Positions 1 through 64,000 of a DNA stretch of 64,000 bases are shown piece by piece. Under the pieces are notes generated by a model that saw nothing but the letters and a program-made list of their open reading frames with translations, was not told the origin of the DNA and made no database searches. This stretch comes from Apophysomyces variabilis (lineage: Eukaryota; Mucoromycota; Mucoromycetes; Mucorales; Mucoraceae), in assembly GCA_002749535.1 (NCBI GenBank), contig MZZL01000406.1:297386-361385 (forward strand), written 5' to 3'. The stretch's first letter is position 1. Every line of letters begins with the position of its first letter. Position numbers and translations under genes: made by a program.

Positions 1-209
1 TGGAAATCAACACTGGGTCAGTCGGGTCTTGCAGGTAACAAAGCTCTAGGTCTTCCATCTCGTTCAGATGCTTTCCAAGCCTTTCAACGTTATCTTCCGT
101 GTATTCTTCGCAATAAAACATACAGAGTGCTTGCTCTTTCGTTATTTTCATCGTGTCAAAGCGAATATCGTCAAAAGCAGGTGAAAGGAGTAATTTTCCA
201 TTTCATGTT

Positions 210-391
210 ACCGGTCCAACCGGTCCACTATCTGGTCCACTATCTGGTCCACTTTCTTGTCTAACCGGTCCACCGTCTAGCTCAGTCCTCACATAACCGG
301 TCCAACCGGTCCATTATCTGGTCCACTTTCTTGTGTAACCGGTCCAACTGGTCTACAATCTGGTCCATTTTCTTGTGTAACCGGTCCACCG
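210..391. repeat. 42-bp tandem repeat rich in GGTCCA
   Basis: About three to four imperfect copies of a roughly 42-bp unit lie head to tail. Each unit carries AACCGGTCCA, then a second (A/C)CGGTCCA-like block, ATCTGGTCCA and a CTTTCTTGT tail. The clearest two units start near 295 and 337; the earlier part has an extra TATCTGGTCCAC. Such arrays often sit near transposon ends, and mobile-element genes follow, but I could not find a matching array on the far side of those genes. Function unknown. Confidence 0.75.
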
Positions 392-1267
392 CATTTCGCA
401 AAATTTTATAATACAATTTATACACAGAAACGATATGTCATTGCGACATTTTATTTCTGAAAAATAGTGTACCTACATACATACACTGTGAAAGTATTTA
501 TTTTTATCCACGACAATAGTGGGGCCAACGGATATGACTATGTGTAATGCTATGGTATCTAAAACGGCATTGGAGCGTCATAAAGGGTAGAGTGGATTGC
601 ATCAGCCATGTCTGGGATCTAAGCAGGACAGTAGTGCTGAAAGATAATAACACGAAATAAAGCCAATGATGCTACTTGATATAATCAAGATGGTATGAAG
701 TTGATAGTGGAAGTCCGTGAGAGCAGTAATAGCTTCCACGATTACCCTCCAAAGGGAATGAGTCCTACCTTGATGCTGATCTGTGACTGTGTTGAAGAGA
801 TGATGGTAAAGTTAGTGAAGGAAAAGTGTAAGAAGGCGAAAAATCAGCACAAACGTTTGTTGGGCGACAACGGGGGAATGCCAAAACTGAGCCTACTACG
901 CGAAAAGCGAAGGAAGCAACCCAAAGACAGATATCCGTATGTTAGAGACAGTGAATCCGTTATATAATCCTCGCGCTCGCAGCTGATCCATGCATAGCAT
1001 TTATTGCGCAAAAGACAGCATCTGTTGAGACACATGTCTGTCCTCTCCGTTTACTCCACTAAAGTCTTTTAAAAGTAAAAAAAGGATGGTGCATGTGCAT
1101 TTCTTTACCTTGCTATTAGACGGCTTCCAGCACAAGCAGTTCCAACGCCAGGTTGAAGACGTCCCCGCCATCGTATTTCCAACTTGGAAAAAAAAAAAAA
1201 AAAAAAAAAAACTAGGTACCAGCCATTCGGAAAAACCAGTGTCAGCAAGGTTAACCCGAGCTAATTA
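392..1267. other. Intergenic, no supported gene
   Basis: No convincing coding region was found. A run of A residues lies near 1190-1211, just beyond the 3' end of the transposase gene that reads towards it. This could be part of the mariner element's 3' flank, but I found no inverted terminal repeat here to prove that. Confidence 0.5.
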
Positions 1268-2494
1268 TCACAATGGTTCTCCGTTACGACAGTTATCTAA
1301 GCATCTATAAGAATGAGAGATAAACCCTTCGAAAGCATTCAGCCGTAAGCTATTGCATGCTTCACTGATTCGTGTCATCAATGTCTCACTTTCTAAAAAC
1401 CTGTTGCGTTTTACCTTGCTCTTGACAACTGACCAAAACTGCTCAATAGGATTGAGTTCGGGCGAGTATGATGGAAGATAAGTACACCGATACCCCCGAG
1501 ACTCAATATATCTAGAGATATCCTCAGCTTTATGAATAGGAGCATTATCCATTACCAAATAATAACCCTCCATATGCTCATACTTATCCATTTCATCCAT
1601 TGTGGCCTTAAGGAAGCTGAGATAATGTCCAGTTACAGTTCCTTTGCTTACAACTGCAGAATGACCCGCTCTCTTTCTTTTCTTGGATGGTGGTTGTGGG
1701 AGTCTTAGGCTGCATTTAATGATACCTGATGCCGAGATTGCTCCCAAGATTGTGGTCGTTTTTGCTCTTGTTTTTGGTACTGTAACCACCGCAGAAGACC
1801 CTTTTTTGGACCATGCCATGCTGCGTTTCATGTTGATATGGAAGGCAGACTCATCAAGAAAGACACAATTTGTTCGAAAGTCAATATTGGTCATGTCCCA
1901 TCTGCGCACCCAGTCAAGACGCTCTTGGATCTTAGCTTCGCTATTCCTGTCTACAGGCTGAAACCGAGCCTTTTTCAATGACAAGTTGCATTCGTTCTTC
2001 ACAAATCGATGGAGCGTTGTTTTGGATACGTTGAGTTCCTCAAATCTCTGAAGCAAGCGCTCCATCAACTGTTCTAGGACAATCGACGGATTTTCGTCAA
2101 TAAATTCTAAGATAACTCTCTTATGTTCATCACTTAAAATACGAGGACGGCCATTGCTTTGACGCTTTTTAAAGATGCTGTCAGGGTCCTTTTCATACCG
2201 TAACGCCCATCTTTGGGCCGAGCGAACATGAATTCCCAACTGCTTTGCAGCAGCTGATGCACTCAAAACCTTCTCAAACATTAGTTTGAAAAATCTTACT
2301 TTATCTTGGTCCGTGTAGATCGTGTAGACACGCTTAGTTTCCGCTTTTCCCATACAAACTTTTGTATCTTTTGGCTTGAGGACATGGGTAGCAACAGACT
2401 CAGAGTTGTGCTGGTAAGGCATATTACGCAAATATTCCGTATGAGAACTAACGGTTTGAAGCGCGTACACTTCCTCATCAACGACATAGTCCAT
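1268..2494 (-). CDS. Tc1/mariner (IS630-family) DD34E transposase
   Basis: The product is a cut-and-paste transposase that would bind element ends and integrate at TA dinucleotides. The 408-residue frame is uninterrupted. A helix-turn-helix segment (SASAAAKQLGIHVRSAQRW) lies near residues 79-97, with a second winged-helix-like segment after it. The catalytic core shows D in VFLDESAFH, D in YLVMDNAPIH, and E in SPELNPIEQFW; 34 residues separate the last two, giving a DD34E triad. The second, decayed copy in this window at 14,259-15,550 conserves residues upstream of this ATG (a DGQGH-VVDE-like stretch, here up to about 2,550), so the true start probably lies further upstream or in another exon. 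Terminal repeats of this copy were not found. It lies just downstream of the Fanzor gene on the same strand. It may still be functional. Confidence 0.9.
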   Translation of the reverse strand: MDYVVDEEVYALQTVSSHTEYLRNMPYQHNSESVATHVLKPKDTKVCMGKAETKRVYTIYTDQDKVRFFKLMFEKVLSASAAAKQLGIHVRSAQRWALRYEKDPDSIFKKRQSNGRPRILSDEHKRVILEFIDENPSIVLEQLMERLLQRFEELNVSKTTLHRFVKNECNLSLKKARFQPVDRNSEAKIQERLDWVRRWDMTNIDFRTNCVFLDESAFHINMKRSMAWSKKGSSAVVTVPKTRAKTTTILGAISASGIIKCSLRLPQPPSKKRKRAGHSAVVSKGTVTGHYLSFLKATMDEMDKYEHMEGYYLVMDNAPIHKAEDISRYIESRGYRCTYLPSYSPELNPIEQFWSVVKSKVKRNRFLESETLMTRISEACNSLRLNAFEGFISHSYRCLDNCRNGEPL

Positions 2495-3000
2495 AGGTTC
2501 AGGACAGCCACACTCATCAACAACATGGCCCTGCCCATCTTCGTAAAAAAAACCGACTAATCATTTCGAAATGTAAAATTACAAATATGAAGAAAAATCT
2601 CCAGCCTCAGAAGGCAGACGCGTTTATATAGGGGTGGATCTGCCAAGCCTTGTACGACAACCTTTTCTGTGGATACGACATCTGATTTGTCATTGAGCGC
2701 AAAAGTTTCTGGGCACCCGCACGACTTCTATTTTTGTCAATTGCGACTTCGGAGTTGGCTGAGAACGACATTGATTTTGGAAAAGAGTGCACACAGGATA
2801 ATGACTCCCTCATATTAGAAATTAAAACGTCAGGTTTTTCAAGAGATATCGTTTCCTATGCTATATTAGTACATACAAAGTTTAGTGGTGTTATGCTAGG
2901 TTATATACATTAAAGCTAATACAAAAGACTTTTCGTTAAGAATGCATGCTAGTATCATAATATCAAATGAGAACACCATTGAAACACGGCATCGGTATCA
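2495..3000. other. Spacer between Fanzor 3' end and transposase
   Basis: Positions 2,495-2,550 continue the transposase reading frame upstream of its first ATG. The rest, to 3,000, has no coding. In TnpB and Fanzor systems the guide (omega) RNA usually overlaps or follows the 3' end of the nuclease gene, so on the minus strand this is where one would be expected. I see no structure I can assign with confidence. Confidence 0.4.
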
Positions 3001-6000
3001 TTAAAGCAGTATTGGATGACTAACTAGGTTAAGGAATAGTATCCTATAACTGAATACTGTGCGTGTCTTTGGCCTACGGAACGCGCCTGGGCGTTCATTG
3101 TTATTGTCTCTCATATACAGAAATACGTGTAAAATATTTGTTGCAGCCATTTTGTCTCGATTCCAGAACATCACCGTACATGATTTTTTCTGACATGTCA
3201 GTACAGCATGTATAGTCGAGCCTTTGTGGCCTTGTGCATCATTTTCTTCGTTCGCTTTCTGCAGATCTCAAGTCTGACATGCTGGACAAATTTGGGATGT
3301 GAGGTATTCGTCTATGAGAAATACAAATGTCGGAGCCTTTCCCATCCATGGTCAACCATAAGCCCATGAAATAACTCTATAGCCTACCTTTCGTCTCCTC
3401 GCTTGTTGCTGTAGTTCCTTGAAAACCGCCTTGGTAGGTGCAGCCTTTTTGCCTTTCATACTGCCAGAAAACCCTCCATTTCCATAGGCGACAATGATCG
3501 GTTCGCTCTTCTCGTCAGATCGATCGTTCGGAGAAAGAGGAACCCATTTCGAATCACCTCGCTTAGGTTCCTTTTGCTTACTGCTTTGATCATACTTCTT
3601 GCTCCCGTACAGCAATCTCTTGACTACTTCACTTCGACCTTTCTGTCGTTGGATATAAGACTTGGAACTTCAATTTGCTGTATCTGAAAACAAAGCCTAA
3701 ATGTTAATACGATTAAACATTAAACAGTTAACAAACGATTAACCTTCGGTCACGGCTAAAAAATTCAGAAATATGCTCATAATGTTGCATACAGTACCGG
3801 ATGGCAGTGATTAAGCTCTCCATGCTGGTTGTCTTCAACGATGGAATGTCGTCAATCAGAGTCTTCACAGCAGGATCGCCCTTCACGTATTTTTCTCGGG
3901 ACCTGGTAGCATGACTGAATCCACAGAGAATAGTACTCTTCGGTTGTCGTTGAACGAACACGATGCTGAGAAGTGCCTGTCCCATCGGCGGCGACGAAAA
4001 TACTTGATACCCCCGGGTCAACACCCCAGATAATCGCATCCTCATACTTCCCTTTTATATTGGAAGGGGTCAAAGGCTTCTTCTTTGGATCGTAAGGAGT
4101 CTTGTACTTTTTAAATATGAATTCGACATCTGTAGCATCCGTTCGTATTTTATCCCTTAAATATCACTGTGAGCCGTCCGAGTGATACACAACTAATTGG
4201 TTTACCAGAAAAGAATTTTCTCGGTTTCAAGACTTTACAGAGTCTTATAACCCATCTTTGACATGTCGAATAGTTGGAAGTATTCTTTTCTGACTTCCGT
4301 GGCTTTGATAGGCGACATGGTGGAGCGTAAAGCAGCTTTCCACATCAGACGGCCGAGCGCCTGGTTATCAATCGTGACATGACGCATCTGCATGTTATAC
4401 ACGGGTGCCATTGTGAACCTTCTTGCGCCACGGGGATCAGTGTATTTTTCTGGTTTAAATGTCCCATTGTCAATAGCCTCTCCCGTTTCCTTGATGAAAT
4501 TCTGTAATCTCGATATGACAGACTTTGGTAAACGGTCAAACTTCTTTGTGAGAAACAGTTCCTTTCTTCGTCGGATAGCTATTCTGACAACAACTTCCAG
4601 GCTCTTCGTTAAACGCTTTGGCAAGTTTACATCGCCAAGAATCTGTATGACAATTACACAATAGAAGCTCAAATAAGTTTTAGTTACCTCTTTTACCATT
4701 CGATGTACGTATCCGCTGGATACATATTTTTGGGACGTTGTCTCTGTGATAAGCACTTTTTGTTCCAGTCGCCTAAGTACTTTAAAAAGCCACGGAAAGA
4801 ACAGATATTGTTCAGCGTTTAGCTTCTCCTCGTCAATGAAAATAACACCGATGAAATTTTTAAGAGACTCTACACAAGTCTCGACGTACGCACGATTTTC
4901 TTTGTTATCTGTATAGCTGTAGGCCATCGTGCCTCGGTGCCGCAAGCCTGCTTGTATATAAATTCTGCCAGAATCTTTCGGTCTTGCACCAATCCTTTCC
5001 ATCGAAAAAGTTTGTCGTCTTGATCAGACATACACACTAAAAGGTATTGAATGGTTTTCGGTTCGAAATTGGCTGTTATATGGTTTTTGATCGATTCTTC
5101 GTACTCTTTTGCAGCGGTAGAAACTATTGTCATATACCCTTGCGATCTGCACTTTTCTTCATCAAACTCAGGAATCGAAGTTTTGAAATTTGCGTATACT
5201 TCCTGGAGATCATCATCTGCAGACTTCCCTTTACCGGCAATCAACGAAAATAAACGGTAACAGAGATCATGAGTGATCGGTGGAATGCCACGGTTTTCAG
5301 ATAACAGCCTGACAAAAAAGCAGTTTGCGAGAAGCGATCCAGCATAGGTAATATCCCAAACGTGTTTGACGACTTCTTCAATTGCTTCTATAAACTTCAC
5401 TGATCGACATGTGTTTGTCAGTGACCTCTTGATTACGCTGGTTCGTTTGAAATTTTTTGGAGCCTTCCTTTTCTCAGTCGGATTCATGCAAAGCGTACTT
5501 GTGCTTCGTTCATGATCTGTCTTGCCGCAAGTGCTGCATCGTATTTCTTTCCCAGATTCAAGCATTGTACTCTTTTTTTCCGCTTGCAATTTCGCTTTCG
5601 CCTCGTACTTTTCGCTCCGCTTTGCATAGGCTTTTTGGGCTTTAAGAAACACTTTTGACTTGCTACTTGTCAAAGGGGCTGAAGGGAATCCGCACTTGAG
5701 CTGGGATGACCTGAAGGGGCTGTGTTCAAGTTAAGGACCAAAAAATTAAAATTTTAAGATACAGTACTTGGCTCCGAGTCATTCGCTTGATTTTTCATAC
5801 TTCGTTTTCTTTTAGGTGGAGGAAGCGGTTGGAAATCATCATCAGAGTCGAACGTGGCCTTTTCTTTTCCCTTCAAACTTCTTGGTTTTTCTTTGGAAGA
5901 ATTAGCCTGAGTAGAGACTATGCTTGAGCTGGGAAGGGTTGAAGGGCCTATCTTCAAGTTAAGAATCACAAAACAACATTCAATGTTCAGTACCTGGCTC

Positions 6001-6132
6001 GGAGTCAGTCATTTGCATCTTCATATTTAATTTTCCTTTGGGTGGAAGAAGTTGTTGGAAATCATCATCCGACTGCATATCTGCAGACGTAGATGCTTGT
6101 GGTTTTTTCTTTCTCTTGTTGCGGGAAGCCAT
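3001..6132 (-). pseudogene. Fanzor-like (eukaryotic TnpB/OMEGA) RuvC nuclease, degraded
   Basis: Fanzors are RNA-guided DNA nucleases carried by eukaryotic transposons and viruses. Reading from 6,132: a basic N-terminus (MASRNKRKKK), two copies of an acidic-basic exon (DDDFQ..PPK.K..MK), and a zinc-knuckle-like C-x2-C..H..C stretch (CSTCGKTDHERSTSTLC). A long helical region follows, then RuvC-I with the catalytic Asp in WGVDPGVSSIFVAAD (about 4,015). An RuvC-II-like segment IVAYGNGGFSG (about 3,480) precedes DEYLTSQICPAC (about 3,310), then a second cysteine pair CQKKSC and RuvC-III in FWNRDKMAATNI (about 3,155). GT-AG introns fit at 5,948-5,993, 5,710-5,767, about 4,157-4,241 and 3,312-3,356, plus one near 4,640-4,690. 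Lesions: a TGA at 3,268-3,270 between the two zinc-finger halves, and frame changes near 5,680, 4,925, 3,932 and 3,665. The gene is therefore probably dead or badly assembled. The family call rests on motif order and is strong. Confidence 0.85.
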
Positions 6133-8092
6133 AAAGTGAGTGGGAAAAAAAAGAGAAGGAAGAAAGAAGCGAAAAACCAAGAGAGGAATCAAGATTTTAC
6201 GTGATGTGACGCTTTCTAGTAAATGCAATATGTTTGACGACAATTGATATACCAATGTCCCTGCGTCATCCATGCATCATTCATGCTCGCTCTATTGATC
6301 AGTTAGGTCTATAAAATATCGAATTACGTGTATCAAATAGTAATAATAAAGAGAGACAGATGATAACTGTTGCTACTTTTAGACCATCTTTATTTCATGC
6401 TATTCTGTGGAATCAAGCAGATCAGAAAGGTGACAGCAGGCTTTGTGTATGTGGAAGATCAGCAGTTCCAATCAATACTTTGAATTCCCAATTACAGATG
6501 AGAATGATTGCTGAAGAAGAAGAGGTCATTAGCAAGAGAGAGGATGATTGAAGAAGATATGATTAAAAAGCCAAGCTGGACTGGTGCTGAGTCTCGATTT
6601 AAATCACTGCTTCCATGTTACATGGCCTTATGGCAAGATGAATCAGGCCCTAGTTTTCTAGTATAATCATAGCTTTTTTTATTCTATCATACAAAGCCTT
6701 TCCCCTGCTTTTTCTCTGTTTTCTTGCTTTTCACTTTTATTTGTTGACGTCTTGGTCTTTTCTCTTGCGTTTCCTTCTTTCCTACAAAAGACTCTCCATT
6801 TCTATTCTTTTCTTTTTCCCTTATACTTTATAAAAACTACTAATTAACCATTACCTCAACATCTTTGTTGTATAAAATCCGTCTTTTTTACAAAATCATA
6901 TACACTTTCCAAACTTTTTGATCAGTGCCATTGCCTTATATGATCATTTCGACAACTACCTTTCGTATGAACAGACTACAAACGCCATTACTTACCGCTT
7001 GCCAAAGTAAACTGTGATCATTAGCTTATCGGTTATCTTGTGCAAGGGGTTACTACCAGTAGCTACCCGCTGACGCTGAGAGTATATAGTACCATTAAGA
7101 GTAGAGGTGAACCAAGTTTAGTTTATGCCCATCTCGAATTCAGATCGAAGAGGAAAGGAGTGATGGTTGCAGTTAACTGAATTTTGTTTGCCATATGAAT
7201 AAGCGGTCTTCCGTACGACCTTGAAAACATCACTAAGCATTCCTACTTTCAGTGAATCTTCCCTACTTTAAGTGAATCCTGCTATCATAGTGCAATGCCA
7301 TACATTACTGGTCTAGAAGAGACCTCAGGCAGGACATTAGCAGGTGGGCATGGTGTAATCGAATGCATGGAAGATCGAGATGTAGCTGTAGAATCCGTTG
7401 ATATACGAGGAGTCATACGATGCATGGGTGGTGGATATGCAATGGCAAGGGAGAATCAAACAACATGGACATAAAATGGCACCAGGAGGTACTAAGGATG
7501 GATATGGAACGACATTTGGAGGCAAACATGATGAATATGTACTGGTGTAATGCGCTAAAGAAGCTGGACATGGAAGGATAGAAGGAAGTCGATACATAGG
7601 AATACAAATACTATGGGCTGCAAAGGATTGTATTGATGAGGATTAACGAATTGTATCTGGTCCATATGAGGAGGCACAGATTTTGAAGAATGTCTAGCCA
7701 AGATTGGTGGAAATCGAACCATACTTACTGGTTGTGACGAAGGGACATTATCCACATAGAGATTATTGTTCAATTATCTTCAGAGCAACTGTTAAGGTTT
7801 GCAGGAATGATAAATAAGAAGCAGACCTGTATAGGAAAGCAGATCCGAAAAAAAAAAGATAACAATAACAATGTGGCTTTCAGGAACACTGAAAGATTCT
7901 TTTTTACCGATAGGATGATTTTAAGGCTTATCAAATCAGATCCGAAAATTACACTTTCTTTGCCTTTAGCTTGGTACTTCAACATATAAGCAAGGTATTC
8001 GTGTCTGTATAGCCCAGGTAGACCCCGGACCCCCAAGGATGCAGTGAATCAAGTCCCGGCTCTATCAAATTGCTTTGACTAAGATAATCATT
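6133..8092. other. Intergenic, with weak coding traces
   Basis: No gene could be supported. On the minus strand, 7,330-8,036 holds overlapping open frames that read like a Pro/Tyr-rich tail split over two frames; these may be a decayed gene or chance. The rest is AT-rich without visible structure. Confidence 0.4.
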
Positions 8093-8500
8093 GGCTCGGC
8101 CCTTTGGGCCTCGCTTTCTTTTCACAGATTATCACAAAAAGACACAGTGTGTATATGTGAATATGTGTGCGTGTATGTCCGTACGTGCACGCGTCTCTCG
8201 AAGAATTGGACTCGGCCCTTTAGGCCTCGCTTTCTTTACAGCGATTAAACCGAAAAAGAGAGTGTGTGTATAAGTGCCTCTCCAAAAACTTGGTCAAGAA
8301 AGAAACTGGTGGACTAATTACAGCGCGTTTATGACAGGTGTGACGGAAGTACCCCTCGTGTAACGTACCTCGAAAAATTCATTGCAACCCTTTCAGGTCT
8401 TGCAATTGAAAAGCAAAAGACAGAGTGTATATGTCAGTGAGTATATGCACGTTTCTTTGCAAGAAGTCGGCTCGACCCTTCGGGCCTCGCTTTCTTTCAG
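8093..8500. repeat. Spaced repeat with GGCCC-TTT-GGGCC hairpin core
   Basis: A motif close to CTCGGCCCTTTGGGCCTCGC, followed by TTTCTTT, occurs at about 8,095, 8,211 and 8,470, with a weaker version near 8,384. The core is self-complementary around three or four bases, so each copy could fold into a short hairpin. Each is followed by a stretch of Lys-codon-like A-rich sequence and a GTGT-rich run (AGTGTGTATATGT). Spacing is irregular (about 117, 173 and 86 bp). I do not recognise the family. Confidence 0.65.
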
Positions 8501-8829
8501 CCGTTGAAAAGAAAAAGAAAACAGAAAAAGAGTGCATGTGGGCTGTCTCTCCAAGAACTTGTAATTCTTTAATAAGTGTTTTCTTGTTAATATTGGATCG
8601 AAACTGCCATTGGTCAGAAAAACAAAAGTTTTTGCTGCTCGTGGTTGAACTATTCTGGTTCCTGATGGCCGATCGTTTGCTTAATAAAGCCTAGTCATTG
8701 GAAACTGCTTCTATAAAGAGAGAACAAAGAAACCCCCCTGATATAGTGATAAGAACTGCCACGCAGGATGGCTATGTAAAAAAAAATTTGCTTATTAAAT
8801 AACAAGTAGAAAGGTACAGTATGAAGAAG

Positions 8830-10586
8830 TTATGCAGTTTTTCTTGGACTGAAGCTCAACAGACAGCCATCCGTGGGATAGGTGGTTGCGAATAGAGATA
8901 TGTGATCGCTTTTATCTGTGCGGTGATGGATCCAATCCAGCTGGAGACATGCTTGGGCAATGGTTGACATTAAGTGCATAATTGCATATTCCTTGCCGAT
9001 ACAATGATGCGGACCAAGACCAAAGCATAAAAAGTTTTGGGGATGCTTCTCGGCTATACCATCAGGTCCCCAGCGATCAGGATCAAATTTATCTTGATCT
9101 GGATAGGCGTTCGGGTCGTGGAGACTGGGGTAGGTGGTAGGGATAATCATTGCTACATAGGAAGCCTCAATTTAGCCAGACTGTTGCTATTTTATGGTTC
9201 AGTGCTCTGTGACTTACAGTTTTTGGGTACGGTATAATAGTCAGTAATTGGCCAATCTTTGATTGTTCGATATGGAACTGAAAAAGAAACAAAAGATCGT
9301 ATGCATAAGTAACACTATGATCACCTCGCATTTAGTTGTCCACGTACCCATCAACACGGGAGGACGTAGTCGGAGGATTTCCTTGACTACCTGGCGTAAG
9401 TAGAGAGATTTATCCATTCGTTCCAACGTGATGTCCTTTGTATCAAGCGTAGCCTGCTCCTGACGTACTTTTTCAAGAACATCGGGATGATCTGCCAGGA
9501 GTTGGAATGCCCAAGTTAGAGCTGAGGAAGTGGCATCCTGACTTGCAAACAGAAAGGTGATGATAGTTAATGCGATCTCACGGTCTGTAAAGCTCCGTGG
9601 TGCAGGCTTTTTCAGTCGCTCTGCTTCTTCTTCGGCCTCCTTCATGGACACCAGCCATGCATCCATTAAGCAGGTGATCTCACCTCCGTTTGCCATTCGC
9701 TCACGGCCATCTTTTACACTGGCCAAAAACCATTTGACGATGAACTTTCGTGACTGAATAGCTTTATATACATTGGTCCCTGGGAGTGGGATCGGGAAAT
9801 TGACCAACTCCAACGCAGCCGTAATGTTGTTGTATTCCTCGTAAATTTGATGGACCACTGAATCTGACATGAAGTTACCAATGAACACCCGCAGGGAGGA
9901 ATCAAGGTTCAGATATCGAAATTGCCATTGGTACTCTTCGACCTTGCCATTGAGCGCCAGCCACTGCGCAAAATGTTTCTGGTAGACTTTTTGCTGGATA
10001 GGGAGGTAAGTCCTAAGAAATGAAGTTGATCAGATGATCATGCGCAAGGAGACCGACAATATTTCTCGTACCCAAGCGCTTTTCTTTGGAACAAGTGATT
10101 GAGACCTTTGCGGTATACTCTGTGGGCTTTGCCTTGCAAGAATACCCAATTATCAGGACAAAGGATATATTTCATCGAATCTACAACAGCAGGTTCCACG
10201 TATTCATGAGGCGCGTTCAAAACCTTACGGCTTAATTCACATGTTGATGCAATCACGATAAATCTTGGTGATAGATTTCGCTTAGAAGAAAGAGTTTCAT
10301 CGAACTGCTATTGCCCATACCTGTTGAATACACTAACACAAGAAAGTTCACCACTCTCCCACTTGTCGTGATATTTTTCGAATGTAGGGCACATGGAATC
10401 CATCATCGAGCCAATGATAGGGATTTTGAAGGATGGGCCAGGTAAAGGACCCTTTTTCCGGCGATAATCCAGCTGCTCGTATACGAGTAAACCGAGAATA
10501 GCAGTAGCCACGCAGCCCCAAGCAGGAACTTTAGAAGGCTTCGATAAATGAAGCCAATCCAAGGCCATTTGAGCTGATTCTGCCAA
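8830..10586 (-). CDS. ERG5: Sterol C-22 desaturase, cytochrome P450 CYP61 (ERG5)
   Basis: Introduces the C22-C23 double bond in the sterol side chain, a late step of ergosterol synthesis at the endoplasmic reticulum. Five exons fit: 10586-10321, 10263-10072, 10012-9348, 9277-9218 and 9152-8830, giving 501 residues, the usual size. An N-terminal hydrophobic helix (VPAWGCVATAILGLLVY) serves as membrane anchor, followed by the Pro-rich hinge GPLPGPSFKIPIIGS. The I-helix shows FLFASQDATSSA, the ExxR motif is EILR in VVKEILRLRPP, and the haem-binding loop is FGLGPHHCIGKEYA with the Cys ligand. IVIAST after the first intron, VPYRTIKDWPI and TVPK are typical of CYP61 rather than CYP51. The reading frame is intact. 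It is read in the same direction as the other minus-strand genes around it, but I see no functional cluster. Confidence 0.93.
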
Positions 10587-11581
10587 GCTAGCGAGTTTTT
10601 GGTAAACTCTAAGTATCTATTTCAGGTCGATAAACTTACTTCATCCTTTTTCGCCCGTGAAGCTTAGAGATAGAAAGCAAAACAAAAAAGAGAGAAACTA
10701 TAATTTAACTGATGCTTAAATAAAGCAAGGCGTGTAATGCACAAGCAACGCAAGCAAACAAATCGTACGACATTATACGTTCATGTCAAACTGGAACTCT
10801 AAGTTACAATACAGCTTATTGTTTGCTGTCATAGTATCCGCGCCGGTCAACTGGAAAAACAGGTACCGATAACCCAGAAAGGAAAGATCGCCCTCCAAAA
10901 AAATATCATTCGACTTGAATCCGGAGCTTGATGGTGTACATTCCCAACGAATTGTGTCACTGTTATTCAGGATAAATACCATCGCTTTGTTTCATATAAG
11001 AAGTTCAATGCTATTACGATCAATCAATGCAGTTGAGCGTAAACTAGATGCATTTGAAGTATTAATATATTCCCTGTGAGTCTCCGAGTTTGAACTGGTT
11101 AAAGTAGTCAATATCCTTCAAACTCAGCTTCCCATTCCGGCCTTTGTCAATCTCAGAGATTGCCCTAATCTATGTATATTCTTATCCAAAAGAACATCAG
11201 TGACGAACAACAAGTATTACAAAACTCTTCACATGCAATAACACAAACATTGGCTTGCCACTTAATCATTGCTATAAACCAGAAACTCTCAGAAAAAGAA
11301 GCTTTCTGATAAGAACACAGCCGTGACAGGTGTGGCCGTATATATAATTTCTAAATATGAGATATGCTTTAAAGAAAAAGGGGAGAATATTTACTTCATC
11401 AGTGAAAAACATGGTTCGGATCGCTACAGTTGTCAGTTGTTCAATACGGCAAATGCCTCTCACACAAAAGCTTGCTACTTTCAAGAGCTACCCTCAAAGC
11501 GTAGGACAGTTCCTGAAAAGCCATTGTCCAAACATTCCATATTCCGAGAATGACACCAAAGCTAGTAGTTCCCCGAGGTTG
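10587..11581. other. Intergenic with small unassigned frames
   Basis: A 69-codon frame at 10,773-10,982 (minus) ends in NNKLYCNLEFQFDMNV and reads like the C-terminal piece of a protein, but no upstream exon could be linked. Between 11,272 and 11,553 frames on both strands overlap without clear coding character. These may be remnants of, or further exons of, the unknown gene at 11,582-12,028. Confidence 0.35.
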
Positions 11582-12028
11582 CTATCGCACTTGCTCGTCT
11601 GTTGTCTTTCGGAACGCATCGTGCCATGTTGGTGCATGACAGATAATGACTTCATATATCAAAGGCTGTTGCCATCCTGGTTCCATGATGAAAGCAAGCT
11701 GTTCATCCACAACAACTCGGACAATATATTGGCCGTTTTCCATCCCACTATCTCGCAGGTGGCATTCTCGTCCGCAGTTTATCCGACTATGGTTCCATAA
11801 AAGCCGTTGATTCTTCTTTTCAAACATACGCCACGGTGCATTATCCCCAATGCGACGGAAGCACCATACGAGACGTTCTTTGTAGCGAGGTCGACCGCAT
11901 AAAAATGATGCCCATCGCACAAAATATGACGTGATCGATCGAGATCTCCGTCTACTTATAGCGTCGGAATGGGTTGTCGAAACAGTCCTCACTGGAGATG
12001 TATTAATTTGTTCCTGGTTATCTTCCAT
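11582..12028 (-). CDS. Hypothetical protein
   Basis: A 148-codon frame starting MEDNQEQINTSPVRT. The first 35 residues are polar with an Arg/Ser-rich run (SRRRSRS); the rest is a compact-looking segment rich in Trp and Cys (NAPWRMFEKKNQRLLWNHS, then VRVVVDEQLAFIMEPGWQQP). I do not recognise a family. The frame ends at GCGATAG, but a GT donor just before the stop (AACAAGTGCG-like context) could lead to a further exon downstream near 11,510-11,540, so the end is uncertain. No neighbouring gene suggests a role. Confidence 0.35.
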   Translation of the reverse strand: MEDNQEQINTSPVRTVSTTHSDAISRRRSRSITSYFVRWASFLCGRPRYKERLVWCFRRIGDNAPWRMFEKKNQRLLWNHSRINCGRECHLRDSGMENGQYIVRVVVDEQLAFIMEPGWQQPLIYEVIICHAPTWHDAFRKTTDEQVR

Positions 12029-12393
12029 GGACTGCTGGTCAGGAAAGACGTAAAATTAGTTAGTTTACGTTGATGAAGAGTCATAGCAACAAAGTTCCCC
12101 AACCTTTTTTTACATAGAGTTTTTTTACATGGATAACATGCATAGACTCGTTAAAACGTTCAGCTTTCCCTTTTTTTATACTAGGATTAGCTCTTACTGC
12201 GGGATCAGCTGGTGCATAGTAGTCACTGTATCATGCGTTGGTCCAAGCGTTTTCCTATTTGTAGGCTATCCGGGATTCCTTCTAAAGTAAATCCGGCCAA
12301 AGTTCTGTGCAATATCTTTCGTAACAACTGAGTCCAGACCCATCTTTATTTACACTATATTCCTCCTATATGACATGTGCAAAAAAAATTCGT

Positions 12394-13330
12394 TTATCCC
12401 AAGAGATCGTCCAGCCATGCTTCATCGTCCTTGCCTGGCGTCTTTGTTGCTGATGGCGTTGTTGTAGGTTTTTTCAGCAACGGTTTACCAGGCGTGGGTT
12501 TAGGTAATGATGTACCTGCTAAAAGAATGAATACAAAATAGGTCAGCTATCACTACGCTTAGTTACCGGTCATGGGTCGTGAAAGAACTGGAGATTGTTT
12601 CTTTATGTCATTCTTCGGCTTTGAATCCAACGCCAAGAGCTCGTCAAGTTCGTCTTCTATGCGCCAAAAAAAAAAGGTATGTCTTAGTCAACTATACTGG
12701 CCATCATTTACCTTCTTGTGGCTCTTGAGCTGGCCTGGGCGCCACCCGATGATTGGATCCATCGTTACGCAAGTAAATCCCATCCAGTTCTTTTTTCTCC
12801 ACGATAACGGGCGGTTTGAAGAGAACAAGACCCTTTGCATTTTTTGCAAACGCAGGTACAAGTGGTTTGTCTAGCTTGAGGGGTGTATCTGCAAAGGCAC
12901 TCTCTATCAGATCCAGATCGTCTTCGGGTAAATCTAACAATGCTCGGGAATCCATTTGCTGCATAATGCCTTCAAAGAGGTCAAAGTTCACTTGCAGCAT
13001 ATTTTTGTAAAGCTATCCAAGGAAAAAAAAGCACCATGCATTAAAACAGTGCCTAGTTTTTCACGAACAGAGTATTACCTCTTCCTTCTGTATCGTCTCA
13101 TTTTCCCACAACTGCTCTTCTTTAAACTTGAAATAACTAGTTCCGCCTCCAGATAGGTCATCTATTGCCCGCGCCCATCCATTAGTTATTGTAAGAAGGT
13201 GTAGTTACAGTAAAAAAAAAACCTTTTTCCTCAAGCATGGCTACGAGATCAGTGGTTTGGCGATCAATTCCCAGTTCAGCATCCAGTGCGATTTCATCTA
13301 TATACAATTCAGCCGCGCCCGTTTCCTCTT
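12394..13330 (-). CDS. Aven-like protein (5' part damaged or unresolved)
   Basis: Five exons can be read: about 13330-13223, 13161-13079, 13012-12712, 12656-12567 and 12518-12394, all joined in frame by GT-AG introns. Ordered landmarks are GGTSYFKFKEEQLW, a conserved Phe/Leu block (NMLQVNFDLFEGIMQQM), LPEDDLDLIE, EDELDELLALD and a terminal DDEAWLDDLLG. That order (SxFxF..E..W, LDxLL.L, then an acidic WLDxxL tail) resembles animal Aven, a regulator of apoptosis and of the ATM response, which can also bind RNA. Its role in fungi is not established. The same frame stays protein-like upstream to about 13,691 but meets TAG codons near 13,488 and 13,374, and a mariner element begins at 13,706. The true start is therefore unknown and the gene may be broken. 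Confidence 0.5.
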
Positions 13331-13705
13331 CATTTGTTTTTATCTTTCTTTCTTGGCAAACAACCTTCTACTGTCGATTCTTTGTATCGATCGGCATTGC
13401 TGGTGATCTTTCGCCGCGAAAAGTTACTCGATGATCTGGGCTGTTCTTGCCGCGCTGGAAGTTCTCCATTTCTTCTTCGAATCGCCGCTACTCCCTCTCC
13501 TTTATCTCGAGCTCTCGCAGATCGTCTCCGTGCTTCAGCCGTTTCTGCTGCCGTGGCATCACCTTGAAGTCTTTTCCTTGCTTGGTATTTTCGGGAATCT
13601 TTAGCTTTATGTTCGTCAGGCCGCATAAAGGAAAGGGAAAACACTGGAAGGGCGGAATTTGGATGCTCACGTGCAGGAGATCGTCCCTCATCTCAGGATT
13701 TTGTA

Positions 13706-13786
13706 CAGTCATTCCAGAAAGTAAAGTCGCTGGTTTTGAATTTGATATCGTGCAAAAAAATCTAACGATGTCAGATGGTCCGAAAA
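13706..13786 (+). repeat. Left terminal inverted repeat of the mariner element
   Basis: This 81-bp arm matches the reverse complement of 15,642-15,734 almost base for base for its first 55 bases. The right arm has about 12 extra bases after the A-run (TTGTGTTC-like), then both arms share AACGATGTCAGATGGTCCG. The first 35 bases also resemble the ends of the MITE at 38,305-39,077. Confidence 0.88.
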
Positions 13787-14258
13787 GTGTTCCCGCCAAT
13801 TAGCAGTTTTCTTTTCGCACCCAATAATTGCACAATGATTGTGCAGAACACTTTGTTCAGGACAATCATCCAGTCTGGTACTGAAAGAAGGTGAAATGGT
13901 TTGAAGGCTCACATCAAGGCAGGGATATATTTACTCTTTACCACAAATATCATATTGATGATGGATTGAATGCAAGAAGAGTTTGAGTGAGGAATAACAA
14001 AATGCGTTGTCAGCTGTGAGCTGTCAAACGCAAAACACTGCATTGAGATGAGAAAAAGATTCGAATGAATCAAAAACGAACCGACGCCTTAAGAACCAAC
14101 CACTTTTATGATAGGTTCTTTCGAGCTCCTGTTGTTGCGATATTTATACAAAGCCTTTGAAGCCACACTTCCACCTTCATTCACCATCCATCACCGTTGC
14201 TTGTTTTCACAGCACTTGCCGAGAGGTTTTTTTTTCTTTTTTACTTTTAGTATTAGTT

Positions 14259-15550
14259 TTATAGTCTCTCTTTGTTGAGACACTTACGAAAACATTTTGC
14301 AGAATAAGAAACAAAGCCTCTGAAATCAGTTATATATAATCTATTGCATGTCTCGCTGATTCTGGTCATTAGCAATTCTTTTCCAGAAATTTTATTTCGT
14401 TTTACTTTACTTTTGACAACTGACCAGAGCTGCTCAATTGGATTCAGTTCAGGAGAATATGGAGGAAGATACACATGCCGATATCCTCTTGAGTGGATAT
14501 ACTTTTCTATATCAGTTGAGCTATGAATAGGAGCATTATCCATGACAAGATAATGTCCCTTCATTTCTGAGTACTTGTCTATTTTATCAAGAGTCGCCTT
14601 TAAAAAGCTCAAATAATGCCCTTTTACTGTTCCGATGATGTAGCCATCAGTCACACGTCCAAGCTTTCTCTTTAATACGCTTTGAAACTCTTAAACTAAC
14701 ATTAACTAAGCCAGTAGCAGATATTGCTCCTAAAATCGATGTCGCGTTCGCTTTAGTTGTAGGTACTGTGGCTATCGCAGGATTACCTTTCTTTGACCAA
14801 GCCATACCTCGTTTCAAATTAATGTGAAAGGCTGATTCAGAGAAAGACGCTGTTTGTGAAGTCCAAGTCAGTCTGTTCCCACTTTTGGACCCAATCGTAC
14901 CGTTGTTGAATTTTTTCCCTTGCTATTTCTTTCCAAAGGCTGGAACTGTGCCTGCTTAATGGATAGATTACATCGAGTTGTCATAAAATTATAAATCGTA
15001 CTACGAGAAACATTAAGATCTATAAAGTTATGTGTTAAGCTCTCTACTATTTCAGTTAAAACAGCAGAAGGATTCTCATCAATGTAATTTAAAAGAAATT
15101 GCTTGTGCTCTTCCCCGAGAATACGACGTCGGCCTGATTTTTTCTTTTTCTCGTAAATGCTTTCAGGATCTTCATAATAATGCTTGACCCATCTTTGGGC
15201 CGCACCAATATAAATAGCTAGTTGTTTCGCAGCAGCAGAAGCACCGAGGCATTTACTAAAAAACAAATGAAAAAATCTAATTTCTTCGTCATCAAGTAAA
15301 ATGTATCACGTCGCTTATTGCATAACTCCATATAAACATCTATATGATTTCTTTCATCTCCAGTTGAATGCAATGTGGGGCTTAGAAGGTCTTTCGGGAG
15401 GTTTATTCTGCAGAAATTGAGTACAAGAGCTTATTGTTTCAATAGCGAAAAGCTCTTCATCAACAGAAAGTTCCATCGGCTCAACCCCATGCTCATCAAC
15501 AATATGCCCTTGACCATCTTTGTAAAAAAAATTGGAACTATCGCTTTAAT
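14259..15550 (-). pseudogene. Decayed Tc1/mariner transposase
   Basis: This is a diverged relative of the transposase at 1,268-2,494. The N-terminal part (15,266-14,868) keeps the helix-turn-helix (GASAAAKQLAIYIGAAQRW) and a winged-helix segment. The C-terminal part (14,654-14,259) keeps D in LVMDNAPIH and E in SPELNPIEQLW with DD34E spacing. Between them (about 14,655-14,867) the frame changes several times, and the first catalytic Asp region is out of frame. Upstream, 15,550-15,400 preserves a segment like DGQGHIVDE shared with the other copy, showing that the ancestral protein began upstream of its first Met. It cannot make a working enzyme. Confidence 0.88.
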
Positions 15551-15641
15551 TTATACAAATAAAATACCAAGAATATTACTGGGTAAATGCTAAGCGACAT
15601 GTAAAAATAAACAAGGTCGACAAATCTAGGACACGACTTTA

Positions 15642-15734
15642 TTTTCGGACCATCTGACATCGTTGTTGAACACAAAGATTTTTTTTGCACGGTATCAAAT
15701 TCAAAACCAGCGACTTTACTTTCTGGAATGACTG
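15642..15734 (-). repeat. Right terminal inverted repeat of the mariner element
   Basis: Inverse complement of 13,706-13,786 with one short insertion. It ends in GGAATGACTG and is followed by the TA target duplication. Confidence 0.88.
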
Positions 15735-15736
15735 TA

Positions 15737-16300
15737 GTTCAGACATCCTGCTGGTATTTTAGGTTTTTATATCTCATGGTAGTCTAGTATCTTCTTTTCT
15801 ATTACTAGGTTGAGGTGATTAGCAGGCTTCTACATCTATTGTCATGGCCACTCAGTTACTTGGGAAGCTTAATGTTTGTCTCTGTTCTTCAAAATCACGC
15901 ATAAAAAGCTCCCATATCTGTATATAAAGCGATCAATACAGCAGATACATCAACGAGAAGATGGCCATCTATTCATGAAGAATTGATATGCGCTGTTATT
16001 AAAAGATATTGCAATTCAAGAGTTACGTTCGCTATCACTTTATAGTAACCGCAACAGTGAGATAGAAATTTAGTTTCTATAGCGACAGAAATAGGGTATA
16101 CGCAATGTACAGGTATAATGTCATTGACATAATAGGAAAACAAAGGAAAGAAATAAACAAGAAAGAGCGATGATTGAAGGGTCTTAAGTTCAAGGAGCAT
16201 TCCTTCTTTTTTTCTTTCCCCCCGTTCAGCGCGCTGAAATGTTACGGTCACCTCAGAACAGGCTCTCCGCCCTTCGCTTTCTGGACTAGACAGCAAAACC
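15737..16300. other. Intergenic, upstream of pyrophosphatase
   Basis: No gene is supported. The open frame on the minus strand near 15,973-16,413 overlaps the first pyrophosphatase exon and lacks coding character. A pyrimidine-rich run at 16,200-16,230 lies about 75-100 bp before the ATG, as is common in fungal promoters. Confidence 0.5.
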
Positions 16301-17703
16301 ATGTTTCGCCCAACGCGTCCTTTTGCTGCCGCATGGACAAGATTGAATTCGACATTCACAAAGAACATTAAACCCGTTGCGATCGGTACGCCATTCACCG
16401 CATCGCACCGCATTTATTTAGGTACGCAACCTGTCCATGTCCTGTTGCGATCTGGGTGATTTGCAGCAGTCTAAATCTATTATGGTTAGAGAAAGACAAA
16501 CAAATCATTTCGCCATTCCATGACATTCCACTTTATACGAATGACCAAAAGACGGTTATGAACATGGTGGTAGAGATCCCTCGATGGACGAATGCCAAAG
16601 TTGAGGTAATACATATGTCGAACTTTTGGGAAGAAAACCGGGCAAGGCGAACCAACCATGAGCTGTAGATAGCTACTGGTGAAAAGTTCAATCCACTTAA
16701 GCAAGATGTCAAGAAGGGCAAGGTTCGTTTTGTTCGTAATTGCTTCCCCTACAAGGGTTATATTTGGAATTATGGCGCATTACCCCAGGTAAGAATTGTT
16801 GGCATGGGGAAAAAAAAGAGTAAGGGAGGACATGGTTTCTTAGGATTTGTTGAACAGACATGGGAGGACCCTACCGCAATTAATAAGGATACACAAGCCC
16901 GAGGAGACAATGACCCTATTGACGTTTGTGAAGTTGGAGAAGCCATAGGTTATCCCGGTCAGATCAAGCAAGTCAAAGTACTTGGTATTATGGCCTTGTT
17001 GGATGAAGGTGAAACTGATTGGAAAGTCCTTGCTATTGACGTGAAGGATCCATTGGCGGATCGATTGAATGGTTGAGAATAAGACATCATGAGGATGAAA
17101 GTTGACTGAATAAGAAATTTTAGACGTGGAGGATCTGGAGAAGCATTTCCCGGGATTAATTGATGCTACCCGTCACTGGTTTAAGATCTACAAAATGCCT
17201 GATGGAAAACCTGCTAACCAATTTGCATTTGGCGGAGATTGTAAAAACAAGGTAACGGGTGTGGTACAGGGCTGGTACCTTTTCTGTTTGATTTTGACAT
17301 ATGTCGATCTTAAATACTTTAAAAAAGGCATATGCATTCGATGTGATTCAAGAGACACATGAAGCATGGCAACGGTTGATCCAAGGAAAGGTTCCATGCA
17401 AGACTGATGCATATGATCTAAGCATGTAAGGGATTCCCTAAATGAGAGTGGCACGAAAAGAAAAGATTGTTTATTCGATACTTTAATTTAGCGCCAATGT
17501 CACGAACGAGGCGTCTCCGAGCAAAGTCCGTGATAAGTGTGACAAGATACAAGTGGATATGGTAAATATTCTTTTTGTTGTGGTATCCTTTATGGTTTCA
17601 ATTGTTTGCTTACTTTTTTCTATGTTGAAAGAATGCAAAGGCAAATAGTGCGCAGGAGGTATTAGATATTGAAGGAATGGACAACAAATGGTATTACGTG
17701 TGA
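16301..17703 (+). CDS. PPA2: Inorganic pyrophosphatase, mitochondrial type
   Basis: Hydrolyses pyrophosphate to two phosphates, pulling biosynthetic reactions forward. Eight exons fit: 16301-16421, 16490-16605, 16669-16788, 16858-17071, 17124-17251, 17328-17425, 17492-17561 and 17632-17703, giving 312 residues. Family I landmarks are all present: [47 protein letters not shown], the metal-binding [30 protein letters not shown], and [11 protein letters not shown]. The N-terminus ([19 protein letters not shown]) is Arg/Ser/Thr-rich without acids, as expected of a mitochondrial presequence, and YKGYIWNYG resembles the mitochondrial rather than the cytosolic enzyme. The last exons end in NKWYYV. 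The start is the only ATG in frame with the targeting stretch. Intact. Confidence 0.92.
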
Positions 17704-18041
17704 AGCAACACCATTTTAATGAGAGCAATATATAAATTGATTACCGCTTCAAACCCAAATGGCAACACAAAACGTATTAGATTTTCAATATACTCCTTTT
17801 TGCTTCTTTTTCGCGGTTCTTAAGCTCTCTCCTTTCCTTTTTGTTTCCTCTTGCTTTGTCCAAAGCATTGGGACTCCTTTTTCTTTTTTTATTCTTAACT
17901 TCCCTTTGTCTATTGGGTAATATTTTTATTGATCATTGTTGTTTTCTCGTAAGGCACGTAAAAAAGAAAAAAAAAGAAAAAAGTATTACCCAACACAAAC
18001 CCATTCCTTTCCTTTTCCTTTCGTTATTTTATGTCATTGTA
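17704..18041. other. Intergenic, T-rich
   Basis: Short region between two plus-strand genes, with long T and A runs. It holds the 3' end region of the pyrophosphatase and the upstream region of the SH3 gene; nothing else is visible. Confidence 0.5.
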
Positions 18042-19008
18042 ATGAGTCTCTCTACCCTTATCACATTTGCACTCTTGGTGAAGAAGGTGTGTGTTCAATA
18101 AAACCAAGAAAACAAAAAAAAACTTTATTAAACGTGCCATTCTTTCGCTTTTCGCTACTTAATTCTCTTGTTCCACACTTTTAGATTTCTCGAAGGAGTA
18201 CGATTTCCAAGACATTTCGAACCAAATCCGATGTTTTTCAAGATTGTGCATCACAAAGTTCATGTTCCTCCGAAGAGAAGATGGACATAGCTCTGGACGC
18301 GAAATATGTCACGGTAGTTGATCCAGCCAGCAAACAGCAGCAACCGCAACAACAGCAACAGCAGCAGTCACCACCGTCCGATCCTCAGCCGATGCCCAAA
18401 AAAGACACGGAGGAGATATTTCCTGCCCTGGATGATGATGGATTGACACAGGTTGCGGCTGGACCGGTAAGTTGCAAAGATCGGAAAAGGATTCATCAAA
18501 GACAGCAACAAACTTACCGTTCTATCTTGTTCCTATCGATTTTCAGTTAGATGAAGTAGAACCATCCAGTAAGTTGACATAACCTTGTGAAACAAAAAGA
18601 GACAAACAAAAGAAGATGGAATGAATAATGTTGGAATTGTTTAGATCTAGTGATCGTTCGTGATTTTGCTTTTCCAGAATCCTCACCTTTGCATTATGGT
18701 CAACCTTTACCAGAACGGCCTGTGTCTGTGGTGTCCTTATCAAGTCCGGATTTCACAGGGCGTCAAGCACGTGCTATATACGACTTTACACCGGAAACAG
18801 ATTATGAAATTGGGATGAAAACGGGTGATTCTGTTTGGGTCCAATATCGGCAATGCCCAGTAAGCTATTTTAATGAAGAAAAGGAAAAAAAAAAGGTTGT
18901 ATTGGGAAATCTTACCTACCTGTTATTTTTCTCTTTTAGGGCTGGTTAATTGCAGACGTTGGAGATGAGACAGGTTTAATACCTGAATCGTATGTTGAAT
19001 TTGTTTAG
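18042..19008 (+). CDS. SH3-domain protein (Nbp2/Skb5-like)
   Basis: A small adaptor-type protein with one C-terminal SH3 domain, which would bind Pro-rich partners. The certain exons are 18185-18466, 18547-18568, 18645-18859 and 18940-19008. The SH3 domain shows ARAIYDFTPETDYEIGMKTGD, GWLIADV and GLIPESYVEFV, where ALYDF, the acidic RT loop, GWL and the P..Y signature are expected. Upstream is a Gln run (residues QQQPQQQQQQQ) and a Ser-rich basic stretch. The frame is open from 18,185, right after a TTTTAG acceptor. A first exon 18042-18086 joins in phase and supplies an ATG, so I use it; a more cautious start is the Met at 18,281. Nbp2/Skb5 act in kinase signalling; whether this protein does is inference. 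Confidence 0.65.
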
Positions 19009-21012
19009 TATTGGTTATTCTGTGGTTCTCCCATTCTCCCCGTTTTCTTTTTCTTATTTCTTAGTATTACTATAACTTTACTCACTTAAAAAGGAAAAAC
19101 AGAATAATACATAGCTCTTTTGATTCTTTGGGCTGGATCCAAAAAGAAAAGCAAAAGCAATGGAATCAATGCATCAACAGACAAGATACATACATAATGC
19201 ACATATACATGTACACATATATTATGCATGGGGAACAATGAGATGGACTCCGTATTCTTCTTTTCTGTCCCTCTTTGTCTCTCCTACCTAAATGGTTAAT
19301 TGTTGCAGTGTTGCTGCCACTTTTCAGCATAACGTGGTCACCTGCCTCGGGCAACAATCGATGATGCTACCCGCTTGTCTCCTTCTGCTTCTCCTTCTGC
19401 TAACCCCCCTTTCTTTGTGTACTCTTTTTTTTTCATCGCTCTATGTCTCCTTTCTAAATGCCTGTGAGCTTTCCTAAAATTATTTTGACAAAACAATGAT
19501 CATCACTGGCAGAATACAGCTTGCCCAATATATAGAATTCTATGGAACAGAAAGGAGAAAACGATTCAAATACTAACTTGAGTACCATCCTATCTATCGC
19601 CCATCTATATTTAAAAAAAAGAGAACCTCTTTTTCTTTCTTTATTTACTTTAACATTTCCCTTCTCCCTCTTTTCTATAAAACAAACAAAGATATCAGAC
19701 GACTTTAAACTTTAGCAGCATGAAACGGAAAATTGTACTACGTTGAAGAAAAAGGGGGGCGGAGAGAAGGAAAGAGGAGTCTCTTCAAAGATCGGCAAAA
19801 CAAAGTTCAGAGGCGTTTTGTTATTCCAATGTCCTTACTTTCTATACAGAAAAAGTGAATCTTCTACGGGAGAGAACAAACATCATCAGGCATTACTCTT
19901 TTTAGATAACTCTTTGACTGCACCCATCTCAACCCCTTTCCCCCTTCCTTCCGTTGCTCTCTGAGTCGCTTTTATAATTCGGTCTACTGTTCTTTTTCTT
20001 GTGTAATGTTGTGGGGCAACCAAGAGAAATAAAGTTATTTAATCAGCCAATAAGATATTAAACCCAAACTGTGATTTATCTTTATAGAAGGTTATTTTGT
20101 TTTGCTCATCTCTAACTGCAGGAGAAGAATAACGAAAGAGAGCAAGAAAGAGAGAGAGAAGGGGGACGGGTTGGTCAATGGGGAAGTTTGACAAGTCAAT
20201 AACATAAAGAGTACATTGGCAAATGTAAGTAAAACCTTATCAAGACAATGGAGACATAATAAAGAAAATGCGAGTTTAACTCTGTTTTTTTATTACAGTT
20301 TTTTTCCTTTCAAGATATGTGCGTATCGAATCCATTTTTTCGGAGGTGAAGTCGGAGTTCAAGTGCGTGTGGAATGATGTATGGTATGTGTGTGTTGGTG
20401 TGTGTGTATTTTGAGTGTGTGCATGCTAAGCTTTTTTATCCAAATGAAAGCAAAAAAACGAGGAGGGAGCAAAAGAAGCTAATAGGAAGAAATGGGCATA
20501 TACAAAAAGAAAATGGGCAGGGGCAAGAGAGAAAATGAAAAGCAAAAAGAAAGCAAAATAAAAAAGAAAAAGCAAGAGAAAAAAATTATAGAAAAGATCA
20601 GAAAAAGAGAAATTATAATAAAAGAGTTATCAAACATAAACTGGTCCGAGATGAACAACAATGATAATAATAAGAGTCAATGCTAGAAAGCGGGACGGAG
20701 AAAAGGGAAGATAGATAGAGAGAGAGAGCGCTGAAGAAAATGGGAAGGGAGGAGCAAATGGGGAAGACGATGCTGCAGCTTTTTTTTTTCTTTTTTTGGT
20801 ATAGGCATAGAAAAAAAACTTAATAATGGGCGCGCAAATAAAGGGCGTAAATAAAAGAGAAAAAGAGAAAAAGGGAAAACAAAAACAAAACAACTCGTCA
20901 GATAAAAAAAGGAAAAGAAAGAGACATAGTAGAAAGTAGAAAGAATTATACACAAACAAAACAGAGAAGAGAAAAGAGGTAAGATGGAATATACACGGAA
21001 GAATATAGTTAG
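19009..21012. other. Long low-complexity intergenic region
   Basis: Lies between two genes that converge here. Polypurine/polypyrimidine stretches dominate, especially 20,480-20,990 (A/G-rich on the plus strand) and a GT-rich run near 20,370-20,425. Open frames here are low-complexity artefacts. It probably carries long 3' untranslated regions. Confidence 0.5.
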
Positions 21013-21723
21013 TTAATAATCTCGGTAGACACTGGAGGAGCTTGGACTAGGATAAGAAGCGTTGGATGATGGAGAAGGAGGAAAAGAGGGAGGAGGCAAC
21101 CGAAGGGGAGGTAAGGAGATGGGCTGTGAACAAGGTTGGGAAGGAGGAGAAGGTGGCAGTTGCTGATGATGGTATGACTGTTGCTGTTGCTGTTGTTGTT
21201 GATGATGATGATAAGAATAATGAGGTGAACGTGGAGGAGAAATAGGTGGAAGAGCTGCAGGATGATGATGGCGTTGATGATGAGAAGGAGTAGGAGGAGC
21301 GTGATGATGATGATGATGATGGTGCTGATGATAATTCTCGGCTGCATGTCGTCCTCGCGTGCGTAACGACTGTCGCTTGTTCTGAAACCAGATCTGCACC
21401 GTACGAGGACTCATACCGAGCTGCTTGCCTAATTCGATACGGAGCTCGGTCGAAGGGAAATAGGTTTGACTGAATACTTTGTTCAAAACCGAGAGTTGCG
21501 ATGGTGAAGCGCGTTTACGCTTAGCCTTGAGAGGCTGTGGATAATGAGTAGGTTGGAACATAGCGGATGCATGACTCGTTGGCGAGGTAGGTGAAGGAAG
21601 CGAATCATTGCTTGAAACAGGAGAGGCCAACAGACCGTTCACGTCGAGAACAGACGAAGATGCTTTAAGAGGAAGCGTAAAGATATCCGAAATTGGAGGC
21701 AGAGTACAAGTAGACGACTTCAT
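21013..21723 (-). CDS. Homeobox transcription factor
   Basis: A single-exon DNA-binding regulator. The homeodomain starts near KRKRASPSQLSVLNKVF and ends with recognition helix SPRTVQIWFQNKRQSLR, which has the invariant Trp, Phe, Asn and Arg. It is of the typical 60-residue kind, without a TALE insertion. N-terminal to it is a Ser/Thr/Pro-rich region; C-terminal are His, Gln and Pro runs (eight or more His, eight Gln), probably disordered activation segments. I chose Met at 21,723 because upstream sequence contains a plausible 3' splice site (TTACTTGCAG) and a Lys-rich low-complexity frame; the frame is open to 21,864, so a longer start is possible. Target genes cannot be inferred. Confidence 0.85.
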   Translation of the reverse strand: MKSSTCTLPPISDIFTLPLKASSSVLDVNGLLASPVSSNDSLPSPTSPTSHASAMFQPTHYPQPLKAKRKRASPSQLSVLNKVFSQTYFPSTELRIELGKQLGMSPRTVQIWFQNKRQSLRTRGRHAAENYHQHHHHHHHHAPPTPSHHQRHHHPAALPPISPPRSPHYSYHHHQQQQQQQQSYHHQQLPPSPPSQPCSQPISLPPLRLPPPSFPPSPSSNASYPSPSSSSVYRDY

Positions 21724-22162
21724 GCTGGATCTTTTTTTTTTTGGTTTCTGTTCGGTTCGGTTGCCTGCAAGTAAGAACGTTTTCTTTTCTTTTTTTTTCT
21801 CTTTTGGGTACTTTGTCGGTTTGTTGTAGCCGATGAGTGAAAGTTTGACTTTTTCCTTTTCCAAATAGAAGGAGAAGAAAGAAGAAGACAGAGTGAGTAT
21901 ATGTAATTGTCAGTAAATGGATCCTTTATATATATAAGTCATATTATCAGAAATGGTTAGTCCTTTCTGTTTTCAATCAATAACATCAAGCATATTATTA
22001 TTGACAAGGCTTTTTTTTCATCCTGCTTTGTTCCTTAATCCCCCTTTTTCATATATTGAAAATAGGAGGTATATTTTTCCGTTGTGGACAGTAACAGAGA
22101 CATGAATAAAGAAATAAAGAAAGGGGAAAAAACGGATTGTCAGTGAACAGACACCAACCAAT

Positions 22163-23632
22163 TTACATGTCTTCTGTAGCGTATCCGTGTGCTTCCCTTG
22201 CTCTGGATTTTCGCTGATTTTGTCGTAATAAGAATTCATCTTCGTAACCATTGGATCGATCCACACCATCCCAACGGTAACCAGGTGGAATCATAAATCG
22301 ATTAGGTTTCCATGGTCCTTTGTAAGTAGGTCTTGAAGGGCCTTTATCCTTTCCTTTCTTGCTGCTTTTCTTCTATATAATGATGTAAGACACATGTCAA
22401 CAAAAAAAAAGTAGATGACAGATCTCTCCTTTTTTCCCAGGAAGAAAAAAAGAAGGACTTACCGTCAAGAAACTCGCAGCAGGATCAGCCCATCGATGTT
22501 GCTCTTTCAATTGTTCATTATATTCAACGTCATCTGCATATCTATTACAATCATTGTATTAACTTCATCTCCCAAAAATAATAAAAAAAAGTTGCATCCT
22601 CCCTCTATCTCTCTATTTCCCCCCGGAAACTCCGGGATCTTCATCCTGCTATACACTGATCTCTATTTTCCTTTCTCTCTCGCCCTCTGTCTCTTTCTTG
22701 CTGTGTCTATCTCTGCTTTGCCAATGAGGAACGGATTTACACACACATACGTACACAAGACCATTCCTCTCCCCCCCCCCCAAAAAAAAATTGGTCTCTC
22801 CACCCAAGACCCTACTCCTTTCTTTCATAGCCTTGAAGGTTGTTGAACTAGCTAGGCTTTCATACCTTGCTAATGGTTTATCTTTTTCCTCCTTAAGTCT
22901 TTGCTTTTCGGCTTCCACTTCATTTCGTTGAACTAACCCCTTTCCCCATTCCATCCGCCTTTCTTCTCGCTCAATGGCTTCCTTTTTTGCTCTGGCCTCC
23001 TCGGCTCGTTTGATTTTCGGATCATATTTACGTCCGGTCACATCACGGTAGACAGATTCCTCCTTCCTTGTATCTCGTAATCGTATCATTTCTTCTCGCT
23101 CTCGCTCTCGTGCGCGTTCGGCCTCTTGCCGAATTTCTTCCTTCGTCAATAGCCCTGCCTTCTGTCCACTCGACATTCGCACTTCTTTCTCTCCTGCTCC
23201 TCTGTCCCCCTTCTCCTCCACAGTCTCCGCTACGACAACTGGTTTTTCATCTTCTGCTTCCTCCTCCTCCACATACCCCTGTTGGGTGACTCCTTCTTGC
23301 ACAACTTCCCAACCGTCGGTTCGCCCTCGAAACACTCCTTTGCTGTTGGCAGCCGCTTCGGCCTCTAAACTCTCGTCGCGTCTTTTCTTGGCTATCAGTT
23401 CGTCCTCTCCATAAGGATCTTTCATAGGTTTCCATCCCCATTCGTCTTCATCCACAATACCGATGTTGCCTTTACGGATCTTCTTGGCACTTGATTTCTT
23501 CTTTTTCTTTTTTTTGCCGTCATCTCCTCCACTAAGGTATTTGTCCGCAATATACTTTTTAGTCGCTTCATCTCCTGAACCCTTGACCAAGTATTTTTGT
23601 CTGAAGATCTCTTCCCGCTCGGCTTGTTCCAT
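22163..23632 (-). CDS. BUD13: Bud13/Cwc26, RES splicing complex subunit
   Basis: Bud13 is the scaffold of the RES (retention and splicing) complex, with Snu17 and Pml1, in the activated spliceosome. Exons 23632-22866, 22541-22463 and 22372-22163 join in frame (351 residues). Family landmarks: [12 protein letters not shown] near the N-terminus; the central [39 protein letters not shown]; a Lys/Glu-rich coiled coil; and the C-terminal core [10 protein letters not shown], then [20 protein letters not shown] followed by [10 protein letters not shown]. The protein ends AHGYATEDM. The start is the first Met in the frame. It is divergent from the small gene at 24,046 with a 413-bp shared upstream region. 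Confidence 0.92.
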
Positions 23633-24045
23633 AGCCTCTTTTTTTTTTCTACTTTACTTGAATCAAGCGATCCCTTTTGTTCCGTCCAGCTTATTTTTTT
23701 TTTTTTTACTCTTTGAGTGGAAGCGGCGGACATTCATCTAGCCAATCATAGGCTACGCTTTTGACCCACACAATAAGTGAGAGGGTTACAATGCGACATG
23801 TGCGTGTTCAACGTACTGTTTTATGTCTTTGAAAACGCTTTCTTCTTATTATTTTGGGACAATGATAATATAATAATATTTGAGAAGAACTAGAGATCGT
23901 CACGTATATTTTCCCAATTTTACTTTAATAAAATGAAATGAACTGTTGTCTTCATTTAGAAATCTAGAATTCAATGTTTATCTTCTAACCTTCCTCATGC
24001 TATACCCGTTTAAACTTTGTTCCCTCTTTTTTTTGGTTTTATTTT
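23633..24045. other. Shared divergent upstream region
   Basis: 413 bp between Bud13 (minus) and the small spliced gene (plus). T-rich and A-rich runs flank the two start codons; no other signal stands out. Confidence 0.45.
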
Positions 24046-24456
24046 ATGTACACCGTACAAGACTTAAAGTTGGATGACTTACTAGACTGTCCAAAGGGAG
24101 AAAAACTGCTTGCTCGGTCATCCTTTCCTTTTTCCTCCTCCTCCTCCTCTACTCCCCCCTCTAGCACTCCTCATCGTCGTCTTAATAGAAGCGCTTCTCC
24201 TGCAGAAAAGGTTAATACAAGCATGCTAAACAGGTAACATGCTTTGGAGGGAAATAGCTTGTTGACATGGAGCCAAGCATCATGCAAATCCTTGGAAACG
24301 AACGGTCTGTCCATGTTGACATGCATATCCAGACACTCTCTGTCATCAAAACTGTGCAGGTGTGTACACTGCGTTGATACTGTTGATGTAGTCCTAATAG
24401 CTTATGAGAAAAATAATTTGTCTTCTATTCAGGCACTGATTATACCTTGTCATTAA
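24046..24456 (+). CDS. Small spliced hypothetical protein
   Basis: Three exons join in phase: 24046-24210, 24258-24359 and 24433-24456, giving 96 residues. It starts MYTVQDLKLDDLLDCPKGEK, passes through a Ser/Pro/Thr-rich linker and ends in a protein-like segment (LVDMEPSIMQILGNERSVHV, then TLSVIKTVQALIIPCH). All junctions are GT-AG, and a CTAAAC branch-point-like motif lies in the first intron. I do not recognise a family. A competing reading of exon 2 in another frame has lower coding quality. Confidence 0.45.
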
Positions 24457-26853
24457 GGAGAAAGACTTAGTCTAATATGAGCACAGCCCTTGCTTAGCGT
24501 TTGGCTTTCTCTTTTTTGGGGTTGAAGCATCTGTGCAATCAATGTGGCAGACCATAACAAGAACAGAAAACAAACAATGCCAGGAAAAATCATAACAAAC
24601 TTTATTTCGCCAACAGAATTAGTACCCAAGCCGTGCTTCCCGAGGCTCCCTTTACTACGCGCTGTTGACCCCTTTATGAAGACAGTGAGATCCCACGGTC
24701 ACTACGTCATACTGAAGGAAAGGTACTATCGACAATTTACGTCAAATTTTTGGTCCAACGACAAGTTAGTTCAGGTTAAAGAGTGTAATTAGAGAGCTTC
24801 AATATATGCCAGGAGAAGGAGAATCCTGGCGAAACAAAAGAAAGTGACAACTATTACACACGCGTTTACAAAGTGATATACATATGTAAACCATAAGCAT
24901 CACGTCTTGTGCAGCGGTGATTATGGGGATGTTCTGGATTTCGCTCTTGAAGAATAGATACTGACAGTAAAAACGGCTTTCTGCTTGTTACCAAACAGGA
25001 ACAGCGTCGTCCATACAGCATAAAATGATAGGATAAAAGGAACAAACTAAAGAGGTACAACATCTATCCGACGTTAGGTACCTTGTTTGAAGAAATCACC
25101 TGCCAAGGACCATAAGCAAACGCATGTAGGTTATTGCCTACGTAGATAGATTACCCACCAGTTGCTTGCTCTACAAAGAAAAAAATTACGTTTTCTTTTT
25201 GCACAAATTGATATATTATAGTGTAAAACCACACAGACGGGGACAAAGGAATCAAATGCAAGCGAAGACGGACACTACTCAACGTACAGGTCTTTGCAAG
25301 GAAATTTTTGCTAGCGAGCAGGATAATTCTAGGCTGTTTTTGAACGGATTCTGCGTTTCCTGACTCTTTGCAGGAAGTATTTCACTCCATGGCATAACGG
25401 GAGATTATCCTCTTGAATCTATGAGGACTCATGTTTTAGTGGTCTGTTTGCGAAAACATGTTTGAATAGAATATACACAATTGTTAACGTTTTAGTCCGT
25501 CTTGGTAAGTGAATGTTAATGGATGTTCATTTAATTGAAGAAATACTCCTTCAACCGGGTAGTTCATCTTACTAAGACATCAGTAAAATAGCAGCAACCA
25601 AATACATATGTTGTTAATTTTTCTGCTTTTGGTTTTGTTGGGTCAGTCAAGGAGACGTCGATACCACCGTAAGGGATGGACTTCTACCACATCTTCGGCC
25701 TCACCTCCGTCAACTTATTGGACACTGGAGGATGCCACAGGAAATTAAATATCTAGAAACCATTGGAAATGTTTAAGCTTATGAAAGGGTTTCCTCAAGT
25801 TTTCCTTTCCCGTGGTGCATCTTCAATTCCTAGCCAACCTGTGCTTTGGCTATCAAGTATTCCAACATTCGATGGATGTTCTAAATAAAACGCAGTACAG
25901 TTCCAGGGTGTACGATACCAGAATACGTAATTTTAGCCACTGGTCATAAAACAAATCAAACATTCAATCACTAGAATGTCAAGACTGCACCATCAGGAGC
26001 GGATTCGTAATTAGCTCTTTGGTGATATTACTCCACTGCTAATTGTTTACTGATATAGGTGCAGGCGTAAGTATTGACCAAAGCTTCCCGTTTCAGCCAA
26101 CGAAATCAACTTTGAGATCCACTGTCAATAAACCAACATCTACATACGTGAAAGTGGCATCCATCTCCTTTTCGAATGACGGAAAAAATACCATTGATTT
26201 GTGTTCGGAGCGGGAATGTTCGGAGCAAAAGGGCACGCTTCAAGGAAGGGGTAAAGATCGCAGCAGTTAACAAGTTATGGAAAGATACTTATAAGAAGAG
26301 AGCGATGTGGTGGCCTATTGGTATGACTATGGATGGCTTCTATACTTCCCAGGTTAGTATGTCCTATTTTGTGTTCGCGTTTATGGAGCGATATCTCTAG
26401 GTTTGTTTGTCATGCATATATGAGAAGAGAACTTAAGCAAGGTCACTACAGCCGACAGTATTTGACACCACAGTGGCTCAGTATGCAAAAACTGACATAT
26501 ACTGTGGCAAACAGATGTCAACTCGGCTAAATCGATGTACAGTATCATATTATTAACTTGGTGTGACGCGGCTTCCCACTCCTTGCAAAATTTCGTCGAC
26601 CGCAATAGTTTTATTTCTCAACATCAGCGCTAGGTATGCGGCCTCCTGTTGCCTTATAGTAGCAGTGAGTCAGATATATACGTTTCGAACAGTTAAATTC
26701 AATGCTTTTATATCACATTTTTCCAGCGACTTGTCTTTTCCAACTTGCCCAACTTTTTGTTACGCCCATCATCTGGCTAAGTCGGACACTATAATCCTAG
26801 GCAGGTAATGTTCCCATAATCTCCTTATCTATATCATTTCCAGTCGACGCAAA
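24457..26853. other. Gene-poor region
   Basis: No coding region could be supported. Small open frames on both strands lack family features and do not join by splicing. Possibly decayed repeat sequence. Confidence 0.45.
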
Positions 26854-28043
26854 TTATTCCTCTAAAGAACGAAAATTGTCATGCAATAAACAATAGTACG
26901 CATCCTTGAAAAGAAATGGGTAAACCAAAAAAAAAGTGTACTTAGGGCGATCTTTCTTATTATACCACTTGTCTAAAGTTATATTCCACTCTTCTCCTTC
27001 ATCTAGCGGACGATACACCACAAGCACAGTGTTTCTTATCTTGCCATGAAGATTCTGCTTTAGATACCTAGCTTCAGGCAATATGTTGTCGACCTTCATG
27101 ACTTTGGCCATCTATAGAACAGATACACCAGAAATGTTGCCCTGCAGCTTTACTTGAAACGAGTCGGCCAGCTATGCGGTATACCTTTTGTTCCACGGTT
27201 ATTGTTTTAGGGTAGAATATCTGGAACGAAGTGGCCGACTCTTGTTTGGTTCCTCTAATGCTCGAGCTTATCGAAGGATCGATTAAGAAAAGCGCATTAG
27301 GATAGTTGACAATCTTCTGCTGCCCTAACAGCCCGCTATAACGCTCGTGCGCTTCAATGACAGGTTCTGTAAGCAGGACAGTAAGAGCTGTGCTCCAATC
27401 CGCATTTGCAGTTCTTGGGCAATGAAGCTCAGTTTCGCTGATGAGGTTTCTGTCAGATATATTAACGGACGTCGATATACTACTTCAGGAACCTCTATAG
27501 GAACAATCTCCTCGGCGTCTTAAGTAGATCTGGGTACTTCAGGTAAAGTGATCTTGTTCACCACTCTTTGTGTCGCAAAAGCAAAATGTTTAAGGGATCA
27601 TTAACTTCGCCCTTTTGGAATCCGTATGATGTAGCGCGATTCCATACATGTTCTCTGGCCACTTCAATAAAAACCAATTTAATAATTCGTCCACTCCCTT
27701 CTTTTTTTCTTACCACACGAACGATATGGAATGCTGGACGGACGATATATACTTAAATATTGGCACATTCGACTCCACAAATGAAGTTCCGTCATTCGCC
27801 TTGGTACAGTTTTGATGCAGTTGGCAGTAAAGTCGGTGAGCACAAGTCGAATGAATTTAACAAGTTCGCTATCGTCGTCATACAATCCATGCAATTTGTC
27901 CGTCTTGCCATAATCTCCACAGGAATTGTGGCAACTCGGCCACAGGTTGGTTCACTGCTTGCTTCCAGAAGTTGAACACACGAGGTCGATTCGTCAGGAA
28001 GTGTTGGCAGACTGGTCTTCCAAGTCCTTTTCATAAGCGTCAA
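26854..28043 (-). pseudogene. Decayed unknown coding region
   Basis: Read on the minus strand, several stretches look protein-like but are split by stops and frame changes: KLHGLYDDDSELVKFIRL, then IVPIEVPEVVYRRPLIYLT, then VVYRPLDEGEEW. No full-length frame remains and simple introns do not repair it. It may be an old copy of a lineage-specific repeated gene. I do not recognise the family. Confidence 0.3.
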
Positions 28044-28203
28044 AAAAGGGGTTTCGAGCAGCGCAAATGTTTCCGCAATAAAAAGTAGAATTCGACGCTG
28101 TTGCCATTGACTTTTGCTAAGTGACTGTGTGTGACGAGTTATCGAAAGCCAAAAACATTGGCAATCCTTTTTTGGTAACTATCAAGCTTTTCTTCTTTAA
28201 ACT

Positions 28204-30455
28204 ATGGGAAAGAAAAGAACACCCATTTTCCGAGCAAGCAAGGCATCGGAAACGCAAACTCGGGATGAAGGAAAAATAAAAGCCATCCGGACATGGGACG
28301 ATATTGAGCATGACTCGGAGGATGAATGTGAGTTTACGATCTGCTTGCAAATACTAGAACAAATGACATTGTGTTCGTCAACTGACTTTGGATCGTTTGA
28401 TGCATAAGTTCATGAAGAAAGAGAAAAAGTCCTTCTCGAAGACGATCAAAACTATGGCATAGAAGGTAGATCAACCCTACGGTTTAAGAATGACGTTCTC
28501 AAAGCTCGGTGATCTATTCTTTTTATCTAACAGGCGAAGAGAGTGAAGAAGAGGTTTATGGCTTGGAAGGGTTGGAATCAGAAGAGGAAGAATCCGAAGA
28601 TGATGATATAATGGGTCAGCAAGATGAGGAAGAAGAGCCGGAAGGTAGGAATAAGTAGCCTGTAAGATGACTTGCGATTAACACTTCTTGGAAGATAAAA
28701 CATGGGGTCGGTCGAAAAAGGCTTATTACAATGCCGATGAGGGAGAGGATTTGGATGAGCTTAGGGAAGAGGAAGAGGAAGCCTTGAAAATACAAAAGGA
28801 ACGTTTGGCAGCTATGGACGAAGCGGATTTTGTGGATGACACCTTGCAAGGTTGGGGTCAGAAAGGTGAACAAGTGAGTATTGTTGTCTATGATTTTGAA
28901 GACGTTTTCTATTTTCTTTCAGAATGTCTAATATCATGATACAGGACGAAGAAACAGATAAACAACTGATTGAAAATGTCAACAAGGATTTGGATGATAT
29001 TTCATTCGAGTAAGTTGACAATCAAAAACAATGAAGTGCATTCTTATGAGCTGACCGTATGTTCTGGATTCGGTAAAATAGTGTCTCCAAGTCGGCCGCC
29101 AGACGTCGCAAGAATTTGCCTGTCAATGAAAAGTTGAAGATTCTGCAAAATGAATCGCCTGAGTTAATAGACCTTTTGAACGAATTCAAAGAAAAAACAC
29201 AAATAATTTCGGCAATGGATACCACAGTGCAAAAGATACGTGCGCGTGGCAAACTTCAAGAGCGCGAGGCCAAGTTTATCTGTTTTAAATACCGTAAGAA
29301 CATAAAACATGAGCATGCTCCTATTTCTGTGTTTATTTATCATTCATTTTCAAACAGAGTTGTTGATGAACTATCTTACAAATATTTCATTTTATCTCGC
29401 TCTCAAAGCATCTGGAACTGTTAATATCCGAGAGCACCCCGTGATTCAGGCCTTGGTGCAGCTTCGCGGAACACTGGAAAAGATGGAGACGGTTGAGGAA
29501 ACACTACAACCCATGATTGAAAAGTATATACAAGCATTAGATGCACCGGAAAAGGAAAAGCAAACAAATACCATTGTGAAAAAGAAGCCAGTTAGAGCGA
29601 AAAAGAAGGTCACAATCCAGGAAGCCGCCATTTCAGAAGATGAGGAAGAGGAGGAGGATGCAATGTCAGAAAGGGAAGAAGACATCACCGCTCAAGTGGA
29701 TGATATTGAACAAGAATTCAAGAGTCTCAAGAAACAAGCCAAGAAACGTAAACGAGGATTGGTGGATGATTTTGGCGAATTGGAGCTTCTGGACGAAGTT
29801 GATATGGAAGACAAGATTGCTAAAAAGAGATCAATAAGAGACTATGTTGCTAAAATTGACGCGGTAAGTCTATATGTCTACAGTCATACGAAGAAAGAGA
29901 ATAATGTATTTACCTGTCACTCTGACTTAGAAGCAAAGCAAGGTTAGATCCAAGTACCAGGGTGATACAGATCTGCCTTATCGTGAGCGCAACAAACAAG
30001 AAAAGAAGGGTGTACCTCAACCTAAGGATGCATCGGCTGATCTGGACGATGCTGATTGGGATGATGAAGATAGCAGAATAGCAGCAGTCATGAATGGATC
30101 AGCGGGAGATGCAGAGGATGATGACTACTATGAACAAATCGCTTCTCAAAAGTCGACGAAGAAGGCATTAAAGAAGGAAGAATATGAAGCAGAACGCATG
30201 CCGAACGTTGATATGGATTATCAGGTTGAGGATGGCGAGAAACGTCTTGCAAGCTACCAGATCTTGAAGAACAGAGGCCTTACGCCGCATCGCAAGAAGG
30301 AGAATAGAAACGCACGTGTGAAACACAGAAATAAGTTCGCAAAGAAGATGAAGAAACTGTCATCCACGCGCGCTGTTGTCAAACCCCTCACTGGTACCTA
30401 TGGTGGTGAAGCAACCGGTATCAAGAGCAACATTGTCAAATCTGTCAAATTCTAA
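28204..30455 (+). CDS. SAS10: Sas10/Utp3, small-subunit processome protein
   Basis: Utp3/Sas10 acts in the nucleolus in 18S rRNA processing within the SSU processome. Eight exons fit: 28204-28327, 28409-28465, 28534-28644, 28695-28873, 28945-29009, 29082-29293, 29358-29863 and 29931-30455 (592 residues, close to yeast Sas10). It begins MGKKRTPIFRASK and has long acidic tracts, then WGRSKKAYYNADE. The central Sas10/Utp3/C1D domain includes LKILQNESPELIDLLNEFKE and LLMNYLTNISFYLALKASG. The C-terminal Sas10 domain shows EDGEKRLASYQILKNRGLTP followed by HRKKENRNARVKHR, the most conserved motif of the family. The frame is intact. It converges with the Hsp70 gene with 385 bp between stops. Confidence 0.95.
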
Positions 30456-30840
30456 GTCATTTTTGTATCATTACATCGTCTTTATTACTTTTATATACAT
30501 TTGCCTTTCCTACGTTCACATCTCTCTATTTCTCTATTTCTTTCTTTTCTCTTTATTGTATTGAGAAAAGGAGTGGTTTTCCTGTCGATCAGGTGCATGA
30601 TTATCTATTATATCCGTGGGCTGAGTAACCTTTACTTTGCCTTTCCCTCTCATTCTGATTCCAAAGATCCCAAAAAAACGCATAATACCATAAAGAACGC
30701 GGTTTTAAGTTTCTATCCAAGAAGATTTCTTCATTTTTTAATCGTTTGAACAAAATTCTCTGAATTTTCAGTTTTACAGAACATTATACAAGGTTTTTGG
30801 ATGCTAAAGAAAAAGGAAAACTTGCTAACGCATCTATATC
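30456..30840. other. Convergent 3' region
   Basis: Spacer between the stop codons of Sas10 and Hsp70. It is T/C-rich and must hold both 3' ends. No other feature is visible. Confidence 0.5.
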
Positions 30841-32966
30841 TTAACGACGCTGGGAGTAGACGTGAGCGAAGGCACGGGTAGCAGCACGCTTCAACTTAGT
30901 CTTGGCACCGTTGATATCATCAGCGGAGGCATCTTCAGCAGAGATATCCAAGAGTTCCATAGCCTCAGCGAGGGCAGTCTCGATGGCCTCACGGTCACCG
31001 CGGCGGAGCTTCATGTTGACGTTGGGGTCGGAGATGTTGTTCTCAACCTGGTAGACATAGGATTCGAGCTCCTGCTTGGCCTGAACAACGGCCTCACGCT
31101 TCTTGTCAGTCTCAGCGTTCTTCTCGGCATCGTTGACCATGCGTTCGATATCGGCAGCAGACAAACGGGTGGAGTTGGAGATGGTGACATCAGCCTTGCG
31201 ACCGGTGGTCTTGTCCTGGGCAGTGACCTTCAAGATACCGTTGGCATCAAGATCGAAGGTACACAACAACTCGGGAGTACCACGGGGAGCAGGGATCAAA
31301 CCGCTGAGAGAGAACTCACCCAACAAGTTGTTCTCCTTGGTCAAAAGACGCTCACCTTCGTAGACGGGGAAGGTGACAGTGGTCTGGTTGTCGGAGGCAG
31401 TGGTGAAGACCTTGGACTTCTGGCAAGGAATGGGGGAGTTGCGGGGAACAACAACTGCCATGATACCACCCTGCATTTCAACACCAAGAGAAAGAGGGAC
31501 GACATCCAACAACAAAAGATCCTGGGTCTTCTCGTTACCGGCCTGGTTGGTGAGAACGGCAGCCTGGACAGCAGCACCGTAGGCGACAGCCTCATCGGGG
31601 TTGATGGACTTGTTCAATTCCTTGCCATCAAAGACATCCTGGAGAAGAGACTGGATCTTGGGGATACGAGTGGAACCACCAACAAGGACAATTTCATCAA
31701 CTTCCTTCTTGTCGATCTTGGCATCCTTGAGCACACGCTGGACGGGCTCGATGGTGTCGTTGAAGCTCTGGGAGTTGATTTCTTCGAACTTGGCACGGGT
31801 GATGTTGGACTGGAAGTCAATACCCTCGAAGAGAGAGTCAACCTCAACAGTAGTCTGGGTCAAGGAAGACAAAGTGCGCTTAGCACGTTCGGAGGCAGAG
31901 CGAAGACGACGGAGAGCACGGGCATCGCCAGTGATGTCCTTCTTGTGCTTGCGTTTGATTTCCTGGACGAAGTGGTTGACAAGGGCGTTGTCGAAATCTT
32001 CACCACCCAAATGAGTGTTACCAGCGGTGGCCTTGACAGCGAAGACACCACCAGAGATGGTCAAAAGAGAAACATCGAAGGTACCACCACCCAAATCGAA
32101 GATAAGAACGTTGCGCTCCTTCTTGTCATTGGCATCCAGACCGTAGGCAATGGCTAATCACCAAACCAAGAGTAATAAGTAACATGGTACACAAAACAAG
32201 CCCTTTTTAAAATTTCACTTACCAGCAGCGGTGGGTTCGTTGATGATACGGAGGACTTCGAGACCAGCAATGGTACCGGCATCCTTGGTAGCCTGACGCT
32301 GACCTAAAAAAAAAGGAAAACATTCAGTCAAAACCACGTTCCATCTCAACCCTTAGTGATAGTCAACTTACTGTCATTGAAGTAGGCGGGAACGGTAACA
32401 ACGGCCTTGGTAACCTTCTTACCGAGCTTAGCCTCAGCAATTTCCTTCATCTTGATCAAGACCATGGAAGAAATTTCTTTTCAAAATTTCCAAGTCAGCA
32501 CCACACAACACCAATGAAAAGTTTTCTTATTTACCTTGGGGAGAGAAAGTCTTGGTCTCACCCTCGAATTCAACCTGGATGAAGGGTGCACCTTCCTTGT
32601 CGACGATGGTGAAGGGCCAGTTCTTCATGTCAGCCTTAACCTCGGGGTCATCTGCACGACGACCGATAAGACGCTTAGCATCGAAAACAGTGTTCTTGGG
32701 GTTCATGGCAGCCTGGTTCTTGGCGGCGTCACCAATCAAACGCTCGCTATCCGAGAAAGCGACATAGGAGGGAGTGGTACGGTTACCCTGCTCGTTGGCA
32801 ATGATTTCAACACGCTCGGATTCCCAGACACCAACACAGGAGTAGCTATTATCAAAAGAAAACAGATTTAGTATCAAATGCCTTCCCTTTCTTATTCTCT
32901 TTGTGATTGTGATCCTTACGTAGTACCCAAATCGATACCGATGGCACCCTCGTATTCGGCAGACAT
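30841..32966 (-). CDS. Hsp70 chaperone, Ssb-like (no EEVD tail)
   Basis: An ATP-driven chaperone. Exons 32966-32920, 32845-32535, 32476-32372, 32303-32223 and 32153-30841 give 618 residues. The nucleotide-binding domain shows [25 protein letters not shown] and [11 protein letters not shown]; the substrate domain shows [14 protein letters not shown] and a long C-terminal lid. It ends in [12 protein letters not shown]. Canonical cytosolic Ssa-type Hsp70s are about 640-650 residues and end in EEVD; this one lacks EEVD, has no signal or mitochondrial presequence, and its short, basic end and length match ribosome-associated Ssb proteins (about 613 residues), which help fold nascent chains. Codon use is strongly biased (mostly C- or T-ending preferred codons), as expected for high expression. 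Assignment to Ssb is inference from length and tail. Confidence 0.93.
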
Positions 32967-33158
32967 GTTATATATGAACTTGGAAAGAAGAAGGGGAAAA
33001 AAGGAAGGAGCAAGACTTCGGCTGCACGATGGCCCTAAAAAATAGAACCCGAAAAAAAAAATTTGAGTGTAAAGTGACTGGTTACACTTACAAAGAGTGC
33101 GTCACGGCTTAAGCCACTCTACTTTGCGATACGCTTGGTGAGTCCGGCAATTCCGGAA
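32967..33158. promoter_or_regulatory. Hsp70 upstream region
   Basis: The minus-strand promoter of Hsp70 must lie here. TTCCGGAA at 33,151-33,158 fits the paired TTCnnGAA core of a heat-shock element, but a third unit needed for a strong site is not present. Weak evidence. Confidence 0.3.
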
Positions 33159-33673
33159 CTGACAGCTAAAACGACTGCACGCTGCACACTTGGAAATTTT
33201 TTGTTTCTTGTCAATTTCGGGTTCCTCTGATAAGGCTTCTAGCTAAGTACAGGTTTAAGAGCACCGTTCTTATATCAATGACGCATGCTTATCTTATGGA
33301 AACGTTGTTTTCCGGGACAAGGTAAAAATGTGATGTAGAGTAGCGTAAGAACTCATTTTAAAAAAGAAAGAAGCTTTAGTAACCTTAAAATGCTCTACCT
33401 TTAGGGAGACGATCTGATTCTATTTGATTATAACTCTCTGTTCCCTTTTCTAACTTTTTCTTGGGATGCCATTCTCCCTTTTTAAGAGCATATTAAATAA
33501 TGGATACTGGGGTTAGAGCATGGATTCTAAGCTTTTAAAACTAAAATTTAAATTTGGAGATTTTGCACCCTTCAATGGGAACTATGAGAGATTTGAGTAT
33601 TGAAAGGTATGTAAAGTACCATGGACCGTGGGTATCTATAGATACAAAGAAAAACGCTTGAAATGAAGTTTCT
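33159..33673. repeat. 515-bp direct duplication, copy 1
   Basis: Appears identical to 33,675-34,189, from CTGACAGCTAAAACGACTGC to CGCTTGAAATGAAGTTTCT. The copies are separated by a single N. This looks like two contig ends with unrecognised overlap rather than real biology. Confidence 0.95.
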
Positions 33674-33674
33674 N
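33674..33674. other. Assembly gap (single N)
   Basis: The only ambiguous base in the window. It sits exactly between the two 515-bp copies, marking a scaffold join. Confidence 0.97.
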
Positions 33675-34189
33675 CTGACAGCTAAAACGACTGCACGCTG
33701 CACACTTGGAAATTTTTTGTTTCTTGTCAATTTCGGGTTCCTCTGATAAGGCTTCTAGCTAAGTACAGGTTTAAGAGCACCGTTCTTATATCAATGACGC
33801 ATGCTTATCTTATGGAAACGTTGTTTTCCGGGACAAGGTAAAAATGTGATGTAGAGTAGCGTAAGAACTCATTTTAAAAAAGAAAGAAGCTTTAGTAACC
33901 TTAAAATGCTCTACCTTTAGGGAGACGATCTGATTCTATTTGATTATAACTCTCTGTTCCCTTTTCTAACTTTTTCTTGGGATGCCATTCTCCCTTTTTA
34001 AGAGCATATTAAATAATGGATACTGGGGTTAGAGCATGGATTCTAAGCTTTTAAAACTAAAATTTAAATTTGGAGATTTTGCACCCTTCAATGGGAACTA
34101 TGAGAGATTTGAGTATTGAAAGGTATGTAAAGTACCATGGACCGTGGGTATCTATAGATACAAAGAAAAACGCTTGAAATGAAGTTTCT
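33675..34189. repeat. 515-bp direct duplication, copy 2
   Basis: Second copy of 33,159-33,673, same orientation and same length. It is non-coding. Confidence 0.95.
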
Positions 34190-34655
34190 TTAACCTACAT
34201 GTATTATTATTCAGAATGAAGTTGCTGCATTATTTAAGACGGCGATCCATATTTTCTGTTGAGTAAGGACCATTGGCTAATGGAGTCTAAGTTATGACCT
34301 TACCATTGTTCTCAAATTGACCTTTTTACTTAGTTTTTCCAATAATGAGCTCCAACGGAGGGAAAGTCATGAAGTCTTTACGGTCTTTTTTTTAGCCAAG
34401 GTAAAGCGAGACTTTCCTTTCTATGGATTAAACAATTTTAAACGTACTTCCATTGTACTGTTTATTGAAAACGATATTCAATAAACAGTAAACGTACTAA
34501 GCAAACTCAGTCACCGGAGCTGATTATAGCGATCTGAGAAAAAAAAAACAGGGCAAGGGAAAATAGAAAAGAGAGTAATAACCGGATCTTCTTAAGTTTT
34601 CCCCCGCTCTACCCAGTTATAATATGCTCCTTATGTTCATCTCTCTGGTAGCCTA
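34190..34655. other. Intergenic, upstream of Zn2Cys6 gene
   Basis: A near-perfect inverted pair (GTACTGTTTATTGAA / TTCAATAAACAGTA-like) lies near 34,455-34,495 and could form a hairpin. No coding seen. Confidence 0.45.
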
Positions 34656-36757
34656 ATGTTGAACAATTATGGATCTCTTGATGGCCGAAAACTAGATAAA
34701 CAGCATCTTCAAATGACTCCTGTAATGGTTCCCTTTTTGTTTTTACAAATGGCCTTTGTTTTCTCATTCTTTCCTATTTTCTCTAACGACAGTGTCTTCA
34801 GTGTAAACAAACCAATACTCCTTGCGACTATGTTATACCAACGTGCACTAACTGTTCCGTACATCATATCACTTGTCAATACGAAACTATACCTATCAAT
34901 GTACGAGAAATAGATAGCCGTCTTCGGAAACTCGAGTCGGCTTTGACGGCTAAACAGCGAACACCCCAGCCGTCTTCGTTGTCCCCCGATCTATCAATAA
35001 CAAAAACAATACCCGATAGCGTTTCACCAAAAACAAATCATCACACCACACCACAATTTACCCTTGCACCAAATGGTATCAACATCCAAACCTCCATTAA
35101 AGAACCACATCATTTTGTTAAACTTTTGTTCAACGGCATTGATCCGACAAAAATCCAACAACGCGCTCAAGACATCTTTGGAAAGAAAGTACCACCTTTC
35201 CGGTTCAATCGTACAAATACATTGCCAAACATGGATTCCTTCTCCAATAACCCTCTCGAGAAATCATGGCTAGAGATGGTATTGATGAAACGTCATTTTC
35301 GATGTTTCGTGATATATCAGATGGTTGACCGCCAATGGCTTACTCAGTATCTCTTCAATGAACAAAATTCTTTGACTGAACAACAACAATTACTGGCACA
35401 CTCTATCCGAGCCTATATATATAGTCATGAGGATATGTTGCACGATGACACACCCTATCCACTGAAGAACCGGAAAGGCGAAATATGCTTTCAGCAAGCA
35501 CAGGAATTATTGGAGAGGTGTTACACAATTAGCGATCGAGATACCATCCGTGCATTACTGCATTTATATCAGTACCAAGTACAAAAAGGAGAAGTCAATA
35601 ACGCTTGTCAGCTTATTGACTTGGCTTTACGTATAGCACAGGATTTGAAACTTAATCAGCCGACGATCACTGGCGACCGAAGAGCGGAAGATGACCGGCG
35701 ACTTTGGTGGTCTGTCTACTGGAAACACCTTCATATGGCAGCTGAATATAATCGGCCGACAATGACGGAGGAAAGTAGTTGCCAACTTCCCTATCCGCGA
35801 AAATTAGAGGACGAGGGATCAGATGTTGGTTATTGCATCGATTTCAGCATTCATCATCTTAAGCTGATCCAAATTCATCTCCTGGTAGCTAAGAAGCTCA
35901 AGGCGAAAGCAACTGTAAACAGTCTGCTGGCCACAGTCCAAGATATAGAGCATCAGTTGGAAAATTGGACAAAAGAACTACCTGAGCATACAATGCCTGA
36001 GCATTGGGTTGAAGCAACCGATCCATTATGCATCGAATTGGCTATTATTCTACGTTGTCGATTGGAGAGCACCAAGATCTATATATTTGAATGTTTTAAG
36101 CCCTGGGAAGATCAGCCAGCATCGTTTATGGAACTTCTTGCCATCCGAAATTGTATGCGCGCCGCTACCAACATCACCGATATGATTGTCAGATATGGAA
36201 ACTGTCTACGTATGTGTATCTGTGCGGATATGCTGAGCATAATTCAACAATGCGTGTCCGTGCATATGGCAAATGCTAGATCAACCATACCAGAAATTGC
36301 GATGTCATCCAAACAAAAGCTGCAGGATATGGCTGGGGTTCTGAGCAACCACTCGTTTGCCTATGTGCATGAGGCCAGAACACTGGTTGCAAGTATCCAT
36401 CAATCCTTTTCGGCACCAGAGCAACCAGAACCAGAGACTACCCCTTTGCCTTCAATTGTGAACGATCCAACACCTTCTACTTCAGCCACACCGCCAACGT
36501 TGGATTTATCGCAGGAACAGCTGAAAAGTACAGGCTTGTTAAATAGCGCACCTCAGGACTTAGATCAAACAATACCATATGCAATGCAATCATTTGGATT
36601 CCCTCTTACGAAACATAAGCAACAACAACAACAACCATTCCATTCCAGCATTTTTCCATTACCTACATTTGACCTAACAGAAATACCAACAAGTCATTCT
36701 TCGGATACCATCAACGCAACGCCCTTTGCCCACCCAGCTTCACTGAATCGTCGTTGA
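34656..36757 (+). CDS. Zn2Cys6 fungal-specific transcription factor
   Basis: A fungal binuclear-zinc-cluster regulator. Exons 34656-34721 and 34793-36757 give 676 residues. The zinc cluster starts right at the splice junction: C-LQ-C-KQTNTP-C-DYVIPT-C-TN-C-SVHHIT-C, that is C-x2-C-x6-C-x6-C-x2-C-x6-C. It is followed by a short coiled-coil-like segment (IDSRLRKLESALTAK). The middle is the fungal_trans homology domain, with RALLHLYQYQVQKGEVNNAC, ALRIAQDLKLN and DDRRLWWSVYWKHLHMAAEY. The C-terminus is Pro/Ser/Gln-rich. Without the intron an in-frame TAA would cut the zinc cluster from any start, so the 71-bp intron (34722-34792) decides the model. Target pathway unknown. Confidence 0.9.
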
Positions 36758-38304
36758 AACTGTCGAACATTTCTCTATCACGAATCCGATCTTAAGGAGG
36801 CGATCTAGGCAACGTTTAACAAAACATACCATCGTGGACAGATCCCTACTTTGATACCGAATGGTGCATTTGACCCTCATCAATACACATAGTCCATCCG
36901 TGAGAAATGACCCTTTCGGCAGCAATAAGTGAATCAAACAGAAAGATAGAAAAGCAACCTCAGAATAACCTATGACACATACAGATCCTTTTCTTCCTCC
37001 TAATATATTGTATAATATCTAAAAAGAAATTAGGTGGCATCTTGCAAATGACACAATTCAGTTGAAAAGCTGAGCTTAACATTAACAAGCTGCATTAGTC
37101 AGTGGCGTTATGAAGAGCTAAGTGATCCGTCTCAGTCGTGTCTACAGACTTTGACAATGCCATCCCCCAATTCCTCGCCAAGCATAAGCAAGATGCGTAG
37201 ATTTCAAATGAAGAGTATGAAGAAGAAAAATAAACAGAAGCATTTCCTCAAATATTGGATATAACAGCTCAATCCACTTTGACTTTTAAATCATTTGGTG
37301 TCTTTCGGACTACATCCCTCTGGCTTAATCTTCCAAGCACCTAGATCTGCCAAACACATCAACTATAGTTCAGCTAGGATAAGGCATCTAGGCCCCGCAA
37401 AGAAGGAAGGAGAGCTTATCCTATGGACGCTTTCCTTACATGGGAAATAAAGCGCTTTGATCTTTTACTACGGCTAACGAAAGATTGCTTTGCGGCTTTT
37501 TATAATATAATTCAAACCGTTAAAGATTAAGTCGATAAGCCATTACTCCATTAAATCAAGTTCGTGCGTAATAGTTACCGGTGCTTGAAGGACGATGAAA
37601 GATGAGATTAAAAGTTGAAAACGCCAAATGAGCAGTAACACCATGGAACCTTTTGTATGTGGGATTGCTTTAACAAGCACGAATAAACATAGTGTATCGT
37701 ACATTGCTTTTGTTCATATCGAAGGTTTTGGGCATCTTGAAGACATAGTCATTCTTTGCGGACACTGTGATACGGGGTGCAATGATTTCATGCACATCAC
37801 CCGATATCTCCGACGGAGGATGATCTATTGGACTTAGACGATTGCTCGGAGTGAATGCTTAGCAATCAAGCCTTGGCCAATAACGACTCTAACGGAGTTC
37901 TCGAAATCCAGGGAGGGCATTTTGTATCTTTGTTGCACTGGCTGAATTTAGCATGATCACTTCATCCACCCTCCACTTGCTGCTTACTTTGTCGATTCGA
38001 GATACGATTGTCTTTGGTCAAAATCTTTGATAATAGCAGGTTGTACCAATTTAAATTCTCTGAATCACCACCTGTTCGCTTCGGTCGCTCATTGATTAAT
38101 CTTGGCCAGGGCAGACAGCTGGAAACAGCTGTGCTCTGGATCAAAGCAATTGATTTTGGAGCAGAAGCATTATGTTTTAGAAACTCCCCGCTCGGACAAA
38201 ATTTAACCGTTGTATTCATCTCTCGCACAGAAACATTGTGCAATGGCGCGGCACTTAAAGAGTACATAGGAATACACAGATCGATGCCAAATAAAGCAAC
38301 CATC
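36758..38304. other. Intergenic, weak coding traces
   Basis: A plus-strand open stretch at 38,008-38,304 (SLINLGQGRQLETAVLWIKA) is mildly protein-like and is cut by the MITE that starts at 38,305. It may be part of a gene destroyed by insertion; no start or partner exon was found. The rest shows nothing. Confidence 0.35.
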
Positions 38305-39077
38305 CAGTGTTTTTAAAAAGTGAAGTCGCAGGCTCTGAAAATCGATGTCGCCATTTGTTCAGCAATCTTACTTAGTCTCAGACAAGAAAAAAAATTGCGA
38401 ACATGGAGGAGGTCCACTACTGTGTGGTCTACTGTTTGGGTGATGGCTGAAAACATCACTGGGATTTTCATTAATGTTTTTTATTTCTGATTGGTAAGAA
38501 GTTTCCTTTAGTTTCGCTCTTTTGGTTTCGTTTTGGTTTCGCTCCGGTTTCGTTTTGGTTTCGCTCCGGTTTCGTTCGGGTTTCGCTCGGGTTTCGCTCG
38601 GGTTTCGTTCGGGTTTCGCTCCGGTTTCGTTCGGGTTTTGCTCCGGTTTCGCTTTGGGTTCCATCTAGCCATTCGACATTTCCCACAAAATAGTCGTTTT
38701 CAGTCTTTGTCAATTGCGATGTAACAATGTTCATTATGCTGCGGTCAGTAATGATTGCCTTCGACATCAGGTCGGATCCGGGACGCAAATAAAGTGGAAG
38801 GGCGGAGCTGGACATGGGAAACCCGAGCGAAACCCGAGCGAAACCAAAACGAAACCAAAAGAGCGAAACCAAAGAAAACTTCTTACCAATCAGAAATAAA
38901 AAACATTAATGAAAATCCCAGTGATGTTTTCAGCCATCACCCAAACAGTAGACCACACAGTAGTGGACCTCCTCCATGTTCGCAATTTTTTTTCTTGTCT
39001 GAGACTAAGTAAGATTGCTGAACAAATGGCGACATCGATTTTCAGAGCCTGCGACTTCACTTTTTTTAAAAACACTG
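38305..39077. mobile_element. Foldback MITE of Tc1/mariner type
   Basis: 773 bp with terminal inverted repeats of about 255 bp: 38,305-38,560 pairs with 38,822-39,077. Ends read CAGTGTTTTTAAAAAGTGAA and inverse. Inside, short repeats of about 11 bp (GGTTTCG with CTC or GTT between) extend the arms. There is no transposase gene, so it is non-autonomous. About three quarters of the first 36 bases match the ends of the dead mariner at 13,706-15,734 (shared AAAGT.AAGTCGC.GG), so a related transposase probably moved it. A TA duplication is not visible at the edges. Confidence 0.85.
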
Positions 39078-39204
39078 TCCTTTATAGTAATTCTACAACT
39101 ATATGGCCGCCAGCCAACCAGCTGTTTCTTTTGTCAGCTTTTGATATACAGCGGTTTCGGAAATCAATGCTGGATCTGCGAGGCGCACATTCGGGACGCA
39201 CCTA

Positions 39205-40067
39205 TTGCCTAATACTAAACCGGATCAAAGTGAACCCATGTTTCTTGAATCCAACGTCTGGACGTTCAAAAATATAGATATTAGAGCGAATGGTGATAAC
39301 TTCGATCCTTCAAGTTGTTCGACAATATCTGCAAGAAATATAGTATCGCTTATATTCAGTGACGGAAGACCAGACGTGGTTGGTCTCGGAAAAGTGAACC
39401 GGATCTTGAGAACGGTTGGCGTTCGTGCCAATACTCTGGATATACCCGAAGAAGCAAAACCTATTCTTAAGGAATCCCAGACACGCCCACTGACGGAAGA
39501 AGAAAAAGAGTGTCTGATCTCTATCTTCTATTTGAACCAGGAACAAATTGCTGGAACAAGTGAAGCTGGCTGGAAGACAACCTGCTGTTCAAGGTGGTGG
39601 TGTATTGACAGAAGAAACCGGTACTGGACCTTATCCAAAAGTCTATGACATGTTGGCGTTGGATCAAGCTACCCATAAGGCTGTTTTGGAAAAGTACGTT
39701 CGCTTACACGTCAACTCTGCTGATGATGGTACCGACATTGATGAAGTCATGATGATTGTGTCCGCTAGTCCGTTTCGCTGGGATTTCACATCGGAAGACG
39801 GTGTTGTTGCCTGCTTCCAGGTGGATAAAGTTGGTCTTGACGATCCAGCCGTACGGGTGAGTTATCATGGCAAGGGCATGCATACCGGTATTATGGATGC
39901 AAAGCAGGGAGTCATCATCGCTTTTGGTCATGGTGCAAAAGGATTCACGATGCGTTATGATGCCCCGGATACAACGTTATGCTGAGTTACTCGGCACTAA
40001 CTCTTGGATTGACTTTTTTGGCGATATGCCTCGAGTAATCGATCAGGGCAAAGTAGTATCTATTTAA
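39205..40067 (+). pseudogene. Unknown gene with two frameshifts
   Basis: Three protein-like blocks run in one direction but in three frames. Block one (39,205-39,550) has VNRILRTVGVRANTLDIPEE and ends FYLNQEQ. Block two (39,548-39,985) starts LLEQVKLAGRQPAVQGGG and has VRLHVNSADDGTDIDEVMMI. Block three (to 40,067) reads RYAELLGTNSWIDFFGDMPR and ends GKVVSI. The breaks near 39,550 and 39,965 are single-base shifts without intron signals, so this is a pseudogene or has sequencing errors. I do not recognise the family. It follows the MITE by 128 bp. Confidence 0.5.
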
Positions 40068-42134
40068 GTTAGTCGCGTAGCTCTCAATATAAAAATCAAT
40101 GCTGCACACAATGCACGTATCACAATAAAACATTGTGTTCTTCGTCTGCATGTTCCCTTTATGATATGAGATGCCACAGCACTCTGTTGTCAGTAAAGAG
40201 AAAAAATGAATCGTTCTTTAGCATCGGTATCCATGGCGGCAGTTTTCTCTTTGTATTGCATTGCGTTTTGCTCATTTTATACATGAAACTTCGGTTCTTC
40301 ATTTTCTCAATGTTATCGTGGATAAAATCATTACGTATGTCTAATATTCCATTCAACGGTTTTACCATATAAAAGGAACAAAAATTCGGAATTTCTGTTC
40401 CGTATATCTGCTAAAAAGAGTCGACCGTGATATCAATGCATGGGAATATTTCGCTCTTAGCAGTGCTACCGGTAACAGCGGGATAGAGAGACCGTGAGGT
40501 TCCGGATGCCATACGTTCTAAATCAAGGTTCCATCCATAGTCTTACGTTCATCGTCATATAATGTTCTAGCGAGTTTAGCCTTGTGAAGCGTAAATGTCA
40601 AATCCCGAAGAGTCAGTACAGTCTGCAATTCATCATCGTCCGCATCCTATCCTCTTGCAGCAGGTCTAAAGTTCCCTTTCTGCAATAGTGGCAAGAGAAC
40701 TTGGGAAAAAGTGTAAAAACAGATATGCTATAACATCGAAAAGAGTTGAAATGAGTAATAGGGATAATAGCTGTTGTGAAAAACAAGACCAACGGACGAT
40801 AGCTTGTTCGACGCATGAAACTCGGTCACGACATCCTGGGTCCTTGAAGTTCTAAGATGAATGGTATCAACAAACCGGCCACAAGGGAAACCATTGCTCT
40901 GCCTGTTGCGTATTTATCTCAGCAATAAAAACACAGAGTGGCCTTCCTATCGGTTAGAATTACAACTTTATCAAAAAGAAAGTTGCTTAGCCATTATAAA
41001 AAACACTTTTTGTGTTACCATAGGTTGTCTTGCACGCCTGGAATCAAGACAAGCTCGTTCGTGTATCGTGTGGCTGTGTTATGCTTTGGGTAAACCATTT
41101 ATTCGTTTGAAAAAGCAAGATGAGCAGGGTTTATTTTGATCGGTTTGACTAGATCGTTATTGCGTGCTGTTGTATACCCGTTGGCTTTAAAGTCTATGTT
41201 TTGGATAGGCGATTTTACCGTGTAGACCAATTTGTTTTTCATTGGGAGCCTGTTCATACAGGCTGACAACTCTATGATCCGGTTCAAGAAAGTGTAAAAT
41301 TGACCACTTTTATTATAAAAAAGCGGGAACGACAATAGATGCCAATGTTTATTGCTGTCCATCCGTCTCTAAAAATCTCACAAAGAAGGGTTTTTAAGCT
41401 AGGTATGTTTTTTTACGGTTTGTTGCCATTGGTTCCCGCAACCGATACTGATTCGTTGTATTTGTTGTTCGATTCCTTTGTTTGGATATCTTTATTCTAC
41501 GATAAATCTATCCGTGGTTATCCCTTTGCAACGTTGTCAAAACAAAACACTTGATATAGAAAACAAACTATGAATGCCTAGTAATTCCCCCCCCCCCTTT
41601 AATCAGTGCTTTAATTGAAAAAACGTTTTGGTTTCCTGCTTTTAGTGAGTTGCTCAGCCTTTAAATAGAGCCGAAAAACACAAGAAGCGATATAAGTATA
41701 AGAGGGGAAGAACTCTATACCGTTTCACTGTATGATAAATTTTTTGTTTATGCATATAAGCGAAAAGGGAAAAAGGGAGATCGCATTCATTCTGTAAAAG
41801 TGCAAAGCGAAAATAGACCGAGGTCTAGGGCGAACTGATTGAATTGTCAACCACAGCGCTAAGTCCGACCGTTACCACTTGGCAACCCAAAAAAAAAGGC
41901 GGTGAAGGGCATTTTACCTTTTTTTTCTTCTTCGTTTTGCCCTTTTATCTTTCTTAGCTACACAGACAAGAAAGGTTCAACCCCACTAACGAAGGGCATC
42001 TCTCTCTGTCTTTCTCTTTATTTACACACATATATATATACATCTTATATCTAGCTTGTGCACAAAGAAAAGCCCCGTTCCTATTATTTTATCTTTTTAT
42101 CCGCTAGGCCCTCGTCTCTCATTCACCCTTCATC
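40068..42134. other. Intergenic, upstream of Whi2-like gene
   Basis: No gene supported. 41,960-42,130 is strongly C/T-rich with a TATATATATA run near 42,031, a typical layout before a fungal start codon; it probably belongs to the Whi2-like promoter. Confidence 0.45.
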
Positions 42135-43149
42135 ATGGCCTCCGAATCTCCGATTGCCCAAGTGCCAGAACCAGAAATTAACTACGATCAGGATGAGCTG
42201 ATTTATCAACAACATGCCGCAGAAGACGATATGTTTGAAAGTGCCCCCGATGCCATTCCTCAAAAGTTGAAGTTGGATTTGCGAGGAACCCGTGTGGAGC
42301 TCGATCGTGAGACTTTGGTCAATCTTCCAGAGTCCTTAGTGATCGCTATGTTTCCAAACGGGATTATATTGGGTCGACAGGATGATGCATATATGGATGA
42401 CGAAGAGGATGATTATGAAAACCATTCGCGCGACTCGGTTGGTGGCGGGGTCGATGACCAAGTGAACTATGTCGACTTTGACCCAGCTTGTCTGGATTAT
42501 GTCCTACGATTCTATCGTTATGCTCAGGATGTCCACCAGAAAAGTATGGATAATGCGGATTACCAACAGCAAGCGCAGCTCATGGCCGCCTCCTCCCCTG
42601 TCTATTATCCACTATTGACCAAGCAACCGATCATTGTCTTGCGAGAAGAACTCGAGTATTACTGTTTACCCCGATCAAAACAAACCGTGTCCGACATTGT
42701 TTCCCTTAAATTAGCAGGCGGACATCATCTAAAGCAGGAAGACCAAATCTTTGATGCTCTTCAAAAGAACATTTCACGCGAAAACAGTGTGGCTGAACAA
42801 CATTTGATCGACATGCTTTGCAATGCCGGTTTCAAACGGGACGATCGGTGGAGTTACCGTGAACTCGAACCTATGCGGACCTGCATCGTTAGCATGGCAT
42901 TGGTTCTATTGAAGACATTTGGCCCAGATAATCATATGCAAACAGCGGAGAAATTAATGCTATTCTGGAGAAAACCTGCGGTAAAGTTGCCTCGGATGAA
43001 ATCTGTGTTTTTGCCGTACTTATCGTCTTGTTTACTTTGATGAACCTTAGAGGAAATGTTGGTGGGACGGAGATACAGTGGAGATTCAGGGACAGACGAT
43101 TCGATTGTGGGCACGGCGAACATGGACATTAGAGTTGGTATTGGTATAA
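42135..43149 (+). CDS. WHI2: Whi2-like stress-response protein (BTB/KCTD-like)
   Basis: Whi2 works with Psr phosphatases in the general stress response and in restraining TORC1 when amino acids are low; mutants lose normal cell-cycle arrest at saturation. Exons 42135-42980 and 43051-43149 give 314 residues. The BTB-like fold is seen in LKLDLRGTRVELDRETLVNL, PESLVIAMFPNGIIL, YVDFDPACLDYVLRFYR and IIVLREELEYYCLP. The C-terminal block after the intron, RKCWWDGDTVEIQGQTIRLW then ARRTWTLELVLV, is a hallmark of the fungal Whi2 family. If the intron were retained the protein would end about 20 residues later and lose that block. An acidic loop (YMDDEEDDYENHS) interrupts the BTB region, as in other members. 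Confidence 0.82.
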
Positions 43150-44559
43150 TGTGCGCTTTCTCGATCCCACATCTAGCCATTTTCTTTTCTTTTATGTTTT
43201 GTTTTTATTGTGTGTCTTTCTGTGTGTGCTTCTGTTCTTCTTTTGGATAGATTGACCTCTTCATCGCCGTTACTGTTCCTTTTTCACCTTTTCTTCAACC
43301 TTTCTTCTTCTTCTGTTCCAATTCCCCTTGTTCCTCTTTATATCCCTTACCGTTTCTTTAGTTCGCTTACTTTTTTACTTTTTTGTGTTCACTTGTATTC
43401 TACTTCCGACTTGCTTTACTTTGTGTTATTCCGAAATTTTTTGTTTCATTTTTTGGGATCAAATCCGGAATAGTCGATGCATAGGATTGTCGTTGTCAAC
43501 AGTCAGATGGATACTATCTTTGTCATTGGGAAATGTTTTCAAACAGAAAAGAAATGTACAATATCGTACCCTTTTTCTTTTTTGACTGGTTTTCGAACTA
43601 CTATACCAATGCAAAAAAATTCGTGGTCGTTTCGAAAAAGCTTATGCGGTCATTAAGTCAATGGTTGGCATATGACTAAGTGCATTTCTTAATCATACTG
43701 TGTACGATTCAACCAAACACTGTCACGTCGTAACCAGACAATCATACACGCACACACTGATCTTTTTTCTGAGGTAGTCGCTTGTGAGCACGATAACACG
43801 AGGCTACTTTATTTTATCTCATGGAAAAGATATGTCAATCTGAAAATCAGTCAAGTTTTGGTGATACGAATCTGTAAGGGTGAATTTGCGTCCTAAATCT
43901 GGTACATTAAGCCAGGCGTCCTTTCATGACATGCATCCCCTGTCATTTTTAATCATTTATTTCCTTCCCTGGGCTACCCTTACTTTATACATGCGTTTTC
44001 TAATCTTAGCCATTCATTGCTTTTACAACCGGTATACTGAATCCATCTATTAATTGCTTTGGATGGAAAACAGTTATATACCTAACAGGCAGCACAACCA
44101 CGATGTGAACAAGAGTGAACTATCCTCATCATAGTAAAAGATTACCACTCCTTGTAATATACCAATTAATCCGACATTTGTTAAACGTAATCATATATAG
44201 CGCGAAGTATTCGAACAATGGACACCGAATCAATAACGAAGCCCGAAATGAATTAAGCCATTTATCGCCATGCTTTTTGTTGACCGACGTGGTGATGGGG
44301 ATGAAACGCTTATAAGCAGAAAATTTAACTTTGGTTCCAAATTCCGTACCAATCAGTAGGTTGAGAAAATGTCCATAATCCTTCATTGAAGGTGGCAACC
44401 TTTTCCATGTGTAACAGCCAAATTAATGTAACACGTGCAAAGAGATGAGAGAAAAGAAAAAAACAGATGTATGTAGTTTAGTTGATGCTTTTTGTAATAC
44501 AAATGAAGGGAAAGAAACATGGGCAATTTTTTTTAGGAGTCTGGGGAGAGTTTTCTTTT
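43150..44559. other. Intergenic, convergent 3' region
   Basis: Between the stops of the Whi2-like and arrestin-like genes. The first 400 bp are very T-rich, likely the 3' end of the Whi2-like transcript. No other gene supported. Confidence 0.45.
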
Positions 44560-46915
44560 TCAATTAGTGAAGGAAACATCAAATGCCGTGCCGAGGGAAA
44601 GGCGTGGCAATCTGGGCGGTGGATTAGAAGGTTTTCTTTGGACTTTTACAGGGGAATTATTGGATGGGTATTTTTGAAGTGTACATGAGATATCGTTTTC
44701 TGCAATAGGTGGTAAAGGATCGATCTGATCGTCATCACTGTCTTCGGCATAATAAACCGTACGTCGTCGTTGTCGGTTATTTCTATGGGTAGTAGTAGCA
44801 GCTGTAGGCGTCGTAGGTAAAGGGGGTAAAGCTGCCTTGCTATAATGGTGTTTAATAGCGGCGTCATCGTGCTGTACAGAGGATATCGCATGTCGAAGAG
44901 CTACTTCGTCTGGGTCAATGATGGATGATTCCCGGGTAAGCTGCGCCGCGCGAGAGAGGAGTAAATCGTGAGTCGAAGGAGAGAACAAGTTGGAGGAAGG
45001 AACTGCTGAAAAATTGCTGATACTGGGTGAGGGGGCAAAGGATTCTTCGACAAGGGCAACTGGGACAGAGTCTTGTGATCGCAAAGGAATGGTTGCCGGA
45101 AGACCCGGAGCATTACTGAACACGGGCGATGGAGGTCTAGAATGAAGCGACTGGCTCTTATAGGAAGAGCCACCTGTGACGGATGAGCAGAGACTGGGAG
45201 CAGCATGACTAGAACCGGAAGAATCAGAATAGATCGAAACAATTTCGCTATCGCTGTCGGCCAAATGAAGCCAAGGATCAGGTAAAGACCCAGAAGTCGA
45301 TGACCATGGGTGTTCGGTGGTCAAGACCAGTGCATGTCCCTGTCGTGAACATGGGCCTTGATGCGTTGATAATGCCTGTATGGGTGAAATAATAGGGGAT
45401 GAAGGCCTATAGACCAATGCTGGCCTTGTCTTGTTCTTTTTCCCGTTGGCAAGGTCGATATCCAAAGGTCGCAGCTGAGGACGCCGTCGTACTTCTCGAC
45501 GTGGGGTTGGCGTTATGGACCTTGGAGGGGGACAATCTGCGCCAAGGAGCTTGTTAGAGTAGAGATCTTGGGCTGATGCGCAACGTTTTAACGGTCTGTC
45601 TTCACACGTCAGATGGAAACTGGACCGAGTCGCATCGAGAAGAGCGGCGTGTTGGTCGACCCACTCTGGTTTCGTATGGTCGTCTTCCTCATCGTCATGA
45701 TTCCAGTTGTCCTCGGCTTCATAATCGTCGTAGTACAGATAATCATCGGGGGGACATGGTCGTGGCTGTGGTTTATTCGTTTTGTCCACCCTGACAGAAA
45801 GGGGCTTTGTAAGTGGTTCAATCTCAAATGGGTATTTTGGACTGCTTCCATCTTTTAGGGTATTCTGTGGTCCCAGGGAAGAAACAACAGTAGGTAGTTT
45901 GGCACGAACGTCTTCAAACTTTTGCCCGAATTGGAAAATAATTTCGATTTGGTGATAGATCGATACAAGCGGTGATTCGATCTCTGTTGAGGCGTTCTGG
46001 TCCATGCGGTGATGGAGTACAAGGGGCTCTTGCCATGGTGATAAGCCTTCGACATGATGTATCATTGCTGGCGAGAGACGTCTTACATACTTTGCATATC
46101 TTATCTTTGAATTCCTATTATGTTTTACCACGTTCTCCAGATCGGCCTCGCTTTTACTGATGGATTGGGACCTAACACAATAAAAGTAAAAGACAGAAAA
46201 AGGAATAGATCAGTCACCATTGTTAATTGATTTTGTACACAGTTAAACTGCTCTTTCTGTTTTTATGTTACCTGTAAAGTTCAATTTGAAGAAGTTGAGT
46301 ACGGATAGATCTCACACGTCGTTTAGCGAAACAGAGATATTTGATGGCCATCGGGATCGTGCCCTGTTCGTAACAAATGATGCGTGGGGCCTCGATTTCA
46401 AAGTGGAATTTACCGGCCAATGTATTCTGATATGACTTGGTTTCAATCAGAGGAGCAAGTTCTTTGCATAACAGTTGATGCCGTCGGACAACGATCGGGT
46501 ACTCTGCTGTTATGGTCTTGTGGAGTCCAAAAGTTACCGAGATTTCGACTTTATATTGTACACTGGCTCGCTTCAATTCAAGGCTGCGAGGGTAAAGGTT
46601 GGGTATCTCTAGTTCCCACGGAAATCGGTGATTCCCAGCAGGAAGAGTGGTCGTTTTGTTGAATAACTGAACTTTAAGTTTCGGTAGCAAAGGGGTATGG
46701 ACGTTCATGTTATTGCCTAGGCAGACCCTACTGCAGCCTTTGAACTTCACGACGATGTGACGGATTTTCACCGGCTTTGTCAGGGATAAGCGGGCTTCGC
46801 CCTCGAGGAGACGACTACATAATGAAGTGGTGCATGCTGGTTTGGTCGAGCCCAGGAAGTCGACGTATCCGTTCAAGGGTTCTATTTCAACGGATTGAAA
46901 ACCGTCTTTTGACAT
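44560..46915 (-). CDS. Alpha-arrestin-like protein
   Basis: Alpha-arrestins link membrane transporters to ubiquitin ligases of the Rsp5 type for endocytosis. Exons 46915-46272 and 46171-44560 give 751 residues. The N-terminal arrestin fold shows LSLTKPVKIRHIVVKFKGC, LPAGNHRFPWELEIPNLYPR and SVQYKVEISVTF, where the family has the I..v.v.f.G, L..G.h.f.F.f.lP and a..Y.v motifs. The second half has EAPRIICYEQGTIPMAIKYL and QLLQIELYR. The C-terminal 350 residues are Ser/Pro-rich and acidic, probably disordered and phosphorylated. I see no PPxY motif, so direct Rsp5 binding is not supported; it could use an adaptor. The start is the first Met of the frame. Confidence 0.75.
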
Positions 46916-49900
46916 TAAAGAAAGATATTATATGAAAAGAAAGGAGAGAAAAAGTAAAAGAGAGAAGTAAAACTATAATTAGTTTATGTACGTCTTGCAA
47001 TTTATTATTTTCTCGTTGTTTATCGTTTAAGCCAATGCTCTGAGGTTGCACCACGTAACATTGCGTTCGCTCATTGTTGCTAATTTGAGCATACCCTCTC
47101 TTGTCTGTCATTTCCTTTCGCACTTTTATTCGCTGCTTCGATTTAAGCTCAAACAGCGACAACAAGGCAAACACAAAGAGACCCGGGTAGGCCAGGATTC
47201 TCCTTGACTGATAGAAAAAGCTTAACCTCAACGTCGGCTGGATCGGCGAATTGGTGCCACCAAACAAAACCTTAGTCTATGTATTGCACGTGCAACCCAT
47301 CAACATTCTCGGTCGATGGTGTACGTACCCTTAGAAAAAGTTACACCATGTCGCTTTGTAACAGAGAAAAAAAAGAGCCCATTGGAACAAAGGTTTACTT
47401 TATTTTATTCAATTTGTTTGTTTACTACTTACCTCGCTGTATAATCACCTATAAACGATATTCAAGGTAACACATGATCCGAATTAATTTAATTCATTAG
47501 GAAAGACAAAAAGTTAAATAGCGGCCTGCTCCCTGGTCTCCAATTCCGGAGAAAGAGGAGTGATTCAACAAGTCCGCCGAATTGTCCGATCACACGATTC
47601 CAAGTCCGCTTCTGTGGTTGAGCCCATTAGGAGATCAATAAATGGAATGGAAGCAAAGGCAGGAATATTTCTACAGATGGAAAATAGTTGTAATTACTGA
47701 CTATCTAAATATATTCCCTGCTATATCCATCTTTGTATCTGTCAATTTTCACGGAGTTTCCGCGGAACCAGCTGTCTGGTAAAAGAACCATGGCCAAAAA
47801 AAGTCGGAGGTTTAAAGAACTGTAACAATGTCTCCCTTTAGCACCGTGGCAACGGTTCCTACATAGCAACCGTCCGATTCAGGTAAAGCAAGGCTGTTAT
47901 CCTCGCTTGTTCCCTAGGCAATCGTGCCAACTTTTATATTAATAAGTTTAAAACTTATTTTATTCCTTGCATACATGTTTATGTGGAAAAGTTACAATGC
48001 CGATCCTTTATCGGTAAAATAGAGATACCGGTGATTTATCAAATGTCATTAATCGGAAAACCGGCATTGCTCACAGAGTTAGCAACGATTGCAGCAATGT
48101 CGGAGCATCTAGTGGTCGTCTCCATAGTGACGGAAAATGCGAGACAACACTGTTGCATTCCGTCTCGAGGACGAACAAAGAATACGCAAAAGGTGGTAGC
48201 TTAATTCCTTGGTAGCTTAAATTTTCATACTTATTTGACGTTAAAATTTATTAATAAAGAAACGTAAACTTGTTTTTCATATGCAGGGAAGTTGAACTTT
48301 TAAGCTTTTGCTGCATACGTGGTTATACATTTCCGTTTGGAATAATCCAAGCACGTTCTCCTGATACTATATTGAATGTCATATTTTCACCTTACAACCG
48401 CTTATTTATTTACATGAAGGTAGCTTCAATGAGATTAACGTTGCTCAAAACATACACATTGCCAGAGCAAAATAACATGTATTTGTTATACGTAAAGCAT
48501 GAAGACGTAAACAGGTTTATTCGTTCCGGTAACTTTTTCTAAGTTGACTTTACTATCGCATGATAATTGTTATCGTTATGTAAATTATAGAGATGTAACT
48601 TAAACAATGTGATGGCAAAAGCAACAGTCTAGATATGCCTAGTCTGACTTCTTCATGTTCCTTATTTTGCGATATATGGCAACCGTGTTATATCGGTATA
48701 ACCATCCCACAGCCATGTGTGAGTCTTATTTAATCCAGTTGATGTTGATACGTCAGTATTTCTGAAATATATATCAGCCCAAGGATATTGCCTGACCTAA
48801 CCAGATGATACTATTAATAGTTTCTACTCTTTAGAGGGTTTTAGACTTGAGCATACGATGCAACAGATTCTATCGGACTTAATGTCTAAAGAAACAGAAT
48901 TCTGAGAGGTTGTAACATTTGGATTTGCTTTCTATCAATCTATTGATTGCTAAATCAATGAGCAGCGTTAGTAATTCACTGCAAAGCTTACATAAACTTG
49001 GTTTATGCTGTCTAGTTAGATTGAAAAGTGCTCGAGACTTGGCTCTGTATTTCTGCTTTGGGTGACATCTTCGGCATCCGTTAAGTTACTTGGCGGATAG
49101 CAATTGCGGATACTAATTTGGTGACGACTTGGTACAAGGCAACGTAGCGTACGGATGTGGCAGATATAGAAAGACTGACATATTTAACGTATTTCCAAAG
49201 GATGAGCTGGTTACTGGCGAATTGACTTGGCAATTCTGAAAAACTGAGCTTGACGCTAACAAATTATATCGATTCGAACGTTCACTCGGATCACATTCAC
49301 TCTACTAAAAGCAGAAGAATACACAAAGAAACCTTCACCTTCACTGATCTTTTTGTCAGTAGAGCATATTAAAGGCTTGCAGAGGATTTGGGAATTTGGA
49401 GATGAAGAAGTTGATATCCTTGGATGATAGAGCATTAAGACTACTTAAAATGTCATTACTGTTGCTTGCAGACCCTATAGGTTTGAATGTTGCTTTTGTC
49501 TTCGGAATTATTGATTTTATGTAGAGAAGCAAAGGAAGACATTGAGTTTCATTCGTTGCGAGATTTATATGTAATTGTTGCAAAATCATTTCGGGAAATA
49601 CTGTATATCTCTATTATATGAGACAGAGAGCTTAGAAACAGAAATAACGTGGTTTGGAGCAGAGCTCATGCACGTTACAAAAAGGATTACATAAAGTAAA
49701 GGAAAAATACTGAACGGGTGGATCATCTAAAAGCAAGAGAATTGTCTTGCTGATTTTATAAATAAGCAAAAGTGGTCAGTTATAAACATGACCAAAGCTT
49801 GATTATAGGCAATAGAAACAAAGCGTAGATTATTGTTTCAGATGGGACTGACTTCGAAAGAACGGTAAGATATGAACATTGATGTTGATAAACTAGTTAG

Positions 49901-50628
49901 GAACAGGGAAAACAAGGTCTGTCGTAATGTAGCACTCGGCTTTAAGCTGCAGCAATCGGAGAGATCAGTTATTCTACTGAAGTCTACTTATTTCGTCTCT
50001 GTTTCACATGCTTACAAACATGGAAGATCATATCAAAGATCGAAAGCATACAGCTGGTATTGACCAACGTAAATGAAGACATGTTTTATGTCTATCCTAG
50101 TGCATCCAAGCGGGAGGCAGATAATAAGATTGTCAGCCGATGATTTTCTTCGCTTCTTCCGTTTCGTTCCATGTAAGATCATTTTATGGTTTTCAAACAA
50201 TGTTTTATGCACTCTATGAGCGATTGTTTACGTCATTCTCTGATTGTTACAAAGAACGCCATTTATTGATCTTTATCATATTTTTGCTGACTTGACGCTT
50301 TACTGAATACATTGGATTCCTTTTGAGCATAATGAGAACAATAGAATGAAATGTTTGGGTTAGTAATATTTTAATAAGATCAATGCATCGTCAGTACCGT
50401 GGGAACATGCAAAACTGGCATAAGTCATCTTGCCAGCATGGAAGATAGATTTTCCTCCGAAGAGCAAGGGATGAATTGCTAAGCTAGGCGTTAAATCAAC
50501 CAATCATTATGTATGTAAGGACTGCTGAGTCAGCCGTTCGGATACCCAGAGAGTTCGAATCCGGAATTGAAAGGGCTCCGTGGTGCCGTGTCACAAGATC
50601 AATATGATTTTCATGCAAACACTCGAAG
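46916..50628. other. Gene-poor region
   Basis: About 3.7 kb without a gene I can support. It contains upstream sequence of the arrestin gene and the far upstream region of the questin oxidase gene. Small frames (for example 47,983-48,204 and 49,872-50,063) have no family features. A GTTCGAATCC-like string near 50,553 was checked as a tRNA box and rejected. Confidence 0.45.
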
Positions 50629-50638
50629 TATATATAAG
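50629..50638 (+). promoter_or_regulatory. TATA box of questin oxidase-like gene
   Basis: TATATATAAG lies about 50 bp before the start codon at 50,687, in an otherwise mixed sequence. The position is short for a fungal TATA box but possible with a short leader. Confidence 0.45.
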
Positions 50639-50686
50639 GGCCCAATTCATGATTCGGGATATTTCCGTGCTCTTCTTACCTAAACC

Positions 50687-52110
50687 ATGTCTTCTTTTAT
50701 CCCAAAGATTCCTCGTACAGCAGACACTTTTGCGTTGCTTCTTCCTGGTATCACTTCCAGGTCTCATAATGTCTGTGAAGAATTACTAGTCAAGAACCAC
50801 AAGGCATTTCATGTCTTCTTCAACGACAAAAAGTTCCACAATCATTTCACACACCACTTACTCGCCGCCTACTCTCTTGGTGCAACCACCGAACGTCTTC
50901 AGGAAATCTTTGATAAACACAGTTCATATCAACGCAAGTTCCCCGAATTATTACCTGTTCGCTTTGATCGCCAAAACTATCATGAATACCTCGGCAAGTC
51001 GGAGGCCTACGCAAACTTCCTTGAACTGTTCCAAAAAGAAATTGATAAGCACGGACCGATTGACACAGTTCGACGCTGGGTATACAGTGGTGACATGCTA
51101 GCACGAACCGTTGGCGGTGCTTTCCATCCGCTCATACATATCGGCTATGGTCTTGAGTTTGATGTCCCTGGTCTGATTGCTGAAGGCTTGGCTATGGCAG
51201 CTTGTACCACGCTTGCCCTTCATCCGTTGATCGACAAGCTTCCCCCATTGGAGGACAAGCTCCAGCCCATCTCCGCTTCCGGCGCCACGCCAAGTGCCCT
51301 CGACCAAGTAACCTCCAATGTCACCACTAAGCTTGATTTGAATGCCTCTCCGAAAAGCAACCCGTTAGTAGATATCGTCCAGGAGATACAGAAAGACAAA
51401 GATTTCGACGGTGTGGTTAAATTTGAGGATGAAATCAAATTTTACGCGGTCTTGGAGAATCGTAAAGCGACAGAGAAGTTGAAGCAATATGTAGCACGTT
51501 GGCCAGTGACTCGTAAGTCAGACATAGTTTCCAAACGAAAACAATCTCAGGTTAGCTCACATTCGGGTCTTTCTTTCTCTTTTCTTCCTTTTTAGCCAAC
51601 AAGGATGATTTACAGCTCAAATTAAGTGAGCTGTATGAGGCATGTCTATTGGCCTTTGGCGCATCTGGTATCCGAAACGAAGGAATCAAACTCGATTTCT
51701 TCCTGATGCATGCTCTCACTTCAGTCCATTTCCTGCATCATTTCTTACCAGTCCTAAGTGCCAAGGAAGGGAAATTGCTTCTTCAATCACATCTTTCGGC
51801 TAGTTTGGCTTATTACGTTTCTCGAGGTCGACCTACTCTTCAGGTGGACCTACTCCTCAATTATCAATCTCCAAACGCCGTCAAGGATTCAATCAATCCA
51901 TGGAATGACGTGTTCGCGCTAGCTTTGAAGGCTAAGGAAGAGCACGTAATCAAAACTGTACGCTCCTGTGCGGTTGGTCAAATCCTGTACGGCCATAAAG
52001 GCTTGTCTAGTCCATCGGAGACTGCTTGGCTCAAGGCTGCTCAACTCGCAGTAGATAAAGACGGTGATTGGAACTTTGACGGCATTGGCTTCGACGAAGC
52101 ATGGAAGTAG
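50687..52110 (+). CDS. Questin oxidase-like protein (DUF4243)
   Basis: Members of this family include Baeyer-Villiger-type ring-opening enzymes such as questin oxidase of Aspergillus; many others have no known substrate. Exons 50687-51512 and 51596-52110 give 446 residues. Landmarks: HNVCEELLVKNHKAFHVFFN, HNHFTHHLLAAYSLGATTER, a block with EYLGKSEAYANFLELFQKEI, the conserved GGAFHPLIHIGYGLEF, and in exon 2 FFLMHALTSVHFLHHFLPVL with FVGR-type SRGRP after it. Conserved His residues in HxLLAAY, FHPLIHIGYG and HALTSVHFLHHF are seen. No polyketide or other secondary-metabolite genes lie nearby, so it is not in a visible cluster. It converges with the kinase gene, with only 148 bp between stops. 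Confidence 0.85.
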
Positions 52111-52258
52111 ATAGTCACATATATTGACTTCTTTTTTTTTTCTTTTTATACAAAGAAACAAGTAAAATCAACAATAAAAACGTATTTACAAAGTGAACTT
52201 ATTCCCGAAGAAAACGAAAAGAAAATGAAAAAGAAAAAGTCAACATAAACAAAGAAGA

Positions 52259-53792
52259 TCACGCACGGATCATATCACTGTGACTCCATCCATTCCCTGT
52301 TGTTGAGGTAATCGTATGCTGCTCGATCGATTGTCGATGATGATGATGAGAGTGTTTGGAGTCGGTTATCTTTTTCTCTGATACGTCTGATGGATGTTTT
52401 TCTAATCCGACATTTTCTGCCTTGGTTCCCAAGCGTGGTATCCGCACATAAGCATCTGTCCCATAGCCGTCCATTGTCATTAGCTGTAACTCCCCTCCCC
52501 AGTACTCAGCATACACTCGACTCATTGGTAATCCCATGCCTAAATTTACGTGCCATAAGTCCGCCCGTTCATGTATTGTCGTCGGCATCTTTTGCACGTC
52601 TTGAAACTGCAGAAACTCCCCGCTCGGTGCGCGCGCTTGATATGACCACAAAGTGGCAAACCGATCCTGTGAGATACCACCACCTTGATCTGATACTCTG
52701 AAGAAGACATCGGTTTCGTTCGCACTCACGGTCACCCGTATTGGTGGGTAGCATTTGTGGTGTTTTGCCATAGTGAATCGTACAGCGTTACTCAACAACT
52801 CAAATAGGATATGTTCTAATTGCTCTGGCACCTAAACATGGAAAAATGGCCTCTATTAGTCCGATACGGCGCAGTCATGGAAAATAGATTGGACTACTAC
52901 TTACATAAGCGAATACAATCTCATTACGGTCCTCAGCTTGTTGATACCCTTTGCGTGCACCATGCTGGATTTCAACCTCGATTTCGGGTGGTATCCAATG
53001 ATCGGAGTCCTGTTGATCTGGCGCATATCTTGGCAGGTAGATCTGTCGGGCCTGCTGTTCAACCAATCGTTTTGCGCGTCCCACAATCTCTTTAGCGGAA
53101 CATCGTACGAATATGATCCCGACATAGCCATCACCAAAACCCATCATTTCGTCCCAGTCATTTTCACATGCCTCGGTGAGGGCCAAGTGCTGTTCAGCCA
53201 AGACTCGCCTTGAGATACGTGAACGGAACATGCGGTTTACAAACCGGTCTAGATCATGTCTATCTTTGTCATAAAACGAGGCGCACTCACTCACTCCGAG
53301 CGCCACCCGAGGAACCACCAGCTGCCCGTCATCAAGAAGATCTCGTAGCAAATGGCAAAACGCATTGTTGTCCTCCAGATTTTTCACGGTTGATTGTTTC
53401 CGGAGTTTATCAAAGGCGCCCCAGTAAAGACGATAGACAAATTCAATGTGCGGATTCGTCCCGACCAAAAATGGCAGTTGCTGAAAGTCGCGTATACGGT
53501 GAGCAAGACGAACGAGCAATTCATTCCGAACCCAGTTGGCTGATTTGATCAGTCGCTCAGCGTTCATCTGCCGGCCAAAGAAAATGTATTGCCGTAGTGT
53601 ACTTGCGTTGATGGGCTGTTGAACATACTTGTCAATGATTTTGTTTTGGTAAAAGTGATAGGGCGAGTCAGACTGAACGGAATCGAGCGACGCTGTCCTT
53701 GGTAGACCTGCCTCTCGTTCGAACACCCTGCGAGATAGTGCCAAACTACGAGTTATAACACGTAGAGGGCGTGCTCTGGCAAGTGAATGCAT
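52259..53792 (-). CDS. Mitochondrial pyruvate/branched-chain dehydrogenase kinase
   Basis: These kinases phosphorylate and switch off the E1 subunit of pyruvate or branched-chain 2-oxoacid dehydrogenase in the mitochondrial matrix. Exons 53792-52905 and 52831-52259 give 486 residues. The Arg-rich start (MHSLARARPLRVITRSLALS) suits a presequence. The N-terminal helical domain shows PINASTLRQYIFFGR, then an invariant-His region RVLAEQHLALTEA. The GHKL ATPase domain has N-box ILFELLSNAVRFT, G1 VSDQGGGIS, G2 LGMGLPMSRVYAEYWGG and GYGTDAYVRI. YAEYWGGELQL is nearer to branched-chain kinase than to classical PDK, so the substrate is open. A His-rich tail (SHHHHRQ) after the domain is unusual. Confidence 0.9.
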
Positions 53793-56084
53793 GGTTTAAT
53801 AATAAAATAAAGAGAAAGTGAGAAAGTGCCAGCGTAAGCAGACGTAAAAAAAAAAGAGTAGTATGGTTTGACAGAACGGGATTTTAATATGTCTTTTAAA
53901 ATTCTCTTTATCCATTGGTTAATTTCATGCTGGATAAATGCACTCACACCATGTCAATGGGCATGTGGAACGCTGGAGAGCGAATTTGACGGACTAAAAA
54001 AAACCTATCACACATGCCAATAAAATGACATGGATTGAATAATCTCTGAACTCCTTACACGCCAATTAAGAGAGAGAAGTTTATATGAGAGACATCAATG
54101 TAGTAATTCCCATTGGCTTAAAAACTATTCCCGAGTGCTAAGGGAAAAGAAAGAGGGAAACTAAAAGTGATTATGCCTAAAGAAATATACAATTGCACAT
54201 CGCAATGAATTCTATCCGTTTACAAGCGAACTTACAATTCCAGCGCATATGGGCTGGTACCCGCGTGCGTGTTCTATTCGGGGCAGCACGGAGTTGTATA
54301 TAATGAATGAGCGGCAATGCTAGCCGATTTTAAATGAATGCCGGCCAAAGCGCAGTCAAAAAAACTGCTTCAACAACACAAAATTTGCCACTTACAGGTA
54401 TCATAAACCCGCTTAATATATTGTTGCCACCTTGATTAGGGAATAATGATGGGCTTACTTTAAGACCTGGCAGAGAAAGGCTGCGACGTCAAAAAAAAAT
54501 AATGACCTCCCGCCTTCGTATCATTTCCTATTCCGAATGAGTCAGTGACGACTGCATTGAGAGAATTTTGATACTTATCAGTTTAAATATGGATATTGGA
54601 GTAGGGAAGAGTGGAAACAATCAATGGATCCCTTATGCCATAGATAACATATAACACTCAGCAAGGAACGGAATACGCATAAACATGATTCAATCAATGA
54701 CAAAAGACGTACATGAAAAATCAGAAAGCCAACAGCGGTCATGTGCTGTAAAATAACCGCATCATCAGTATGGAAGCATGAAATAACATCATCCATCAAG
54801 CATTTACAGAAATCATACTCCACCCAGGATGAACGCACTCCTCTCGGCAGACGCTGATGCTCAACGGGACGAGCCGTTGAGGGAAACACAGAAAGCCAAA
54901 AGAGGAATCCAAAGAAGGCAAAAGATTTCCTGGAGAAATTATCGGTAGCGGAACTCTGTGGTACAAAGTTAATCTATGTTCAAAAGTAACTGGAAGTACT
55001 TGACCTGAGAAGAAGATCAGTAATTAAGAAGAAAAATCCGGACGCTTTTTATAAACGACTGCATGACCATGACTTCTTTTTTCAAAGGCCCATCCGATAT
55101 TGTCAATGCAAAAAAAAGCGTATGGATAGGAGAACAGTAATAGTAACTACCAGCAGGTATGATTGTTTCGTATCTCAATTTGCATTACCACCATGGATTT
55201 ACGGAACTCATGCATGTCTTGTGCTTCAGCAGCCCTTGCTCAACCTGTAAAGAAGCCTAATAAGTAATAGCTCCTATTTGGCAGTATAATTGACTATGAA
55301 TGCGAAAAAGGTAATATCCCTCAACAGGATCTGTTGGGCAATGATGAAGTTGAGTACTTCGGAGACGGAAAATCAAAATCATCGTTATACGTCTGGATGT
55401 TGGTAATGAATGTTTTACAGCTTCAGTAACCGCAATGAGAAATTAACTTAAAGGCTATGCTGCGGTCATAGAAGAAGTACTTTTATTTAACTCTGCAGAC
55501 AACAAAGGGTGAATGTAGTATTATTAGGTGTAGATCTATAGGACTTTTCTGTAGTCGCATAATGGCAAGGTATATCTATGGTCACTGATGTCATGTTCAT
55601 GCATATTGGAGTGGAAAAAGAGGAATCTTTTGGACGCATTTAACATACATACAAAGCAGAAGAGGGTATATTAGATAAGGAAGAAATATCCTTAGGCTCC
55701 ATCTGAGAATGAACATTATCATCCTAGTTGACATGTTCGACTTGGGGAAAAGTAATCTAAATGACAGGCACTTAGCAAAATGCACGTCCCTGATTTTTGT
55801 GAATCATTCACTGGGTTCACCGGAAACAATCGGCTGGTGAGGCGAGAATGAGTTGGTCCATGCACAATGAACAATATCAGGTCTTGTATTAATATGATGT
55901 TTGCTATGATGGACAAAAGATTGCTAGAGCAAAAGGAAAACTAAGTATTGTAACACATGCAATGCAGCAGGTTTGTAGTGTTAGAGCTGCCTTTTATAGA
56001 TTTTACGAGTTGTTCAGCTTTGTATAATAGCCCAGCGAATCTGAGCGCAATAGGACGAGTTATATATTGTTCTTCTAGCCAACC
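53793..56084. other. Gene-poor region
   Basis: No gene could be supported on either strand. Small frames lack family features. The kinase promoter must lie at its left edge. Confidence 0.45.
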
Positions 56085-56248
56085 ATGTTTGCACCTTTTA
56101 AAGTAGTGAGTAGCTTCAAGAAATTGTTAATACATGACGTTGCTTTACTGTCAAAAAATGAGGTAATTATCACTCGGCTATGTTTCGCAATTAATCTTTT
56201 TTTTTATTTCTCAGCGAGCTGCTATTGCTCCTCCATGGAAATAGATAC
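56085..56248 (+). CDS. Possible spliced micro-protein
   Basis: An ATG at 56,085 opens MFAPFKVVSSFKKLLIHDVA followed by LLSKNE. A GT donor at 56,163 and a clear T-rich TTTCTCAG acceptor near 56,215 then add RAAIAPPWK and a stop, for about 35 residues. The strong polypyrimidine tract before the acceptor is the main evidence. Such tiny basic proteins exist among mitochondrial complex subunits, but I do not recognise this one. Could be chance. Confidence 0.25.
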
Positions 56249-56554
56249 TTTCGATCCGAGAACTGCTCCGCGTATAGCCAGTTCAGCGGTATCTTCTCGT
56301 TGTCGTATAGCCCGCGCAATGGGATCTTTGGAAGTAAATGGGTAGTTAGTGTTGTCCAATCAAAACGGAGTCCATTGCGCACGATCTTTTAATTTAAAGG
56401 GTAAAACGGAAATAGGTTTAGCCTGTTTTTGTTTGCTAACCAATCATAAGCGTCCTTTGTGTTGACCTGGCAAATGAAAAGCCGGTCCCAAAAAAAGGGA
56501 CTTAATTTTTTATATTCCACGGCTTTCGATACTCTCTTTACTCCAACCTTAGAC

Positions 56555-57315
56555 ATGCCTCGCCAGGTAAACAATAGAACCGCGGCCTTCAATGCGAACC
56601 ATGACGCTTCTGTTTGTGAATGGATCCACTAAGACAAGACATGTATAACAATAGACTAGACGCTCTGCTCCTGTTCAACAAACTCGTCAGGCCCACACGA
56701 TGCCTACTCGTCAGGCTCCTCCTCCACCTGCTCCAAAGCCTGTTGCTGCTGCACCCCCGGCTCCAGCAGCCGCTCAACCCCAGCATGCCATGACACCCGC
56801 CCCTGCTGCTGCTCCTCCCGCCATGGCTCAGTCCGCTCCTCAACAACCCGGTCTGTTTGCTCAGAGTAAGTTCAATTTCCCACAGTCATTCTTTGTCTAC
56901 TCTTTCTTTTATTGATGACCAATCGCATTTTTTAAAAGTGGCCACTACTGCTGCTGGTGTCGCTGTTGGTTCCGCTGTTGGCCATACTGTGGTACGTTTT
57001 ACGAAGCCATGCCTAACCCTGGATTCGTTCAATTTGTTTTTGACCCCGCCATTTTTCCTATTTGTATTGATCTAGGCAAATGGTATCTCTTCTTTGTTCA
57101 GCGGCTCTTCTGATCAGCCTGCCCAACAACCTCAGCAACAGGCTGCTCCTGCTCCTCAATACCAGCAATCTTTCCAGGCCCCCACTGGTGCTGCTTGCGA
57201 AGCTGATGCCAAGGCCTTCACTCGATGTCTTGAGAGCACAAACAACGATATCACTGCTTGCCAATGGTATCTTGATGCCCTGAAGCAATGCCAATCTATG
57301 GCCTCCCAATACTAA
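56555..57315 (+). CDS. MIX17: Mix17/CHCHD2-family twin CX9C protein
   Basis: A mitochondrial intermembrane-space protein of the CHCHD2/CHCHD10 family, imported by the Mia40 pathway and linked to respiratory function. Exons 56555-56566, 56655-56865, 56939-56991 and 57076-57315 give 171 residues. The start is MPRQ then TRRSAPVQQTRQ, a short basic stretch as in family members. A Pro/Ala/Gln-rich linker follows, then the glycine-alanine helix MATTAAGVAVGSAVGHTVANG, and the C-terminal CHCH domain: C-EADAKAFTR-C and C-QWYLDALKQ-C, two exact CX9C motifs. The first exon codes only four residues, easily missed by gene finders. It converges with the Gcn20 gene. Confidence 0.92.
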
Positions 57316-58007
57316 ACCTTTTAGACTTTGCTTTCTAAAGTATTTTATAAATATCATTTTTTTTTATTCAACCGTGTCAAACGTGATTTTACGACGGGAG
57401 ACAAGTCGGAAATTGTTGATGTTATGGGTCGCTCCTTGCTTCTCGGTCAGATATGGTTCAATTGTCGTGTCGGACGTCTATCAAACGTTTTTGCCGAGGG
57501 GATCATACCGATGTCCAACCGTCAAATCATACCCTGATCTGTCAAAGTTATACCATGCTATGGTTGTTTGGGAAGATTTTATCCAATTCTCACTGTGCTT
57601 ACATACCCTTGCTCGAATAGAGAGATTCCTTCGTATCTACTTTAAGTGCGTTATAGCGTTGGATTACAACTCGAATATTGCGTATTCCTTAGGCTCGAAA
57701 GTTTTTGTTTGCTTGCATTTGGCATCATGTCTGTCTATGAGATAGTTTCTCTCGAATCTATCTGTATGTGTGTTACATTATCCTCTCCTACCACATATGT
57801 TGTCCGTTCTATGCTAGACATGAACTCATTCAATGCAGTGCAACGTCGCTTCTACTTTAGCACGATTTCGACTACACTCTCACAATGGGATCCTTTTTAA
57901 CCTATGTTCAAGATTTCCAAAAGCGATACGTCTATTGGTCTGTCGAGTATATAGAAAACGTAAAAAGAAAAAAAATACAGGGAGAATGAAATGCAGGACT
58001 GTGTTTA
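57316..58007. other. Convergent 3' region
   Basis: About 690 bp between the stops of Mix17 and Gcn20. Open frames here on the plus strand have no family features. Confidence 0.45.
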
Positions 58008-60607
58008 TTACACATCTTTCGGGCACACAAGTTCCTAAAAGTGATGAGAAATAAAAATCAGCCTGTGCTAGACAACGGAAAGTTCTGGTATATACCTTGT
58101 AGTCTTTGATTGTGCCCGAGAACTTGTTAAGTGCACCTCCTGCACAGATCCAAATCTCGTTACAAACTTCGTTGATAAAGCGCTCATCGTGGGAAACAAT
58201 GATCACACCCCCCTTAAACAGGCCAAGAGCTCTTTGTAGCGCATCCATGGATTCCATATCCAAATGGTTAGTAGGCTAATAAGATAAAAGAAAAAGTGAC
58301 CTTGTAAGAAGACTGATCGAAGAATTTTGCACATATTAGACTTACTTCATCGAGAACTAACACATGTGGATTCTGTGCACTAAGGCAAGCAAAAGCAACG
58401 CGCGATTTTTGACCACCAGATAAGGTCTTCATCACTTGAAGACCAACCATACCCGTAATACCAAATGCACCAAGGTGGCGACGATAGTCCTCTTCTGTAC
58501 GTCCAGGGAACTTTTCGGCCATGAAGGCGACCGCAGATTTGGTGAGATCCAGTTGATCAATATGATGCTGGGTAAAGTAGGCTATACGTAGACGTCCATT
58601 ACGATGGACTAAACCACTGGAAGGCTTGTTCTCTTCCGTCAACAACTTGAGCATGGTCGATTTACCTACATAAACATGAAACGACAAATTTGAATTCCGT
58701 TACGTTTTTCTTATTTCATTCGATTCTTTACCTGCGCCGTTAGGACCGACGATAGCCACACGAGAATCCATGCGAAGATCCAGATTAATACCACGAATGA
58801 TAGTCTTCTCTTTAGTGTAACCAAACGTTACATCATTCATCTGAAGGATAGGAGGAGAGATAGCGTCTGGATCAGAGAATCGGAAGGTGACCTCTTTCTC
58901 ATCTTGCGGTAATTCTAATACGGGTAATTTCTCCAGTATCTTGATTTTTGATTGAGCTTGAGGAGCTCTCTTGGCGTTGTAACGCCAGCGATCGATGAAG
59001 TCCTGAAGATGCTTTCTATATGCCATTTGTGCTTCGTATTCACGGATTTGTGCAATTCTACGCTCTTCTTTGGTAGCATAGAATTGAGTGAAATTTCCCT
59101 TGTAGTAATCCAGTTTTTCTGAATGCATATACAAAATATCGGTGGCCACCTCGTCCAGAAATTCTGGATCATGTGTTAGTGTTCAGTAATAGTTGAGACG
59201 TATCCTATTCTTTTACCTCTGTCGTGAGATACAACCAGTAAGGTATTAGGCCATGTTTTCAAGTAATTTTCTAGCCAAACGATGGCAGGGATCTGGAGCG
59301 CGGTAAGTGGACGTTATATTAATACAGAAAAGCAAAAGAACTTACATCCAACATGTTGTCTGGTTCATCAAGCATGAGCACATCTGGCTTACAGAACAAT
59401 GCACGTGCAAGAGAGATTCTCATACGCCAACCACCAGAAAATTCTTTGGTTGGCCGCTTTTGATCGGGTGCAGGGAAACCAAGACCAGCAAGGATAGCGG
59501 ATGCTCTAAGAGAAAATGAATATCATTTACCATATTACACATTTTGTTTTCTATGTACTTGGATTCTGCTTTATCACTCTCGATATCTTGAAGCTTTGTG
59601 AACACATCCTTCAGTTCATTCATCAGCTTGTCCTTCTTCTCTTCAATTGCCTTCTTCACATCTTCTTCGACACCTTCCTCGGATAATTGTTGGTCCAATA
59701 AGCTAACCTGTGAAGAAAGATCGCGCTCCTTTTCTAGTAAATGTTCACGCCAGACATCAGCCCGAAGGACCATTTCAATGGCTGGCGTATCATCACCAAT
59801 CACCTGCAAACAACCACGAATCAGATCATCTAAACCACCTTCCCTTTCTTGATTTCCACTCACTTCTTGTTCAACGTAGAGCAATGAAATGTGGGTAGGC
59901 ACATTGACCTCACGACGTGCCATGGCTCGAAGTAATGTAGATTTACCAATACCGTTTTTACCCACAACACCATAGCGGCGACCGAAAGCCAAGGTAAGGC
60001 TGGCATCGGTAAGAATACGACGACCAGCAAACGAGATGTCAAAGTTGTCAATCTTGATATCCTTGTTTTTACCCTTCGTGGACGTGTAATCCAGAATGGG
60101 GTTGTACAACTTGTACGCTTCCTGCAATGCTTTCTGCTCATTTTGCAAAAGACGGGCTGCTTCATATTCGATTTTCATGTTGGTCTTTTCCTGACGCTTA
60201 GCCATTTTCATAGCGATCTTGGCTTCGGCCTTGCGCAGTTTTTCTTGATTCACCTGGGATTGCACACGACGACCGGACACATGATCCAACTCCACCGTGT
60301 TACGACTCAAATGGGCAGTGGCGGAAACACCCGATTGAGTAGCCATCGTAATGGTCTGCTCAAGTTTGGACAAGCCCTTTGAAGGGGTGTTCTTAGACTG
60401 ATTCGCTTGGAGCATAGCCGATAGCTGTTCACACAGATCGTCAATACTCTTCTCGTCGCCACCGGCATCCAGAAGAATGGGCTTGACAAAGTCAGCGATG
60501 GCGTCTTCATCGTCCTCAAATTCGTTCTCCTTCAAATAACCGTCAATATACTCGACGATCGCTTCGTCTGCCTCGGGAACAGCTTTCCGAATCAGTGCCA
60601 ATGTCAT
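58008..60607 (-). CDS. GCN20: ABCF ATPase Gcn20
   Basis: Gcn20 partners Gcn1 on the ribosome to activate the eIF2alpha kinase Gcn2 during amino-acid starvation. Seven exons, 60607-59559, 59505-59346, 59292-59217, 59163-58732, 58665-58346, 58275-58096 and 58034-58008, give 747 residues, close to yeast Gcn20 (about 750). The N-terminal 190 residues are helical, as needed for Gcn1 binding. First ABC domain: GKNGIGKST (residues 216-224), signature EFSGGWRMR and [11 protein letters not shown], where most ABCFs have EPTNHLD. Second: [21 protein letters not shown] and VLVLDEPTNHLD. There are no membrane segments. The C-terminus ends [13 protein letters not shown] on a 27-bp last exon. Confidence 0.93.
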
Positions 60608-60884
60608 GATCGTTCCAGCTCAACTGCGGCAGAGAATCGTTCGTCCCTGGAGGCCCAATAGACTCAAATTTTTCTGTAACTCCGACCCAATTCAGCGAGT
60701 TACCCAGAGTACAGTATGAATGTAAGTCTTCTTAAAAAGTAAATGTCGCAGATTTGTAAAAAAAAGGAATGCCGCCTTATTCGAGTTTTCTTTTGTGAAC
60801 AGAAACAAGGAAAACACGCCGTTGGAAGACTTGTCCAAAGAATATGCAATAGACTAAGTGGCCACTATTAGCCCTTCTGTTGTG
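60608..60884. other. Upstream region of Gcn20
   Basis: Contains the Gcn20 promoter on the minus strand. No distinctive element is seen. Confidence 0.4.
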
Positions 60885-61592
60885 ATGCCTGATCCACAAC
60901 TACATGAATATCCTGTACATGAGACTCGTCGTTTTTACAACGACGCGGTGTTGTAAGCCTGCCAGCAGCTGGTAGACACGGAAGATACCCAACGCAAGAC
61001 TGTTTTTATCGTGGGATGATCTTAAACTTAAGCCGTTCGCTATTATCAATGCTGATGGGATCGAACAAAATGGATTAGCACACGCCAACTTCGTTGAAAA
61101 GGCTGTCCGTAGCGCGTCTATTATTCAAATCACCCTACCATCAAAGCGACCGTTCCACGATATGGAAGTAATGCAAGCTGGTTTGTGCTTCAACTGTTCT
61201 CCTCCACTGCCAAGGATTTGGGATCATTGTTTGCCATATCTCCATACGGCGAGCTTCTCCGTCAACGGAAATACACAATGCTATCGGACAAATTATGTCA
61301 TGTTGCAATTCATGATTGGCGATTTCACCAGCAGACCAAGTACTATGTTGCACAGCTTTTCGCTGGAGCCGTCATGTTTCGCACTGACAATCATCAAGCC
61401 ATCGTTATCAATACACAGTTGAAGCATATAGACGCGGGAAAACGGTATATATTCACCGAGGCATCTTTTGGTATGAAGAAGGGGACTGCAATTGAAACGT
61501 CCCTGCCTCCAGCATTCAATATCAGATACTTGGATGTATGGCCTATGACTCTCAACACTAGTGATGCAAAGTGTCCTTTTTATGGAACATAG
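60885..61592 (+). pseudogene. Decayed unknown gene
   Basis: Protein-like blocks in the same direction occur in different frames: MPDPQLHEYPVHETRRFYND (60,885), then KPFAIINADGIEQNGLAHAN with FVEKAVRSASIIQ (about 61,030-61,160). After these comes an open stretch from 61,185 with DLGSLFAISPYGELLRQRKY and YIFTEASFGMKKGTAIETSL. No GT-AG introns rejoin the frames. I do not recognise the family; it looks like a broken gene or old transposon cargo. Confidence 0.4.
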
Positions 61593-63601
61593 GTATTAGG
61601 AAATCACACTATGACAGCGACATATACTACTGTATTCCGGCAGAGTAGGGCACATTTGAAGTTTTATTGGTTACAGTCTCAGTCAATCATGTTACATTGA
61701 TGATGACATAGCTCGAGTTTAACCAATGTCCTAAGAACAGACTTCACCGATAGGGCATGTGGGCGGTGAAATATCCCTCTTCGAAGGTAATATCCTTGCT
61801 GATATATTGAGATTGCAAGGTTTAGAAAATTTAAGTAATATTAGGAAAGGTATCTTGTTACCGAAATTTACAGCCTGCGTATTTACAGGGTATCCTGCCG
61901 TTATAGTACTGAACAAAAGAAGTATCAGAATAAAGAAGATATTCGATTCCAGATTCATTATTGCTTGCTTTGTAACATTTTGGTGAATTTTAGAAATTGT
62001 AAGTCTCGTCCTTTTATAGGCATAATGGTTATGATTGCCGCATTCATTCGGCTTATAGCGGGCGAGTACAACCGAACACGCGGATACTTTCCTCGTGAGC
62101 TTTGCATATCATTGAGACAACTATAATTAGTAAGGCAGAGCAACCAAGAGGAAGGGGCCATTTACTACGTTTACTATCTGTACCTGTCAGCCAGTGCTTG
62201 TCACGGGAATACGCGCGTGTAACCGGTTCTAGCCCACAGAACTTGAGACTTTGTGAAATGTTCATAGCAATTACGGACAATCAATGAACAGAACTGAAGT
62301 TACCAGTGATTCAATCATTGACATAGAGCTGCAAATTCTTGCGCGAGATACAGACCTCTATACCTATTTTAGCCTTTTCGGATTTGTATCTATTTTCATC
62401 TCTGAAAAAATAGAGTGAACTACTAACTGCCAAAGAACCGAAGCTTACATGTTTCTATTTGCAGATATCCATTTTTTAAAGTCAAGTGTGCCTAATATAG
62501 CAAACTAAAAGAGCCTAGATCCAATTCTAGAATGTTATAACCCAATTAAGGTACAGTAGAACAATACTTCTCTTAGACAGGGAGGCTATTCAACATATCA
62601 CGAGGCAGGTAAAGCAAGGAAGGTCTCTGTCAGAAAGTAAGCAAGACTGGAGGGAGAATTTGACAGCAAATATCCATGACGGGTTAAAGGCTACGATTTG
62701 CTTAAAATTTCTGCCCTCAGATAAGAAGGATTCATAATGAAGAAGAGTGGCTTGAGTTTCATAGAAGGAAGTGCGCAGTTGACCTAATGATAATTTCTAC
62801 CGATCTTGTTGCAAATGGTTGGTTCTGTAGATTCTACATCAGTGAAGAACGGTTTAACATGATATTTTTCTCGTACGAAACAAGCTATCGTGAGGACGGC
62901 AAAGTTAGTGTTTGTGCAAACCAACGGCGAAACATATCCAAGCGGCAACAATTTCGTTAAGTGTTCGCATACGAAGTTGAGCAGCGGTCTGGTTTGCAAA
63001 ATCGTTTTTATATATCTCCAGCTCAAAAGGGTCCCTTTACTTTGGTCATTTGGTGAAATGGCCTACAGAGTGTGGTGCTATCGGTAGGAGGAGCTTAGGC
63101 ATGACGTATCAAGTATGTGAGGAAGGAAAACGTAAAACTTTTTTCGCCATTCAGAGTCTACTGATTTTTTAAAACACGTCGTCCATTAGCTCTATTTTGT
63201 TCCTTTCTCGCGCCATACACCCTTTCCCCATCTGTTTTCTGTTCGATCGTGCTTATTCTTTTCTTTTATTGCTATCCCACACACCTATTCATACGGGATC
63301 TTTTAAATTAATAAATTGTATAACTATGGTCTGGAAACAATGCCACTTTATATAATTCATATCATATGGAGCAATTTCGTATAGGCTTCTGACTTGGATC
63401 ACAAACTATTATCGATCGCAGTGCTATAGTATTTAGTGTAGGGTTCTACCCATGTGTGGATCGTCGTACTAAATCACATTCAAATCCAGTAAAAGGCAGC
63501 CCTTTTTTTTTTTACTGACGTGACTTGTTTGCGCCGGCTATCGAAAAAATAACGAGTCCCGAAGTGTGCGGGACCTGCTTGGCTTTTTTCTCTTCTGCGA
63601 G
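61593..63601. other. Intergenic, upstream of eIF3l
   Basis: No gene supported. 63,180-63,280 is T/C-rich and probably belongs to the eIF3l promoter or leader. Confidence 0.45.
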
Positions 63602-64000
63602 ATGTACCAGGACACCTTCGAGGAAGACGATCTCATTGCAGAGATTGAGCTTGTTGCTCATGCCCGTTATTCTCAGAACATTGAAATCGACGATGGTTTT
63701 GAGGCAGAAGGTATATACAAAAGACAAATAGAATTAAAATTAGGCCGGGAATAGGAATACTTATTCTTCATTGCTTTGTTTTTGTTACTCCTTTCCTCAG
63801 TGTTATCTTCACAGCAACCTATCGATGTGCAGATCCCAGACGCTGTGAAAAAATTCATTACGTACTTTTATCGCAATGTCCTGGAGAAAAATGTCTACGA
63901 GCTGCACAATAACTACGACAACGCATTCAACAAGCTTTCTGATAAATACTACCAAAAGCAACCTTGGCCACAAGCCGAGGCTATTGCCCCTCTTGTGAAT
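63602..64000 (+). CDS. EIF3L: Translation initiation factor eIF3 subunit L (5' part)
   Basis: eIF3l is a PCI-domain subunit of the eIF3 complex that recruits mRNA to the 40S ribosome. Only the start is in the window: exon 63602-63710 and exon 63801 running off the edge. The intron joins in phase to give EAEVLSSQQPIDVQIPDAVK. Recognisable family text: VKKFITYFYRNVLEKNVYEL, then NNYDNAFNKLSDKYYQKQPW and PQAEAIAPLV; the Y..F.KL..+++.+.PWP.AE.IAPLV pattern is highly conserved. ATG at 63,602 is the first Met that leads into the conserved acidic N-terminus (MYQDTFEEDDL). Truncated by the window end, not by mutation. Confidence 0.88.

Follow-up and report, generated by a model that had tools for sequence, protein, structure and literature searches.

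A broken Fanzor1 gene in Apophysomyces variabilis, probably the cargo of a 5'-truncated, non-autonomous Helitron

Fanzors are eukaryotic relatives of the CRISPR nuclease Cas12. A Fanzor locus lies in the window analyzed here, a stretch of 64,000 nucleotides that is part of contig C92 of the 38.7-Mb Apophysomyces variabilis genome in which our searches were made. An earlier note on this DNA had recognized the gene but not the mobile element carrying it. The nature of this element bears on how Fanzor nucleases spread. In this study, we compared the window copy (locus L013) with its relatives in the same genome and with known Fanzors, and conclude that the locus is very likely a dead Fanzor1 gene copy carried as cargo of a non-autonomous rolling-circle element.

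The window locus is a spliced Fanzor1 gene on the minus strand (Table 1), and the coordinates, strand and order of motifs first proposed for it hold. Its extent had been given as 3001..6132; the start, an ATG at 6132, stands, whereas the lower edge was set about 20 nt too far, as the element common to the copies ends at 3021. The coding pieces are spread over several frames: the long exon encodes the zinc knuckle CSTCGKTDHERSTSTLC, WGVDPG lies at 4028-4011 and DEYLTSQICPAC at 3312-3277, and the 3669-3352 and 3267-3001 frames contain YGNGGF and NRDKMAATNI, respectively. The whole set is not found in any one frame because the six predicted introns (GT-AG, 42-60 nt) and the lesions split the gene, which bears out the earlier view that introns and lesions divide it; the lesions include a premature stop and no fewer than four frame-shifting changes. 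For the first intron, the alternative boundary at 5948 gives a better frame fit by hand. Exons 1 and 2 resemble a tandem duplicate (78% over 94 nt and 80% over 51 nt, at a spacing of 226-228). The neighboring gene at 10029-9241 (minus strand) is a cytochrome P450 with relatives annotated as C-22 sterol desaturase. Among named matches, the best is from Rhizopus delemar (68%), and together with the hosts of the Fanzor relatives listed below it points to Mucorales. An Rfam search of the window gave no match.

Table 1. Features of the Fanzor-carrying element in the window, in window positions
Feature	Position	Strand	Basis
Fanzor-carrying, 5'-truncated, probably non-autonomous Helitron (window copy)	3021..8116	-	95-98% identity with five other copies over long stretches; unrelated DNA past 3021; left edge of homology at 8116
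Helitron 5'-end region; 5' TC terminus absent in the window copy	7295..8116	-	78.6% identity to Helitron L048 326-1134; L015 has the whole 1.07 kb and the TC end
Fanzor1 gene, broken, about 7 exons	3044..6132	-	Frames and copy comparison; gene end inferred from the sister-copy frame; intron model predicted
Predicted introns	5993-5952 (or to 5948), 5767-5720, 4687-4643, 4205-4156, 3743-3684, 3387-3337	-	GT-AG prediction
Long exon, encoding the CX2CX4HX7C zinc knuckle and shifted in frame by indels near 5680 and 4912	4688..5719	-	
Premature stop codon	4235..4237	-	
Exon with WED motif IRTDATDVEF (TDG to TDA) and RuvC-I WGVDPG; frameshift near 3926	3744..4155	-	
Exon with strand IIVAYGNGGF, canonical RuvC-II glutamate missing; frame change near 3665	3388..3683	-	In L019, the corresponding strand is aligned with GtFz1 IIIGWGN
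Exon encoding the alternative glutamate (DEYLTS), the C4 zinc finger and NRD of RuvC-III, with a frameshift near 3065	3044..3336	-	
Hairpin at the right end with a 7-bp stem, which may belong to an omega-RNA, a Helitron 3' end, or both	3038..3058	-	Consensus fold and pair counts, 26 copies
Right terminus ATTCCTTAACCTAG-TTA	3021..3037	-	

The window copy is a pseudogene, 5'-truncated and frame-broken. Counted against the column majority of five long copies of its family (fam1, see below), its exons carry four frame-shifting indels, near 5680, 4912, 3926 and 3065, in addition to the premature stop at 4237-4235 and the frame change near 3665. By the same majority count, each of the five long copies bears 2 to 6 frame-shifting indels; if it is the majority that is shifted at 3665, as may be the case, L015 and L016 have one fewer and the other copies one more. 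Some one-base indels could be assembly errors. One insertion in L014 contains an N and resembles an assembly fault.

The locus is not a product of chance, since one of its exons has 78 matches in the genome, many of them partial, and the paralogue L019 reads through its introns without a stop. This paralogue, one of the seven fam2 copies compared, is an intact relative of the kind that the earlier note had proposed to look for in the same genome; when its four introns of 49, 51, 49 and 51 nt are read through, it yields 816 amino acids from the long exon on. Among solved structures, the L019 protein matches SpuFz1 (3.5e-7) and GtFz1 (7e-5), the sole two matches at E up to 10. In the best alignments, no more than 83 and 169 residues of L019 are covered, in the catalytic part of the protein, and the RuvC-III/zinc-finger part, including the alternative glutamate, aligns with both. 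A profile of six sequences (A2) matches SpuFz1 at 1.1e-5 and GtFz1 at 0.07.

Comparison with TnpB/Fanzor profiles, suggested earlier as a check, came out in part. The raw window pieces gave nothing above the Pfam cut-off for the Fanzor frames, whereas the spliced L019 protein matches Cas12f1-like_TNB at 1.5e-5 and 25.5 bits, slightly under the curated cut-off of 26.3; the Pfam and structure signal emerges with the spliced paralogue. The L019 protein had no match among the NCBIfam TnpB models. Its Helicostylum relative P0002 matches guided_TnpB at 2e-6 and 27.3 bits, far under the cut-off of 100, and used alone against the solved structures found no Fanzor. Together, the two structure matches, the near-cut-off TNB match and the sub-threshold guided_TnpB match uphold the Fanzor/TnpB identity. 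Two protein searches, both of which detect only relatives with short exact words in common and one of which scored the best 8000 candidates, returned 13 distinct homologous proteins in Apophysomyces, Helicostylum, Rhizomucor, Cokeromyces, Mucor and Thamnidium. We take the hosts of all 13 to be Mucorales, which, within the reach of such searches, fits the suggestion that the family is specific to the lineage.

The Fanzor gene is a dispersed multicopy repeat that occurs in three families with different left ends and a sharp right end in common. The 20 loci that were fetched were grouped into fam1 (the window copy; L014-L018, at 95-98% to the window; and L026, at 84%), fam2 (L019-L023, L029 and L031, at 66-68% to the window), and fam3 (L024, L025, L027, L028 and L032, with short DNA matches to the window only); L030 fits no family. 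Copies L038, L039, L040 and L043 keep the right end and start at window positions 3663, 3547, 3528 and 3550, respectively; DNA has been lost from the left while the right end survives, much as in the Helitron-Fanzor elements of Chlamydomonas (PMC3627910). L039, on C116, may be an interrupted copy rather than a truncated one, since further Fanzor pieces lie upstream of it. By eye, the copy ends have no terminal inverted repeats, no target-site duplication (TSD) is visible, and Helitron2 ATIRs at the fam2 ends are not convincing. No empty site spanning the junction was found for 12 joined flank pairs in the same genome, and both element ends were therefore placed from the copy boundaries. A flank match at C112 was considered as an empty site and rejected on inspection.

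The left end of fam1 points to the carrier. Over its first ~1 kb, this family matches the 5' end (5'-TC) of Helitrons in the same genome at 82-90% identity, and a 5'-truncated, non-autonomous Helitron with a Fanzor is for this reason the most likely reading. L015 is 5353 bp long, from TCACCC to CTAG, and over its first 1.07 kb matches the 5' region of Helitron L048 at 82%; the corresponding part is 82% identical in L016 and 90% over 1.0 kb in L026. The window copy retains 8116-7295 of the Helitron part (78.6%) and then adjoins another repeat. The Helitron 5' end itself, TCACCCTTTCTC, has unrelated flanks at L048, L051, L052 and C23. L015 and C91 begin with TCACCC, like L048, L051, L052 and L053. 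The last four are classed as Helitrons on account of the Rep blocks and Helitron_like_N domains further along their contigs; these domains carry stops. Four of the 15 genome matches to the Helitron 5' end lie on Fanzor elements, and C116 is perhaps a fifth. The four are C94 (L015); C89 (L016), which lacks the first 14 nt; C91 (L026), whose fetched stretch shows no right end; and C37, which lacks the first 17 nt and carries an internal deletion, with the right end present. Head-to-tail CTAG/TCACCC junctions precede L053, L015 and C91. Immediately before L015 and C91 comes a Helitron 3' end (GGGGGCTTCGCCCCCC hairpin, CTAG), and before L053 a similar one, while L016 follows the same 3' end with its own first bases lost. 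Such junctions fit rolling-circle transposition.

The other two families begin differently. At L021, L029 and L031, fam2 starts with TCATAATAAAATAGC after ATA, ATA or TTA, and this left end is less certain because L019 and L020 share sequence further upstream. The family carries an upstream relic of a Helitron RepHel that has 35 matches in the genome. On C85, C122, C79, C65, C66, C93 and C27 the relic lies 0.8-2.1 kb before a Helitron_like_N match in the same orientation, and L047, L050 and L052 encode a block similar to it; other matches (e.g., C107, C76, C62, C89 and C86) are not beside a Helitron_like_N match. In fam3, the first 35 bp form a motif found at the ends of other repeats as well, so that its left end is not clearly that of a Helitron. 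No intact RepHel occurs together with a Fanzor among the copies fetched, and no working Helitron partner was seen, since the copies that share the 5' end (C27, C93, C79 and C122) have stops in Rep. An origin of the zinc knuckle in a Helitron Rep was also considered: the CX2CX4HX7C spacing is common to the upstream fam2 frame and the Fanzor, but it is absent from the fetched 5' stretches of L047-L053, and the idea was rejected.

The Helitron homology ends abruptly at 7295, the fam1 copy L017 starts at window 6965 without the Helitron part, and fam2 and fam3 have other left ends, all of which would agree with an independent Fanzor transposon having landed ~1.07 kb inside a Helitron 5' region, the association being a hitchhiking accident. 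We consider such a nested insertion rather unlikely. L048 and L052, for which ~440 bp beyond the break were retrieved, align to the window, L015 and L016 on the left only and not past the right end, where a disrupted Helitron would be expected to resume, and the right flanks of the remaining copies simply differ. In addition, C37 has the Helitron 5' part, the Fanzor and the right end at 81-83% to the window, and L026 has the Helitron 5' part and the first half of the Fanzor at 84%. The joined unit therefore seems to have multiplied.

A Tc1/mariner (DDE_3) transposase lies at 2560-1268 on the same strand, ~460 bp beyond the Fanzor right end. Elements that combine a Fanzor and a Mariner have been described (PMC3627910), and mobilization of the Fanzor by this transposase would follow that precedent. 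It is highly improbable here, in view of the common repeat ending at 3021 with the transposase outside it, the presence of transposase-like DNA at just one of the 19 other loci (L019, ~3.5 kb beyond the right end, 68%), and the absence by eye of terminal inverted repeats at the copy ends. A repeat unit that holds both transposase and Fanzor was not found, the boundary at 3021 excluding the mariner.

The right end in common, at 3021 in the window copy, is sharp and lies ~110-140 nt past the RuvC-III motif. It was located in 27 copies, all ending in TTA (12 fam1 with CTAGTTA, 10 fam2-like and 5 fam3) under a search pattern that included TTA and allowed one mismatch; in a further copy, L041, it is eroded. 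Past it, the DNA is unrelated between copies. Helitrons are described as ending in CTRR, with a hairpin that lies 10-12 nt upstream of the terminus (PMC5148889). With CTAG and a 7-bp hairpin 14 nt from the CTAG end, fam1 has a near-canonical Helitron 3' end, whereas the CTTG of fam2 and fam3 (TTTG in L046) departs from CTRR. All 27 copies have the same TTA after the CTAG position, a constancy for which a plain A/T target does not account.

RNAalifold, applied to 26 of the 27 copies (L043, with an internal deletion, was left out), predicts the 7-bp hairpin at this end, with three pairs that change on both sides. In the unbroken fam1 frame, the hairpin contains the stop codon, 23 nt before the end. 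Pairing holds in 98.3% of cells over the predicted structure as a whole, against 73.1% or less after a shift of 1-3 columns, and none of 500 shuffles reached the covariation score of this structure. As many pairs with double changes occur in shuffles (413 of 500 attain the observed number), and the double changes of the hairpin come from one clade, the five fam3 sequences (5 cells for each change). Single-sequence folds gave z values of 0.35 for the window (last 100 nt, no better than shuffles), -1.87 for L019, -1.16 for L024 and -3.06 for L045. Inner stems of the consensus fold (columns 31-92), which lie inside coding sequence and show no both-side change, were dropped. Judged from these sequences, the hairpin may be an omega-RNA stem, a Helitron 3' hairpin, or both.

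The coding sequence retains signature motifs of Fanzor1. A Fanzor1 signature of the form D-X(125-275)-[TS][TS]XX-C4 finger-RD block has been published (PMC3627910); by motif order, with spacing inexact, L019 shows it as WGVDPG ... LTSQICPVC ... C4 finger ... NRD, and in the window copy it is present but divided among frames. Other reported Fanzor signatures, DPG and an alternative glutamate before the zinc finger with the canonical RuvC-II glutamate missing (PMC10711439), are likewise found in the family, L019 having TDG, WGVDPG, the alternative glutamate (DEYLTS-CPxC) and NRD. TDG is the motif of the Fanzor1 WED domain (PMC10711439). Among the 20 loci scanned, it is present in nine of the 12 fam2/fam3 copies and in L030, and this region is unreadable in L018, L021, L025, L026 and L029; fam1 is without TDG, its five long copies having TDA (four, the window included) or TDD (one).

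Between fam2 and fam3, pN in the long exon is 0.239-0.248 and pS 0.772-0.792 (188-189 codons; four fam2 copies, each against one common fam3 sequence). That pN is well under pS, with synonymous change saturated, indicates past purifying selection. Within fam2, pN and pS are of the same order. With L019 as the reference for the seven fam2 copies, and so free of lesions by definition, the other six bear 1 to 9. That the protein is no nuclease and has some other role as a domesticated or decayed OrfB-like protein, as the pseudogene state of the window copy, the loss of TDG from fam1 and the lack of a usable fold model (AlphaFold, P0002: pLDDT 36.2, pTM 0.23) might suggest, is hard to believe given the D-E-D motifs of RuvC-I, alternative glutamate and RuvC-III with the zinc finger, kept in L019 and readable over split frames in the window copy, the strong constraint between fam2 and fam3, and matches to characterized Fanzor1s that span the catalytic part.

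As the cargo of a Helitron, an intact protein would most likely use an omega-RNA from the right end, formed by the hairpin and the overlapping end of the coding sequence, with a guide taken from the DNA flanking that end. The Fanzor would then cut the matching empty site and so help the element to be copied back, in parallel to what has been proposed for TnpB after single-strand (HUH) transposition. The element would be moved by a Helitron RepHel supplied in trans, with the Fanzor right end acting as, or overlapping, the rolling-circle 3' terminus, onto which Helitron 5' ends would have been joined. That Fanzors aid the self-copying of HUH transposons such as Helitrons has been suggested by analogy with TnpB (PMC10432273). 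More tentatively, the Fanzor right end, comprising omega-RNA scaffold and terminal hairpin, might be a portable rolling-circle 3' terminus, at once guide-RNA source and start/stop of Helitron replication, that has been repeatedly joined to the 5' ends of different Helitrons and other repeats; we regard this as possible, though doubtful. If true, it would explain Fanzor families with a constant 3' and variable 5' part, including the unclassified MCi-2 of Mucor, and would make the Fanzor a 'cut-and-copy' helper of eukaryotic HUH elements, like TnpB in bacteria. A genome with several Fanzor families, one lesion-free copy, related Helitrons and constant right ends makes the HUH-helper idea testable.

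Several known systems resemble the one described here. The TnpB proteins of IS605/IS607 elements, whose RNA is made at the right end, have the nuclease core in common with this Fanzor, which differs from them in being spliced and larger, in using an alternative glutamate, and in that no TnpA was seen in the element. SpuFz1 (PDB 8GKH) and GtFz1 (9CER) have the same RuvC-III/zinc-finger part and alternative glutamate as L019; set beside these two in alignments of the catalytic part only, the N-terminal CX2CX4HX7C knuckle is a feature of the present family. A further Fanzor comes from Parasitella parasitica, which we take to be a Mucorales fungus as well. This protein, PpFz1, is reported as an RNA-guided Fanzor1 that has an FRI domain and the TAM ATN (PMC11423790), and it is probably not a close relative, as no chain so named was among the two PDB matches at E up to 10.

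As to the carrier, the elements CRe-1/2/3 of Chlamydomonas, reported in 2013 as Helitron2-Fanzor1 elements, are likewise non-autonomous Helitrons with Fanzor1 cargo and 5'-truncated copies whose 3' ends are intact (PMC3627910). They are described with Helitron2 ends, ATIRs and TTTT targets, whereas fam1 has a Helitron1-like 5' end (TC) and no established ATIR pair. The same report describes MCi-2 of Mucor circinelloides, a constant 3' Fanzor part with several 5' regions and no recognizable TIRs that was left unclassified (PMC3627910). The likeness to the families studied here lies in the constant 3' Fanzor part with differing 5' regions; MCi-2 is credited with 11-12 bp TSDs, ATAATTNNNN(N), whereas here no TSD is seen by eye and one of the 5' regions is identified as a Helitron end. 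Thus, Helitron2 elements that carry a Fanzor1, and a Mucor family of Fanzors in which the 5' part varies and the 3' part is constant, were already known (PMC3627910). No Helitron1-type Fanzor carrier in Mucorales appeared among the titles and opening lines of abstracts listed for the open-access literature. What is new here is the Helitron1-like 5' end on a Mucorales-type Fanzor1, together with three families that have different left ends and one right end, and this offers a concrete reading of the 5'-variable Mucor Fanzor family that was left unclassified in 2013.

At L038, a copy that keeps the Fanzor right end and lacks the left part, a Helitron helicase frame is interrupted at about position 895, and the 3' part of a Fanzor gene of the first family, that of the window copy, follows directly together with its right end. 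The tandem duplication inside the Fanzor gene of the window copy is present too in other members of this family (L014-L018 and L026). In elements of the second family (L019, the lesion-free paralogue, and L021), a short frame with a zinc-knuckle motif, CSHCNLTTHSRITSRLC, lies upstream of the Fanzor gene, and its CX2CX4HX7C spacing is the same as that of the knuckle within the Fanzor itself, CSTCGGTDHQRRTSKLC.

Features located in the window
Feature	Position	Strand	Detail
Tc1/mariner-IS630-like transposase frame	1268-2560	-	open, 430 aa; DDE_3 3.1e-29
Tandem duplication, intron and exon 1/2 of Fanzor gene	5695-6072		~227 bp; 78-80% identical
Cytochrome P450 gene, part	9241-10029	-	relatives named C-22 sterol desaturase
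Tandem array	38524-38653		11.8 copies of GGTTTCGCTCG

The transposase frame lies a short way outside the element. DNA resembling this region (68%) is found downstream of L019, and the flanks of L040, another truncated copy, resemble such a transposase by eye. The motif AATTTGAGGTGTACGTTACACGAGGGGTACTT occurs in both orientations a few kilobases apart on contigs C111, C90, C76, C91 and others, and at about 8340-8378 in the window; it resembles a terminal inverted repeat belonging to a different DNA transposon. Judged by eye, 8830-9171 looks like the last exon of the cytochrome P450 gene.

Both GC and AT skew are strong across 20000-24000, with a sign flip at about 22 kb. The minus strand at about 21.38-21.40 kb reads VQIWFQNK, a signature of homeodomains.
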